In this document: one piece after another, positions 1-36,882 of the stretch | Layout: each line of letters opens with the position of its first letter | Position numbering within the stretch: the stretch's first letter is position 1 | Virus record (IMG/VR): IMGVR_UViG_3300048927_000793 | Coordinates: 1 to 36,882 of that record | DNA length: 36,882 nucleotides | Direction: 5' to 3' (one strand) | Origin: a virus | The notes under the pieces: model-generated | The model's input: the letters and a program-made list of their open reading frames with translations, nothing else | Database searches by the model: none | Told to the model about the DNA's origin: nothing | Program-made: the position numbers and the translations under genes

Positions 1-264
1 TCACTTTCCGCCTTGCTGGTTAATGCGATTTTCGGCACGGGCCACCCACTTAGCCTTTACGGCATCCAAGTCGACAAGATTACCCGCCTCTGCATCCGCA
101 ATTCCTTCAGCCACGGCTCGGAAATGCCAAGACTCAGACTCCACATAGCGAGCCAAAGCGCGCTTGAGATGGTATTGGCGATCCCGATCGGTCGCTTCAG
201 CGAGCTGATCAAGCTGGTCGATCAACTCAGAATCCACACGAAAAGACAGGACAGGCGATGCCAT
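1..264 (-). CDS. Ribbon-helix-helix antitoxin-like protein (CopG/RelB-type)
   Basis: The 87-residue protein begins with a short beta strand (VLSFRVDSEL) followed by two helices, the layout of the ribbon-helix-helix DNA-binding fold. A C-terminal segment (about residues 50-78) rich in Ala, Glu and Asp and containing EGIADAEAGN resembles the toxin-binding tail of RelB/ParD antitoxins. The ATG is preceded by CGGAG at a good distance. Its stop codon is the first base triplet of the window, so a ParE/RelE-type toxin gene, normally directly downstream, would lie outside on the left. It sits at the prophage edge beyond the lysis genes, a usual place for cargo. It could instead be a lone RHH repressor. 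The fold is well supported; the antitoxin role is inferred. Confidence 0.72.
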   Translation of the reverse strand: MASPVLSFRVDSELIDQLDQLAEATDRDRQYHLKRALARYVESESWHFRAVAEGIADAEAGNLVDLDAVKAKWVARAENRINQQGGK

Positions 265-330
265 GATAGATGCTCCGAAGAATCTTGTATACAGTGTTTA
301 CGATGAAAACTATGTCAACAGTAAGCCTTA
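265..330 (-). promoter_or_regulatory. Promoter/operator region of the RHH gene
   Basis: Reading on the minus strand, a TTGACA -35-like hexamer (plus coordinates 313-318) lies upstream of the RHH gene. An 8-bp palindrome TGTATACA (286-293) lies close to the start codon. RHH antitoxins commonly bind short palindromes in their own promoter, so this is a plausible autoregulatory site. No good -10 element sits at ideal spacing, so the promoter call is weak. Confidence 0.3.
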
Positions 331-489
331 CTGACGGTTTCGTCAACCGCCGGTTGTAAATGTAACCATGCATTCATCTGATCAACGTACACCACCGACC
401 AAGTGGCGAATGGCCTCTATCGCTGCTATACCACCTGATCACCCGAACTCCATTGGGGTGAAATTACATATGCCTATCAGGAGATAGAA

Positions 490-684
490 ATGTCAGAAGG
501 AACCCTACAGGTTGGAACCCAGGTAAAGCTCAAGTCTGGTGGCCCCGAAATGACGGTTCAGCTAGTCCGCGTAAGTGAAGACGGAGATGTTACAACCGTT
601 CGATGCCAGTGGTTCGCCGGGAAAAAGCTTGAAGATGGCATCTTCCCAGCGGACTCGTTGAACATTCTGGAAACGACGAAGTGA
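490..684 (+). CDS. YodC family (DUF2158) small protein
   Basis: The 64-residue protein has the DUF2158/YodC pattern: an opening beta strand (VGTQVKLKSGGPEMTV), a central V-RCQWF segment and an end of the type 'F-SLNILE'. The fold is a small beta barrel and its function is unknown; it is common as cargo in prophages of gammaproteobacteria. The ATG follows AGGAGATAGAA, a strong ribosome site. The next gene starts by GTGA overlap at its stop codon, so the two are translationally coupled. It lies convergent to the spanin gene at the prophage edge. Confidence 0.8.
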   Translation: MSEGTLQVGTQVKLKSGGPEMTVQLVRVSEDGDVTTVRCQWFAGKKLEDGIFPADSLNILETTK

Positions 685-953
685 CGGTGTCCGTTGCCGC
701 CGCCATCGAGTGGATGGATTCTATGCTCAGAAAAGATGGGTGCCTTTACCAGGATGACGTAGTGGACTTTTTAGTGAGGACACAATCAGAAGATCTGCTT
801 GTAGAGAACGCTGACGGTAATCTAGCTATAGGCCGCGCCGTTCTTACCGCATTCAAACGGGACAATGAATCTGCGGTTGTTTGGGTCAAGCCGGAAAGGT
901 ACTGGCGGTACAGGGTCCCCGAAGACGAGCCTGGGCGGGAAGCGCGCGGCTAA
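681..953 (+). CDS. DUF6953-like hypothetical protein
   Basis: The 90-residue protein starts with GTG overlapping the preceding stop as GTGA. It shows an N-terminal helix (AAIEWMDSMLRKDGCLYQDD), a middle 'ENADGNLAIGRAVLTAFK' segment and a C-terminal 'VVWVKPERYWRYR' block. From memory this matches the pattern of DUF6953, a small family of unknown function in phage and accessory regions. It shares four bases with the convergent Rz-like gene (stop codons overlap at 950-953). No catalytic motif or membrane segment is visible. The gene is well supported; the family name is moderately certain. Confidence 0.68.
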   Translation: MTVSVAAAIEWMDSMLRKDGCLYQDDVVDFLVRTQSEDLLVENADGNLAIGRAVLTAFKRDNESAVVWVKPERYWRYRVPEDEPGREARG

Positions 954-1468
954 GGCTTTGAGTAACGAACCTTATCGAAAGCCACTTCACATGCCATACC
1001 AGCTACTCTGGCTGCGTCATACGCTTTTGCCAGCTCACCCGCTCTTTCATCAGCCCGCTGGAACAGGTCGGAGAGCACCATGGCGGCGCGGGTGGCTGCC
1101 TGGCTTCGCTGGGTAGCTCCGGAATCGCCGGGGGTGCAGCTTGCTCCGGCAGCCAGTTTTCCTGCTTGGTCGCGCACCCGCTGGCCAGCAGCGTCAGCGG
1201 CAGCAGCATCAGCCACCGCCTCAACTTGTTGTTGTCTCGCATCATTTGCCACCTGATTGACCGCCGCCTGCCGGCGCCGTTCTTCTGTTCGGTTTGCCGT
1301 GGTCGCGGCAGCCAGGCCTTTGGCTTGGAGCGCTTGCTGATCGGCCCACTGCGCTTTCCAGCGATCATCCGCAACCGTCTGCCCATGGCAATAGGCGCCG
1401 TACAAAGCCCCCATCGCCATCAACACGATCGCCACCGCAACGGCTGCTTTCACCTGTAGCACGCTCAA
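950..1468 (-). CDS. Inner-membrane spanin (Rz-like, DUF2514 type)
   Basis: The 172-residue protein has an N-terminal transmembrane helix (about residues 7-28) and then a long Ala/Gln/Arg-rich, probably coiled-coil periplasmic region to about residue 120. This is the architecture of i-spanins, and the sequence resembles DUF2514 proteins of Pseudomonas phages. Such proteins pair with an outer-membrane lipoprotein to fuse the two membranes at the last step of lysis. The apparent start is TTG (1468), overlapping the endolysin stop as TTGA, with GGGGTG upstream; GTG codons at 1462 or 1453 are alternatives. An o-spanin reading frame is nested inside it. Start choice is uncertain; the role is well supported. 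Confidence 0.82.
   Translation of the reverse strand: MSVLQVKAAVAVAIVLMAMGALYGAYCHGQTVADDRWKAQWADQQALQAKGLAAATTANRTEERRRQAAVNQVANDARQQQVEAVADAAAADAAGQRVRDQAGKLAAGASCTPGDSGATQRSQAATRAAMVLSDLFQRADERAGELAKAYDAARVAGMACEVAFDKVRYSKP
1003..1242 (-). CDS. Outer-membrane spanin lipoprotein (Rz1-like), nested in the Rz-like gene
   Basis: A second frame inside the Rz-like gene encodes about 79 residues: a basic start (MRDNNKLRRW), a hydrophobic stretch, then the lipobox LLASGC with the acylated Cys at residue 23. After it comes a short Pro-rich region (several P between residues 33 and 56). A signal-peptidase II lipobox plus a Pro-rich short chain is the hallmark of Rz1. AGGTGG lies just before two adjacent ATGs (1245 and 1242); the second has the better spacing. 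The longer open frame upstream to 1386 has no spanin character. It works with the i-spanin in which it is embedded. Confidence 0.85.
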   Translation of the reverse strand: MRDNNKLRRWLMLLPLTLLASGCATKQENWLPEQAAPPAIPELPSEARQPPAPPWCSPTCSSGLMKERVSWQKRMTQPE

Positions 1469-1974
1469 GCGAGCACCCCACCCGCACGCCGGTACTGATC
1501 CAGCAGCACTTCCAGCCTGTGCTCACGCTGGCCATACCCGGCGCCGGGGAGACTGGCCCAGATGTTTCTACATTTCTGAATGGCAGACTCAATCAGCCCT
1601 GCCTTGATATCGACCAGCGCGCCGCGCTCGCGGATCAGTTGGATGGCCCAGCGATCCTGACTGATCGGACCGAAGTCAGGGAGCCTGAGGGTATCCCGGT
1701 AATGGGCCCAGTCCTTGAGCATGAACTGATACCGGCCGGAGGCATTCGAGGTCTGGCCAGATTTGCTGAAAACTTTGGACTTGCGACCATTCGCAAACGG
1801 ATGCGTGGTGTAGTCGCCGAACAGTTCCAGCACACCATCAGTACCCGTAACGATAACGTTGTAACCGTCGTCGCTGCGCCGCAGATAATCAGCCCCCAGC
1901 TCAGACCAAGCGAGCATGTCGAGGAAAGCCAAGACATTTGGGCCGCCGGCGGAATCGGATAAAATTCGTGGCAT
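1465..1974 (-). CDS. Endolysin, lambda R-type lytic transglycosylase (GH104)
   Basis: The 169-residue protein closely resembles lambda R. It has the FLDMLAWSE block with the catalytic Glu at residue 25, then YDVIV/YNVIV-like and 'TTHP' segments, GRYQF, and the C-terminal ERGAL and NIWASLPGAGYGQ motifs. It cleaves the MurNAc-GlcNAc bond of peptidoglycan to form a 1,6-anhydro end. No signal peptide or SAR helix is visible, so release should depend on a holin. The start at 1974 is preceded by GGAGAAAAGTG; upstream in-frame residues to 2067 look non-coding and include a terminator. Its holin candidates are about 20 kb away at the head of the late region. Confidence 0.93.
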   Translation of the reverse strand: MPRILSDSAGGPNVLAFLDMLAWSELGADYLRRSDDGYNVIVTGTDGVLELFGDYTTHPFANGRKSKVFSKSGQTSNASGRYQFMLKDWAHYRDTLRLPDFGPISQDRWAIQLIRERGALVDIKAGLIESAIQKCRNIWASLPGAGYGQREHRLEVLLDQYRRAGGVLA

Positions 1975-1989
1975 CACTTTTCTCCAGGC

Positions 1990-2013
1990 GTAAAAAAACC
2001 GCTCGAGGCGGTC
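1990..2013 (-). terminator. Intrinsic terminator before the endolysin gene
   Basis: On the minus strand the stem ACCGC/GCGGT with loop CTCGA is followed by a run of seven T. It lies between the tail-fibre chaperone stop (2018) and the endolysin start (1974), inside the presumed late operon. Confidence 0.8.
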
Positions 2014-2017
2014 GCAT

Positions 2018-2431
2018 TTATTCGGGTATGGCAGGCCAATTCGGGGGGTTAAGTGCCAGGTCGACACGGTTTACAGTTACCCGATATTGTTTCCATCTTT
2101 TCAACAACGCCGCCTCATCTGCTGTTTCAGTGCCTAAATCAGCGGCGTCTTGAAGCGGTGCAATTGCCAGAGCTGCCACTGCCAGAAGCGCGTTACGTGC
2201 CTCGGTATTCGCTCGAAGAATGTCTTCAGCAGAAGGTTCGAGCTCCGGGATCGGCTCAATAACTTCCAGCACAAACTCGCCGTCGATGTACTTGGTACCC
2301 CCCGTGACTGGCAATCCATCCGGCACTTCGACAGCTGTTTGCCCATCTGGAGGCGCCCAATTGTCTATGTCGCCATCCCACAGCATCACATTGATCACAG
2401 TGCCGTTTTCAACAATTGCATATCTGCTCAT
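2018..2431 (-). CDS. Tail fibre assembly chaperone-like protein
   Basis: The 137-residue protein begins MSRYAIVENGTVINVMLWDGD, a typical start of phage tail-fibre assembly proteins. It ends with the 'LLKRWKQYRVTVNRVDL-PNWPAIP' block seen in the phage tail assembly chaperone family (Phage_tail_APC). Such proteins help fold or trimerise the distal fibre encoded next to them, which fits the fibre gene directly upstream. ATG 2431 is chosen over the in-frame 2443 codon because GGTGAG lies just before it. The two genes are five bases apart. The middle section (about residues 30-90) shows no recognised motif. Confidence 0.78.
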   Translation of the reverse strand: MSRYAIVENGTVINVMLWDGDIDNWAPPDGQTAVEVPDGLPVTGGTKYIDGEFVLEVIEPIPELEPSAEDILRANTEARNALLAVAALAIAPLQDAADLGTETADEAALLKRWKQYRVTVNRVDLALNPPNWPAIPE

Positions 2432-2436
2432 TGCAC

Positions 2437-3660
2437 TCACCATTCAATTTCCAAGTAACCAGGCTGGCCGTTACCACCCGCGACGCCAGGTGCTGAGCCT
2501 GTGGAAGTGTAAGCCGCTCCCGCCCCGCTTCCTCCAGCACCATATCCAGATCCAGCAAATGGCGAGACGCTTTGGTTCGCGGCGCCTCGACCAGGAGAGC
2601 CGGGCGCACCGAATGGGCTAATACCGCCCAATCCGCCGTTACCTCCCGTTGCCGTACTGGCGCTGAAAACATTGGTGTCGGAGGCGTATGATCCACCCGG
2701 ATAACCGGCGCCTCCTTGAGGTCCGCCATAATTCGCCGGAAAAGCTGTTGCCCCGCTACCAACCTTGCCTTTGCCACCGCCCAGCAAATTAAGCAGCGCT
2801 CCAGCTGCTCCAAGTTGCGTGGCCCCGCCGTCGGTCGCGTTATCTGATGCAGGTGTTCCGCCAGTGCCGGGAGCACCGATAGTTACAGGAATTACCTGCC
2901 CCGGCGTCACAGCGATAGGAATACGACGAACCGACTGGCCAGCCCCGCCGCCAGATCCACCGGTTATGAAGGAAGAACTGTTCGTGGCAAGAGTGGCTCC
3001 GCCCCCGCCCCCCGCCGCGCACCCGCTCACCCAAATCTGAGTAACCCCAGCGGGCACGGTAAAACTGCCGCTGGAGGTGAAACGCTGAATACCCTTAATG
3101 GTGGCCAACTGGCCAAGCTGCAGCGCGTGCTGGCTTTTTACCGCAGCGGGGACTTGAACTGCCCCTCCGGTACTTTCAATCAAAACCCAAGCATCGAGGG
3201 AGCTGTTGTACTGCAGCCAGACATCGCCGCCGGCAATAATCTCCCCCCCCTGCAAGGCGGTGTGGGCACCTCCGACAATCGGCTTGGCTGCAACTCCATC
3301 TGGCTTGAAAGTGCTCGCGCCGGTGTTTGCCGTCTTGGCTTTGAATTTAAGCACCATGCCATCGACGAGTACCACGATGGCTGGCGTGTAAGCGGCCAGG
3401 TAACCATTTGCGATTCCTGTATCAGCGGCATATCCACCGGCTGATTGCTGAATCAAGTGCTGCAAGGCTGCAAGCACCTGGTGATTCGCCGCTTCATCAG
3501 GATCGATTCCAGCAGCACTGATTACAGCCAGCAACTCGTCGGTGACGGCATTCCCCCATTCGGCCGGAATCAACGAGCCTTGAGTTCCGGTTGCTGTGTC
3601 TTCATTTACGAACTTACCGTTAACAAGCCCGACGCTGGGCACGCTCTTCGGATAATCCAC
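2437..3660 (-). CDS. Tail fibre protein with glycine-rich tip domain
   Basis: A 407-residue protein. Residues 1-60 carry the 'DYPKSVPSVGLVNGKF' and 'GSLIPAEWGNAVTDELL' segments of fibre proteins that attach to Mu/SfV-type baseplates. Residues about 190-407 are extremely Gly-rich (runs such as AAGGGGGA) and begin with 'GSFTVPAGVTQIWV', the pattern of the glycine-rich fibre domain. Similar polyglycine folds form receptor-binding tips in other phages. GTG 3660 is chosen because AGAGGT lies six bases upstream; the longer frame would need TTG at 3675. It follows the gp48-like gene and precedes its chaperone. Host-receptor binding is inferred. Confidence 0.85.
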   Translation of the reverse strand: MDYPKSVPSVGLVNGKFVNEDTATGTQGSLIPAEWGNAVTDELLAVISAAGIDPDEAANHQVLAALQHLIQQSAGGYAADTGIANGYLAAYTPAIVVLVDGMVLKFKAKTANTGASTFKPDGVAAKPIVGGAHTALQGGEIIAGGDVWLQYNSSLDAWVLIESTGGAVQVPAAVKSQHALQLGQLATIKGIQRFTSSGSFTVPAGVTQIWVSGCAAGGGGGATLATNSSSFITGGSGGGAGQSVRRIPIAVTPGQVIPVTIGAPGTGGTPASDNATDGGATQLGAAGALLNLLGGGKGKVGSGATAFPANYGGPQGGAGYPGGSYASDTNVFSASTATGGNGGLGGISPFGAPGSPGRGAANQSVSPFAGSGYGAGGSGAGAAYTSTGSAPGVAGGNGQPGYLEIEW

Positions 3661-3671
3661 GCTCTTACCTC

Positions 3672-4271
3672 TCAATCAAAATTGATGTGTTCCACGGTGT
3701 GAGCCGGGGCCGAGCGATGAATCAGGCATTCGATCGCCGTACCGGGATTTACGCCGAAGCGCTCGCCCCAGTAGCTCGCACCGAAGCGCCGCCCTAGTCG
3801 CTGCCGGCCACCGGTGTTTAACGTCCACATGAACTGCACATCCCAAGTTCCGAAATGCGCGTGCCCAAAACGAGAACGCCCCATACGGGGCGCTCGATAT
3901 TCAGTTACAGAAGCATTGGGGTAGCCCTGACTCACCGCGATCTGCACATAGAACGCAGGGGTCTGGCCACCGACGGCAACCAGCCGCTGTCGAACCGACA
4001 ATCGCCGATCCTCAAACGATGGGTTCAGTCCGAGGCAAGGGTCCGGCAGGTTCATCACCTTTTCCCAGTCCGGAACCAGCTCACTAACGTTCGCCGCGTC
4101 CATCTCGTTAAGCAGATCGAACGCGCGCGAGTCAATACGGGCAAGCTCCGGGGACAGCCCGTCCAACACCTGCCGCAGTTCGGGCACCAGGTCCGGATCC
4201 CATGCGGGACCAACCGGCAACAGGGTCTGCAGCTGCTCCGCGTATTGCGCCGCTGTTCTTATGGCAGCCAT
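3672..4271 (-). CDS. Baseplate/tail protein of the Mu gp48 (YmfQ, DUF2313) family
   Basis: The 199-residue protein opens with an 'AAQYAEQLQTLLPVGPAWD' block and continues with 'ELARIDSRAFDLLNEMDA' and 'LPDPCLG...SFEDRRLSVRQRL', characteristic of DUF2313/YmfQ. These proteins lie at the baseplate periphery where fibres attach in Mu-like phages. The start ATG (4271) lies inside the end of the gp47-like gene (overlap of 13 bases), indicating coupled translation. Length is normal for the family. Position between gp47-like and fibre genes is exactly as in Mu and SfV. Confidence 0.9.
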   Translation of the reverse strand: MAAIRTAAQYAEQLQTLLPVGPAWDPDLVPELRQVLDGLSPELARIDSRAFDLLNEMDAANVSELVPDWEKVMNLPDPCLGLNPSFEDRRLSVRQRLVAVGGQTPAFYVQIAVSQGYPNASVTEYRAPRMGRSRFGHAHFGTWDVQFMWTLNTGGRQRLGRRFGASYWGERFGVNPGTAIECLIHRSAPAHTVEHINFD

Positions 4272-5299
4272 ACCACCCCTCCAAACGTCAGCAACTGGTT
4301 CGCCGCCGCTACCTGATTCTCGTCAGGGGATGCCAGCACATGGTCCGTCTCGCCGGCGGCCGTGCTGATGGTTTCGGCGATGTGCGTCAGCAACAGCGTT
4401 TCACCGAGGCCAGCTTCGCGATTGTGCAAATCAGCCAGCTGAGCTTCCACGGCGATCCGTACAAGCGTGGTGTCAGGCATTACCTTTATTTGATAAATGA
4501 TCGGCTTCTGTACAGGCGCAAGAACGTAGAGCTCCGCCGTTACCGGTCGACGCGCCTCGATGTACGCCTTTACTTCCGCCAATTGCGCCGCATTCGGGAT
4601 CGGGTGGGCATCGTCGTCGCGCATGAAAAACACGGCCACCGTGCCCGGCCCCATGTAGCGGCGCACGCACCAGACGCGCGTTACGCCCGGCACCTCAAGC
4701 GCCCAGGTGACGTAATCGTCTTGATCGCCGCCATGCGGGATGATCTGGAACGAGCGGATCACGCGCGCTCTCAACGATTCAAGGCTCTCCTGTGCGATTC
4801 CCCCCACAAGCCCGTCACCCAATACGGTGAAACTGCTGTTGATGCCTTCGACTGGCTGGATAGCCGTCATCACCAAACCTGTCTGGGCATTGCCCAAGGT
4901 GCCAGCATCAACAGCTTCGATGGTCGCAGTGTTGATGCCGGCAACCGTTGGCACCGCCACAGTCACTCTGTACGCACGACCATCCCCGAACTGCAGGACG
5001 GTATCGGCATCAAGCAAGGCACCCGCTGCCGCAACAAATGACACGGATCCGCCAGCCGGCTGGGCCGCTTTGCGAGGCTGACTGAGCCTCAGCTTGGCCA
5101 GGCGCACCAGCGTTTCCTCATCCGCTGTGTCCGGCAGGATCTGATCCTTGATCCAACTCATATAACCGTAGAGCCCATAAGCCGCACCGCTATGAGCCCG
5201 GGCCAGCACCTGGGCGTCTGACTGGCGCAGTGCATCGCCGGCAAGATCTATCTGTGTACGACTGACCAGGGCGGGCAGCGACGGCGTTTCAAACGGCAT
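4259..5299 (-). CDS. Baseplate J-like protein (Mu gp47 homologue)
   Basis: The 346-residue protein has the Baseplate_J layout: an N-terminal helical segment with 'YGLYGYMSWIKDQILPDTADEETL', the 'AARKAAQPAGGSVSF'-like beta region, then 'VRTVWCV-RRYMGPGTVAVFFMRDD' in the centre. It would build the wedge of the contractile-tail baseplate and transmit fibre movement to the sheath. Order and overlaps (11 bases with the upstream gene, 13 with the downstream gene) match the Mu gp46-gp47-gp48 block. No truncation is visible. Confidence 0.93.
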   Translation of the reverse strand: MPFETPSLPALVSRTQIDLAGDALRQSDAQVLARAHSGAAYGLYGYMSWIKDQILPDTADEETLVRLAKLRLSQPRKAAQPAGGSVSFVAAAGALLDADTVLQFGDGRAYRVTVAVPTVAGINTATIEAVDAGTLGNAQTGLVMTAIQPVEGINSSFTVLGDGLVGGIAQESLESLRARVIRSFQIIPHGGDQDDYVTWALEVPGVTRVWCVRRYMGPGTVAVFFMRDDDAHPIPNAAQLAEVKAYIEARRPVTAELYVLAPVQKPIIYQIKVMPDTTLVRIAVEAQLADLHNREAGLGETLLLTHIAETISTAAGETDHVLASPDENQVAAANQLLTFGGVVWLP

Positions 5300-5687
5300 A
5301 AATCACCTGCCACTGATCCGATGGGTTGAGGCGTACTGTCGAGCCGTCAAGGACGGTGAACACCACGCCGAGATTCAAACGATTGATGTCGACCTGTTCG
5401 GTCAGGATGTTGATCGACAGAACTTCCCCGTCATCGATCAACCACTTCAGGGCTTCGGCCGCATAAAACTCTGCATCCTGACGAGTCCGCGCAGTGAGCT
5501 TTACCCGCCGCAGCAACCACAGCCGCGAACCGATGCGGTCATCCGGCACTGTAGGAAAGCTGTCTCCCCACCAACCGTATCGCTCATCGTCGTCAACAGG
5601 GTCGTCAGGCAGGGCGCGGCGCCAAGTGAACAGGCTGATGATTGCTGACCGCAGCAATGAGGCTTCGGTATCCCCAACGATCACCAT
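5289..5687 (-). CDS. Baseplate protein of the Mu gp46 family
   Basis: The 132-residue protein shows the Phage_GP46 pattern: 'SLFTWRRALPDDPVDDDERYGWWGDSFP', then 'RIGSRLWLLRRVKLT' and an 'A-EALKWLIDDGEV' segment. It is the gp25-like baseplate wedge component of Mu-type tails. ATG 5687 is preferred to the adjacent TTG 5690; GGGAGG lies upstream. It overlaps the gp45-like stop and the gp47-like start, as usual in this module. Confidence 0.92.
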   Translation of the reverse strand: MVIVGDTEASLLRSAIISLFTWRRALPDDPVDDDERYGWWGDSFPTVPDDRIGSRLWLLRRVKLTARTRQDAEFYAAEALKWLIDDGEVLSINILTEQVDINRLNLGVVFTVLDGSTVRLNPSDQWQVIYAV

Positions 5688-6196
5688 CAAGCACCTCCCA
5701 CGGGCGGGCCGCTTTGGTCGTTCCCATGCTGAACACCAGGATGCAGGTGATCGATCTGGCTGATGCCAGCGGCGATCTGGTCGCCTTGTGACTCTATCCG
5801 CCCTGTCTGGTTGATCAACGGAGTGTCGAAGTTCACCACCGTCGACGCCTTGATGTTCAGCGTGTCCGTTTCGATATCGATGATCCGGCCGCGCTTTAAG
5901 TGGATCTTGTCGCCTTCGTCTGTGTAGATCGCAACCTCCCCGGCTTCCATCGCGCGGATCCGGTACCGGCGGTCTGCGACCACCAGCAACACCCCGTGCG
6001 AGCGGTCCCCCCCAATGAACCCGGTTATCCCCTCCGCGCCCTCAAGCGGGTTACTGGTGAACCCGTAAGGCTCGAAATGCTCAAGGTCATCCTTGACTTC
6101 GCCGGCGGTGAGCCGCATTTGCAGCGCCTGCATCTTGCTGGCTGCGTTCGAGAGCACCACCGTGCCGCGCACCAGGATGCCGTTCAGTAGCCCCAT
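5687..6196 (-). CDS. Baseplate assembly protein V / spike (Mu gp45 homologue)
   Basis: The 169-residue protein matches Mu gp45: an N-terminal OB-like part with 'GFTSNPLEGAEGITGF' and 'RSHGVLLVVADRRYRI', then a beta-helical region (about residues 88-140) with 'KIHLKRG', 'IKAS' and 'INQTG'. The C-terminus carries H150-L-H152 (DHLHPGVQHG), resembling the HxH motif with which P2/Mu-type spikes bind iron at the membrane-piercing tip. It is expected to be a trimer below the hub. It starts one base from the end of the gp44-like gene, and the stop overlaps the gp46-like start. Confidence 0.92.
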   Translation of the reverse strand: MGLLNGILVRGTVVLSNAASKMQALQMRLTAGEVKDDLEHFEPYGFTSNPLEGAEGITGFIGGDRSHGVLLVVADRRYRIRAMEAGEVAIYTDEGDKIHLKRGRIIDIETDTLNIKASTVVNFDTPLINQTGRIESQGDQIAAGISQIDHLHPGVQHGNDQSGPPVGGA

Positions 6197-7299
6197 TATT
6201 TTTTCTCCCAGTCAGCAGGCAGCAGATATTCGAATTCGTCGTCGCCCTTCTTCACCTTGCGTCGCTTGTGGGGGTCGAACGGTTCAGGTTCAAAGCCGTC
6301 GGGCGGGCCTACTACCACGGTGGCGACCGTGCCCTGGTCGCTCAGCGAGTAAGTGATTTCCGAGATCAGCATGTCGCGGTCGAAGCCGATCAGCGGGTCA
6401 ACCACACGCACCAGCATGTTGTGTCGCCAGAGTGCGCCGTTGGATTGCCGCCAGCCGCGGACCTTGTAAGTGACGGTCAGCGCCTTGCCCATCCGATGTC
6501 CCCGCTCCCAGTTCGCCCGGGCCTGAGCCAGCTCATTGGTCAATTGCCCGGACTCATGAATCACCAGCACCCGTTTTCGCGCTGTGCGATCGTCGGTCAC
6601 CGAGGCGGAAATCTCCGACACCGTCTTGGCAAAGTCCTCGTCGGTACCACTTCGCTGACCGATGACACGGTATTCGGAGAACACGCCGGAGAAGTCGAGC
6701 GGGGCATCACCGCTCCGGATGTTGACGCCCATTTCCAACCTATCCACCGCGCGGCCCTGACTGCCGGGCTGAGCCAGTACCACGCGGCCTTGCGCGTCAT
6801 CAGTTGAAAAAACCCGGAACAGCGTCAGCAGTCGGTCGATAGACTCGAACACCGTTTCGCCAGGCTCGATGGTGTGATCGGACAGTTTGCTGGTTTCGGA
6901 GATTTCGCTTCGAACCGTGACGCTGTAAGGTGCGGCGAGCGCCTGGACAATGCTCAGCACACCTTGGTTTTTCCACTGGCCCGGCTTATTCACTGCTGCG
7001 CAATCAACCAGGTCTGCCGTGAGTGAACGGCCGGTGACCGACAGATTGATCTGCTTGTCGTCATAACTGATCGGAGTGGCGAACACCCAGCCAGTCAGGA
7101 CCAGATCACCGCCGATTCGAACCTCACAGCGATCCCCTTTCTTGATCGGCACCGCCACGTTTTGCCCGGGCCACTTCCATGTGATGCTAAGACTGAAATC
7201 CCGCGCCTGGCGCTCCAGCCCGGCGGATATCTCCACCGATTTCCAGCCACCATAATCCAGGCCGTTCACCGTCAAGGTGACAGCATTGGCCTCATCCAT
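6196..7299 (-). CDS. Baseplate hub protein (Mu gp44 / late control D-like)
   Basis: The 367-residue protein has the gp44 pattern: 'VTLTVNGLDYGGWKSVEIS-GLERQARDFSL' at the start, 'GDRCEVRIGGDLVLTGWV' near residue 60, 'VTGRSLTADLVDCAA' near residue 90 and a C-terminal basic stretch 'DPHKRRKVKKG'. It forms the trimeric hub to which the gp45 spike is fixed. It lies three bases after the DNA circularisation-protein gene. Length is close to that of Mu gp44. Confidence 0.93.
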   Translation of the reverse strand: MDEANAVTLTVNGLDYGGWKSVEISAGLERQARDFSLSITWKWPGQNVAVPIKKGDRCEVRIGGDLVLTGWVFATPISYDDKQINLSVTGRSLTADLVDCAAVNKPGQWKNQGVLSIVQALAAPYSVTVRSEISETSKLSDHTIEPGETVFESIDRLLTLFRVFSTDDAQGRVVLAQPGSQGRAVDRLEMGVNIRSGDAPLDFSGVFSEYRVIGQRSGTDEDFAKTVSEISASVTDDRTARKRVLVIHESGQLTNELAQARANWERGHRMGKALTVTYKVRGWRQSNGALWRHNMLVRVVDPLIGFDRDMLISEITYSLSDQGTVATVVVGPPDGFEPEPFDPHKRRKVKKGDDEFEYLLPADWEKK

Positions 7300-7302
7300 T
7301 GG

Positions 7303-8553
7303 TTACTCCTGAGCGATCTTTAACGTGACGGGAGGCACGAAGCCGGGATGCTGAATACTGTTGCGCTGAACCACTTCGCCGGAACGCGTTGCATCACCGA
7401 AACGCCGGTAAGCCAACACCAGGGCAGGCAATGACTCTGCAGGCGTGATGTCTACAAGGCGCACACCCGAAGCCGCTACGGCATTCAGGTGCTTGATCAC
7501 CGCTTGGCGCAACGTATTCAGCTTCTGGTAATGATCAGGGTCTGCTTTCAACGATGCTTCCCAGATCGCAGTGTCGAGCGTGTCGCGCAGATCGATCACA
7601 TCATCAGCAACCGGCACCTCTGGACGCTCAATCGGCTGGATCACCTGCTGATCCAGCGATGGTGTCGAGGCGACCGGTACGACAGCCGAAGCGACCGGCA
7701 TGTCCGCAACGACCTGCGCGACCTGAACGACTAGCGCGTCCTGCACCAGGTTCGCCGTGGCTTGACTGGCCGCTGCTGTGTTCGTGCCACCATTCTGACT
7801 GACCGTATTGATGCTCGACACCGCCTCGCTTTGCTGGGTTGCTGCGGCGACTGCCGGGCGATACCCCGCCCCAGAGGATGAACCGCCGCCACCGCTGCCA
7901 AATCCGGCAAAGAAGCTAGAAATCATCGAGCTGAGCGTACCGGGGGAGTTCACCACCGAAACAACCAATGCAGCGATGTTCGAGTACACACCAGTGAACG
8001 GTGAAAACTGCTGCTGGATAACGCCGAACACACCGGAGAGGTTGCCGCGCATCGCATTGGTACTGATGCGGGCCGCGTCGACCTTGGCCATTGCTGCCGA
8101 GTAACGCCCAAGCGCTGAATCGAGCACACCGGTTGACGCTTGGGTGACCTGCTTCTGGGTGTTCACCGTCGCCGTGGGAAACTTGCGCGGAATGTCGGGG
8201 TAAAACGTCAGGTCAAATCGTGCCATCCCCCCTTCGCGCCGGTCATGCTGCAGTTCGCACTCACCTGTCTGCACTTGCATACGACCCAGCCAAGGATGGA
8301 CCAACTCACCCGCCCCCTCCTTTTCCAGCGCCTCAAGCAGCTTGTCACGGTGCTCGAAACAGTCAGGGCCAATGACGAAAGCCGTCAGCTTATGGACCTG
8401 AGCTTGTTTTCCCATCTGCTCAAAGTAGGGCTCGTCTCGCTTGGGGTACTCATGCAACTGCCCCTTGCGCCCAACCGGCACGCCAGCGGCATCAACAAAA
8501 AAGCTGACACCCCGAAATGACGCCGGCAGCAAACTGTCACGCCATGTCGTCAT
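7303..8553 (-). CDS. DNA circularisation N-domain tail protein (Mu gp43 homologue)
   Basis: The 416-residue protein begins with the DNA_circ_N pattern 'WRDSLLPASFRGVSFFVD', followed by 'GRKGQLHEYPKRDEPYFEQMGK' and 'ELVHPWLGRMQVQTGE'. Despite the family name, in Mu-type phages this is a tail/baseplate protein acting next to the tape measure. The middle (residues about 215-265) is Ser/Gly/Ala-rich and of low complexity. ATG overlaps the tape-measure stop as ATGA, so translation is coupled. Confidence 0.9.
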   Translation of the reverse strand: MTTWRDSLLPASFRGVSFFVDAAGVPVGRKGQLHEYPKRDEPYFEQMGKQAQVHKLTAFVIGPDCFEHRDKLLEALEKEGAGELVHPWLGRMQVQTGECELQHDRREGGMARFDLTFYPDIPRKFPTATVNTQKQVTQASTGVLDSALGRYSAAMAKVDAARISTNAMRGNLSGVFGVIQQQFSPFTGVYSNIAALVVSVVNSPGTLSSMISSFFAGFGSGGGGSSSGAGYRPAVAAATQQSEAVSSINTVSQNGGTNTAAASQATANLVQDALVVQVAQVVADMPVASAVVPVASTPSLDQQVIQPIERPEVPVADDVIDLRDTLDTAIWEASLKADPDHYQKLNTLRQAVIKHLNAVAASGVRLVDITPAESLPALVLAYRRFGDATRSGEVVQRNSIQHPGFVPPVTLKIAQE

Positions 8554-10610
8554 GGTTTCCCTCCGTTTCCGAGAGTCCGGTATCCCACGCTCGGCGTGAC
8601 GGTCAGGCCGGGCTGATTGGTTTTCGCCGGATCAACCCGCATGCCTGGCGGGGCACCTTCGAAGCGCATGACCAGCTCACCTTGAAGTTGTGCCTTGCCA
8701 CCTGCTGCACCCGCCTGCAGCAGGCTTCCCGGCGCGGGCAGGTTTGGCCGGCTGAGCAGCTCGCTTGTCGACGGGATCCCGGTCGCCTGATTGATACGTT
8801 GCTGGTTCAGTCGACTGGCGTCCGATGCATCGGCAGCGAGAAAAGAACCGTTGCCACCACCGGCGCCGGCGTTGCGCTGACGCTGCTCCTCGGCGAATTG
8901 ATTCGCTTTGGATGTGGCGGTCTGCAGGATCGTGTCACCCCCATCCCCTCCGCCAAACAGCTTCATCATCGGCTCAAGGATTGGTTTTAACTTGGTCCAC
9001 AGGCTCTGGAACCAGGCACTGATCGGCTCCCAGTTCTTGATGATCATCCCCAACGGCGTCCAGTCGAACAGCTTCTTCAGGAAGTCGAAGAACGGAACGG
9101 AAAGGGCTTTCACTACTTCCCACAGCGCGCCGAAGAATTCACCCAGCGGTTGCCAGTTCTCGATGATCATTCCCAGAGGAGTCCAGGCAAATGCCGCCTT
9201 CATCCATTCCCACACCACCTTGGCAGGGCCTTGAATCTTCGCCCAGAACGCCTGGAAGTACGGCGCAAGAGCTTCCCAGTTAGCCATGATCAAACCTGCA
9301 GCTGCCGCAATCGCGACGGCAATGATCCCGATAGGGGTCGCAGCGAACGCCACACCCATCAAGCGTACTGCAACGGTCGCAGCCAGCACGCCTACACGGA
9401 TCGCCGTGAAAGCAGCACCTGCCACTGCCAATCCCCGAACAAGGCCAGGGTTGGCCGAAATCAGCTCCCCAATGCGCGAAACCATAGGCCTCAATGCATC
9501 GGTGACCAAGTTGATCGTCGGCAGCAGTGCATTGCCGATAGCCCGTGCCACGCTCTCAGCTGCGTTACGCAGCAACTGAAGGTTGTTGGCAGTAGTTGCT
9601 GCTCTGGATTGGTATTCCTTTTCCATTGAGCCGCCGTACTGCTGCTGGTCGGTCACCTTCTGCAGGTTGCCTTTGAGCAGATCAAGGTTCGTGAGCAACG
9701 GCGCAATCGCCCCGACGGACTCACTGCCAAACAATGTCGTCAACAGCCCCGCCTGCTTCTCGGGCTTAACCTGACTGACCCTGTTTAGCACATCGAGCAA
9801 GGTTCCCTGGGCATCCTTCTGCATGCCCTTTGCAACGTCTTTTGAACTCAACCGCAGGGCCTTGAAGGCCTGCTGCTGCCCCTTGGTCGCCGCTGAACCC
9901 TTGGTCAGCGCGAGCATGAAGTTCTTGATGCCGGTCGCGGCGACCTCCTGCTCGATGCCGACACCGGCCATCGTTGCGCCGAGGGCTGCGATCTGCCCAG
10001 AGGCCAGTCCCGCAATTGCACCCAGCGGGCCGATGCGGGTGACGATGTCTGAAATCTGCTTGGTGTTGGCCGGACCGGTGTTGCCGAGGTAGTTGATCTT
10101 GTCGGCCAACGCCTCGACATCGGTCTGGGTCATTTTGAAAGAGGTCCGCCACTTCGCCATCATGTCGCCGCTTTCCTCGGCGCTCTGGTCGAATGCAATA
10201 CCCATCTTCACCGCGGCTTCGGCAAAGCCCAACAGCTCTTCACGAGCAATACCGGATTGCCCACCTGCCGCGACGATCTTGGCGATATCACCAGCCGCCA
10301 TCGGCAGGCGCTCAGACATCCGCCCGATGTCGTCGCCCATTTCCTTGAACTGACCCGGGTTGTCAAAGTTGACCACCTTGCGCACGTCAGCCATTTGCGA
10401 TTCGAAGTCGATGGCAGCAGCTGCCCCGGCAACGAACGGCGCGGCCAGCGCTCCGCCCGTGAGCACATCACTGAAACCGATCTTGCCCAGCCCCGTCTTG
10501 TCGAGACCCTTTTTGAATCCGGCGATGTTTTTTCGGATACCGGCAAGCTTGGGCGACAGTTTGTCGACGCCCGTAATCAACGCCTTGAGCTGAAACTTGT
10601 CCCCCATCAT
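8550..10610 (-). CDS. Tail tape measure protein
   Basis: A 686-residue protein. The N-terminal 350 residues match the TIGR01760-type tape-measure core ('ALGATMAGVGIEQEVAATGIKNFM', 'LLTTLFGSESVGAI'). Strongly hydrophobic helices follow at about residues 390-450, and Trp-rich repeats at about residues 473-526, where 'F-WTPLGMII-NW-P' occurs twice about 41 residues apart. The C-terminus is Gly/Gln-rich. It sets tail length and is ejected during DNA entry. ATG 10610 overlaps the stop of the frameshifted chaperone product as ATGA, which supports this start over the adjacent ATG 10607. It is short for a tape measure, so the tail should be modest in length. Confidence 0.92.
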   Translation of the reverse strand: MMGDKFQLKALITGVDKLSPKLAGIRKNIAGFKKGLDKTGLGKIGFSDVLTGGALAAPFVAGAAAAIDFESQMADVRKVVNFDNPGQFKEMGDDIGRMSERLPMAAGDIAKIVAAGGQSGIAREELLGFAEAAVKMGIAFDQSAEESGDMMAKWRTSFKMTQTDVEALADKINYLGNTGPANTKQISDIVTRIGPLGAIAGLASGQIAALGATMAGVGIEQEVAATGIKNFMLALTKGSAATKGQQQAFKALRLSSKDVAKGMQKDAQGTLLDVLNRVSQVKPEKQAGLLTTLFGSESVGAIAPLLTNLDLLKGNLQKVTDQQQYGGSMEKEYQSRAATTANNLQLLRNAAESVARAIGNALLPTINLVTDALRPMVSRIGELISANPGLVRGLAVAGAAFTAIRVGVLAATVAVRLMGVAFAATPIGIIAVAIAAAAGLIMANWEALAPYFQAFWAKIQGPAKVVWEWMKAAFAWTPLGMIIENWQPLGEFFGALWEVVKALSVPFFDFLKKLFDWTPLGMIIKNWEPISAWFQSLWTKLKPILEPMMKLFGGGDGGDTILQTATSKANQFAEEQRQRNAGAGGGNGSFLAADASDASRLNQQRINQATGIPSTSELLSRPNLPAPGSLLQAGAAGGKAQLQGELVMRFEGAPPGMRVDPAKTNQPGLTVTPSVGYRTLGNGGKP

Positions 10611-11034
10611 TCCACCTGCATGGCTTGATTGATTCGCTGAGCCTGGTTGATCGATTCCAGAACGATGTCCAGCGGTCTGGACATCATTTGTGCAGGATCA
10701 ACCTTCCAGAAGTAAGCCAGGTCGTAGACGACGGCGATCAGGCCTTCAAGGTCGCTGATGCCGCTGTCATGAAAAAACCGGCGACCTGCCAGCTCAGGCT
10801 GTTGAGGTCAGCCAGATCCAGCTGGTTGACCGACGACGGAGGGATTCCCGCGCAGACGGAGATGTATTTCGCCGCGATGTCGAGATCGAGCGAAACATCT
10901 TCGTTTTTGTCGATCTTGTAAGGCAGCGCCTTGATGGCTCGGACTTCCTGCACGGTAGGCCGGCGGAATGTCAGCACCTTAAGCTCAGTGCCATGCGCTT
11001 CAATTGGCGCGGAAAGCTCGATAACGTCGCTCAT
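10607..11034 (-). CDS. Frameshifted tail assembly chaperone, long product (-1 shift at 10771-10777)
   Basis: The heptamer T TTT TTC lies in the correct phase (X XXY YYZ) 11 codons before the end of the gp41-like gene. Shifting back one base opens a frame of 54 further codons, beginning HDSGISDLEG and containing 'LIAVVYDLAYFWKVDPAQMM', until TGA at 10607-10609. The extension has the Leu-Ile-Ala...Phe-Trp pattern of the second domain (GT/E') of tail chaperones. Total length is 142 residues. The -2 frame meets a stop at once. The new stop overlaps the tape-measure ATG, so every part of the gap 10611-10737 is explained. It should bind the tape measure and tail tube during assembly. Confidence 0.87.
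10738..11034 (-). CDS. Tail assembly chaperone, short product (Mu gp41 family)
   Basis: The 98-residue protein (MSDVIELSAPIEAHG...) matches the Mu gp41 tail assembly family: an N-terminal 'I-LSAPIEAHGTELKVLTFRRPT-QEVRAIKALPY' followed by a helical part with 'CAGIPPSSVNQLDLADLNSLSWQVAGFF'. ATG 11034 overlaps the tube stop as ATGA and has AGGGG at good distance; the in-frame ATG 11040 is too close to that site. Most ribosomes would make this form; a fraction would shift at the TTTTTTC heptamer to give the longer form. Confidence 0.9.
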   Translation of the reverse strand: MSDVIELSAPIEAHGTELKVLTFRRPTVQEVRAIKALPYKIDKNEDVSLDLDIAAKYISVCAGIPPSSVNQLDLADLNSLSWQVAGFFMTAASATLKA

Positions 11035-11378
11035 TGCCATACCCCTTTGTTACCGTCGAACTGCATGTCGATGGTGCCGTCGTCGCCCTTGCTGCTGGGC
11101 TCGTCTACCAGGTACGCGCCCGACAGCACGTATGTCCTGCCGTTCTTGAACTCGCAGGTCACCGTCATGTCGGTGCCCTTCACGAGCTTGTCCCGAGGGA
11201 AATCCGGGGTGTGAACCGCCGTAAACTTCAGATAAGGCGGCAAGTCCTCTTCCTTGAAGTAACCCGCCACGATGGTTTCCCGCTTCACATCCATCAGTGG
11301 CGCTTCACCGCCACCGGTAAGCGTCAGCTGTGCGCCGTCGACCTTGACGTAGCAGGTGCCCGCTGTTTTCTGACCCAT
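11031..11378 (-). CDS. Tail tube protein (Mu gpM homologue)
   Basis: The 115-residue protein matches the Tail_tube family: 'KTAGTCYVKVDGAQLTLTGGGEAPLMDVKRETI', then 'GYFKEEDLPPYLKFT' and 'GTDMTVTCEFKNGRTYVLSGAYLV'. It forms the inner tube of the contractile tail. A strong intrinsic terminator separates it from the sheath gene upstream, unusual inside one operon. Its stop overlaps the chaperone start. Size is the same as the Mu protein. Confidence 0.93.
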   Translation of the reverse strand: MGQKTAGTCYVKVDGAQLTLTGGGEAPLMDVKRETIVAGYFKEEDLPPYLKFTAVHTPDFPRDKLVKGTDMTVTCEFKNGRTYVLSGAYLVDEPSSKGDDGTIDMQFDGNKGVWQ

Positions 11379-11396
11379 GGTCTTTGTCTCCAGAAT

Positions 11397-11420
11397 GAAA
11401 AAGCCCGCACAGAGCGGGCT
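11397..11420 (-). terminator. Intrinsic terminator between sheath and tube genes
   Basis: On the minus strand a 7-bp stem AGCCCGC/GCGGGCT with a TCTGT loop is followed by a run of T. It lies 18 bases after the sheath stop and would cut sheath transcripts unless read through. Confidence 0.82.
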
Positions 11421-11438
11421 GGTATGGCTCGGGCAGAA

Positions 11439-12935
11439 TTACGCGGCGGCGGCGTACTGCAGGCGGAACTGGTTGAGCATGGCGAAGATGCGCAAACCGT
11501 TGATGTAGTCCGGAGGGAACAGCACGTTCAACCGGTTCGGATCGTTCGGGTCTCGCTCCACGATCAGGTACTGCCGGAACAGTTCGGAGTTTTCAACGTG
11601 CCCTTCGTCTTCCAGCTTGCCGTATTCCGAGATCAGCTCGCCCCGAATCACAGCTGGCGTGACGATGGCGGCACCAGCGCCGAACTTGGTGCCGTCGTCC
11701 GCCAGCTTGTGACGACCGTATTTGCTGGTGATCACGCTGCGCAACCGGCGAATGATGTACGCCGACTGGTGCATCGTTTCGCTGTCGAGGTACGAGTTAT
11801 CGGCCTGGCCGTAGGCATTCTTCTGATACGTCGTCACCGAGCGCTGGATACGAACAGAACCGCCTTCGTAATAGGCTGTAGCGATGCCGTAGCTCAGCAG
11901 CGATTGGCGCTCGGTAAGCGTGAAACGCTCGCTAGCCGGGGACGGGTCTACGCCCAACATCGCACCACTTTGGGTCGGTCGGCTGGCATCAGCGGAAATG
12001 AACGTCGCGGTGCGTGCGGCCAAGGCAGCGGCCTGAATCCAGACCGGTTGCGGCACTCCCATTTCGACAGCCTGGACGGTGACATGCTGGTCATTACGCA
12101 ACTGCCCCGCCGCAACCAAGGTGCCGACCGTTCCCCGCTTGGCGCTGTAAACATGCCCGAACAACTGCTTGGCCCAGCTCCAGCGGCCTGCGCTGTCATC
12201 CATCGCACCTTTCCAGGCATTCAGCGTGGTGGTATCCGACCATGGCACACACATGAACTCGAAGGGCTCATCGCCGAGGGCGGCGAGCGCGTCGATCTGA
12301 TCTGGCGTGCCAACCCCGCCGGACATTGCGGCGACGACTGCCGTCAGACCTGCCGGCGTGAATTCACCGTTGACCTTCCCAAGGCGATTCAGCTCAAGCC
12401 TGATGTCGTTTCCGGATTCGCCTTTCCATTTCCCGGTCAGCGTGACCACACCGGCCGCAGCAGCTGCTTTTACCGGCAGGTCCGGGGTGGCGTTGATCTT
12501 GACCGACAGCGCTGCTGCTACCTGGTCGACCGTGGCACCACTGACGACTGTGGACTGCACACGAACGCCACCGATGTACAGGCTCAACAGACCGGACTCG
12601 GTGGCGGCGCCGGTCAGTGTCACCTTGCCCGCCGCCACGGCGCCTTCGTCCGCTTTCAACGGCAGACACCAGATCTCACCGACCGGGTCCGACTTGCGCC
12701 ACACTTCGTACATCGCGGCGAGCATCGAGCCCTGGCCGCCGATTTCTTTGGCGAGCGCCGGGCTCGTCACGAGGACCAGGGCACCAATGTTCGCCGCCGG
12801 GGCATCATCGTTCGCCTGCCCTACGATCAAACGACGTACCGTGGACTGCGCCGTGTTTGCTGCCGAGTTGTCCATCTCGGCGTAGAACAGCGGGACGCGA
12901 ATGTCGCTGGGGATGCTGTTGTATGCGATAGCCAT
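11439..12935 (-). CDS. Contractile tail sheath protein (Mu gpL homologue)
   Basis: The 498-residue protein matches Mu gpL: an N-terminal 'AIAYNSIPSDIRVPLFYAEMDNS', 'ALVLVTSPALAKEIGG' and a C-terminal 'LVVERDPNDPNRLNVLFPPDYINGLRIFAMLNQFRLQY' region. The C-terminal 100 residues are the handshake-forming sheath core; the central region is the variable protruding domain. The start has GAGGAGG upstream. Length nearly equals that of the Mu protein. Its presence makes this phage a myovirus. Confidence 0.95.
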   Translation of the reverse strand: MAIAYNSIPSDIRVPLFYAEMDNSAANTAQSTVRRLIVGQANDDAPAANIGALVLVTSPALAKEIGGQGSMLAAMYEVWRKSDPVGEIWCLPLKADEGAVAAGKVTLTGAATESGLLSLYIGGVRVQSTVVSGATVDQVAAALSVKINATPDLPVKAAAAAGVVTLTGKWKGESGNDIRLELNRLGKVNGEFTPAGLTAVVAAMSGGVGTPDQIDALAALGDEPFEFMCVPWSDTTTLNAWKGAMDDSAGRWSWAKQLFGHVYSAKRGTVGTLVAAGQLRNDQHVTVQAVEMGVPQPVWIQAAALAARTATFISADASRPTQSGAMLGVDPSPASERFTLTERQSLLSYGIATAYYEGGSVRIQRSVTTYQKNAYGQADNSYLDSETMHQSAYIIRRLRSVITSKYGRHKLADDGTKFGAGAAIVTPAVIRGELISEYGKLEDEGHVENSELFRQYLIVERDPNDPNRLNVLFPPDYINGLRIFAMLNQFRLQYAAAA

Positions 12936-13141
12936 TACTGGACCTCCTCAGTCTTCACCGGTGCTTTCGACTTGGCGGATGCGGCCTCGATGTCCGACAC
13001 GGTGACGTCCTCATCCTTCAGACGCCGACGCCAGTAGCTGTTATCGGTCACTTCGCGACCTTCGGCCGGCAGCAGATCGCCCGCTTCCGGATCGGGCACG
13101 GAGCGGGCTTTTGCCGGCACCACGGTGATGCGCTTGGTCAT
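12935..13141 (-). CDS. DUF2635 protein (Mu gp38 homologue)
   Basis: The 68-residue protein begins 'KRITVVPAKARSVPDPEAGDLLPAEGREV', followed by 'YWRRRLKDEDV', the DUF2635 pattern. This small protein is always found just before the sheath gene in Mu-type tails; its function is unknown. The start overlaps the preceding stop as ATGA, and the stop shares a base with the sheath start. Confidence 0.9.
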   Translation of the reverse strand: MTKRITVVPAKARSVPDPEAGDLLPAEGREVTDNSYWRRRLKDEDVTVSDIEAASAKSKAPVKTEEVQ

Positions 13142-13728
13142 GGTGTTACGTCTCCTGAAAATTTTGCTTCGATGCGCCCATCCGGGCCGGGATGTTTTAG
13201 GTTGGGGTCTGCCGGGTCGATACAGTCCATGTCGAAGGTCACACCGGTAAATCCGGTCAACCCATCCAGCTCCGCTTCGTGCCAGGTTTCAGCGGGTTTA
13301 CTCGCGTCATTGCGACCGAGCTGGAATTCGGCGGCGAACCCGAACCTGTAAATCACCCGCGATCTATTGATGTGAACCAATGCACCGCCGCCGTACTCCA
13401 TCGGGTCGTAATCACCTTCAGGACACCAGCCCACCAGAGCACGCCACAGCTCAGCGCGAAGCGTGTGCAACAGATCGTTGGCCGCCTGGCCGCGCTCGTC
13501 GCTGGTGTCCAGCACGACCACCACGTCGATTTCATCCGTGATGTTCTGACGGACACCGTTTTCCAGATCATTGGCCGTGGCTTGATCCCCCGTGGCGATC
13601 ACGTAGGCGGAGGGATGACTGAGCTTTGCGCTGTTCGCGACGGCATCCCAATCAATGCCACCGACCACACGACCTTCAAAGGACGGGCACGCCGCCCGTA
13701 AGTGAGCAACGACAAGTGCGATCTTCAT
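13138..13728 (-). CDS. Tail terminator-like protein (Mu gp37 type)
   Basis: The 196-residue protein begins MKIALVVAHLRAACPSF, with 'VGGIDWDAV', 'PSAYVIATGDQAT-N', 'VRQNITDEIDVVVVLDTSDERGQAANDLL' and 'ALVGWCPEGDYDPMEYGGG'. This pattern belongs to gp37-like proteins that cap the tail and join it to the head. ATG 13728 is preferred; about 46 further in-frame residues upstream are unlike the family. The ribosome site before it is weak (GGAATCC). It lies between the HK97-gp10-like and DUF2635 genes, at the junction of head and tail modules. Confidence 0.78.
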   Translation of the reverse strand: MKIALVVAHLRAACPSFEGRVVGGIDWDAVANSAKLSHPSAYVIATGDQATANDLENGVRQNITDEIDVVVVLDTSDERGQAANDLLHTLRAELWRALVGWCPEGDYDPMEYGGGALVHINRSRVIYRFGFAAEFQLGRNDASKPAETWHEAELDGLTGFTGVTFDMDCIDPADPNLKHPGPDGRIEAKFSGDVTP

Positions 13729-13747
13729 AAGGATTCCGATGGTGGTA

Positions 13748-14269
13748 TCAGTCCAGGGCTGCGGCGAACGCTGCAGCCAGAATCGCCTGAACCTGTGATT
13801 TTGAGTCTTGCAGAGCGTCGGCCATGTAGTTGCCACGCGGCCTGATTCGCCACTCCCCTGCTGCACGTTCGGCCAATGCGGCTGCTCGCTGACCCGGCGC
13901 TCGCCGGTTTGACTTGCCCTTGCCCTTACCGGGCGCGAGCTTCGCTAGCCGATGACCTTTCTTCACGCCGTAGTGCAGATAAGCCGGATAGAATTCCTTC
14001 ATCGCCTCGGTCTTGCGGGGAGCAACCTTGACCAAAAACCCGGCGCGGGAAACCTTGAAATTGATCGACTCCAAGGTGGCACCGGTACGGTTGATGGGGT
14101 AGCCGTCCTGCCCCTTTCCGAGCGCCAGGTTCATCTGAGCCCGCTGCGTGACCAGTTTGCCGGCCTTGCGCATCCCTGCGCGAATTTTGCGTTTGTCGAA
14201 AACGTCGCGGTCGAAGTTGTCGAAACCTTCGACGTGCAGATACCCGTCAAGCGATGCCGAGTTAGCCAT
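13748..14269 (-). CDS. HK97 gp10-like tail completion/neck protein
   Basis: The 173-residue protein is basic. It shows 'RKIRAGMRKAGKLVTQRAQMNLA', 'TGATLESINFKVSRAGFLVKVAPRK' and 'PAYLHYGVKKGHR', typical of HK97 gp10-type neck proteins. The segment about residues 112-130 (KGKGKSNRR) is highly basic. ATG 14269 has CAGGGGG upstream and overlaps the end of the head-closure gene. It should act at the head-tail joint. Confidence 0.8.
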   Translation of the reverse strand: MANSASLDGYLHVEGFDNFDRDVFDKRKIRAGMRKAGKLVTQRAQMNLALGKGQDGYPINRTGATLESINFKVSRAGFLVKVAPRKTEAMKEFYPAYLHYGVKKGHRLAKLAPGKGKGKSNRRAPGQRAAALAERAAGEWRIRPRGNYMADALQDSKSQVQAILAAAFAAALD

Positions 14270-14624
14270 AGATGCCCCCTGTTTCCTGAACCGTCCCCAG
14301 CTCCTCCACCTCAAGGACGGAGTACCGATGCCCGCCGTTCAGATCCATAACTCGACGAATTCGGTACAGTCTTTTGCCGTGCAGCGCTTCGTGCGCATCG
14401 CTCAGTCCGTCGAGGAAATACAGCGTGATGCGATGCGTGACCTTGTCGTCGATCTGCAGGCCGGAGCTGTACGTGGCAGCGCCCACGGGCTCGATCTTCG
14501 CCCAGCGTTTCTTTTCATCCGTGAAGATGGACGACAGGCCAAGGTCAGGAGCCGGCTGATCTGCACGCAGCCGTAACGTGATGCGCCGATCGAGCTCCCC
14601 GGCGCCTGGCTCGCGTATTGCCAT
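14262..14624 (-). CDS. Head closure / head-tail joining protein
   Basis: The 120-residue protein has the phage head-tail joining pattern: 'GELDRRITLRLR' near the start, 'KRWAKIEPVGAATY', then 'THRITLYF' and 'LYRIRRVMDLNGGHRYSVLEVEE'. It is a small beta-barrel stopper fitted under the connector. It sits between the gp6-like connector and the gp10-like protein, the same order as in HK97 relatives. Two bases separate it from the connector gene. Confidence 0.83.
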   Translation of the reverse strand: MAIREPGAGELDRRITLRLRADQPAPDLGLSSIFTDEKKRWAKIEPVGAATYSSGLQIDDKVTHRITLYFLDGLSDAHEALHGKRLYRIRRVMDLNGGHRYSVLEVEELGTVQETGGIYG

Positions 14625-14626
14625 GC

Positions 14627-15178
14627 TCAGAACCTCGGAGGGACAGTGATTTCAGCCAGCAGGTGATCAAGAAAAGAATGCGGCAGCTCGAACAAGGTCT
14701 GGCCCAGCACCAGTGTTTCCCGTTGCTTGTACGCAGTGGCTGCCGACATCAGCATCCAGCTGCGGACACCCGGGTAGACATCAAGGTCGGTACCCGCCTT
14801 GTACTGGATACGCAGCGCACCTGAGGGCCGCCCTGCTGGGAAGTCCAAATAGTCCTCATGCCCACCCTTGCGCAGCCGGAACACCACTTCCTGATCAGAA
14901 TCAGAGCCGTCGGCATTGAGCAGAACCACCGAGTCGATCTCGACCACCTGCCCCCTGTCGAGGGCATGACCCGCCGGAAACTCGGCAGGCCAATGTTCTT
15001 CATAGGTTGCCCGACGGATCCCGGCGCCGGTACGGAACTCGGCCTGCGCCGTGACGCCGGGGATGATGATTTGCTCGACCAGCTCAGGCTCCATGTCCTC
15101 TGGCTCAATGCGGCATTGGTATGCCACCTGAGCCAGCGACAGAACCGCATCGCCGATGTATGCGATACGTCGTGCCAT
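14627..15178 (-). CDS. Head-tail connector (HK97 gp6 / phiE125 gp8-like)
   Basis: The 183-residue protein starts 'ARRIAYIGDAVLSLAQVAYQCRI' and continues with a helical block 'EPELVEQIIIPGVTAQAEFRTGAGIRRATYEEHW'. It ends with 'VRSWMLMSAATAYKQRETLVLGQ', the typical closing helix of these connectors. The ring of this protein would dock below the portal. It follows the small acidic-tailed protein gene by two bases. Confidence 0.83.
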   Translation of the reverse strand: MARRIAYIGDAVLSLAQVAYQCRIEPEDMEPELVEQIIIPGVTAQAEFRTGAGIRRATYEEHWPAEFPAGHALDRGQVVEIDSVVLLNADGSDSDQEVVFRLRKGGHEDYLDFPAGRPSGALRIQYKAGTDLDVYPGVRSWMLMSAATAYKQRETLVLGQTLFELPHSFLDHLLAEITVPPRF

Positions 15179-15180
15179 GA

Positions 15181-15480
15181 TTAGGGCTTCGCCTCATCAT
15201 CGACGGCGTTCGGATCGTTGACCTGATTCGGGTCCGAGTCCGGCTCTTCTTCCTCTTCCTCTTGTTCCTCCTCCGTGTCGTCCGAGACAGCAGAAGCGGT
15301 CGAGGTCTTGCCGGTCGAAGCCGCGGGCTTACCGCCGGCGCCTTTTTTCCCCTTCTTGAGAAGTTCGGCCACACCGGAATCCACCAGGTCTTTTGCGCGA
15401 ACCGCGTCAAAACCCGCCGTCTCGCCCAAGGCGTAGCCGCGCCACGACTTGAGGAACGTGACGATCGTCAATTTGCTCAT
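15181..15480 (-). CDS. Small head protein with highly acidic tail, function unknown
   Basis: The 99-residue protein has an N-terminal beta/helix part (MSKLTIVTFLKSWRGYALGETAGFDAVRAKDLVDSGVAELL), like small proteins that follow capsid genes in many phages. A Lys/Gly/Ala/Ser linker comes next, then a very acidic tail (about residues 68-99) with runs of Glu and Asp. The ATG has GAGG upstream. Its place right after the capsid gene suggests a head or decoration role, but no family function is certain. Confidence 0.65.
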   Translation of the reverse strand: MSKLTIVTFLKSWRGYALGETAGFDAVRAKDLVDSGVAELLKKGKKGAGGKPAASTGKTSTASAVSDDTEEEQEEEEEEPDSDPNQVNDPNAVDDEAKP

Positions 15481-15497
15481 GATTGTTTCCTCAGATG

Positions 15498-15520
15498 CCG
15501 GCCCCGAAGGTCGGGGCCGG
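15498..15520 (-). other. GC-rich hairpin between capsid and acidic-tail genes
   Basis: CCGGCCCCGA and its complement form a perfect GC stem in the 43-base gap after the capsid gene. There is no T run, so it may protect or process mRNA rather than terminate it. Confidence 0.5.
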
Positions 15521-15523
15521 TGA

Positions 15524-16849
15524 TTACATGCCGGCGCCCCACTTGACCTTGATGCCGACGACGATGCTTTCAACGTGACGAGGACCGAAGTCGTGCTTGG
15601 CGATCACACGCACCAACGTCTGGTCGCGCTGGAAGGTGCTGACCATGTTGCCGTTGGCATCCTTGTAGGAAGCTTCCTTGCTGAAGTCGATGACCAGGTC
15701 CATGTCTTCACCGATCATGCAATCGGCGAAATTGACGAAGTAGATTTCCGACTCGTCGCCATTGTCCCCAAGGTTGACCGGGATCTGGTTGCTCAGGCCG
15801 ACCTTGTAGCCCTTGAGCATGCCTTGTTCGATTTCCGGATAGGCCTTGTTACCGTTGGCGTCGCGCAGCGATTGCAGCCAGCGCAGAGTGCGTGGCGCCA
15901 TCAGCCAGCCACACGCTTTCATCTGCACGTTGGCGGTTTCGACACGCAGCATCATGCCGCCCAGAAACAGGTCGATCTTCTCCAGGGTGATGCCGACGAC
16001 ATCCGGCGCATTGATCAGGTTCTGAGGCAGCGCCCAGTAACGTGCACCTTTCGGCGACAAACCACCGTCACCATCCGAGCGAATGAAGTGCAGGTCTTCG
16101 GACAGGCCCATGCTCACGGTGAGGTCATTGGCGACCAGTTGATCGACACGCTGGTTGACGCCCGACATGCGCAGCAGATCGTTGGACACAGGCACCAGCG
16201 CCGCTGCTTTTTTGCTCGACAGCTTGGTGTCAGCGAACGTCATCCCGGTCAGCGGGATATCAGTCTCGGTGCCGATGTAGGTCACCACGGTGTTGCCGGT
16301 GATGCGTGGCATGGTGAGGTTGCCGTTGTTCAGCGGCAGACTGATCACACCCATGCTGCGCATGATCGACGTCGGGCGCAGCGCCTCGATGACTTCGGTT
16401 GCGAAGTTTTCCGGTACCAGCACGCCACCAGCGCCGGGCGTGACGGTGGACAGCGCCATTTCGATATCGCCACCGAAACCGCCGGTTTTCGCCAGTTGGG
16501 CAGCCTGGTGCTGGTTACCCTGGGCTGCCGCCAACAGGCGAACCATTTGCGCCATCTTGGCGCCCGCGACCGGCTTGGCGGTGTAGGGGCCTTCGATCCG
16601 GCCAGGTGGCGGGCTGTTGTTGCCTTGCGCGCTCTCGGTGAGCGGTACCGCCGTAGCCGCAACCAGGCGCTCAGCAGTTTCAGCCCGCACGATTTTTTCG
16701 GTCAGCGCGGTAATTTGTGTTTCCAGTTGGCTGAACTGGCCGAGCTGTTCGGCCGACAGGCTTCCGCCTTCGGCCTCGACCTTCGCCAAGGCCTGGACCT
16801 GTGCGACCAGTCCAGCGCGTTCGCTGCGCATTTGAAGTACAAGGGACAT
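15524..16849 (-). CDS. Major capsid protein, HK97 fold
   Basis: A 441-residue protein. The first 70-odd residues form a coiled-coil delta (scaffold) domain (SERAGLVAQVQALAKVEAE, QLETQITALTEKIVRAE). A flexible Pro/Gly-rich linker follows (about residues 75-100), where the prohead protease usually cuts. The mature HK97-type core has 'TVTPGAGGVLVPENFATEVIEALRP', 'SLPLNNGNLTMPRITG' and 'KAAALVPVSNDLLRMS'. ATG 16849 has CAGGAGG upstream; the longer frame to 16879 runs through a terminator. It follows the S49 protease gene. Confidence 0.93.
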   Translation of the reverse strand: MSLVLQMRSERAGLVAQVQALAKVEAEGGSLSAEQLGQFSQLETQITALTEKIVRAETAERLVAATAVPLTESAQGNNSPPPGRIEGPYTAKPVAGAKMAQMVRLLAAAQGNQHQAAQLAKTGGFGGDIEMALSTVTPGAGGVLVPENFATEVIEALRPTSIMRSMGVISLPLNNGNLTMPRITGNTVVTYIGTETDIPLTGMTFADTKLSSKKAAALVPVSNDLLRMSGVNQRVDQLVANDLTVSMGLSEDLHFIRSDGDGGLSPKGARYWALPQNLINAPDVVGITLEKIDLFLGGMMLRVETANVQMKACGWLMAPRTLRWLQSLRDANGNKAYPEIEQGMLKGYKVGLSNQIPVNLGDNGDESEIYFVNFADCMIGEDMDLVIDFSKEASYKDANGNMVSTFQRDQTLVRVIAKHDFGPRHVESIVVGIKVKWGAGM

Positions 16850-16863
16850 GTTGCCTCCTGGGC

Positions 16864-16890
16864 ATAAAAAAACCCGCACAGGGCGGGCTT
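16864..16890 (-). terminator. Intrinsic terminator between protease and capsid genes
   Basis: On the minus strand a CCCGC/GCGGG stem with loop CCTGT is followed by seven T. It lies between the S49 protease stop (16912) and the capsid start (16849). Confidence 0.78.
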
Positions 16891-16911
16891 CGGTGACTGC
16901 CGCGAACGCGG

Positions 16912-17856
16912 TCAGAGTGTGGATTGCATGGCCAACGCAGCTGCGCGGACTTGAATGCGGTTTACTTGGCGGTTGGCCCGGTTTAGCGCTACAGATCGCG
17001 ACAGGTCGTCGACGGCGTCCTGCGGGCTTTGAAGACGATCAGCCAGCCCTGCAGCGATGCCTTGCTGACCTCGAAACAATCCCGCCTCGGTCGCGATGAC
17101 CTGCTGCACGCTCAGGCCACGATATTCGGCCACGGCGTTCACAAAGAGCTGATAGCTCTCCTGCACCACGTCATTGAGATATTTCAGGGACTGCTCCGTC
17201 AGCGGCTCATGAGGACTGAGGTCGTTTTTGTGAGCACCGGCATACACCGTCGTCACCTTGACTCCCATACCCTCCTCCTGCTTGGAGCGGTCCATGTGAC
17301 TGGCGATCACGCCAATGGACCCCACGCCGCTGGTCTGGCTCACGACCAGTTCAGAGCAGGCCGAGCCAATCAGGTATCCACCGCTGTACGCCATGTAGTT
17401 GACGATGCCGGTGATGGGCTTCTGTTGAGCCAGAGCGCGGATGTCCGCCGCCAGCTCAAAAGCACCAACGGCCGAACCGCCGGGGCTGTCGATATCGAGT
17501 ACGACTCGCTCGACCATCGGATCAGCAACGGCCTGCCGGATCTGAGCACGCAGACTCTCGTAACTGGTCATGGTTTCGCACATGCTGATGTGGCTGCCAC
17601 GACTGACCAGCACCCCACTGACCGGGATGACTTCAATGCCGGTGGAAGCAATGGCAGTGCGCCGCTGTTCTTCCTGCATTGCCAGACGATCGATACCGTC
17701 GTCATCCCACATCTGTGGCCCAGCGATCGCGCCGATGTTGACGATGTTCAGGCTCATCGCCTGATTGGCCCAACGCACGCCGAGATCCAACATGTCTGGC
17801 GTTACCAGCAGCGGCTGATTGAACAGCAGGCTGGAAGCTCGCAGGTAACTTTTCAT
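16912..17856 (-). CDS. Prohead protease, S49 (SppA/ClpP-fold) family
   Basis: The 314-residue protein has the S49 signature: 'VVLDIDSPGGSAVGAFELAADIRAL' before the nucleophile, 'AYSGGYLIGSACSELVVSQTSGVGSIGV' with catalytic Ser158, and 'AGAHKNDLSPHEPL' with the probable general base Lys210. This is the lambda C-type protease that trims scaffold and capsid N-termini during head maturation. The start overlaps the portal stop as ATGA. There is no separate scaffold gene; the capsid carries its own delta domain. Confidence 0.93.
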   Translation of the reverse strand: MKSYLRASSLLFNQPLLVTPDMLDLGVRWANQAMSLNIVNIGAIAGPQMWDDDGIDRLAMQEEQRRTAIASTGIEVIPVSGVLVSRGSHISMCETMTSYESLRAQIRQAVADPMVERVVLDIDSPGGSAVGAFELAADIRALAQQKPITGIVNYMAYSGGYLIGSACSELVVSQTSGVGSIGVIASHMDRSKQEEGMGVKVTTVYAGAHKNDLSPHEPLTEQSLKYLNDVVQESYQLFVNAVAEYRGLSVQQVIATEAGLFRGQQGIAAGLADRLQSPQDAVDDLSRSVALNRANRQVNRIQVRAAALAMQSTL

Positions 17857-19130
17857 TGACTGAGGATCCTCGTGATTTCTTCGTGCTGGGACTCCAGCTG
17901 CGCCCGCACTGCGGGGTTGTTTGCGTCAGGAAACCCCTTGCTGGTGTCCGACATGTTCAACGGCTGCAGGTAGATGTCACCGCTCGGAATCGGGGGCATG
18001 TTCTCCAGCCGCCGAACGTCGTTGATCGAAAGCCAACCCCACTGCCTGCCAATGGCATACGCCTCGTAGCGGCTCTTTTGATCGCCACGCAGCAGACCGG
18101 ATAGGTTGAATTCGATGAAGTAGTTCTTGCGGTCGCCTGGCAGCAGGAAGTCACGCATCATCGACTGTTCGTGACGCTTGACCCATGGCAGCAGGGCGAA
18201 CACCACGAACTGGATCATCAGTTGCTCCAGCGTGTTGTAGTTCGACTTCTCCAGATCGTTGACCATAGGCAGCGGGATTTTGTAGATCCGCGCCACATCG
18301 GTTCCGGTGACTTTGAGAATGCCGACCACCTCGGCGTCGACGTTGTTCATCGAGACCGGCTTGAACGTCATGCCCTCCTGCAGCAGAGCGACCTTTTTGG
18401 CGTTGTCCATGCCGCCGAACTTCTGGCCCCACTGATCGACGATCTTGTCGATGCTGCCCTGATCCTTGATCGCAGCCGCCTCCCGGGGCCGCTCGATCAC
18501 CCCGGACACCGACACCCCGTTGGCAAAGCTTTTGCCGGTGTACTGTCGAACCGCCTGCGCCAGGCCAATTGATTCTGCGTGAAGCAACACCGGCGACAGA
18601 CCGAGGTAGTGGTTGTCGCCACCGAACCAGCGCACATGGTGAATCATGCGCATCGGCAACACGTCACCACCCCCGATCCGGTAGTAGGGCAACATATCGT
18701 TGCCTTTGAGCACGGTGACCTTGTCGTTGTGCAGCGGCCAGAGCGCGACGACGTTGCCGTCTTCACGGCGATCAATGAAGCTGAAGCCGTTGCCGCGAAG
18801 CCCCGCCGCACCCTGCAGTCCTTCACGAAACTCGTACGGGGTCTGAAATCCGTTGGGCTGGTAACGCAACACGTCGTACAGCGGGTGATTAATTGCCGCC
18901 TCGCGCTGCCCCTTGTCCCTGCGTTCGTAAAGCTCACAAGGCAACTGGGCAACGCTCTCCGCGAGCAGGGTGACGCAGTTCTGCAGGATCGGGAGCGCAA
19001 GCGCCGATTCCGGTGTGACCCGAACTCCAGCGCTGTTGTGACCACCGCCGAGCATACCGCGCCAGAAGCTGGTCGGGCCTGCCTCGGTCAGGTTGCCCTG
19101 ACCCGCGCCGCGCACGCTTGAAAAGAACAT
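17853..19130 (-). CDS. Portal protein, HK97 family
   Basis: The 425-residue protein shows the HK97 portal pattern: 'VTPESALALPILQNCVTLLAESVAQLP' near the start, 'HPLYDVLRYQPNGFQTPYEFRE', 'RTYLGLSPVLLH'-like and 'VARIYKIPLPMVND' segments, and 'LEQLMIQFVVFALLPWVKRHE' in the stem. It forms the dodecameric DNA gate of the head. GGGGGC precedes the ATG. Terminase, a small membrane protein and the portal follow one another closely. Confidence 0.95.
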   Translation of the reverse strand: MFFSSVRGAGQGNLTEAGPTSFWRGMLGGGHNSAGVRVTPESALALPILQNCVTLLAESVAQLPCELYERRDKGQREAAINHPLYDVLRYQPNGFQTPYEFREGLQGAAGLRGNGFSFIDRREDGNVVALWPLHNDKVTVLKGNDMLPYYRIGGGDVLPMRMIHHVRWFGGDNHYLGLSPVLLHAESIGLAQAVRQYTGKSFANGVSVSGVIERPREAAAIKDQGSIDKIVDQWGQKFGGMDNAKKVALLQEGMTFKPVSMNNVDAEVVGILKVTGTDVARIYKIPLPMVNDLEKSNYNTLEQLMIQFVVFALLPWVKRHEQSMMRDFLLPGDRKNYFIEFNLSGLLRGDQKSRYEAYAIGRQWGWLSINDVRRLENMPPIPSGDIYLQPLNMSDTSKGFPDANNPAVRAQLESQHEEITRILSQ

Positions 19131-19132
19131 GC

Positions 19133-19312
19133 TCAGCCCCCTTCCGGTTTGTGATTCATTGCTGCAGCGGCGCGATCAGCGAGCCACGACCAGGCGATCA
19201 GCCCTGTCCCGGCCACGATGTAAGCCGTCGGGACATTGATCATCGCCACGCCGGTCACCAGTAATGCGAAGCCCAGCAGGCCTGATACCCACGCCAATAT
19301 CGTCAAGGTCAT
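19133..19312 (-). CDS. Small two-helix membrane protein in the head operon
   Basis: The 59-residue protein (MTLTILAWVSGLLGF...) has two hydrophobic segments, about residues 3-22 and 26-43, and a short polar tail. ATG 19312 overlaps the terminase stop as ATGA. Small membrane proteins at this place, between terminase and portal, are common in HK97-like phages and unassigned in function. A lysis-related or superinfection role is possible but nothing shows it. Confidence 0.6.
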   Translation of the reverse strand: MTLTILAWVSGLLGFALLVTGVAMINVPTAYIVAGTGLIAWSWLADRAAAAMNHKPEGG

Positions 19313-21132
19313 ATGCCGACACCCTCGTCGTAGATTGATTTGCCGCCGACACCAGAGGCTTTGCCGCTGATGCCAGTCGCCATGATGGCGGCGACGATGC
19401 CGTCGATACGGCCCGTTGCCTTTGCCTTGTCGGCCTTTCGATTGTTGGCCGGGTCCGCGACGATCACCGCGTTGCCCGCGCACCAGGTCATCACCGGGTT
19501 TTCGTCGTGGCGCAGGGTTTCAATTTCTTCCTGGTCTACGACCTCGCTCACCACTTCGAACTCGCTGGGGTCCAGATCGATGACAGGCTGCTGTTCCGGC
19601 AGCCCAAGCAATCGCCGCTCAAACTCGTCGACCGCCGGCCCCATGTCCTTGAAGCCTTGGCCGAACCCGATCATTTCCGGCAGTGTGATGTCGTGCTCGC
19701 TCATGAGCTGCAGGAGGTCTTCGATCCGCCAGCGGTCGTATGCAATCCGCTCGACACCGAAGTACTCGCAGATCTTCTGCAGCCGCCTGAGGACGAACAG
19801 TTTGCTGATCGCACGGCCCGGGGTAGTTTCCAGATGCCCCTCTTTGATCCAGAGCGCATAGGGAACCTTGTCCTTCTTTTCGCGATCCTCCAGTTCGTGA
19901 TCGGGGATCCAGAAGTAAGGCAGCAGCCGCCAGTGCGGGTCGTGTGGAACGGGCCAGAACATCAAAACGAAGGCCGTCAGGTCGGTCGTACTGGCAAGGT
20001 CGAGGCCTGCCACGCAGCGGCGGTTCCGCAGCATGCGCATTGGCACTCGCTCACCCGCTTGCCGCCAGACCTCATACGACAGCCAGGGGGAATCGGCCTG
20101 TGTCCATTTGCAGAAATTCAGGCGCAGCACGACCGATGCCTGAGCGGGCAAGCCGCGCGAGGCGCGCACCTGCTCGCGCAAATACATCCGTCCAGGGATC
20201 CCGTCTGTCTGCCCTTCGGCTATGAAGTCCAGCGAAGGGTTCACCTTCGGCCAGCAAGATTCGTCTTTGAAAGGATCGTCGCCTTCGTCCAGCGAACAGA
20301 TGAACGCAAAAAAGCTGTCATCATCATCCTGGCCTTTGCAGATCCGCACCCCCTGATCGTGGTACTGACCGCAGACCGTCTTCTTGTCCGATCCGCTGTT
20401 GGTGATCATCACCACCATGGCCTTGCGACGGTTCTTGGTGCCTGCGCGCATCATGTTCACAGTGGTCGCGGACTTATGCTCGTGCAGCTCATCCAGCAGG
20501 CCAATATGCGGACGCGGGCCGGACTGGCCTTCGTCGGCGCTGATCGGACGGAAAAAGGAATTGGTGTTGGGATAGAACAGGTTCCAGACCTTTTCGTCGC
20601 GTCCTGACTGCTGCAGCCGGCGGGACAGCAGCGGCGACATGTTCACCATCGACACCGCATCGCGGAATAGGATCATCGCCTGGTCCCGCTTGGTCGCAGC
20701 CGCGTAAACCTCGGCGCGCTGCTCACCATCGGCCACCAGGCCATAAAGACCAATTCCTCCTACCAGAGGGCTTTTCCCCGAGCCTTTTCCGGTCTCGATG
20801 TACGCCAGACGAAAACGGCGAAAACCATCTTCGGTCATCCAGCCAAACAGGCTACCAACGACGAAGGCCTGCCACGGGGCCAGCAGGAAGGGCTTGCCTT
20901 CGTACTCGCCGCCGTTGAGACACAACACGTCCTCGAAAAAACCGATGGCCCGATCGGCGAGGTCCTGCACCCAGACCAGCCCGCGCGCGGTGCCGTGCTC
21001 CAGATCCTGCAGGTGGCGCTTACAGGCGTTACGTACATCGGGACCGGCGATGATGCGCCCGGCCAATACGTCATCGGCAAAGGCGCGAACCCGATCAACT
21101 GAAATATCGGCTTGCGGCGTCTCGTTGCTCAT
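19309..21132 (-). CDS. terL: Terminase large subunit
   Basis: The 607-residue protein has the ATPase Walker A at about residues 113-121 (TGKGSGKSP) and Walker B at about residues 209-215 (HIGLLDE). The nuclease domain begins at 'CVAGLDLASTTD' with Asp378. It is of the HK97 gp2 / phiE125 type that packages from cos. It docks on the portal and cuts concatemeric DNA. It overlaps the small-subunit gene by 38 bases. The ribosome site is imperfect (GGGAG about 12 bases upstream), consistent with coupled translation. Confidence 0.96.
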   Translation of the reverse strand: MSNETPQADISVDRVRAFADDVLAGRIIAGPDVRNACKRHLQDLEHGTARGLVWVQDLADRAIGFFEDVLCLNGGEYEGKPFLLAPWQAFVVGSLFGWMTEDGFRRFRLAYIETGKGSGKSPLVGGIGLYGLVADGEQRAEVYAAATKRDQAMILFRDAVSMVNMSPLLSRRLQQSGRDEKVWNLFYPNTNSFFRPISADEGQSGPRPHIGLLDELHEHKSATTVNMMRAGTKNRRKAMVVMITNSGSDKKTVCGQYHDQGVRICKGQDDDDSFFAFICSLDEGDDPFKDESCWPKVNPSLDFIAEGQTDGIPGRMYLREQVRASRGLPAQASVVLRLNFCKWTQADSPWLSYEVWRQAGERVPMRMLRNRRCVAGLDLASTTDLTAFVLMFWPVPHDPHWRLLPYFWIPDHELEDREKKDKVPYALWIKEGHLETTPGRAISKLFVLRRLQKICEYFGVERIAYDRWRIEDLLQLMSEHDITLPEMIGFGQGFKDMGPAVDEFERRLLGLPEQQPVIDLDPSEFEVVSEVVDQEEIETLRHDENPVMTWCAGNAVIVADPANNRKADKAKATGRIDGIVAAIMATGISGKASGVGGKSIYDEGVGI

Positions 21133-21625
21133 TGGGGAACAGCTCTCCCTGCGGTGCCGTCGTTCTCAGATTACGGCGGGCTACGGGAGAGAATCCGAAC
21201 TGCGCGCCAGCGCTGTTCGCGCGTTTTTCAGCGTCGTTTGCAAGCTGCCGCCACACCGAAACCTGTTTCGCGCCAGTGGCGAATGTCTGCACGTCCCCGG
21301 CGTCTTTGCTGTCGGCCAAGGCGTTCATCTCGGCGATGCGGCGGCGGAAGCGCTGCCAATCGGCGACTGCCTCGCAGTAGGTCGCGAGCGCCATACCGTC
21401 GAGCGTGCTAACGAGGCCCAGCAGCAGAAGATCCGGGACGATACGCTCCCATTCGGCTACAGCTTCATCGCTCAGGCAGGTAGGCATCGCCGGCGCGGCG
21501 ACCGGAACACCTGGATCTTTCACTTCGTCCATCAGGTCACCGAAGCTTTTTTTGCCAGGGTTTCCCTTCATCAACTGGATGACAGCCGCTTGGGCTGGCC
21601 GTCCGGAATTGGAATTTCCAGCCAT
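21095..21625 (-). CDS. terS: Terminase small subunit, P27 family
   Basis: The 176-residue protein shows the P27 family pattern: 'SGRPAQAAVIQLMKGNPGKKS' at the start, 'PTCLSDEAVAEWERIVPDLLLLGLVSTLDGMALATYCEAVADW' in the middle and 'FGFSPVARRNLR' near the end. It recognises the packaging site and recruits TerL. ATG 21625 (GGAG upstream) is preferred to the adjacent TTG. An AT/GC-mixed non-coding gap with a 20-bp palindrome lies directly upstream. Confidence 0.93.
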   Translation of the reverse strand: MAGNSNSGRPAQAAVIQLMKGNPGKKSFGDLMDEVKDPGVPVAAPAMPTCLSDEAVAEWERIVPDLLLLGLVSTLDGMALATYCEAVADWQRFRRRIAEMNALADSKDAGDVQTFATGAKQVSVWRQLANDAEKRANSAGAQFGFSPVARRNLRTTAPQGELFPNEQRDAASRYFS

Positions 21626-21839
21626 CAATCAATCTCCGTCCAAAAAACTGAAAACCCACCCTTCGATACCCCCCCTACCCATTTTTCACGGCGTTGCGAA
21701 GCGAGGGGGGCGAACGGTCTAGAAGCGTTTTCCTTCTGAATTTTTTACCCCCCCACCCCTGTCCTGCTCGAAAATTTTCGGGAGTACTTTTCAGCTGGTT
21801 TTTTTAGTAGCGCTACTAAAACGCACCAAGGGGGTGCAG
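21626..21839. other. Candidate cos region between HNH and terS genes
   Basis: About 210 bases without a gene lie between the HNH stop and the terS start, in an otherwise overlapping late operon. The region holds C-runs at 21665-21671 and 21751-21757, a G-run, and a perfect 20-bp palindrome at 21802-21821 (TTTTAGTAGCGCTACTAAAA). In HK97-like phages the cohesive-end site lies exactly between the HNH gene and terS. The cut site itself cannot be read from the sequence. Confidence 0.55.
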
Positions 21840-22208
21840 TCAGGGCCGATTCCAAGGGTGGTTCGGATCGAGCGGCAGCCCGCCTGCCGTGCAGCCAACG
21901 ACGCGCCCAGACTTCTCCATCCGCTGCTTCGTGGAGTCATGACAGAACTTGCAGAGCGATTGCCAGTTCGACTGGCTCCAGAAGAGCTTCCACGCACCCT
22001 TGATACGCAGCGCGTCACCGCTCTCCTTGGCATCCTTCAGACGAGGCGCTTCGATGTGGTCGACGACCAATGCAGCAACCGGACGATCCGGCGTCGAGCA
22101 CATAACGCAGAAGGGGTGTTCACGCAGGTAAGCATCCCGAGACTTCTGCCAACGGTACGTGTAACCACGCGCCGAGCTGCTGCCGCGCGCATCTGTTGAC
22201 TTGATCAT
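21840..22208 (-). CDS. HNH endonuclease of the terminase complex (HK97 gp74-like)
   Basis: The 122-residue protein carries a zinc-supported HNH fold: C34xxC37, the 'VVDHIEAPRLKD' strand with D50-H51, N81 in 'NWQSLCKFCH', and C86xxC89-H90 closing the zinc site. Small HNH enzymes encoded next to terS assist cos cleavage in HK97-type phages. ATG 22208 overlaps the holin stop as ATGA and has GGAAGG upstream. The longer frame to 22445 is a shadow of the holin gene. Confidence 0.92.
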   Translation of the reverse strand: MIKSTDARGSSSARGYTYRWQKSRDAYLREHPFCVMCSTPDRPVAALVVDHIEAPRLKDAKESGDALRIKGAWKLFWSQSNWQSLCKFCHDSTKQRMEKSGRVVGCTAGGLPLDPNHPWNRP

Positions 22209-22495
22209 CCGACCTTCCAAACGCTTGAGAGATTGCCAGCGCTCTTGCACACCGATCCCACGAACACTGCAAGGATCAACACCAGCGGGCAGGCGTATGG
22301 CGGAACCACCAACAAACCCTTGCTGATGAACACCATCGTCGCGCCTGCACTCGCCATCACTGCCCATGCGAGACAACTCATGGCCCGACGGAACCGTGCG
22401 CCGTTGCGGCGAAAGGTGAACAGCCGAATGAACAGCACAAGACACAACCAGAATGTTGCCTGCGTGAGCACTGCGGGAATCAGTGGATTATCCAT
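22205..22495 (-). CDS. Holin-like membrane protein (holin family 3-like)
   Basis: The 96-residue protein has three hydrophobic segments, about residues 11-27, 38-57 and 61-80. Basic residues (RRNGARFRR) lie between the first and second, and the C-terminus is short and polar. The pattern resembles phage holin proteins that form lesions in the inner membrane. GGAGGTCAGG precedes the ATG. It overlaps the upstream holin-like gene by eight bases and the HNH gene by four. Confidence 0.72.
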   Translation of the reverse strand: MDNPLIPAVLTQATFWLCLVLFIRLFTFRRNGARFRRAMSCLAWAVMASAGATMVFISKGLLVVPPYACPLVLILAVFVGSVCKSAGNLSSVWKVG

Positions 22496-22853
22496 CCTGA
22501 CCTCCGGGCTGATCTGTGAGTTTGCCTCCCCGCTTGATGGCGGCAAGCGCGACAGTCACGACCAGTACCGCTGCCCCGAATGCTGCTGGCCCTGAATACC
22601 TGAAGGGGCGAATACCCCAGAGTTCGAAATCACCCATGGCAGGGGCAAACAGGTAGCCCATCACGACTGACACAAGGAAGAACACCAGGCGTTTCCACAC
22701 CGGCAATTCCTCCGTCGTCATGAAGAAGACGATTGCACCAGCCAGCGCACCGACTGCTGCATAACTATCAACCCCGGCAATCAGCCCGCCGAATCCGGCA
22801 CCGGCGGCACCGGCCACCACGACAGATGCGGTCGTGCTTGCTGGCTCACCCAT
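22488..22853 (-). CDS. Putative holin or antiholin (Gly/Ala-rich membrane protein)
   Basis: The 121-residue protein has a Gly/Ala-rich hydrophobic first half (about residues 10-44) and further transmembrane segments at about 54-70 and 85-108. A charged linker 'TTEELPVWKR' lies between. This fits the putative holin families seen in Pseudomonas prophages. GGAGTACGAGC precedes ATG 22853. As the first gene of the late transcript and paired with a second holin-like gene, one of the two may be the antiholin. Confidence 0.68.
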   Translation of the reverse strand: MGEPASTTASVVVAGAAGAGFGGLIAGVDSYAAVGALAGAIVFFMTTEELPVWKRLVFFLVSVVMGYLFAPAMGDFELWGIRPFRYSGPAAFGAAVLVVTVALAAIKRGGKLTDQPGGQDG

Positions 22854-22891
22854 GCTCGTACTCCATGCAATTACCCGAGGGGCAGAAATAG

Positions 22892-22914
22892 AAAACCCCG
22901 CCGGAGCGGGGTTT
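22892..22914 (-). terminator. Terminator in the late leader, before the first holin gene
   Basis: An 8-bp stem AAACCCCG/CGGGGTTT with a six-base loop ends in TTTTC on the minus strand. It lies between the P-box-like array and the holin genes, in the position of lambda tR'. It could act in both directions. Confidence 0.7.
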
Positions 22915-23024
22915 GATGACGGCCTGGGGATGGCCGGGTGTAGCTGCACAGCACTGTGCTCAATGGGCGGTCTACCTAAGCGGTTCTCGCATATCGTGGT
23001 TACTTTTTACGCTGCTCCGGAAAG

Positions 23025-23047
23025 ACCGAAAAGAGGCGTTTTTCGGT
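23025..23047 (-). other. Leader hairpin downstream of the P-box-like array
   Basis: ACCGAAAA and TTTTCGGT form a perfect 8-bp stem around a seven-base loop. It is just downstream (minus strand) of the repeat array, so it would be at or near the start of the late transcript. Confidence 0.5.
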
Positions 23048-23048
23048 A

Positions 23049-23103
23049 CAACCAAATGTGACCAGAACGCGACCACAATACGACCACAATACGACAAAGT
23101 ACC
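23049..23103 (-). promoter_or_regulatory. P-box-like tandem 11-bp array, candidate PrtN-activated late promoter
   Basis: On the plus strand GACCAGAACGC, GACCACAATAC, GACCACAATAC and GACAAAGTACC run head to tail at 23060-23103, a period of one helix turn. Read on the minus strand, the transcription direction of the late genes, the units become ATTGTGGTCGT twice with degenerate copies on each side. They fit the pyocin P-box consensus as I remember it, ATTG-n2/3-GT-n2/3 in four or five tandem copies. A PrtN homologue is encoded at 30337-30576. Binding is inferred. Confidence 0.65.
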
Positions 23104-23114
23104 CGGACGAACGG

Positions 23115-23588
23115 TCACGCCTGCGCCCTTCCCAGCTTGGCAACCATCGCCCGACTGTGGCTGTGTTTTTGAGTCTGACCGCCCGCACCACGCGCAGCGC
23201 TATTACGATCCGCCATGATCAACAGTACCTGCTGATGAAGACGTGTAACCCAATTGCGATACGTACGATCGGCCCCTTCAGTGATACCGAGCGCCCGCAT
23301 CTGCTCTCGCATGGACATCTGCTCCAGGTAGCGAAATTGAGCCAGGCTCGACAAGGCGTCTCCCTTGGGTCCGTTCCGGCGGAGTTGAGCAACTGCAGCG
23401 TCGACCTCACTGGTTACGTGATCCATCCCTGCCTCACCGGTGATGATCCGCGAACCCGGCGTTCCGCGAGGCGCACAGCCCTTCCACTCCATGATCGACC
23501 CCATCTGACTACCGATCCCAGCGCCAAGGCCGTACCGGCGGTGATGCTCACCCCAATGCACCAACAGCTCTTCGATTTCCTTGATCAT
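23115..23588 (-). CDS. Putative late-gene regulator (Q-like) or conserved unknown
   Basis: A 157-residue basic protein beginning MIKEIEELLVHWGEHHRRYG. About residues 108-138 hold a helix-turn-helix-like segment (EQMRALGITEGADRTYRNWV then LHQQVLLIMADR), similar in style to Q and ArpU/RinA-type late regulators. The C-terminus is Ser/His/Arg-rich. Position supports this: it is the last gene of the early right operon and lies directly before the late leader, as Q does in lambda. ATG 23588 follows iteron-like repeats rather than coding sequence. The family is not firmly recognised. Confidence 0.5.
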   Translation of the reverse strand: MIKEIEELLVHWGEHHRRYGLGAGIGSQMGSIMEWKGCAPRGTPGSRIITGEAGMDHVTSEVDAAVAQLRRNGPKGDALSSLAQFRYLEQMSMREQMRALGITEGADRTYRNWVTRLHQQVLLIMADRNSAARGAGGQTQKHSHSRAMVAKLGRAQA

Positions 23589-23916
23589 GCCCCAATCCCC
23601 CGCAGAACCAGACCCAACACAAAAAACGAGATACCCAACACAAACCCGACACACAAAAAAACCATACAAATCAAATGATTAATAAATGTTGTGTTGAGTG
23701 TGTTGGGTTTGTTGGGCTTTTCAGGGTTCGCATGGAAAAAAATCCTCGCTACTGAAAGCGGTGAAATATTCTGCGCACATGCGCGCCTGCGCGCGTAAAC
23801 CCAACACACCCAACACACACCGCCACAAGCCCCGGTTTTCGGGCCTGAATGTTGTGTTAGGTCGCCAAACACAGCCCAACACACCGTCAGCACACCCAAC
23901 ACACTTTTGGACGTAC
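23589..23916. repeat. CCCAACACA iteron cluster, candidate replication origin
   Basis: This 328-base gap between the primase-helicase gene and the Q-like gene holds seven exact 9-mers. Plus-strand CCCAACACA is at 23613, 23634, 23800, 23809, 23875 and 23895, and its complement TGTGTTGGG is at 23699. Close variants lie at 23645, 23690, 23708, 23853 and 23865. Copies at 23690-23716 and 23800-23817 abut exactly every nine bases. AT-rich segments (23651-23690, 23736-23752) lie between. P4-type primase-helicases bind iterons of this sort at their origin, so this is the best origin candidate. Confidence 0.62.
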
Positions 23917-26595
23917 TCATGCCGCGACCGCCTTGACGTGATCCCACGCCTCGACATTCCAGCCCGCCAGCTTCGCCTTGGCGCGCCACGCCTCGACGGT
24001 CTTGCCCAGATCGGCTGCCTTCAGCGATGGGGCGAGGGAAGCATCAGGGTCATCTGGAAAGAAGAACGCCCCGAACTTGCGGTCGTTACGTTCCGTCCAC
24101 GGGATGGATCGCGTCTTCTCGACCTCTGAACTCAGGAAGAGGGAGAACTTGGTCTGACTCATCGCGTGCTCTTTATTTCGGTGGCACCACTCGATAAACA
24201 GCGCATACAGGTCACTGGATAGGCACGCACCCCAGAGGCCGCTGCCCAGCTCGCCGTACTTCCACAGCTGCAAGAACGTCTGCCAACCCGCACGACTGAG
24301 CGCAACCAGGCGCTCGCGCGCCGATGTGCTCGGCGGTCGGGTGCGCTGGTCGAAATCGCCAAGGTCGACACGCAACAACCAGCCATACAGCGCCGCGACC
24401 CCACCGTTCTGTAGCTCAAGACCAATTGCCTTCTGGCGGGCAACAGGCAGGGTTTCATTTGGCCACATCACCAACATACGGCGGTCGCTGTCGCTGATGG
24501 GCCAAGGCAGGATTTCGTTACTCAAGAACACGGCATTCATGTGGTTGGACTCCTCCCAACCATTGATGAACTTCGATTCCATCCGCACGGTTTTACCGGT
24601 CACCAGGTGCTTGATCTTGCCCACCTGGTTGTAACGCTGGTCACGACTCACGACCTCCTCGAACACGGCCCACAGCTTGCGGCTTTGCCAGGCGTTGAAG
24701 TTGCTTTCCAACTGGGTCTGTCCCACTGTTGCGGCATACTGGCCGTAGAGCGCACCAAACGTGTCCGCAAACAGAAGGCTTTTGCCAGAGCCCTCCATGG
24801 TGGAGTGCATCAGCACCGCCGTATCCATCTTCGCGCCAAGGTGCTGCAGGGGGTACGCCAGCCAGCGAGTCAGCCACTGCTGGGCGCTGTCGTCGTGGTT
24901 GCACAGGAAAGAAATGAGCCACCGCAGATTTGCGCAGGCCTCTTCATCATCAACTGGCTCAAGCGGCAGCCCCTCGAACGTATTTATGTAGACGGTCGGA
25001 TCCTTGGTCATCGTTGGGTCGAACACGATGTGGTCGACATCCACCACGCGGCGATCAGCACTGTTGAGCCAGAGCGCGTAGGCATCGCCCAACGCCATTT
25101 TCACCGCGCCTTCGGGCACGCGGCGTTTCTTCTCGCGGTCCCACACGTCCTTCGTACCGTCGATGTAGACGTAGCGATCAACAGGCGCCATGCCCAGCGC
25201 GCCACCCTTCTTGCCGGCCATCTTGCGAACTTGCTCGAACTCGCGCACCTGGTCATCAGCGATCAGCTTCTTTTTGGGACTATCAATCCACTCCTTAGCA
25301 AGTGCCTTTCCGACCAGGGCCTCGAACGCTGACTTCTTCATCACCCTCGTTTTATCGATGTCCCACATCTGCGTGGTTCCTTCCACCAAGGCAAAACGGC
25401 GCAGCAGCTGGTCAACCGTCAACCCGTCCCCCGCCCCCCCGTCGTTGGCAGGAGCCGCCTCTTCGGACGCACCAAGATCGGCCCGTTCGGGTGATGGGGC
25501 CGGGGGAAGATCTGGCTGGGGTGGGCGAGCGGACTGCATGCCCAGCATGCGTGCAGCTTCTTTCACGGCGCGCGATTGATCGCCACCGTGCTCAAGCAGG
25601 CAGTAAACCTCGAACGCGTCATTCTGGTGGCCGTTAGCAAGCGGATCAGCGCCATGGTGCGAATACACCTTGCCGTCGGTGATCGTGATGCCCGGCAATC
25701 CGGTGCTGCTCTGGGCGTACAACCATTTTTGACCGCGCTTGATGTACCCGTGCGCTCTCAGCAGCTCTTCAACATCGTGACAACGATTGAACTCGTCGAT
25801 CACAGACGGCTGCTTACCGGGAGTGGATACAGGCTTGGTTTTTTGCTTCGACTTTGGCTGTTCAATCTTCGGCGCCCACGGGCAGGCGGCCTCGGCATCT
25901 CGCTTGAAGATGTCCCAACCATTCCAGATATTCAGCAAGTCAGCGGTCAGGACCGGCAAACCATCGGAGGAAGGCGGAGTACGCCAGGTGTACGGCTTAC
26001 TAGTGCCAGGATGGATCGACGGCGGGAGTACGTCCTGCACAAGGCCCGCGCGAAGTTCAAACACGGTGATGCGCGCGTATTGATGGGCTTCGACGCGGTA
26101 AAGCTTTTCCCGCGCCGTGTCGCCGGCATCCTTGGCGGTGTTCGCTTTCATGATCAGCGACTTGTGCTTCGAGCCATCCGGATCATTCGGATTCGGCCAG
26201 GCGAGAGAATGGCGCGTGAGGTCGAGGCCATCCGGAACTGCGAACAGAATACGGAAGCGCGCCGGGTTACCAACAACAGTCGGATAGGCTTCGGCCAGCG
26301 CGTCCAGATCCAAGCCGAGCAGGTCTGCGAATATCTGGCGGGTGTACTCGACGTCATCGACATCCAGCGAGCAGACACGGCTCGGGCCCAACACGACGCC
26401 CATGTTGTGCTTCGGGTGCAACGTCCAGAACTTCTCAGCCGCGTCAGGATCGGTGATATATCCACCGGGCTTATTCCAGCCAAATCCTTTCGGCGCCTTC
26501 TCACCCGGTTCGATGGAAACCAGAGCCAGATTGAAGGTTTCGATGTAACGCCGAGCCCATATTGCGATACTGCTTGGGTTCGAACGGTCGGTCAT
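23917..26595 (-). CDS. Primase-helicase (Prim-Pol plus SF3 helicase, P4 alpha/D5-like)
   Basis: An 892-residue protein. Residues 1-215 are a bifunctional primase/polymerase domain: 'SIEPGEKAPKGFGW', the metal-binding D78-x-D80 (CSLDVDD) and 'PSIHPGTSKPYTW'. A linker domain lies at about 265-355. From about 590 comes the superfamily 3 helicase, with Walker A EGSGKS (601-606) and Walker B LWAVFEE (641-647). It should unwind and prime phage DNA and probably recognise the origin. ATG 26595 overlaps the TraR-like stop as ATGA; the frame continues to a TTG at 26640 that is less likely. The candidate iterons follow its stop directly. Confidence 0.92.
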   Translation of the reverse strand: MTDRSNPSSIAIWARRYIETFNLALVSIEPGEKAPKGFGWNKPGGYITDPDAAEKFWTLHPKHNMGVVLGPSRVCSLDVDDVEYTRQIFADLLGLDLDALAEAYPTVVGNPARFRILFAVPDGLDLTRHSLAWPNPNDPDGSKHKSLIMKANTAKDAGDTAREKLYRVEAHQYARITVFELRAGLVQDVLPPSIHPGTSKPYTWRTPPSSDGLPVLTADLLNIWNGWDIFKRDAEAACPWAPKIEQPKSKQKTKPVSTPGKQPSVIDEFNRCHDVEELLRAHGYIKRGQKWLYAQSSTGLPGITITDGKVYSHHGADPLANGHQNDAFEVYCLLEHGGDQSRAVKEAARMLGMQSARPPQPDLPPAPSPERADLGASEEAAPANDGGAGDGLTVDQLLRRFALVEGTTQMWDIDKTRVMKKSAFEALVGKALAKEWIDSPKKKLIADDQVREFEQVRKMAGKKGGALGMAPVDRYVYIDGTKDVWDREKKRRVPEGAVKMALGDAYALWLNSADRRVVDVDHIVFDPTMTKDPTVYINTFEGLPLEPVDDEEACANLRWLISFLCNHDDSAQQWLTRWLAYPLQHLGAKMDTAVLMHSTMEGSGKSLLFADTFGALYGQYAATVGQTQLESNFNAWQSRKLWAVFEEVVSRDQRYNQVGKIKHLVTGKTVRMESKFINGWEESNHMNAVFLSNEILPWPISDSDRRMLVMWPNETLPVARQKAIGLELQNGGVAALYGWLLRVDLGDFDQRTRPPSTSARERLVALSRAGWQTFLQLWKYGELGSGLWGACLSSDLYALFIEWCHRNKEHAMSQTKFSLFLSSEVEKTRSIPWTERNDRKFGAFFFPDDPDASLAPSLKAADLGKTVEAWRAKAKLAGWNVEAWDHVKAVAA

Positions 26596-26795
26596 TGCCG
26601 GCGCTCCCGCACCGCTTGGCAACTGACGCAGGTCTGGCAACCTGCCACCTTCTGCCTGCGCAACAGCGGGATGGGGTCGTCGCAGACCTCACAGAACTCC
26701 GCGCTGGCACGCACAGAGGCTGTTGCCCGACGCTGCAATGCGATGTCCAGCAGGTACTGGGCTTGATCATTTGCGATATCTGCGACGTCAGCCAT
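26592..26795 (-). CDS. TraR/DksA-type zinc finger protein
   Basis: The 67-residue protein has an N-terminal helix (ADVADIANDQAQYLLDIALQRR) and a C4 zinc finger, C35-x2-C38 and C56-x2-C59 ('CEVCDDPIPLLRR' and 'CVSCQ'). This is the short TraR layout that binds the secondary channel of RNA polymerase and mimics DksA with ppGpp. ATG 26795 has GGAGG upstream and overlaps the CII-like gene by eight bases. Phage copies may shift host transcription during infection; that role is inferred. Confidence 0.9.
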   Translation of the reverse strand: MADVADIANDQAQYLLDIALQRRATASVRASAEFCEVCDDPIPLLRRQKVAGCQTCVSCQAVRERRQ

Positions 26796-27276
26796 TGTCA
26801 CGAGCCTCCATCGCCTGCCGCGCACCGGCCATGATGCCGAGCACCTCACGAATAACGTCCATGCCCTGCTTTTCGAGAGCAGCAACCTCATGCGGCTCCC
26901 AGATATTATCGGCTGCACCGTCGTGCATGCAGGCCACGAACTCGCCCGACTCTTCCAGCAATTTGCCCACCGCTTTCAACGCTTGGGATGTGGCTGGAAC
27001 AGGGATTGGCTTGTACCAGACGGCACCCGCTGGCCGCATGAGCGCGTCAAGCAGCAGCGGATTGGCAGTCAGCCTGATGACCTCTTCAAGTTCATCAGGA
27101 GACAGCCAGCGGCGCTCTTCATCCAGCTTCAGTTTCTTTTGAAGGGTGTCGTTCTCGATCACCATTTCAAAGGCCAGGGCAGTGACACCACCCTTGTAAT
27201 CACGCCCTGCGCGGTAAAGCGCCTGGCGCAACGAAAGAACCGGACCAGCGTCCGGCAACAGATCTGAGCGACTCAT
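26788..27276 (-). CDS. Phage regulatory protein CII-like (CP76 family)
   Basis: The 162-residue protein starts MSRSDLLPDAGPVLSLRQALYRAGRDYKGGVTALAFEM. It contains 'NDTLQKKLKLDEERRWLSPDELEEVIRLT', the helix-turn-helix region of the Phage_CP76/CII family that controls lysogeny choice or early genes. It is the first gene after cro in the right operon, the cII place. A perfect 9-bp inverted repeat lies immediately before its start codon. The reading frame extends upstream to 27420, but that part crosses the repeat and looks non-coding. Confidence 0.82.
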   Translation of the reverse strand: MSRSDLLPDAGPVLSLRQALYRAGRDYKGGVTALAFEMVIENDTLQKKLKLDEERRWLSPDELEEVIRLTANPLLLDALMRPAGAVWYKPIPVPATSQALKAVGKLLEESGEFVACMHDGAADNIWEPHEVAALEKQGMDVIREVLGIMAGARQAMEARDNG

Positions 27277-27277
27277 A

Positions 27278-27300
27278 ACCGTAAAATCCCCTTTTACGGT
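27278..27300 (-). promoter_or_regulatory. Inverted repeat with ribosome site in its loop, before the CII-like gene
   Basis: ACCGTAAAA and TTTTACGGT (9 bp, perfect) flank five bases. On the minus strand the loop is GGGGA, the only Shine-Dalgarno-like sequence for the CII-like gene, and the ATG follows the stem after one base. It may be an RNA hairpin controlling translation or a dimeric protein operator. Confidence 0.65.
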
Positions 27301-27426
27301 GTAGCCATAGAAACGGGCACGCCCTATCCTACGACCACGACCGATGTGCATGTGCTGTGTATCGTCGTAGTCGAGCTGGGGTGATCTTGTGGTGAGAGGG
27401 CCCCAGCCCGGCGACTTCAATAGGGT

Positions 27427-27660
27427 TTAAGCAGCGGACTTGGCCTCAGCGCCGATCTCATCTGCTGGGAAAACTGTCTCCAGGCTGCACTTAACGCCGG
27501 ACGTGTTTAATACCGACACAATCCGACGGCAGTCAGCTAAGCGAGGCGTACGACGCAACGTCTCGTAGTGACCGATTGCAGCCTGCGTAAGGCCAACCTT
27601 TTCGGCGAGCTCCTGCTGCGTGAGATTCGCAGCCTTCCGAGCAGTACTTAGGGCGCTCAT
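27427..27660 (-). CDS. cro: Cro-like repressor
   Basis: The 77-residue protein has a helix-turn-helix at about residues 15-36 (TQQELAEKVGLTQAAIGHYE) and no protease domain. It is divergent from the cI gene across a 111-base operator region. AAGGAGG precedes ATG 27660. Its promoter shares an operator with the repressor sites. By position and size it is the Cro of this switch and should repress cI and early promoters during lytic growth. The upstream frame to 27876 is a shadow through the operators. Confidence 0.88.
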   Translation of the reverse strand: MSALSTARKAANLTQQELAEKVGLTQAAIGHYETLRRTPRLADCRRIVSVLNTSGVKCSLETVFPADEIGAEAKSAA

Positions 27661-27686
27661 GGCAACCTCCTTGATGTTCGACCGAG

Positions 27687-27715
27687 ACAATACACTTTGT
27701 ATTTTTTTCACGCAA
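27687..27715 (-). promoter_or_regulatory. PR-like promoter of cro and the right operon
   Basis: On the minus strand TTGCGT (plus 27710-27715) is spaced 17 bases from TATTGT (plus 27687-27692). The first operator (27689-27703) covers the -10 and spacer, so bound repressor would block it. Confidence 0.7.
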
Positions 27716-27762
27716 GCTCTCAATACAGTCTGTCGATTGCCCATAAAAATACGCCCTGTATT
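27689..27762. promoter_or_regulatory. Right operator cluster: three 15-bp CI/Cro sites
   Basis: The consensus AATACA-N3-TGTATT occurs at 27689-27703 (perfect: CTT centre), 27722-27736 (left half perfect, right half TGTCGA) and 27748-27762 (one mismatch: AATACG). The first overlaps the cro promoter -10. The second is centred near -43 of the cI promoter, where an activating repressor would sit. The third overlaps the cI -10. This is the OR1/OR2/OR3 logic of lambda with a different DNA code. Confidence 0.82.
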
Positions 27763-27772
27763 ATTTTGGGCA
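27737..27772 (+). promoter_or_regulatory. PRM-like promoter giving a leaderless cI mRNA
   Basis: TTGCCC (27737-27742), a 16-base spacer and TATTAT (27759-27764) place transcription start at about 27771-27772, the A of the cI ATG. No Shine-Dalgarno sequence is present. Lambda cI from PRM is also leaderless. Confidence 0.62.
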
Positions 27773-28413
27773 TGAGCGAATGGTATGAAATAGCGAAAAA
27801 AATCATGGAAACCCAGGACATCAGCCAAGAACAGATGGCTGAGCGGCTGGGCGTCACACAAGGCGCAGTGGGGCATTGGCTAAACGGCAAACGCGAACCC
27901 AAACTGGAGACAATCAACAGGTTGCTCGCGGTGCTTGGCGTGCCGGGTTTGGCGATCATCGTCCCTGATTCCGAAAAGATTTCTACCCAAGAGCCTCCCG
28001 TCCAGCCGGACCGACTTTATCGCTATCCCGTCTTGAGCTGGGTAAGCGCGGGGGCGTGGGCAGAGGCAACCGAGCCGTTTGCGCCTGGTGCGGCTGATCA
28101 GTTCGAAGTCACCGATTACAAAGCGAAAGGGCCAGCGTTCTGGCTGAAGGTCCGTGGCGATTCGATGACCGCGCCAGTAGGTCAAAGTGTGCCCGAGGGC
28201 ATGCTCATTCTCGTTGATACAGGCATTGAGCCGAGCCCAGGAAAATTGGTCATCGCCAAGCTTCCCGAAAGCAACGAAGCGACTTTCAAAAAGTTGATCG
28301 AAGACTCTGGGCAGCAATTTCTCAAAGCGCTTAATCCAGCCTATCCAATGATTCCTATGCACGAGCAGTGCAGACTGATAGGCGTTGTGAGCCTCGCGAA
28401 GATGACTCTTTAA
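27772..28413 (+). CDS. cI: CI-like repressor with S24 self-cleavage domain
   Basis: A 213-residue protein. An N-terminal helix-turn-helix spans about residues 18-40 (SQEQMAERLGVTQGAVGHWL). A LexA/CI peptidase domain begins near residue 85, with the cleavage pair Ala93-Gly94 (WVSAGAW), catalytic Ser131 (GDSM) and Lys173 (ATFKKL). The C-terminal 'LNPAYPMIPMHEQC' closely resembles lambda CI. All residues for RecA-stimulated autocleavage are present, so the prophage should be SOS-inducible. The ATG lacks a ribosome site. A strong terminator follows its stop. Confidence 0.95.
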   Translation: MSEWYEIAKKIMETQDISQEQMAERLGVTQGAVGHWLNGKREPKLETINRLLAVLGVPGLAIIVPDSEKISTQEPPVQPDRLYRYPVLSWVSAGAWAEATEPFAPGAADQFEVTDYKAKGPAFWLKVRGDSMTAPVGQSVPEGMLILVDTGIEPSPGKLVIAKLPESNEATFKKLIEDSGQQFLKALNPAYPMIPMHEQCRLIGVVSLAKMTL

Positions 28414-28433
28414 GGCATCACCACTGCATACAG

Positions 28434-28457
28434 AACCCTGCGCCGCAGGGTTTTTTT
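28434..28457 (+). terminator. Intrinsic terminator after cI
   Basis: AACCCTGCG/CGCAGGGTT-type stem (ACCCTGC with GCAGGGT) followed by seven T, 21 bases after the cI stop. Confidence 0.88.
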
Positions 28458-28532
28458 ATGCTCGGCGCGTAGGAATCCTACAGATCAGTCCGAACATTCA
28501 CCTTCCCACTTGATCAAAAACGGATCCCAGAA

Positions 28533-28552
28533 TACTGTATATAAAAACAGTA
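28533..28552 (+). promoter_or_regulatory. LexA (SOS) box before the DUF1654-like gene
   Basis: TACTGTATATAAAAACAGTA matches the LexA consensus CTG-N10-CAG with an AT-rich core and near-perfect outer symmetry. It ends 15 bases before the ATG of the next gene and has a ribosome site (GGAGG) between. It should be bound by the host LexA, adding a second SOS input beside cI cleavage. Confidence 0.85.
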
Positions 28553-28567
28553 AACGGAGGTTTCTTT

Positions 28568-28816
28568 ATGAGCAGTTGGACCCCAGACGTATCAGATCAA
28601 AGCGCTTACGTAGCGCTGGCGCAACGCATTCAATCCATCATCACCAGCCCCAAGGCACAGATCGATCACCAAGCGGTCATCGCGCCTGAGTCCGGGGAAA
28701 GCCGCTCCAATTGGGAGCGATTGGTCAGCGAAATCCGCGACGCAGAAGGCGTCTCGATTACCACGCGTGAAGACGGTAGCTACGTCGTCGCTTGGTTCAT
28801 CACCCCGGAGGCATGA
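28568..28816 (+). CDS. DUF1654-like small protein under LexA control
   Basis: The 82-residue protein (MSSWTPDVSDQSAYVALAQRIQSII...) has the pattern 'A-RIQ-II-SPKAQ...W-RLVSEI-...GVSITTREDGSYVVAW' that I associate with DUF1654, a Pseudomonas family of unknown function. GGAGG lies seven bases before ATG. It follows the cI terminator and is preceded by a clear LexA box, so it should be made early in DNA damage. An anti-repressor role as for Tum of phage 186 is possible but unproven. Confidence 0.72.
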   Translation: MSSWTPDVSDQSAYVALAQRIQSIITSPKAQIDHQAVIAPESGESRSNWERLVSEIRDAEGVSITTREDGSYVVAWFITPEA

Positions 28817-28846
28817 AGAAATCCATCGGAAGAAGGATCCGATAAA

Positions 28847-28888
28847 AATACAAATCGTATTGCTGATTTCAAATACATATTGTATTGT
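28847..28888 (+). promoter_or_regulatory. Left operators (two CI/Cro sites) and PL-like promoter
   Basis: AATACA-AAT-CGTATT (28847-28861) and AATACA-TAT-TGTATT (28872-28886, a perfect match to the consensus) lie 25 bases apart. A promoter TTGCTG (28860-28865), 17-base spacer and TATTGT (28883-28888) overlaps both. The second site covers the -10 and spacer, exactly the arrangement at the cro promoter. It would drive the plus-strand early operon and is about 1.1 kb from the right operators, allowing DNA looping. Confidence 0.8.
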
Positions 28889-28923
28889 TTGTTTCGTACC
28901 CCTCTCACCAAAGAGTACGAACC

Positions 28924-29109
28924 ATGCCAACAACACAGCACATCAAAAGCTGCCGGGTGTACCTACACCCCGCAGCTGCAACGTCCAAAGCTTCTGTAGA
29001 AGCCATTCAGCGCCGTACCGGCTTGCTGATCATCACATCCCCAAAACAGCGCCACGCCCAGCTGAACCAAGCTGACGACTCGGCGCCATGGGGAGGCGAT
29101 GCAGCATGA
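28924..29109 (+). CDS. Small hypothetical protein, first gene after PL
   Basis: A 61-residue protein (MPTTQHIKSCRVYLHPAAATSKASVEAIQRRTGLLIITSPKQRH...), slightly basic, without recognised motif; the segment 'SVEAIQRRTGLLII' may be a helix-strand. It starts about 30 bases after the PL-like -10, so it is the first product of the left operon. The next gene overlaps its stop as ATGA. The ribosome site is weak (AAGAG). Confidence 0.6.
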   Translation: MPTTQHIKSCRVYLHPAAATSKASVEAIQRRTGLLIITSPKQRHAQLNQADDSAPWGGDAA

Positions 29110-29678
29110 ACCGACTCCTTATTGGCCTCACCGGCCCTGCCCGTACGGGCAAAAGCACCACCGCGCATCACCTCGCGATCGAGCACGGCTTCGAGTGCTA
29201 CGCCTTTGCCGATCCGCTACGCGACGCACTGATGGCGATCTTCCAGCTGTCGCCAGAGGACTTTGAAGGCGCCGCAAAGGAAGAACCAATCGCGTGGTTG
29301 GGCCGCTCCCCTCGCCAACTGATGCAGCTGCTCGGCACCGAGTGGGGCAGACACATGATTAGCGCGAATCTCTGGGTCGATTTGGCCGAACAGCACCTAG
29401 ATGCTGTGGCCAACGCATCGTGGCCTGCGCCAAATTTCGTGATCAGCGACCTGCGCTTTGAGAACGAGGCTGACTTTGTCCGCAAACGAGGCGGCGTGGT
29501 CGTGCATCTGCAGCGCTTCGACGCACCAAAGGTCAATCCACACCTCAGTGAGGCGGGAATATCGCTTCACAAGGATGACCTGGTGTTGGTGAACGACGGC
29601 GATCTAGCAAGCCTTCATCACCAGGTCGAGGCGGTGCTGCATGCGCTGCATGCTCGCCAGACCCGATCAGCAGCCTGA
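29106..29678 (+). CDS. Deoxynucleoside monophosphate kinase-like P-loop protein
   Basis: The 190-residue protein has Walker A GPARTGKS (residues 10-17), then 'YAFADPLRDALMAIF' and 'GRSPRQLMQLLGTEWGR', which match phage dNMP kinases of the T4 gene 1 type. 'FVISDLRFENEADFV' carries the Asp-Leu-Arg-Phe-Glu motif of the family. It would phosphorylate dNMPs to supply phage DNA synthesis. GGAGG precedes ATG 29106. Confidence 0.85.
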   Translation: MNRLLIGLTGPARTGKSTTAHHLAIEHGFECYAFADPLRDALMAIFQLSPEDFEGAAKEEPIAWLGRSPRQLMQLLGTEWGRHMISANLWVDLAEQHLDAVANASWPAPNFVISDLRFENEADFVRKRGGVVVHLQRFDAPKVNPHLSEAGISLHKDDLVLVNDGDLASLHHQVEAVLHALHARQTRSAA

Positions 29679-29687
29679 GCTCCGGCC

Positions 29688-29969
29688 ATGAACAGAACCC
29701 TCGACGAGACCGCTGCCGTGCTTGGCATCAAGCCGCGAGCCTTCCGGGCCAAGCTGCGCGATCTGCACATCCTGACCAAGGACGGCGATCTGGCAAGCCA
29801 CCATCGTGACCGCGGCTATCTCTACTCCGACACACGCAGCACCTGGAACCCGAAGCTCAGAAACTATCGCCATTACGCCGTCGTGATGGTGAAAGAGCCT
29901 GGCGTGGAATGGCTGGCAAAGAAGCTCGGGGTCACTGTTACCAAGATCAACAAGGATGCAGCAGCATGA
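29688..29969 (+). CDS. KilAC-domain (phage antirepressor C-terminal-like) protein
   Basis: The 93-residue protein has 'LDETAAVLGIKPRAFRAKLRDLHILTKDGDLASHH', a winged-helix-like KilAC segment, followed by 'YSDTRSTWNPKLRNYRHYAVVMVKEPGVEWLAKK'. KilAC is usually the C-terminal part of larger Ant proteins; here it stands alone without the N-terminal Bro-N or AntA half. It may regulate early genes. Ribosome site is poor. The next gene overlaps by ATGA. Confidence 0.72.
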   Translation: MNRTLDETAAVLGIKPRAFRAKLRDLHILTKDGDLASHHRDRGYLYSDTRSTWNPKLRNYRHYAVVMVKEPGVEWLAKKLGVTVTKINKDAAA

Positions 29970-30340
29970 ATCAGACCGCGATCACCCACGCCGTCGGCGC
30001 CTTGAAACTGGTCCCGATGTTCCTGAATCACCCCACTGTCATTAGCCGGGCAACGCTGATTGGTGCAACGACTGAAGCCCTTGCGATGTTGGAAGGCCTT
30101 CCGCCCGTGACCGTCGAACTCGCCGAAGTGTTTCGCCTGGTCGATGCCGTCGTGCAGGAGGGCCAAGTAGCTTACGTCACCCCCACCAACAGCCCGGAGC
30201 GCCCCTACGGCGCCGTCGTCTCGGACGAACGCGGCAGGCTGCTTGCGACCGCTACAGGTAAGTCGCCAAGAGGTCTCGCAGAGCTGATCCGCCTGCAGCT
30301 GCTGCCCCCAGCAGAGGGGCCGGGGGAGCACGCAGCGTGA
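29966..30340 (+). CDS. Conserved phage hypothetical protein
   Basis: A 124-residue protein (MNQTAITHAVGALKLVPMFLNHPTVISRATLIGATTEALAML...). It is mostly helical in the first half, with 'YGAVVSDERGRLLATATG' in the second. No family function is recognised. It is coupled by ATGA to the KilAC-like gene and by GTGA to the PrtN-like gene, so it belongs to the same translational unit. Confidence 0.55.
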   Translation: MNQTAITHAVGALKLVPMFLNHPTVISRATLIGATTEALAMLEGLPPVTVELAEVFRLVDAVVQEGQVAYVTPTNSPERPYGAVVSDERGRLLATATGKSPRGLAELIRLQLLPPAEGPGEHAA

Positions 30341-30576
30341 GCACAACCTTGAATCAGTTGCGCAGCGAGTTCGCAACGCCCTGTCCCACGCTCGGCGCGG
30401 TGAGAGAGCGCTATTTCTCGCACATCGCAAGCGACCGCTACCTGTTGCGCAAGATCAATGCTGGAGCCATCCAGCTGAAGGTCACTCGCCTTGGCGGGTC
30501 GAGCAAGGGGCAGCCAGTGGTCTACCTGCACGACCTGGCGGATTACCTCGACATGCAGCGCATCAACGCTGCGTGA
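30337..30576 (+). CDS. PrtN-like pyocin activator family protein
   Basis: The 79-residue protein shows the pyocin-activator pattern: 'TLGAVRERYFSHIASDRYLLRKINAGAIQLKVTRLGGSSKGQPVVYLHDLADYLDMQR'. It resembles PrtN, the transcription activator of R-, F- and S-type pyocins that binds P-boxes. It starts with GTG overlapping the preceding stop; GGGGGAG lies upstream. A P-box-like array precedes the late genes, making this the likely late activator of the phage. Length is near that of short PrtN family members. Confidence 0.82.
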   Translation: MSTTLNQLRSEFATPCPTLGAVRERYFSHIASDRYLLRKINAGAIQLKVTRLGGSSKGQPVVYLHDLADYLDMQRINAA

Positions 30577-30611
30577 AACCTGACGACAGCACTACACAAA
30601 AGGCACAGCAC

Positions 30612-30962
30612 ATGAAAGCAACCAACACCGCCGAGTTTATTGGCGAACTGAACGCTGGCGTTTTTGCCGACCAGATCGGACACGCACTGTCGGAGGTCGC
30701 AGCAGGCGTGGTCGACCACAGCAAGGTCGGCACCGTGACGATCACATTCACCATGAAGCAGGTCGCGAGCAGCCACCAGGTCTCGATCAACCACAAACTT
30801 GCCTACAAGGTCCCCACCAAGCGCGGCAGCCGCTCCGAGGACACCACGCTGGATACGCCGATGTACGTCGGCGAGGGCGGGCGACTGACCCTCTTCCCTG
30901 AAACACCAGCGGCTGAGCAATTGTTTGACCGTACCGCTGCACCGATCCACGCCAAATCCTGA
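30612..30962 (+). CDS. Hypothetical phage protein preceding the YfdQ-like gene
   Basis: A 116-residue protein starting MKATNTAEFIGELNAGVFADQIGHALSEVAAGVVDH. It has a beta-rich centre (TVTITFTMKQV...VSINHKLAYKVPT) and a polar end with 'EDTTLDTPMYVGEGGRLTLFPE'. AAAAGG precedes ATG 30612; an in-frame GTG at 30573, overlapping the PrtN-like stop, is the alternative. It stands beside DUF2303 as in many prophages, but its function is unknown. Confidence 0.65.
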   Translation: MKATNTAEFIGELNAGVFADQIGHALSEVAAGVVDHSKVGTVTITFTMKQVASSHQVSINHKLAYKVPTKRGSRSEDTTLDTPMYVGEGGRLTLFPETPAAEQLFDRTAAPIHAKS

Positions 30963-31000
30963 AGCTAACCACAACCTCTCACCCCAAGGAAACCGATCTG

Positions 31001-31813
31001 ATGGAAGCCAAAGCAATTCAGCTGATCCAAGACACCGCCGTCCTGGCCAACGCAAAACCGCTGGACACCTACACCCCGGCAATTGCGCTGCCCCGCGACG
31101 TAAGCGTCCAGAGCCTCGAAGAGTTTCAACAGAGCCGCAGCCGCTTTCGCGGAATCCTCTCTACCAGCTCGCTCAAGGATTTCGGCGCGTACGTGATCGC
31201 TCACGCCTCTGGCGAAACGTCGGGCTTCGTCCACGCCGAGGACATGAGCTGCCTGGTGATGTTCAACCTGGGCGATCAGGACACCCCCGGGCACGGCGAC
31301 TTCTGCGCAGCCCTAGCGCTCAAAAAGACGGCCGCCTTCAAGGCCCTTGAACGCGCGGCCGTCGAGGCTCATTCGCAGAAAGACCTCAGCGACTTCATTG
31401 AGGACTGGGCGCCAAACCTTACCGCCGTTGCCGCAGACGGCTCGGATATCGACCTGCGCCGCGCTGCAGGTGCGATCCGCTCAATCACCATTGAGCAAGC
31501 TCGCAAGAGCGAGCACATCGTAGGGGACATGAGTTCGTCGCGGTCTGCAATGGATCAGATCGAGGCCAAGTCCGCTGACGGGCTGCCTGCCGAACTGCGG
31601 TTCACCGTCATCCCGTACGAAGGGCTGCAGGCACAAACCATTCAGTTGCGAGTAGCCGTACTCACCGGCGGCGATAAGCCTGTATTGCGGCTGCGCTGGA
31701 TTGGCGAAGCCCAACTGCGCGAAGACCTGGCTCAGGAGTTCAAACAGGTCGTGGCCGAAGAGATTGGCGAGGCAGCCACGCTGACCATCGGCACCTTCAA
31801 GCTCGTCAAGTAA
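31001..31813 (+). CDS. DUF2303 protein (YfdQ-like)
   Basis: A 270-residue protein beginning MEAKAIQLIQDTAVLANAK. It contains 'VSVQSLEEFQQSRSRFRGILSTSSLKDFGAYV', 'MFNLGDQDTPGHGDFCAALALKKTAAFKALE' and 'LRLRWIGEAQLREDLAQEFKQVV', the DUF2303/YfdQ pattern. Function is unknown; it lies beside an HD phosphohydrolase as in the E. coli CPS-53 prophage cluster. AAGGAAACCGATCTG precedes the ATG. Confidence 0.85.
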   Translation: MEAKAIQLIQDTAVLANAKPLDTYTPAIALPRDVSVQSLEEFQQSRSRFRGILSTSSLKDFGAYVIAHASGETSGFVHAEDMSCLVMFNLGDQDTPGHGDFCAALALKKTAAFKALERAAVEAHSQKDLSDFIEDWAPNLTAVAADGSDIDLRRAAGAIRSITIEQARKSEHIVGDMSSSRSAMDQIEAKSADGLPAELRFTVIPYEGLQAQTIQLRVAVLTGGDKPVLRLRWIGEAQLREDLAQEFKQVVAEEIGEAATLTIGTFKLVK

Positions 31814-31881
31814 TTACCCAGTACGCCCGCCACCGCCCTCTCACCACGAACTCAGCGGCGGGCTTTAGGAGCACACAGCAC

Positions 31882-32256
31882 ATGCAACCAATCCACTTCA
31901 TCATCTTCGCACTTGCCGCCGTGCTGGCTTTCAGCCTGTGCCGGATCGGCGCCAAAGCGATTGCCAAAGACCGCCGCTACCAGTTCGCCCAAGGCAGAGC
32001 TGCAGGCCGCATCGAAGGTCGCGCCGAGCGCGTGACTGAACACAACGCCCTGCAAATGGCTGACCTCCAGACGCTGCTGGAGATCTCCAACACTCTGCAC
32101 GTGGCCCACAAGACCTGGCGCGCGATCCCTCACACGGACAAGTACCAGGCGCAAGCCACGAAGCACCTCAACGACCTGAACAGGATCGCGAAGCGTATCC
32201 GTGACGAAGGCGAGGCCGGCACAACCGGGGCCGTGGAACAGGAGCAGGCAGCATGA
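31882..32256 (+). CDS. Single-pass membrane protein with coiled-coil tail, unknown
   Basis: The 124-residue protein has an N-terminal transmembrane helix (about residues 5-21, IHFIIFALAAVLAFSL). A highly charged helical region follows (AKDRRYQFAQGRAAGRIEGRAERVTEHNALQ...) and a Glu/Gly-rich end. AGGAG precedes the ATG. It is coupled to the HD phosphohydrolase by ATGA. No function is recognised. Confidence 0.6.
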   Translation: MQPIHFIIFALAAVLAFSLCRIGAKAIAKDRRYQFAQGRAAGRIEGRAERVTEHNALQMADLQTLLEISNTLHVAHKTWRAIPHTDKYQAQATKHLNDLNRIAKRIRDEGEAGTTGAVEQEQAA

Positions 32257-32795
32257 GCTGGATTCTCACATTCACCGGTCGCCGCTTCGATCTGCTCGAA
32301 CCTACCGCCGCGATGATTACGCCTGGCGATATCGCGCACGCGCTGGCCCGCATTTGCCGATTCAACGGCCACTGTCGCACGCACTACAGCGTCGCCCAGC
32401 ACAGCTGCATGGTCGCAGACTTGGTGCCTGCCGCCGACCAACTGGCCGCGCTTCTGCACGATGCAACCGAAGCGTACGTCGGCGACATGGTCCGCCCGCT
32501 GAAGGACGTGATGCCGGAGTACCGAGAAATCGAGCACCGCATCTGGCTCGCCGTCTGCGATCGCTTCCTGCTCGACCCAATCCTACCCATCAGCGTAAAG
32601 CGGGCCGACCTCGTTGCCCTCGCCACCGAGCGCCGCGACCTCATGCCCGCCCAGCAGGCCGAGTGGCACTGCTTGAGCGGCATTCACCCGCATGCCGAGC
32701 CGATCCGTCCATGGAACGCGGAGGAAGCCAGCATTCACTATTTCCGCCGCCTGATGGACCTGATGCAGACAGCGCATCGCGGGAGGGCGGCATGA
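32253..32795 (+). CDS. HD-domain phosphohydrolase (YfdR-like)
   Basis: The 180-residue protein has the HD signature: H50 (YSVAQHS), H69-D70 (ALLHDATEAYVGD) and a later Asp ('KRADLVALATER', residues about 116-127). This resembles YfdR and related nucleotidase-type HD enzymes that act on nucleotides. It sits next to the DUF2303 and dNMP kinase genes, which suggests a nucleotide-pool role. Start and stop overlap the neighbouring genes by ATGA. Confidence 0.87.
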   Translation: MSWILTFTGRRFDLLEPTAAMITPGDIAHALARICRFNGHCRTHYSVAQHSCMVADLVPAADQLAALLHDATEAYVGDMVRPLKDVMPEYREIEHRIWLAVCDRFLLDPILPISVKRADLVALATERRDLMPAQQAEWHCLSGIHPHAEPIRPWNAEEASIHYFRRLMDLMQTAHRGRAA

Positions 32796-34882
32796 CGTCT
32801 CTCAAGAAACCTCCGTTCGATTTCAAGACTCAGTATTCATTGGGCTTCAATCCCCAAGATGATGAGATTGTCGTCGATTTCTTCTGCGGTGGTGGCGGCG
32901 CCGGCACCGGCCTGGAGATGGGTCTGGGTCGCAAAGTGAACGTGGCGAAAAACCACAGCCCGAAGGCAATCAGCATGCACACCGTCAACCACCCTGGTGC
33001 GGCGCACTTCACCACCGACGTGTTCGAGGGCGACCCTGACACCGAATGCGGCGGCAAGGCCGTCGGCTGGTTTCACATGTCGCCAGACTGCACGCACCAC
33101 AGCCAGGCAGCCGGCGGCCAGCCGCGCAAGCGCGAGATTCGCAACCTGTCGTGGATCGGGTTGAAGTGGGGCGGCAAGAAGAAACCGCGCGTGATCAGCC
33201 TGGAGAACGTGAAGCAGATCCTGCAGTGGGGTCCGCTGATCGCCAAGCGCGACAAGGAGACCGGGCGCGTCATCAAGCTGGTGACCGTGCTGAACGCCAA
33301 GGGCAAGGAAGTCATCGAGAAGGTTGTCGCTGCACCTGGTGAGGTCGTTCCCGTCGGCCAGCAGTTCCTGGTGCCAGACCCGAAGCGCCGCGGTACCACT
33401 TGGAAGCGCTTCGTGCATCTGTTGGAAGGCATGGGCTACGCAACTGAATGGCGCGTCATCAAGGCTTGCGACTTTGGAGCGCCGACCAGCCGCGAGCGCC
33501 TGTTCATGATCGCCCGCTGCGACGGCCAGCCGATCGTGTGGCCAGAGCCGACCCACGCGAAGAAACCCGCCAAGGGCCAACAGAAATACCGCACCGCCGC
33601 CGAGTGCATCGACTTCAGCGACCTGGGCAAAAGCATCTTCGGGCGCAAGGACGAACTGGCCGACGCCACCAAGCGCCGCATCGCCAAGGGCATGAAGAAA
33701 TTCGTCATCGACAACCCGGTGCCGTTCATTGTGCCGATCGCAAACTGGTCAACTGAAACGGTGCAATCCATGGATGAGCCCCTGCGCACCGTGACCTCCT
33801 ACCCGAAAGGCGGGTCGTTCTCGGTGGTGAGTCCGGTCATCGCACCTGCCACGCACCAGGGAAGCGACCGGGTCAACAATCCACTTGAGCCACTGCCGAC
33901 GGTTACATGCGCCAATCGCGGCGAATTGACACTGGCAACGGCAAATCTGGTGCAGCTGGGCAACGGTGACAAACCTGGTTCCGCACCTCGGGTTGCTGAT
34001 ATGCACGATCCTCTCGGTACGATTATGGCGTCGGGTGGAAAGTACGGTTTAGCCGCTGCGCACCTGGTCAAGTTCCGATTCAACGATGAAGGCAAGGCGC
34101 TGGACGAACCGCTGCCTACCATCACCAGCGGCGGCAATTACCAGCGCCCCGCTGGCGCCGCGCACGCCATGGGCATCGCCACCGCGTTCATGGCTCAGAT
34201 GAATGGCGGGTTCAACACCACCGACGCCAAAAGCATCAACGATCCGATGACCACTGTGACGAACACCGGCAGTCAGCAGCAGCTGGTGACCGCGAGTCTG
34301 CTGCACCTGCGCGGCAACTGTGACGCCCGGGCGGCGGATGAACCGCTGCATACCGTCAGCGCTGGCGGCACGCATCACGGCCTGATGACTGCATTCATGG
34401 AACGCCAGTTCGGCGCCAGCGTCGGCCAGGATCTAAGCGACCCGGCGCCGACCATCACAGCGGGCGGCGGCGGTAAGAGCTCGCTGGTCAGCTTTGAATT
34501 GTCGCCGGAGCATGAAGAAGGCGCGCTGCGCGTCGCAGCATTCCTGATCAGCTACTACGGCACCGAAAACATGAGCGGCTGCGACCAGCCGGCGCCGACG
34601 ATCACGACCAAGGATCGTCTGGGCCTGGTCACCGTCATGGTCAAAGGCACTCCCTACGTGATCGTCGATATCCGGCTACGCATGCTGCAACCGGCCGAGC
34701 TGTACCGGGCGCAGGGCTTCCCGCCGGACTACATCATCACGCACGGCGCCGACGGCAAGCCGTTCACGAAGACCGAGCAGGTCCACATGTGCGGCAACAG
34801 CGTCAGCCCACCGCCGATGGCCGCCCTCGCCCGGGCCAATGATCCGTGGCGTCAAGCTGAACGAATGCTGGAGGCGGCATGA
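32792..34882 (+). CDS. C5 cytosine DNA methyltransferase with repeat-expanded middle
   Basis: A 696-residue protein. Motif I is VDFFCGGGGAGTG (28-40); motif IV is SPDC with catalytic Cys100; ENV (138-140) is motif VI; TSRERLFMIA (232-241) is motif VIII; motifs IX-X are near 'LQPAELYRAQGFPPDYI' and 'MCGNSVSPPP'. Between VIII and IX lie about 380 residues holding eight copies of a 'D-E-P-L-x-T-V-T' unit (starting near residues 327, 365, 405, 438, 483, 516, 549, 598). This is the region where target recognition normally lies. GGGAGG precedes ATG 32792. It may protect phage DNA against restriction. Confidence 0.93.
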   Translation: MTSLKKPPFDFKTQYSLGFNPQDDEIVVDFFCGGGGAGTGLEMGLGRKVNVAKNHSPKAISMHTVNHPGAAHFTTDVFEGDPDTECGGKAVGWFHMSPDCTHHSQAAGGQPRKREIRNLSWIGLKWGGKKKPRVISLENVKQILQWGPLIAKRDKETGRVIKLVTVLNAKGKEVIEKVVAAPGEVVPVGQQFLVPDPKRRGTTWKRFVHLLEGMGYATEWRVIKACDFGAPTSRERLFMIARCDGQPIVWPEPTHAKKPAKGQQKYRTAAECIDFSDLGKSIFGRKDELADATKRRIAKGMKKFVIDNPVPFIVPIANWSTETVQSMDEPLRTVTSYPKGGSFSVVSPVIAPATHQGSDRVNNPLEPLPTVTCANRGELTLATANLVQLGNGDKPGSAPRVADMHDPLGTIMASGGKYGLAAAHLVKFRFNDEGKALDEPLPTITSGGNYQRPAGAAHAMGIATAFMAQMNGGFNTTDAKSINDPMTTVTNTGSQQQLVTASLLHLRGNCDARAADEPLHTVSAGGTHHGLMTAFMERQFGASVGQDLSDPAPTITAGGGGKSSLVSFELSPEHEEGALRVAAFLISYYGTENMSGCDQPAPTITTKDRLGLVTVMVKGTPYVIVDIRLRMLQPAELYRAQGFPPDYIITHGADGKPFTKTEQVHMCGNSVSPPPMAALARANDPWRQAERMLEAA

Positions 34883-35058
34883 ATGCGCCACTGCGCCGGA
34901 AGGCTCGCGTCAACAGTCGCGGCCTTTCCACCGACTGCAACGTCATATGCGACCAGTGCGGCATCCCCCGCAACAAAGGCCGCCACGACACGTGCAGCAA
35001 GAAACGGCAAGCAGCCCGCGCCGCGCGGCTGGCTGCTGACACCAACATCGATGTATGA
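34879..35058 (+). CDS. 59-residue Cys-rich (zinc-ribbon-like) protein
   Basis: A small frame starting with ATGA overlap at the methyltransferase stop encodes MNAPLRRKARVNSRGLST... It contains C20, C24-x2-C27 and H36-x2-C39, which could bind one zinc ion, and a strongly basic, Ala/Arg-rich end. GGAGGCGGC lies upstream. It fills the gap between methyltransferase and excisionase-like genes. No known family; DNA or RNA binding is only suggested by charge. Confidence 0.68.
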   Translation: MNAPLRRKARVNSRGLSTDCNVICDQCGIPRNKGRHDTCSKKRQAARAARLAADTNIDV

Positions 35059-35068
35059 GGATTCACAC

Positions 35069-35284
35069 GTGAGCGCAGCCGAAAAAATTGAGTATCACGT
35101 CATCCCAGCAGCATGGATTCGCCAGGAGCTGCTGCAACCAGTGTTCGGTTTCACCCCAGAAGCCGCGCGCAAATACCGCTCTCGCGGCCTGTGGCTGGAG
35201 AATAAGCACTGGCGTAAAGACCCGGCCAATGTCCTCGTCTACAACCGCGTAGAGATCGAGCGCTGGATGGGCGGGCAACTGTGA
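35069..35284 (+). CDS. Excisionase-like protein
   Basis: The 71-residue protein (starting with GTG, SAAEKIEYHVIPAAWIRQELL...) has 'FTPEAARKYRSRGLWLENKHWRKDPANVLVYNRVEIERWM', a winged-helix pattern of small excisionases. GAGG precedes the GTG at eight bases; ATG 35051 lacks a ribosome site. It lies directly before int with a GTGA overlap, the usual xis-int order. It should bend DNA and favour excision. Confidence 0.82.
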   Translation: MSAAEKIEYHVIPAAWIRQELLQPVFGFTPEAARKYRSRGLWLENKHWRKDPANVLVYNRVEIERWMGGQL

Positions 35285-36528
35285 CTGAGAAGCTGCCTAC
35301 CGGCGTAGAGATGAACGGGAAGCAACTACGGATCGTTTTCCAGTTGAACGGCCAGCGCTGTCGCGAGCCGCTCACCGGAATTGTGAAGGTCAACAAAGCC
35401 GCCATTGCTTACGCTGACAACAAGCGCCGCACGATATTGGCGGAGATCAGGGAAGGCCGCTTCGACTACGCAGCGCACTTCCCCGACTCCCCCAGGGCTG
35501 CTGCCTGGTCACTTAACCCCGGTGTGTCGTTGAAACGCACGGTGAAAGAAGGGCTGGTCAAGTGGTTGGAAGTCCAAGAAGTTCGAAAGGCCAAGAGCAC
35601 CTTCGATAACTATGCGAGCAAAGCGAATCACGTAGAAGCGAAGTTCGCTCTGAGACGCTTCACCGACGTCAGCAAAAGTGAACTTGAACTGTGGCAGGCC
35701 CAGTTATTAAAGCAGGGCCTGGCTCCGAAGACCGTCAACGATATCTTCACCATTGTTCGTGGGATATGGGCCGACGCCTTTGCAGACGGCGTCATCAAAA
35801 ACAATCCGCTCGACCGAATTACCAATATTCAGATCGATGCCGACAGTGAAACTGCCGATCCATTCTCCCGCGAGGAACTTGCCCTTATTGCCGCTGCCGA
35901 CCCTGAGCGCGAGAAAGACGCACGGATGATCCTGTTCAACAGTTGGACCGGACTCTCATTGTCTGAGCTGATCGCGCTCGCCAGGGAAGATGTAGATCTG
36001 GTTAACGGCAGAGTGTCGATCAGACGCGCCTTGGTGAGCGGACAATTCAAAGTCCCCAAAGAGCGTTCACGGATTCGGGTCGTCGAACTGATCACACCGG
36101 CATTAAATCTGCTGCGCCAGTTGATGGCGGACAGCACCGACTACACATCGGAGGAAATTGAGATAGTGCAGCGGGATAACATCACCAAACGCAAAGAGCG
36201 CCTGCACTTCCTATTTCGTAGCTCAACCAGTGGACTGCTCTGGAGCGGCAAAACTATCAGCAACTGGTTCACCGCTCACCTGATTAAGGCAGAGGTTCGG
36301 CATCGAGGCGCCAATCAGTGCCGCCACACATTCGCCAGCCAGGCATTGTCGAGCTATGTCCCGGTCGAATGGGTGGCCCGCCAACTGGGTCACAGCGACA
36401 CAACCATGGTAAAAAAACACTACGGCCGCTGGATACCAGGGGATACCAAAAGCATGGCCGCGATGGTCTCCGAGATGATGGGCTTTGGCGCTAATCAGAG
36501 TGGCGCAGAGCGGGCAGAGGTGGCTTAG
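35281..36528 (+). CDS. int: Phage integrase, tyrosine recombinase
   Basis: A 415-residue protein. N-terminal arm-binding part at about 1-75 ('GVEMNGKQLRIVFQLNGQRCREPL'), core-binding helical domain at about 85-180 and catalytic domain from about 190. Visible active-site residues are Lys260 (KVPKER), Arg348 (CRHTFAS), His371 (QLGHS) and Tyr381 (KKHYGRW). At the first Arg position the sequence reads TGLSLSE, with Ser226 in place of the usual Arg, and Asn345 stands where the HxxR His is common. Start is GTG coupled to the excisionase. It runs towards tRNA-Ser, the presumed attachment locus. Confidence 0.93.
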   Translation: MTEKLPTGVEMNGKQLRIVFQLNGQRCREPLTGIVKVNKAAIAYADNKRRTILAEIREGRFDYAAHFPDSPRAAAWSLNPGVSLKRTVKEGLVKWLEVQEVRKAKSTFDNYASKANHVEAKFALRRFTDVSKSELELWQAQLLKQGLAPKTVNDIFTIVRGIWADAFADGVIKNNPLDRITNIQIDADSETADPFSREELALIAAADPEREKDARMILFNSWTGLSLSELIALAREDVDLVNGRVSIRRALVSGQFKVPKERSRIRVVELITPALNLLRQLMADSTDYTSEEIEIVQRDNITKRKERLHFLFRSSTSGLLWSGKTISNWFTAHLIKAEVRHRGANQCRHTFASQALSSYVPVEWVARQLGHSDTTMVKKHYGRWIPGDTKSMAAMVSEMMGFGANQSGAERAEVA

Positions 36529-36537
36529 AACGGCCAG

Positions 36538-36560
36538 TTTTTGCCCTAGATTTGCCCTAA
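36538..36560. repeat. TTTGCCCTA direct repeats after int
   Basis: TTTGCCCTA occurs twice, at 36539-36547 and 36551-36559, spaced 12 bases start to start, just after the integrase stop. Short direct repeats here could be arm-type integrase sites. Confidence 0.45.
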
Positions 36561-36576
36561 ACAAAACCCCGGAAAC

Positions 36577-36614
36577 GAAAAAGCCCCTGAAATCATCAAT
36601 GATTTCAGGGGCTT
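36577..36614 (-). terminator. Long hairpin terminator downstream of tRNA-Ser
   Basis: A perfect 16-bp stem (36581-36596 with 36599-36614, AAGCCCCTGAAATCAT) with a two-base loop is followed on the minus strand by TTTTTCG. It lies 15 bases after the tRNA 3' end and would end tRNA transcripts; from the other side it may end int transcripts. Confidence 0.83.
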
Positions 36615-36629
36615 AGTCGTATTCAATAA

Positions 36630-36719
36630 TGGCGGAGAGATAGGGATTTGAACCCTAGGTACTGTCGCCAGTACAACGGATTTCGAATCCGTCCCGTTCG
36701 GCCACTCCGGCATCTCTCC
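36630..36719 (-). tRNA. tRNA-Ser (anticodon CGA)
   Basis: Ninety bases with a GGAGAGA/TCTCTCC acceptor stem, encoded CCA, T-loop GGTTCGAATCCC, an anticodon loop TTCGAAA with anticodon CGA, and a long variable arm (GTACTGGCGACAGTAC), which together mark a class II serine tRNA. It lies next to purC as in Pseudomonas. It is complete and is the likely integration locus or its neighbour. Confidence 0.96.
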
Positions 36720-36747
36720 AACGGCGCGCATCATAACAGCTTGGGCG

Positions 36748-36785
36748 AAGAACGCGAACCCTTTTTTGGATTTTTTCGCGTTCTT
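36748..36785 (-). other. Inverted repeat after purC
   Basis: AAGAACGCGAA and TTCGCGTTCTT form a perfect 11-bp stem around 16 loop bases with A/T runs. It lies between purC and tRNA-Ser and may be a terminator or mRNA-end structure; the T run after the stem is weak. Confidence 0.5.
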
Positions 36786-36810
36786 TCAGATGCTTGCGGC
36801 GATTTTCGCT

Positions 36811-36882
36811 TTAGAGCGGTACGCCCAGACGCTGGGCCACTTCTTCGTAGGCTTCGATGACATCACCGAGGCCCTGACGGAA
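36811..36882 (-). CDS. purC: SAICAR synthetase (PurC), C-terminal fragment at window edge
   Basis: The last 23 codons, reading FRQGLGDVIEAYEEVAQRLG then VPL and TAA, match the C-terminus of PurC (E. coli ends similarly, [20 protein letters not shown]). PurC joins aspartate to CAIR in purine synthesis. The gene continues past the right edge and is not broken as far as can be seen. It marks the host chromosome and fixes the integration locus as purC/tRNA-Ser. Confidence 0.9.
   Translation of the reverse strand, partial: FRQGLGDVIEAYEEVAQRLGVPL

Follow-up and report, generated by a model that had tools for sequence, protein, structure and literature searches.

Described systems and the element under study

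The closest described system is the PrtR-PrtN control of the R/F- and S-pyocins of Pseudomonas aeruginosa, the wiring of which runs from RecA over the repressor and prtN to the P-box (PMC8609362). The published pyocin P-box is composed of four repeats of 10-11 nt with the pattern ATTGnn(n)GTnn(n) (PMC4905994). OQ658366.1, an R-pyocin record, has the holin gene, the P-box stretch, PA0613 and ptrB on the same strand, and prtR and prtN on the opposite one; the gap between PA0613 and the holin gene comprises ATTGCAGTGGATTGTTGAGAAGGCATTGCCGGGCT, then GGTAAAAAGT and then a terminator, with a TAAAAA block after the P-box. Another PF11112 protein, RdfN of the dusA-specific islands, is likewise a small DNA-binding protein, but acts in excision together with an integrase partner (PMC8409611); such members presumably form another clade, and a late array has not been reported for them. 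With antitermination by lambda Q and AlpA the locus described here shares a late operon behind a leader terminator and a regulator gene just upstream, whereas its array lies 5' of the promoter block and is presumably read by PrtN and not by the neighbouring protein.

The stretch of viral DNA analysed here (the window, 36,882 nt) has an S24-type repressor, a PF11112 protein as putative activator and a P-box array of 10-11 bp repeats in common with the pyocin systems. Apart from inserted phage genes, its gene order is that of the R-pyocin in OQ658366.1, and it encodes a homologue of ptrB with 47% identity. It differs from the pyocin systems in that it is a complete temperate contractile-tailed Pseudomonas phage with a PrtN of a separate clade, that its array is placed one palindrome further from the -10 block and that the array units diversify between phages. 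The original prediction of a myophage was borne out by a tail sheath gene (E 9e-197), which identifies a contractile tail. Terminase, portal, major head protein and integrase are all encoded, whereas a tailocin is headless and has no capsid, terminase or integrase; the element is a phage and not an R/F-pyocin (tailocin).

An 11-bp array ahead of the late genes

Sequence, shuffles, lag-11 periodicity and covariation defined an array of helically phased units next to a gene for a helix-turn-helix protein:

23115..23588, minus strand: PA0613-like gene (phrog_4300), 157 aa, helix-turn-helix protein, possible antiterminator or co-factor
23047..23101, minus strand: P-box-type array, some 4.5 units of 11 bp in helical phase, putative binding site of the PrtN-like protein
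23098-23091, minus strand: half unit TTTGTCGT
23090-23080, minus strand: unit 1, ATTGTGGTCGT, fits the published P-box exactly
23079-23069, minus strand: unit 2, ATTGTGGTCGC, fits the published P-box exactly
23068-23058, minus strand: unit 3, GTTCTGGTCAC, degenerate, departs from the P-box consensus
23057-23047, minus strand: unit 4, ATTTGGTTGTA, degenerate, departs from the P-box consensus

On the minus strand, positions 23098 to 23047 thus read TTTGTCGT-ATTGTGGTCGT-ATTGTGGTCGC-GTTCTGGTCAC-ATTTGGTTGTA, starting 17 nt past the stop codon of the PA0613-like gene. The four 11-bp units that had been proposed at 23049-23103 were confirmed, with coordinates correct to within about 2 nt. As in a P-box, about four tandem repeats, here of 11 nt, are located 5' of the genes that they would control; the proposed agreement with ATTG-n2/3-GT holds exactly for units 1 and 2 and fails for the degenerate units 3 and 4. 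The position between a Q-like gene and the holin genes also proved correct, but the Q-like gene belongs to phrog_4300 and its product, which resembles PA0613 only weakly, matches no Pfam family.

The array is real and not a product of chance. Scored as a chain of four P-box units it obtained 21; among 60 dinucleotide shuffles of the complete window none equalled this value (two of the 60 got to 20), nor did any of 2000 shuffles restricted to the intergenic stretch. Across 81 related loci the self-identity at lag 11 amounts to 0.58 in the array segment vs 0.24-0.26 in the flanking segments. A scan with a unit profile built from the relatives found no second array in the window, so the one at the late promoter is the only one. 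An accidental, coding or replication feature that happens to resemble a P-box can practically be dismissed: perfect ATTGnnGT arrays do exist in viral contigs without PF11112, but position, period and spacing are kept in the 81 loci while the sequence changes, and the covariation described below contradicts it.

The ATTGnnGT motif was not accepted as evidence by itself. Three exact ATTGnnGT units, scanned for blindly, occurred in 39 viral contigs, mostly without PF11112, and in one of 398 Pseudomonadaceae genomes, and near other PF11112 loci of the family no P-boxes were found at threshold. Because most viral contigs with perfect arrays are without PF11112 and the arrays of many true relatives have diverged and no longer fit ATTGnnGT, the consensus alone is poor evidence. 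Perfect 11-bp ATTGnnGT tandem arrays are present in L219, L226, L236, L244, L246 and other contigs that are apparently unrelated to the phage group of the window; PF11112 is absent from them where tested, and their arrays must be read by another protein.

Putative late promoter and leader

Following the array 5' to 3' on the minus strand, there are an imperfect palindrome, a -10 block, a strong terminator and the holin gene:

23025..23047, minus strand: imperfect palindrome ACCGAAAA-N7-TTTTCGGT, recognized from the sequence, between array and -10 block
23002..23010, minus strand: GTAAAAAGT, putative -10 block of the late promoter, deduced from the spacing in relatives
22893..22914, minus strand: intrinsic terminator (hairpin and T-run) in the leader ahead of the holin gene
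22488..22853, minus strand: holin, first late gene (phrog_198), likely start ATG 22853
22205..22546, minus strand: second holin (phrog_217)

The holin ORF is open from 22949, and the phrog_198 match starts at residue 33 of this longer ORF. In 78 of 89 loci the -10 block, of which TATAAA variants occur in relatives, sits 36 nt after the array anchor. No match to a sigma-70 -35 element and no consensus promoter were found at the late promoter. A strict hairpin plus T-run was detected in the leader of 63 of the 89 loci. Other phages have a palindrome of different sequence at the analogous place (TGGCAG...CTGCCA). Phages with a pyocin-type PrtN also have arrays, as exemplified by L263, where five ATTGCnGGCGC-like units precede a palindrome, GGGGTATAAATC, a terminator and the start of the late genes. 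The R-pyocin late promoter of L340 (15740-16620) also has a terminator between P-box and holin gene. Further repeated elements of the region are a palindrome, GCACAGTGCTGTGC, at 22946-22961 in the late leader, a related form of which occurs in many relatives, and several direct and inverted repeats of GTGTTGGG/ACCCAACAC between primase and PA0613-like gene (23630-23910).

The PrtN-like protein and its family

The presence of a PrtN-like gene at 30337-30576, part of the original prediction, was verified by a full-length PF11112 match:

30337..30576, plus strand: prtN-like gene, 79 aa, PF11112, predicted winged helix-turn-helix, putative late activator

The match (E 1.1e-24; 86.8 bits vs a curated cut-off of 24.2) covers positions 1-74 of the 74-position profile. 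The gene is located about 7 kb from the array and 4.7 kb from the integrase gene. In the AlphaFold model (mean pLDDT 84) strands are predicted at residues 49-52 and 59-62 with a wing loop between them. A sequence search of the PDB gave no match; the best plausible fold match, although not significant (E 0.27, TM 0.55), is Cox of phage P2, likewise a small winged-helix protein, to which no sequence relation was detected. Cox binds tandem direct repeats and can serve both as excisionase and as transcription regulator.

PF11112 proteins of the Pseudomonadaceae sampled here fall into three groups, a pyocin type, an integrase-adjacent type and a phage type. In both pyocin-type representatives, the R-pyocin record L340 and L195, the repressor gene directly adjoins prtN. 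Eight of nine tested ORFs neighbouring the integrase-adjacent type were integrases, and this type is presumably RdfN-like. In the tree the pyocin group forms one clade at 100/99; the window protein, 31% identical to PrtN of L340, does not group with the PrtN next to an S24 repressor, but belongs to a separate phage clade. Three prophages (L179, L185, L211) carry two PF11112 genes, one of the phage type and one of the integrase-adjacent type.

Array and PrtN-like protein diverge together

Relatives were taken from viral contigs, genome contigs and phage records, and the stretch from the PA0613-like gene to the late genes was read. In the covariation set of 81 non-redundant related prophages an 11-bp array occupies the same place, with a unit sequence that varies along with the wing of the PrtN-like protein (wing classes assigned by eye):

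unit ATTGTGGTCGT: wing LKVTRLGG(S)xKG
unit TGCGTCAAAGT: wing VKRLHxSARA
unit GTCGAACTGCG or GTCGAAGTCG: wing TRLGG-RQG
units of the ACAACTG types: wing RTGGTRQGHP
unit TGCGCCGAAG: wing KLHxSARAQ

Over the 81 loci, array distance correlates with PrtN distance at a Spearman coefficient of 0.80 (partial 0.67; 0 of 999 permutations). The corresponding values are 0.52 (partial 0.14) for the PA0613-like gene, 0.40 (partial -0.02) for the CII-like gene, 0.28 (partial -0.08) for the primase and 0.40 (partial -0.03) for flanking DNA; two neighbours of prtN gave no covariation signal of their own in an earlier run with imperfect PA0613-like sequences. The same is seen in pairs of loci. Arrays are 38% identical in 20 pairs with PA0613-like proteins at least 80% and PrtN less than 75% identical, and 80% identical in 17 pairs with PA0613-like proteins at most 60% and PrtN at least 90% identical. 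L024 and L014, for example, share 90% identity in the PA0613-like protein, 66% in PrtN and 36% in the array, while L003 and the window share 56%, 96% and 98%, respectively. The three top covarying positions of PrtN, residues 53, 57 and 58, are located in the predicted wing loop. Since array divergence follows PrtN and neither the neighbouring genes nor the flank, and the top residues lie in the wing loop, the PrtN-like protein almost certainly binds the array. Covariation speaks for recognition and is indifferent to whether the effect is positive or negative; in principle PrtN might act as a repressor.

Directly after the PA0613-like gene the array is absent in L022, L074, L076, L080 and L091-L095. 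At least two of those array-less contigs (L224, L252) have an ATTGnnGT array elsewhere, which suggests an insertion between gene and array.

Function of the array and of its binder

From these comparisons we consider it very probable that the late promoter is activated from the array, as an upstream site, by the phage's own PrtN-family protein, which would be the cognate binder. The array is separated from the promoter by a palindrome that the R-pyocin promoter examined does not have, and this counts against the activation model, as do the two units that deviate from the consensus and the lack of a significant fold match for the PrtN model.

The alternatives that start from the same binder or the same DNA are all improbable. 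The foremost is that PrtN bound to the array works as a processive antiterminator and not as an activator of initiation. A terminator does lie between promoter and holin gene in the phage as well as in the R-pyocin, and AlpA, a DNA-damage-induced regulator of P. aeruginosa, works in this way (PMC7969949, PMC9371919); PrtN is, however, only 79 aa long and predicted to be a plain winged helix, and tandem sites ahead of a promoter that has no -35 element agree with activation of initiation, which makes this reading unlikely.

Hardly more room is left for the PrtN-like protein as an excisionase (recombination directionality factor), with the array unrelated or used in excision, even though its family, phrog_1300, is named excisionase in PHROGs and RdfN is a demonstrated directionality factor of the PF11112 family (PMC8409611). 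The sole array lies some 12 kb away from the integrase, at the late promoter, and the phage has another excisionase-like gene beside the integrase:

34883..35284, plus strand: separate excisionase-like gene (phrog_539/DUF1233, weak), overlaps the start of the integrase gene

The prtN-like gene does not adjoin its own integrase gene as an RdfN-type gene would, and the integrase has its own xis-like neighbour. Moreover, integrase-adjacent PF11112 proteins form a different clade, and the occurrence of both types in one prophage indicates a division of labour, which argues against a role of the phage type in excision.

We regard it as very doubtful that the PA0613-like protein binds or is loaded at the array and, as a Q/AlpA-like antiterminator, then reads through the leader terminator. 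The gene stands in a Q-like position, the terminator ahead of the holin gene is conserved, a Halomonas homologue is annotated as antitermination protein and part of the protein model weakly resembles sigma region 4. Against this, the tracking of the array by this protein is gone once PrtN is accounted for, the Phage_antitermQ profile (PF06530) gave no match, the match to AlpA is negligible (E 2.1, TM 0.29), and the array precedes the putative -10 block, unlike the sites of AlpA and Q, which are found between -35 and -10 (PMC7969949). Antitermination by the PA0613-like protein on top of PrtN activation is possible; judged from its model, the protein may be a candidate helper for the passage of the leader terminator by the polymerase.

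Probable control of prtN and proposed circuit

The repressor gene and its operators are placed as follows:

27697..28413, plus strand: CI-like repressor, C-terminus of the S24/LexA type, ATG 27773 probably the true start
27689-27703, plus strand: repressor operator AATACACTTTGTATT, between CI and Cro
27748-27762, plus strand: repressor operator AATACGCCCTGTATT, between CI and Cro
28847..28886, plus strand: repressor operators AATACAAATCGTATT and AATACATATTGTATT, ahead of the operon containing prtN

The palindrome AATAC-N5-GTATT has four exact matches in the window vs 0.01 expected, two at CI/Cro and two before the prtN operon. Relatives with other repressors have different palindromes, present at two sites of this stretch that are separated by more than 500 bp. 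As a rule one site is close to the repressor and the other some 1.5 kb ahead of prtN; this arrangement was found in 55 of 93 relatives vs 4 of 200 shuffled controls. As the same operators precede the prtN operon, the CI/Cro switch plausibly controls PrtN. Judged from these identical operators, prtN is placed under an S24-type repressor, which at sequence level is the wiring of PrtR and PrtN.

In the lysogen, a LexA-type CI would occupy the operators at CI/Cro and those ahead of the prtN operon. Cleavage of CI in the SOS response would derepress prtN, and PrtN monomers would align on the helically phased direct repeats via their winged helix-turn-helix. PrtN would then recruit RNA polymerase to the promoter without -35 element and switch on the holin, packaging, head and tail genes, with the PA0613-like protein possibly helping the polymerase past the leader terminator. 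The central proposal of the original prediction, that a pyocin-type activator fires the late genes of a CI/Cro phage, is supported by the covariation in 81 prophages, the gene order of the R-pyocin and the operators before the prtN operon, with the activation itself as a predicted step.

Implications for phages and pyocins

In the open-access literature no paper on P-boxes in prophage late promoters was found. PrtN/P-box control is known from pyocins; its use by complete phages to switch on late genes, with sites that diversify alongside the protein, is, to our knowledge, undescribed. The findings would identify the activator of the late genes in a large group of Pseudomonas prophages, suggest a phage origin of pyocin control and call the PHROGs label excisionase for the PrtN-like family into question. 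We lean towards the wider view that temperate Pseudomonas phages widely use PrtN and its array as a late switch. The recognition code between wing and bases would diversify fast and thereby confine each phage to firing its own late genes, and R/F-pyocin control would be one domesticated branch of this switch; phages with ATTGnnGT arrays might then cross-talk with host pyocins, while the other classes could not.

PrtN of prophage Lodos has been proposed as a possible activator of the host pyocin (PMC11846083). It is 40% identical to the window protein, and LPPA56 (L017), with an equally distant PrtN match, carries an array of another class, CCCCGTCAGCC; such a PrtN should therefore act first on its own late promoter. 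The matched proteins and sites offer a ready test bed for specificity change in winged-helix proteins.

Follow-up and report, generated by a model that had tools for sequence, protein, structure and literature searches.

A probable iteron-type replication origin behind the primase-helicase gene in a large group of Pseudomonas phages and prophages

The leftward operon of virus record IMGVR_UViG_3300048927_000793 contains a non-coding gap with an array of short repeats, which raises the question of what the array does and which protein reads it. The window, i.e., the whole stretch of DNA analysed (36,882 bases), carries its own head, packaging and integrase genes, including those for the large and small terminase subunits, portal, head maturation protease, major head protein, and integrase. 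At its right-hand side, a large ORF with an uncertain start (32201–34882, plus strand) likely encodes a C5 cytosine DNA methyltransferase, and 32871–34849 matches a stretch with that annotation in Pseudomonas phage vB_PaeP-D14I. A small ORF at the left end (1–264, minus strand) weakly resembles CopG-like repressors (phrog_7325, E 0.0008), and also two families without an assigned function.

The gap (23589–23916) is 328 bases long and is bounded by the stop of a primase-helicase gene (23917) and the start of the next operon gene (23588). It was the largest gap in the operon, the second being 211 bases (operon genes as listed in this analysis), and a sequence-only reading of this DNA had already called it the only large one. 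The next gene, phrog_4300 (23115–23588, minus strand), showed weak similarity to the PA0613 family in profile matches, and the HNH, small terminase and large terminase genes of the same operon are located ~1.1 to 4.3 kb from the array. Judging from the repeat array, its position and the comparison with relatives, the gap is very probably the replication origin of the phage, and the neighbouring primase would bind it through its C-terminal helicase/winged-helix half.

Seven exact and five one-mismatch copies of the 9-mer CCCAACACA/TGTGTTGGG were counted in the gap, in both orientations, in agreement with the seven exact and at least five near copies of the sequence-only reading. Exact CCCAACACA sites begin at 23613, 23634, 23800, 23809, 23875, and 23895 on the plus strand and at 23699 on the minus strand; one-mismatch sites begin at 23645 and 23865 (plus) and at 23690, 23708, and 23853 (minus). 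The 12 sites are spread over 291 bases. Counted from the primase stop in the orientation of the primase, they start at 14, 34, and 44 (forward), 56 (reverse), 100 and 109 (forward), 201, 210, and 219 (reverse), and 264, 275, and 296 (forward), those at 44, 56, 201, 219, and 264 having one mismatch. They form four blocks, A (14–64), B (100–117), C (201–227), and D (264–304), of which A, B, and D point forward and C points in reverse.

Block A (23853–23903, plus strand) comprises exact iterons at 23895–23903 and 23875–23883 and a one-mismatch iteron at 23865–23873, all on the plus strand, and another one-mismatch iteron at 23853–23861 on the minus strand; these iterons have similar positions in relatives. 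Block B (23800–23817, plus strand) consists of two exact iterons (23800–23808 and 23809–23817), and block C (23690–23716, minus strand) of three iterons in the opposite orientation, exact at 23699–23707 and with one mismatch at 23690–23698 and 23708–23716. The iterons within B and within C abut every nine bases, as had been claimed for some of the repeats. Block D (23613–23653, plus strand) contains a one-mismatch iteron at 23645–23653 and exact ones at 23634–23642 and 23613–23621. Two further features sit between blocks B and C. The first, beside block B, is a GC-rich, mostly alternating purine-pyrimidine stretch (23773–23796) that was kept in relatives, with a mean AT content of 0.21 in the corresponding bin of an alignment of 100 thinned origins. 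The second is a non-iteron box, ATGCGA(A/G) (23727–23733, minus strand), six letters of which were 0.8–0.9 conserved in an alignment of 100 thinned origins and the last ~0.7. The most AT-rich part of the gap lies between blocks C and D (23655–23689), where a 40-base window reaches 75% AT and the mean in relatives was 0.66–0.74; its AT content and the alignment make it the proposed melting site.

Exact copies of the 9-mer were confined to the gap, and the rest of the window held six scattered CCCAACACA matches, each with one mismatch. The whole window gave 18 matches with at most one mismatch, compared with a shuffle mean of 10.1, and 1 of 100 shuffles reached 18. Since this count is modest relative to the shuffles, the clustering and the exactness are the unusual features. 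Scored de novo for 9-mer repeats, the gap reached 12.1, and the maximum in 2000 dinucleotide-preserving shuffles was 5.2. An Rfam search for an RNA element returned a single match at chance level (E 0.8), and the RNA-element reading was dropped for that reason.

The primase-helicase gene (23917–26640, minus strand), delimited by domain matches and structure models, encodes 907 residues from a TTG; an ATG at residue 16 is an alternative start and may be the true one. The protein has a Prim-Pol domain (PF09250) at residues 29–223, a DUF5906 domain (SF3/D5-type helicase) at 612–721, and a C-terminal winged helix at ~785–861. The AlphaFold2 model of residues 770–907 (coding part 23917–24333, minus strand) had a pLDDT of 86, and its predicted winged helix has the third helix at ~829–837 and the wing strands at 846–861; this model and the variation among word classes make it the proposed iteron reader. 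In the model of residues 560–907 (pLDDT 84, pTM 0.70), the winged helix lies behind the SF3-type helicase. That model was compared with solved structures, and the fold search was also run with Foldseek. It matched NrS-1 polymerase (6k9c) with Z 23.0 over 291 residues, AsfvPrimPol with Z 16.0, the SaPI5 PriRep primase-helicase (7ola_A) with Z 15.5 (rmsd 4.3, 284 residues), and poxvirus D5/E5 with Z ~12 to 14. As judged from the model, these are the solved structures closest to the C-terminal half, and NrS-1 was also the sole clear sequence match to the primase-helicase in the PDB set. The winged helix alone gave weak, generic fold matches (Orc1/Cdc6 with E 0.13, RFX; best Z 5.5), with P4 alpha absent from the matches listed, which carries no weight, and a plasmid search with the primase yielded just five weak matches.

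Relatives were collected from partly overlapping sets: at least 78 viral loci, at least 120 stretches found by a tandem 18-mer alone, at least 80 viral and at least 80 genome-contig loci from profile searches, scans giving 79, 3, and at least 80 loci, and ten named phage records. The collection held at least 525 loci including the window, of which 515 had a primase stop. The 10 loci without a stop and 10 with <330 bases downstream were left out, and the remaining 505 were collapsed to 328 distinct loci; near copies remain among these, and correlations were computed on thinned sets. The titled genome-contig loci listed belonged to Pseudomonas, Stutzerimonas, Atopomonas, and one MAG named to class only.

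A strong array, defined as a repeat score of ≥5 in the first 345 bases behind the primase stop, was found in 324 of the 328 distinct loci listed, window included, and in none of 984 shuffles or 319 neighbouring 345-base stretches. Among distant loci (<55% identity), the proportion was 44 of 47, against 0 of 940 shuffles. No clear array was seen in L207 (phage YuA), L489, L474 (weak, 4.4), and L064 (truncated gene). In L064, the primase gene is cut short ahead of the winged-helix part and no array follows it; the sequence that comes next resembles, by eye, an early gene of the prophage locus L554. Arrays were also read in the cultured phages Turba, Presto, pAN, and PG1, and no origin feature is annotated in the listed stretches of these four records; Meadow, Lodos, and LPPA56 also count as cultured members of the group, on the strength of 73% DNA identity over the gap. 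In phage Turba (L202, 3001–5729) and Halomonas phage H4907 (L205, 1736–4227), two genes that overlap or abut encode the primase and helicase halves separately, and the iteron array is still behind the helicase gene.

The 324 origins had 43 best words, or ~31 after a rough collapsing of words that share a 7-mer, on nearly one scaffold, and the word group of the window accounted for 259 of them. Among 258 clade origins, blocks B and C faced opposite ways in 255 (three could not be judged); among 44 distant origins, they did so in 41, had the same orientation in two, and could not be judged in one. Block D pointed against C in all 257 judgeable clade origins, whereas D and C shared one direction in 38 of 39 distant origins, which indicated an inversion of block D between the two groups.

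The tandem 18-mer scan of viral contigs, which gave at least 120 stretches, made no reference to the primase. Among the 120 stretches listed, a primase end was present within 450 bases in 114, and 107 also matched the next gene. Five of the remaining six (L093, L116, L123, L128, and L163) had the primase in an adjoining stretch according to contig coordinates, and in the sixth (L131) the contig begins at the array. Ten host genomes chosen for carrying the prophage were searched for two copies within 15 bases. This gave 23 matches in nine genomes, every one in the prophage locus, and no clustered 9-mer outside the prophage locus was detected in the ten genomes. In the tenth genome, the origin (L365) was classed with TGTGTAAGG and had three TGTGTTGGG copies, spaced apart. 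Paired repeats were rare across the host genus, occurring in 25 of 199 genomes, and 23 of the 25 best loci were beside the primase; a reversed control pattern matched once in the 10-genome search and once in the 199-genome search. The other two best loci were L554, a deleted prophage, and L549, a lone tandem pair with no recognised phage gene in its 3 kb. L554 (1476–1701; G095:C7, ~135,000) has lost the primase and early genes and has kept blocks C and D between phrog_4300-like and nucleotide-kinase-like genes (gene names by eye). A second repeat cluster was present in G085.

When the helicase distance was held, the iteron distance correlated with the distance of the winged helix (residues 791–870; partial r 0.51, 0 of 999 permutations, 93 thinned loci), in a test where label permutation leaves shared ancestry in, its removal is partial, and most origins carry one word. 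For the product of the next gene, the partial r was 0.001 (451 of 999 permutations, 93 thinned loci), so phrog_4300 was unsupported as a rival reader. The holin distance gave −0.02 (256 of 499 permutations, 37 loci). The HNH distance gave −0.06 in a set of 27 loci, 25 of one word, in which the winged-helix signal was itself weak (0.19, 74 of 499), and the terminase set comprised 16 thinned loci, all of one word. In sliding windows, residues 538–597 scored 0.39–0.44 and residues 798–877 scored 0.27–0.33; in 76 full-length proteins, the signal was negative in the N-terminal half and positive in all segments between residues 401 and 907. Because 538–597 outscored the winged helix and all of 401–907 was positive, the C-terminal half is singled out rather than one domain. 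Among the positions that differed between word classes were 829 and 834, in the predicted third helix, and 844 and 858, in the region of the wing, but many others differed too.

The N-terminal half of the 328 loci was a Prim-Pol in 209, a PriCT-2/TOPRIM primase in 75, and neither in 44, of which 40 have <1.2 kb of upstream sequence. The TOPRIM part was covered in 72 of the 75 PriCT-2/TOPRIM loci, and Pfam found TOPRIM in L069, L060, L203, and L205. Within the clade, the word of the window accompanied 193 Prim-Pol proteins, 24 TOPRIM proteins, and 16 proteins whose N-terminus was beyond the available sequence, and the 24 represented most of the 33 TOPRIM-type clade origins. The same word with either primase indicated that the word follows the helicase and winged helix, whatever primase is attached, and this swap without a change of word made the Prim-Pol an unlikely reader. 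The C-terminal helicase/winged-helix half is thus the likely reader of the word, as far as these comparisons of sequences go. The sequence-only reading had placed an iteron origin beside a replication gene, and the array and the C-terminal half found together in nearly all listed loci, the primase in most repeat-found stretches, the co-divergence of the word with that half, and the restriction of paired repeats to the prophage locus in ten host genomes together give it strong support.

The words also change in concert. In L069, TGTCTAGGG occupied all 11 examined sites, at which the window carries TGTGTTGGG or one of its near copies (strict alignment columns). The site reading that supplied the word classes for the correlations, the parsimony, and the N-terminus and control-gene counts nudged sites towards TGTG...GG, and 11 chosen origins were reread strictly by alignment columns, apart from that reading. 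In 51 of the 55 pairs of these origins, the identity between sites within an origin was higher than that between the same sites of different origins. The four exceptional pairs were of like class (L146/L367 and L047/L366) or close (the window/L097 and L057/L033). This comparison shows that the word changes at the sites of an origin together. On a tree built from 80 helicase sequences with the winged helix left off, 14 word-class changes were counted by parsimony (shuffled mean 16.8), nine of them between the TTG/TCG classes and the rest, and starred branches force five changes for the TTG class; the tree was a quick one in which 31 of 77 inner branches were weak and two rows had long branches. 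Four origins (L047, L049, L366, and L365; first 330 bases after the stop) contained two words, TGTGTAAGG at inner and TGTGTTGGG at outer sites; in origins of the TGTGTAAGG class, TGTGTTGGG is retained at a constant set of outer sites, A1, D1, and D3 (e.g., L047 and L366). The two-word origins may be an intermediate state or reflect two binding modes.

Other explanations of the array were weighed against an origin. Under the first, a transcription regulator, e.g., the product of the next gene, binds the repeats as operators and controls the late genes. The array does separate the primase from the late genes, and it immediately precedes phrog_4300. In phage H4907, the corresponding position is taken by a gene with the annotation antitermination protein, and the products of this gene and of phrog_4300 both match the PA0613 family, below its cut-off. 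However, the word varied with the primase and not with the next gene, a simple consensus scan found no promoter-like or terminator-like site in 23400–24100, and a dozen sites on both strands over nearly 300 bases are much for an operator. We consider an operator array very unlikely.

The second explanation is that the repeats are single-strand templates where the Prim-Pol starts primers, not duplex binding sites. According to PMC8718748, NrS-1 polymerase starts primers at GTG or TTTGGTTA. GTG, the second NrS-1 site, is present in five of the six word classes that occur with a Prim-Pol N-terminus, and the sixth, TGGTTAGGG of phage KT1 (L209; read in the 345 bases after the primase stop), contains TGGTTA, part of TTTGGTTA. 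As the Prim-Pol word classes are mostly of one lineage, their GTG content is just a weak hint. Against priming, the same word occurred with the unrelated TOPRIM primase, the word tracked the C-terminal half, and GTG was present on either strand in 13 of 31 words (read from the word list). Priming in place of duplex binding therefore seems highly improbable, but it could be a second role of the same iteron sites.

Terminase-binding repeats of a packaging site (cos/pac) would suit the nearby HNH and terminase genes of the same operon, but the array stays behind the primase stop in 324 of 328 listed loci, its word tracks the primase, and HNH distance did not track the word (in the weak set of 27 loci), so that this explanation is barely credible. 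Nor is there practically any likelihood of low-complexity, chance or artefact repeats without function, a reading suggested by the two letters per strand of the word and by an unknown T+G-rich adapter in aphid sequencing reads that consists of TGTGTTGGG in tandem (PMC7245037; the shared 9-mer is probably a coincidence), and refuted as far as sequence allows by the shuffles, the genome background, and a spaced two-orientation scaffold that recurs in numerous separate assemblies, where other words occupy the corresponding positions.

The replication origin proposed here resembles several known systems. Origins 3′ of D5-type helicases are already known from SaPI/PICI elements and phage Sfi21. In the SaPI/PICI pri-rep-ori modules (SaPIbov1, SaPI5, and EcCICFT073), the initiator has a C-terminal DNA-binding domain, and its gene is followed directly on the 3′ side by the origin, in which an AT-rich region lies between two iteron sets (PMC6092414 and PMC7581432); SaPI Rep is reported to recognise iterons just downstream of its gene via that domain (PMC7581432). 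The window likewise has multiple short repeats directly 3′ of the initiator gene, a D5/SF3-type helicase (DUF5906) with a predicted C-terminal DNA-binding domain, and blocks C and D on either side of the AT-rich 23655–23689, with A and B as extra blocks. The helicase and C-terminal domain of SaPI5 (7ola) also fold like the model of the window protein. The differences are four blocks instead of two sets, a Prim-Pol or TOPRIM N-terminus, and phages with their own head and packaging genes, not satellites relying on the virion proteins of a helper. In Streptococcus phage Sfi21, a 302-bp non-coding origin is annotated directly downstream of the DUF5906/Pox_D5 helicase gene (NC_000872), so this kind of origin is already known; the PER role of that region is described in PMC6356513. 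Sfi21 differs in its Gram-positive host, in its separate polymerase/primase and D5-type genes, and in its repeat word, with three exact and two near copies of the best 9-mer (score 5.1).

The NrS-1 primase-polymerase shares the fusion of Prim-Pol and SF3/D5 helicase (NrS-1, ORF904 type) with the window protein and has the closest solved fold. It differs in its described recognition sites, GTG and an 8-nt motif that occurs twice in the genome, and the parts of PMC7102993 and PMC8718748 that were consulted describe no iteron array. ORF904 of pRN1 combines a Prim-Pol, an SF3 helicase and a C-terminal winged helix with an origin downstream of its gene (PMC4234260). The pRN1 origin is a large stem-loop without iterons. 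P4 alpha has a primase, a helicase and a DNA-binding domain that binds origin repeats (ori/crr), and its primase is of the TOPRIM type (PMC4234260), in contrast to the archaeo-eukaryotic Prim-Pol (PF09250) of the window. The sequence-only reading had called the protein a P4-alpha-like Prim-Pol/helicase; the Prim-Pol part stands, whereas the P4 likeness does not, with no TOPRIM N-terminus and a match to TIGR01613 (P4-family primase_Cterm) of 22 bits against a cut-off of 108.7. In lambda O-type origins, the iterons are inside the initiator coding sequence. An origin outside the replication gene, unlike that of lambda, had also been proposed, and the exact iterons of the window, found solely in the intergenic gap, are consistent with it. 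No description of the four-block form in a large phage group, of concerted word switching or of primase exchange was found in the open-access literature, and no paper found there describes these arrays; the 18-mer was met only in PMC7245037.

The array, its scaffold, its link to the C-terminal half of the primase and the concerted change of its word are evident from the comparison; we infer that the winged helix binds the iterons and that melting, loading of hexamers, synthesis of primers and replication follow. Once the phage is induced, the primase-helicase encoded by the adjoining gene would bind the 9-base iterons via its C-terminal winged helix. Its copies would gather on the oppositely pointing blocks C and D and melt the AT-rich stretch between them, and there they would assemble as ring helicases that unwind outward, with the N-terminal Prim-Pol laying primers during unwinding. 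Blocks A and B might offer the protein additional sites, used in loading or in copy control. What follows binding in this scheme is modelled on SaPI Rep and D5-type helicases (PMC7581432 and PMC6092414).

More tentatively, the locus may be a plug-in replicator: a single scaffold of about twelve sites on which all copies of the 9-base word change jointly with the protein part that reads them, and whose primase is swapped between two unrelated folds without touching the origin. We regard this as possible, falling somewhat short of an even case. Under it, the two-word origins (TGTGTAAGG inside, TGTGTTGGG outside) would be working intermediates or dual-specificity origins, the driver would perhaps be escape from competing phages, satellites or decoy origins, and the iterons of the Prim-Pol members may double as priming sites.

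The analysis assigns a probable origin to this large set of phages and prophages of Pseudomonas, for which none was annotated in the records examined. Matched pairs of reader and word on one scaffold make a specificity change of an initiator and a dozen sites directly testable. If the plug-in replicator proves true, related phages would fall into orthogonal groups of replication specificity.

Follow-up and report, generated by a model that had tools for sequence, protein, structure and literature searches.

A Phage C5-Cytosine Methyltransferase with an Array of Exchangeable Units, Each Probably Specific for a DNA Word of Its Own

Introduction

The closest described systems are the multispecific C5 enzymes of Bacillus phages (M.SPbeta mtbP, M.SPR, and those of phi3T, rho11 and H2), which are phage-encoded like the enzyme considered here, carry several recognition domains in one polypeptide and have two to three targets. 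The exchange of recognition modules to change specificity is known from the Type I HsdS proteins, which belong to another enzyme class, with two modules per subunit and methylation of adenine. M.BssHII, a multispecific bacterial C5-methyltransferase, also combines one enzyme with several targets. The arraying of recognition domains within a single phage methyltransferase chain is known and is described in a review (PMC12707154). The target-recognition domains of C5 enzymes carry the “TL motif”, with the strict consensus P[STCA]PT[ILV][TASV], and two DNA-contacting trimers, the N-TL and C-TL trimers, have been named for the targets GGCC, CCGG, GCGC and CGCG (Neely and Roberts 2008, PMC2413257).

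The gene described here was found in a virus record, IMGVR_UViG_3300048927_000793, the whole of which (36,882 nucleotides) is called the window. Several tandem TL-motif segments between motifs VIII and IX, the trait of the Bacillus-type enzymes, are also present in the window protein, in which there are eight in a relaxed form. Judging from the sequences, most of these units are probably distinct recognition cassettes in a combinatorial, non-redundant array, and a probability of about three in four is given to this reading. Each module would then probably let the methyltransferase mark a different DNA word. No published account of this methyltransferase family was found in the literature searched (titles, the beginnings of abstracts, and passages). 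Measured against that literature, the features that appear to be new are the family itself, which is separate and widespread and reaches ten units per enzyme, the turnover and permutation of its cassettes, and a composition with one unit of each kind.

The Gene, Its Neighbours and the Catalytic Core

The methyltransferase gene with its motifs and units and the phosphatase gene upstream of it lie on the plus strand. The C5-cytosine DNA methyltransferase gene (32792..34882) encodes 696 amino acids, and its ATG overlaps the stop codon of the gene before it. The protein matches the Pfam family PF00145 (E 3.6e-23; 82.9 bits, above the curated cut-off of 22) and PHROG 23072 (E 2.2e-102), and its score with the NCBIfam dcm model is 64.8, below the cut-off of 100.65. 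The upstream neighbours are a gene for a DUF2303 protein, a short ORF that matched no family, and the gene of a putative dNMP phosphatase (32253..32795), which overlaps the methyltransferase start by 4 bases. The phosphatase matches PHROG 318 (E 1.2e-73), its Pfam YfbR-like match is below the cut-off of that family, and a gene annotated as an HD superfamily hydrolase occupies the equivalent position in phage Turba. Downstream, a weakly excisionase-like ORF and an integrase follow. Genes for portal, baseplate hub, tape measure and tail sheath occur elsewhere, and because of the integrase, the excisionase-like ORF and the contractile-tail genes, the window has the appearance of a temperate, contractile-tailed phage. 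The scan of 14 distinct window ORFs, several of which gave no family at all, named no restriction enzyme. The same phage also carries a deoxynucleoside monophosphate kinase (29088–29675), and together with the dNMP phosphatase, it forms a pair that could possibly remodel the nucleotide pool.

Motifs I, IV (with its Cys), VI, VIII, IX and X are all present in the window protein and in order, and from its sequence the catalytic motifs are intact. Their conservation was followed in an alignment of the window protein with 105 relatives (106 proteins, 1997 columns), which is very gappy because the number of units differs among proteins. Some of the invariant residues belong to motifs that were at least partly demanded by the filter with which relatives were selected. 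This holds for D29, F31, G33–G36, G40 and E42 of the AdoMet-binding motif I (VDFFCGGGGAGTGLE, 32873..32917), of which the filter demanded a part, for the catalytic Cys100 in SPDC of motif IV (33080..33091), and for G668, N669 and V671 in GNSV of motif X (34793..34804). The filter had no influence on E138, N139 and V140 in ENV of motif VI (33203..33211), on T232, R234 and R236 in TSRERLF of motif VIII (33485..33505), or on R630, M631, L632, E636, L637 and A640–F643 in the motif IX region (RLRMLQPAELYRAQGFP, 34673..34723), all of which are invariant in the 106 proteins. In the AlphaFold2 model, the pLDDT of the catalytic parts is mostly 84–98, with a dip at residues 101–120. The modelled catalytic part adopts the HhaI/DNMT1 fold, matching 2i9k (Z 26.1, rmsd 3.0, 263 aligned) and 7xib (Z 27.7, rmsd 2.5, 270 aligned) in VIA-align.

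Eight Units between Motifs VIII and IX

The interval from motif VIII to motif IX of the window protein holds eight P-x-x-T-[VI]-[TSM] motifs, counted with the pattern P-x-x-T-[ILV]-[TASVM]. Their T residues are at positions 333, 370, 410, 443, 488, 521, 554 and 603, which gives distances of 37, 40, 33, 45, 33, 33 and 49 residues from motif to motif. In 5000 shuffles of the protein, the mean number of motifs was 0.22 and the maximum 3. The initial annotation, which had reported eight motif copies every 33–49 residues, is thus confirmed by the motif positions and the shuffles. Its description of the unit as “DEPLxTVT” holds for the P-x-x-T-[VI] core, which is fixed, and less so for the preceding acidic DE, which is a preference only. 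It had also counted about 380 extra residues; the interval between motifs VIII and IX is indeed about 385 amino acids long, but when placed by alignment against the roughly 90–100 amino acids of M.HhaI, only about 290 of these are extra.

With its flanking loops, the array spans 33698–34630, and the range of 33770–34610 that was first reported covers the eight anchors. Each unit was recognized by a unit HMM match, and boundaries and a type were assigned to it. Unit 1 (type 19, containing PIANWSTETVQSMDEPLRTVTSYPKGG) lies at 33698..33820, and unit 2 (type 11, APATHQGSDRVNNPLEPLPTVTCANRGEL) at 33821..33931; the counterpart of the latter is missing from one relative, L277, as a clean gap of 36 amino acids. 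Unit 3 (33932..34051, QLGNGDKPGSAPRVADMHDPLGTIMASGGKYGL) belongs to type 73, which is small, with 6 members, and which by eye resembles the GYGER..GQ..PR kind. It is followed by unit 4 (type 168, HLVKFRFNDEGKALDEPLPTITSGGNYQRP, 34052..34150), unit 5 (type 82, FMAQMNGGFNTTDAKSINDPMTTVTNTGSQQQ, 34151..34285) and unit 6 (type 193, LLHLRGNCDARAADEPLHTVSAGGTHHGL, 34286..34384). The type of unit 7 (type 161, FMERQFGASVGQDLSDPAPTITAGGGGKSS, 34385..34483) also occurs in a Paenibacillus genome (L417), at 51% identity. Unit 8 (type 125, FLISYYGTENMSGCDQPAPTITTKDRLGLV, 34484..34630) is terminal, the last before motif IX. The units are mutually different, and the motif strings have the same order in most of 78 close relatives; therefore, the window units are not recent tandem copies.

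Likeness to Target-Recognition Domains

The units occupy the interval between motifs VIII and IX, which is the usual place of recognition domains. Of the 1741 units collected from the window protein and its relatives, 96% have P at position −3 and 95% have T or S at position 0. The pattern P-x-x-T-[ILV]-[TASV], which by sequence is a relaxed form of the TL motif (PMC2413257), is met by 77% of the units, and the strict consensus by only 4%. The relaxed motif occurs 1340 times in 59,391 residues inside the arrays and twice in 115,319 residues outside them; the outside count is the informative side because the units were partly found by the same motif. Residues that distinguish the unit types are mostly located roughly between −20 and −8 and between +4 and +9 relative to the T, and also at −1, while the P at −3 and the T at 0 carry 0.04 and 0.13 bits of type information. 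As the types were defined from sequence, what counts here is solely how the positions differ from one another. The positions of the two DNA-contacting trimers of PMC2413257 fall within these type-distinguishing stretches.

The likeness does not extend to a relationship detectable by sequence. Homology of the units to HhaI or to SPbeta-type proteins was sought in this way and gave no significant match. The unit profile matched no methyltransferase in the PDB, and on the HhaI core it performed no better than shuffles, 472 of 2000 scoring as high. There was no match at iE 0.01 in 21 SPbeta-type proteins (mtbP and 20 frames from 26 loci), a profile test that is blind to structural likeness, and the best score on mtbP was −2.0 bits. 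Targets could not be assigned from the N-TL and C-TL trimers either: the units checked contain no trimer of the sets that PMC2413257 gives for GGCC, CCGG, GCGC and CGCG. GGG is found at +5 to +7 in 71 units, including unit 7 of the window, and HhaI has the same. Structure prediction had been proposed as a way of seeing whether each unit folds as one module, and both models have low confidence in the array: pLDDT is below 50 over most of it in the window protein and about 41–56 (block means) in a relative with three units.

Because the units have no match in PDB methyltransferases, the HhaI core or SPbeta-type proteins, membership in the Bacillus family is unsupported. By a simple pattern, which undercounts, the six SPbeta-type enzymes listed have one or two TL-like segments, in contrast to the 2–10 units found here. 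Exchange, permutation and the absence of duplicates further set the present family apart. It is the anatomy and the evolution of the array that favour the reading of the enzyme as one that works like a multispecific methyltransferase.

Relatives and Array Length

A tblastn search (E 1e-5) matched 268 of 50,697 phage records, Pseudomonas phage F116 included. The F116 DNA methyltransferase (YP_164274.1) is a direct homologue, 63% identical over its length, and has 8 units that, by eye, stand in another order and are partly of other kinds than those of the window. It is annotated only as a DNA methyltransferase; PHROG families 23072 and 116 are kin. The gene of F116 (L082) lies between other methyltransferase genes, so that three stand in a row. 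Among plasmid records, 570 of 72,556 matched a relative with three units (L404), 211 of them over 80% of its length.

Seven scans and 20 named phage records, with loci L081 and L376, gave 536 loci, many contigs having been fetched repeatedly. After L081 and L376 were set aside, a frame passing the filter was found at 500 of the 534 loci. Among the 34 that failed are sound enzymes in which a different residue follows the Cys (L041, L307), an intein carrier (L353) and truncations at contig ends. Dereplication at 90% identity left 297 proteins, the window protein included. Units were counted with a profile of 42 columns; inspection by eye shows that the profile overlooks degenerate units, as in phiH. 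The initial annotation had asked whether the repeat number varies among homologues, and it does, from 2 to 10 units in the 297 proteins. Two units were found in 12 proteins, three in 36, four in 57, five in 31, six in 31, seven in 41, eight in 55, nine in 27 and ten in 7. The spacing of units across the relatives has a median of 35 residues (5th–95th percentile 32–49). By the profile, F116 has 8 units, haloarchaeal phiH 3, Gordonia phage Bjanes7 3 and a Nostoc phage 8. A stricter pattern gave 6–9 units in 78 of the 80 closest loci, and the other two had failed an earlier filter. In the homologues examined, among which none of measured specificity was seen, the same eight units are thus not a fixture, as their number varies from 2 to 10 and their order also varies.

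Gain, Loss and Permutation of Units

Arrays of closely related enzymes differ by whole units. From 2845 candidate pairs with different unit numbers, alignment yielded 1613 single-unit indels, counted in pairs of 85% identity or more, and these pairs are non-independent events; the inserted units, grouped at 60% identity, make up 41 kinds. The indels are mostly 32 amino acids long (877), followed by 35 (374), 36 (137) and 39 (78), and they leave the rest of the reading frame intact, as would be expected if one recognition domain could be lost while the others stay. In the pairs L273/L292 and L177/L185, a difference of one unit is accompanied by 98% identity elsewhere. Among 430 unique proteins, the unit number differs in 30% of the 99 pairs with a core identity of 98% or more, a share that reaches 90% for pairs with cores 50–60% identical. 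The fraction climbs with divergence, with one dip (0.53 at 90–95% and 0.45 at 80–90%). This count replaced an earlier one on dereplicated sequences, which was biased toward differing arrays.

The order of units is also not fixed. It is permuted in 213 of the 3114 representative pairs that share two or more reciprocal-best units at 65% identity or above, for example in L166/L174 and L345/L346. At the DNA level, five permuted unit pairs were 78–86% identical, and therefore those exchanges are not recent; a sixth pair differed in length. Units shared at 80% identity or more between cores less than 50% identical were found in 7 of 3477 pairs, and none were shared at 90% or more; in this sample, then, distant cores have seldom exchanged units very recently. 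At least five of these seven are of the GYGER kind. This turnover resembles the shuffling of HsdS in that presumptive recognition modules are exchanged, and differs from it in enzyme class, the number of modules and the methylated base.

As for the source of the units, tandem duplication was considered and set aside in the case of the 41 inserted kinds that were examined, whose identity to the other units of the same array never exceeds 0.47. A search of flanking DNA for a reservoir of free cassettes gave 31 matches, one of which lies outside the methyltransferase gene, and the others examined were methyltransferase frames that had failed the filter. That one is a stray short frame downstream of the methyltransferase gene (L387:5166-5378) with one unit of terminal type and the start of motif IX, which is probably the remnant of a second copy.

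One Unit of Each Kind

Average linkage at 50% sorted the 1741 units into 201 types, 95 of them singletons, and the 53 types with at least five members together hold 1497 units. The largest type, with 195 units, appears to be terminal, and the members of one cluster of 38 invariably close the array. Unit kinds found in both Bacillota and Proteobacteria number 8, with example pairs 49–76% identical.

No enzyme repeats a non-terminal unit. None of the 3481 pairs of non-terminal units within the same enzyme reaches 50% identity; shuffles lead one to expect 109 such pairs when all units are drawn on, 82 for the same position from the end and about 263 within the same core clade, for which the minimum of 200 shuffles was 215. 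When terminal units are included, the highest identity among the full 4925 within-enzyme pairs, aligned directly, is 0.545, with 11 pairs at 0.5 or above and none at 0.6 or above, and 3.9% of 20,000 random unit pairs between enzymes are at 0.5 identity. The figures for both the 3481 and the 4925 pairs owe something to vertical descent from arrays whose units were distinct beforehand. The 41 inserted kinds give a further comparison: none is at 0.55 or above to the units of its own array, with 5.96 expected by random draw (P(0) = 0.0015). Types from loose single linkage, by which 152 of 191 proteins had a repeated type, were dropped, as direct identity shows no repeats above 0.55. The recombinational loss of near-identical duplicates could be partly behind this non-redundancy, and it is insufficient because diverged duplicates (0.55–0.8) are missing too.

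A Possible Mode of Action and Its Alternatives

These observations can be brought together in a model of an orphan, prophage-encoded C5-cytosine methyltransferase in which eight interchangeable recognition cassettes would take the place of a single recognition domain. Each cassette of about 32–49 residues would consist of an upstream loop, the near-invariant P-x-x-T-[VI] hinge and a downstream loop. One shared catalytic core would flip and methylate the cytosine, while different cassettes would dock on different short DNA words. Each unit, or most of them, would thus bind DNA, and units would differ in their targets. One enzyme could thereby block many host restriction enzymes. Units are gained, lost and reordered in phages, presumably via recombination, with at most one of each kind kept; both this route of exchange and the anti-restriction purpose of the array are inferred. 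The chances are evenly balanced that there is, beyond this, a shared pool of at least about fifty single-copy cassette kinds (53 types have no fewer than five members) that phages of different hosts have passed to one another, with each phage carrying a short and non-redundant list of the restriction sites to be hidden, an order-free “passport array”.

The initial annotation had offered two readings of the expansion, several recognition modules or a decoy surface. The likeness to the TL motif, the gain and loss of cassettes, their permutation and the one-of-each composition speak for the former, and the low confidence of the unit models speaks against it. For a non-enzymatic decoy or a protein-binding surface, nothing but the size of the array can be cited and no support was found. 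The catalytic residues are kept, in part through selection by the filter, ENV and the arginines of motif VIII are invariant in the 106 aligned proteins, and the units carry a TL-like motif in the slot of recognition domains, so that a decoy is scarcely credible. One composite long target, with the units reading successive bases in a TALE-like logic, would suit the tandem order and the fairly regular spacing, with its median of 35. It is very improbable, since near-identical enzymes gain, lose and permute units and would change the whole site each time, and the spacing is uneven as well (5th–95th percentile 32–49).

Two other explanations are each somewhat less remote, although unlikely. The units might jointly form a broad DNA-binding surface for methylation of low specificity in very short cytosine contexts, with no targets of their own. 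The presence of up to ten units, none with the known target-diagnostic trimers, would agree with this; a generic surface, however, needs neither different kinds in each enzyme nor kinds common to Bacillota and Proteobacteria. Specificity might instead be set by the terminal unit or a few units, with the others being structural, adding avidity or being inactive “pseudo” units. The largest type looks terminal, members of the cluster of 38 always take the final position, the chain passes from the last unit into motif IX, and array length varies widely while the catalytic motifs are kept. Yet one would not expect units that are inactive or purely structural to avoid duplicates or to keep loop residues specific to their kind.

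If the units are recognition cassettes, they would provide natural C5 recognition modules by the dozen, separable and cleanly bounded. Enzyme pairs found in nature one module apart would then make the reading of DNA by C5 enzymes testable module by module, and the modules could serve as exchangeable parts for targeted methylation tools. Such a family would also show how a single phage gene could answer many restriction systems together.

Unusual Members of the Family

Some relatives have features of their own. The intein carrier (L353:1097-4405) has an intein-type insert of 366 amino acids at the catalytic Cys, which starts SPDC-FPSGTMILTDRG and ends VVHN-C-KHFSKAKGG. A zinc-ribbon-like CxxC...CxxC insert is found in 4 of the 296 representatives other than the window protein (L165, L171, L196, L424), in one unit kind, where it closely follows GYGER within the upstream loop. 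Metagenome assemblies labelled Clostridia (L410) and “Alistipes” (L411) have matches identical in coordinates, identity and E-value; L411 was grouped with the Bacillota in the counts of kinds, and its label may be a binning error. In Halomonas phage QHHSV-1 (L087), the homologue is annotated as two pieces of a site-specific DNA methylase, and the gene in this record may be broken or its sequence may contain errors.
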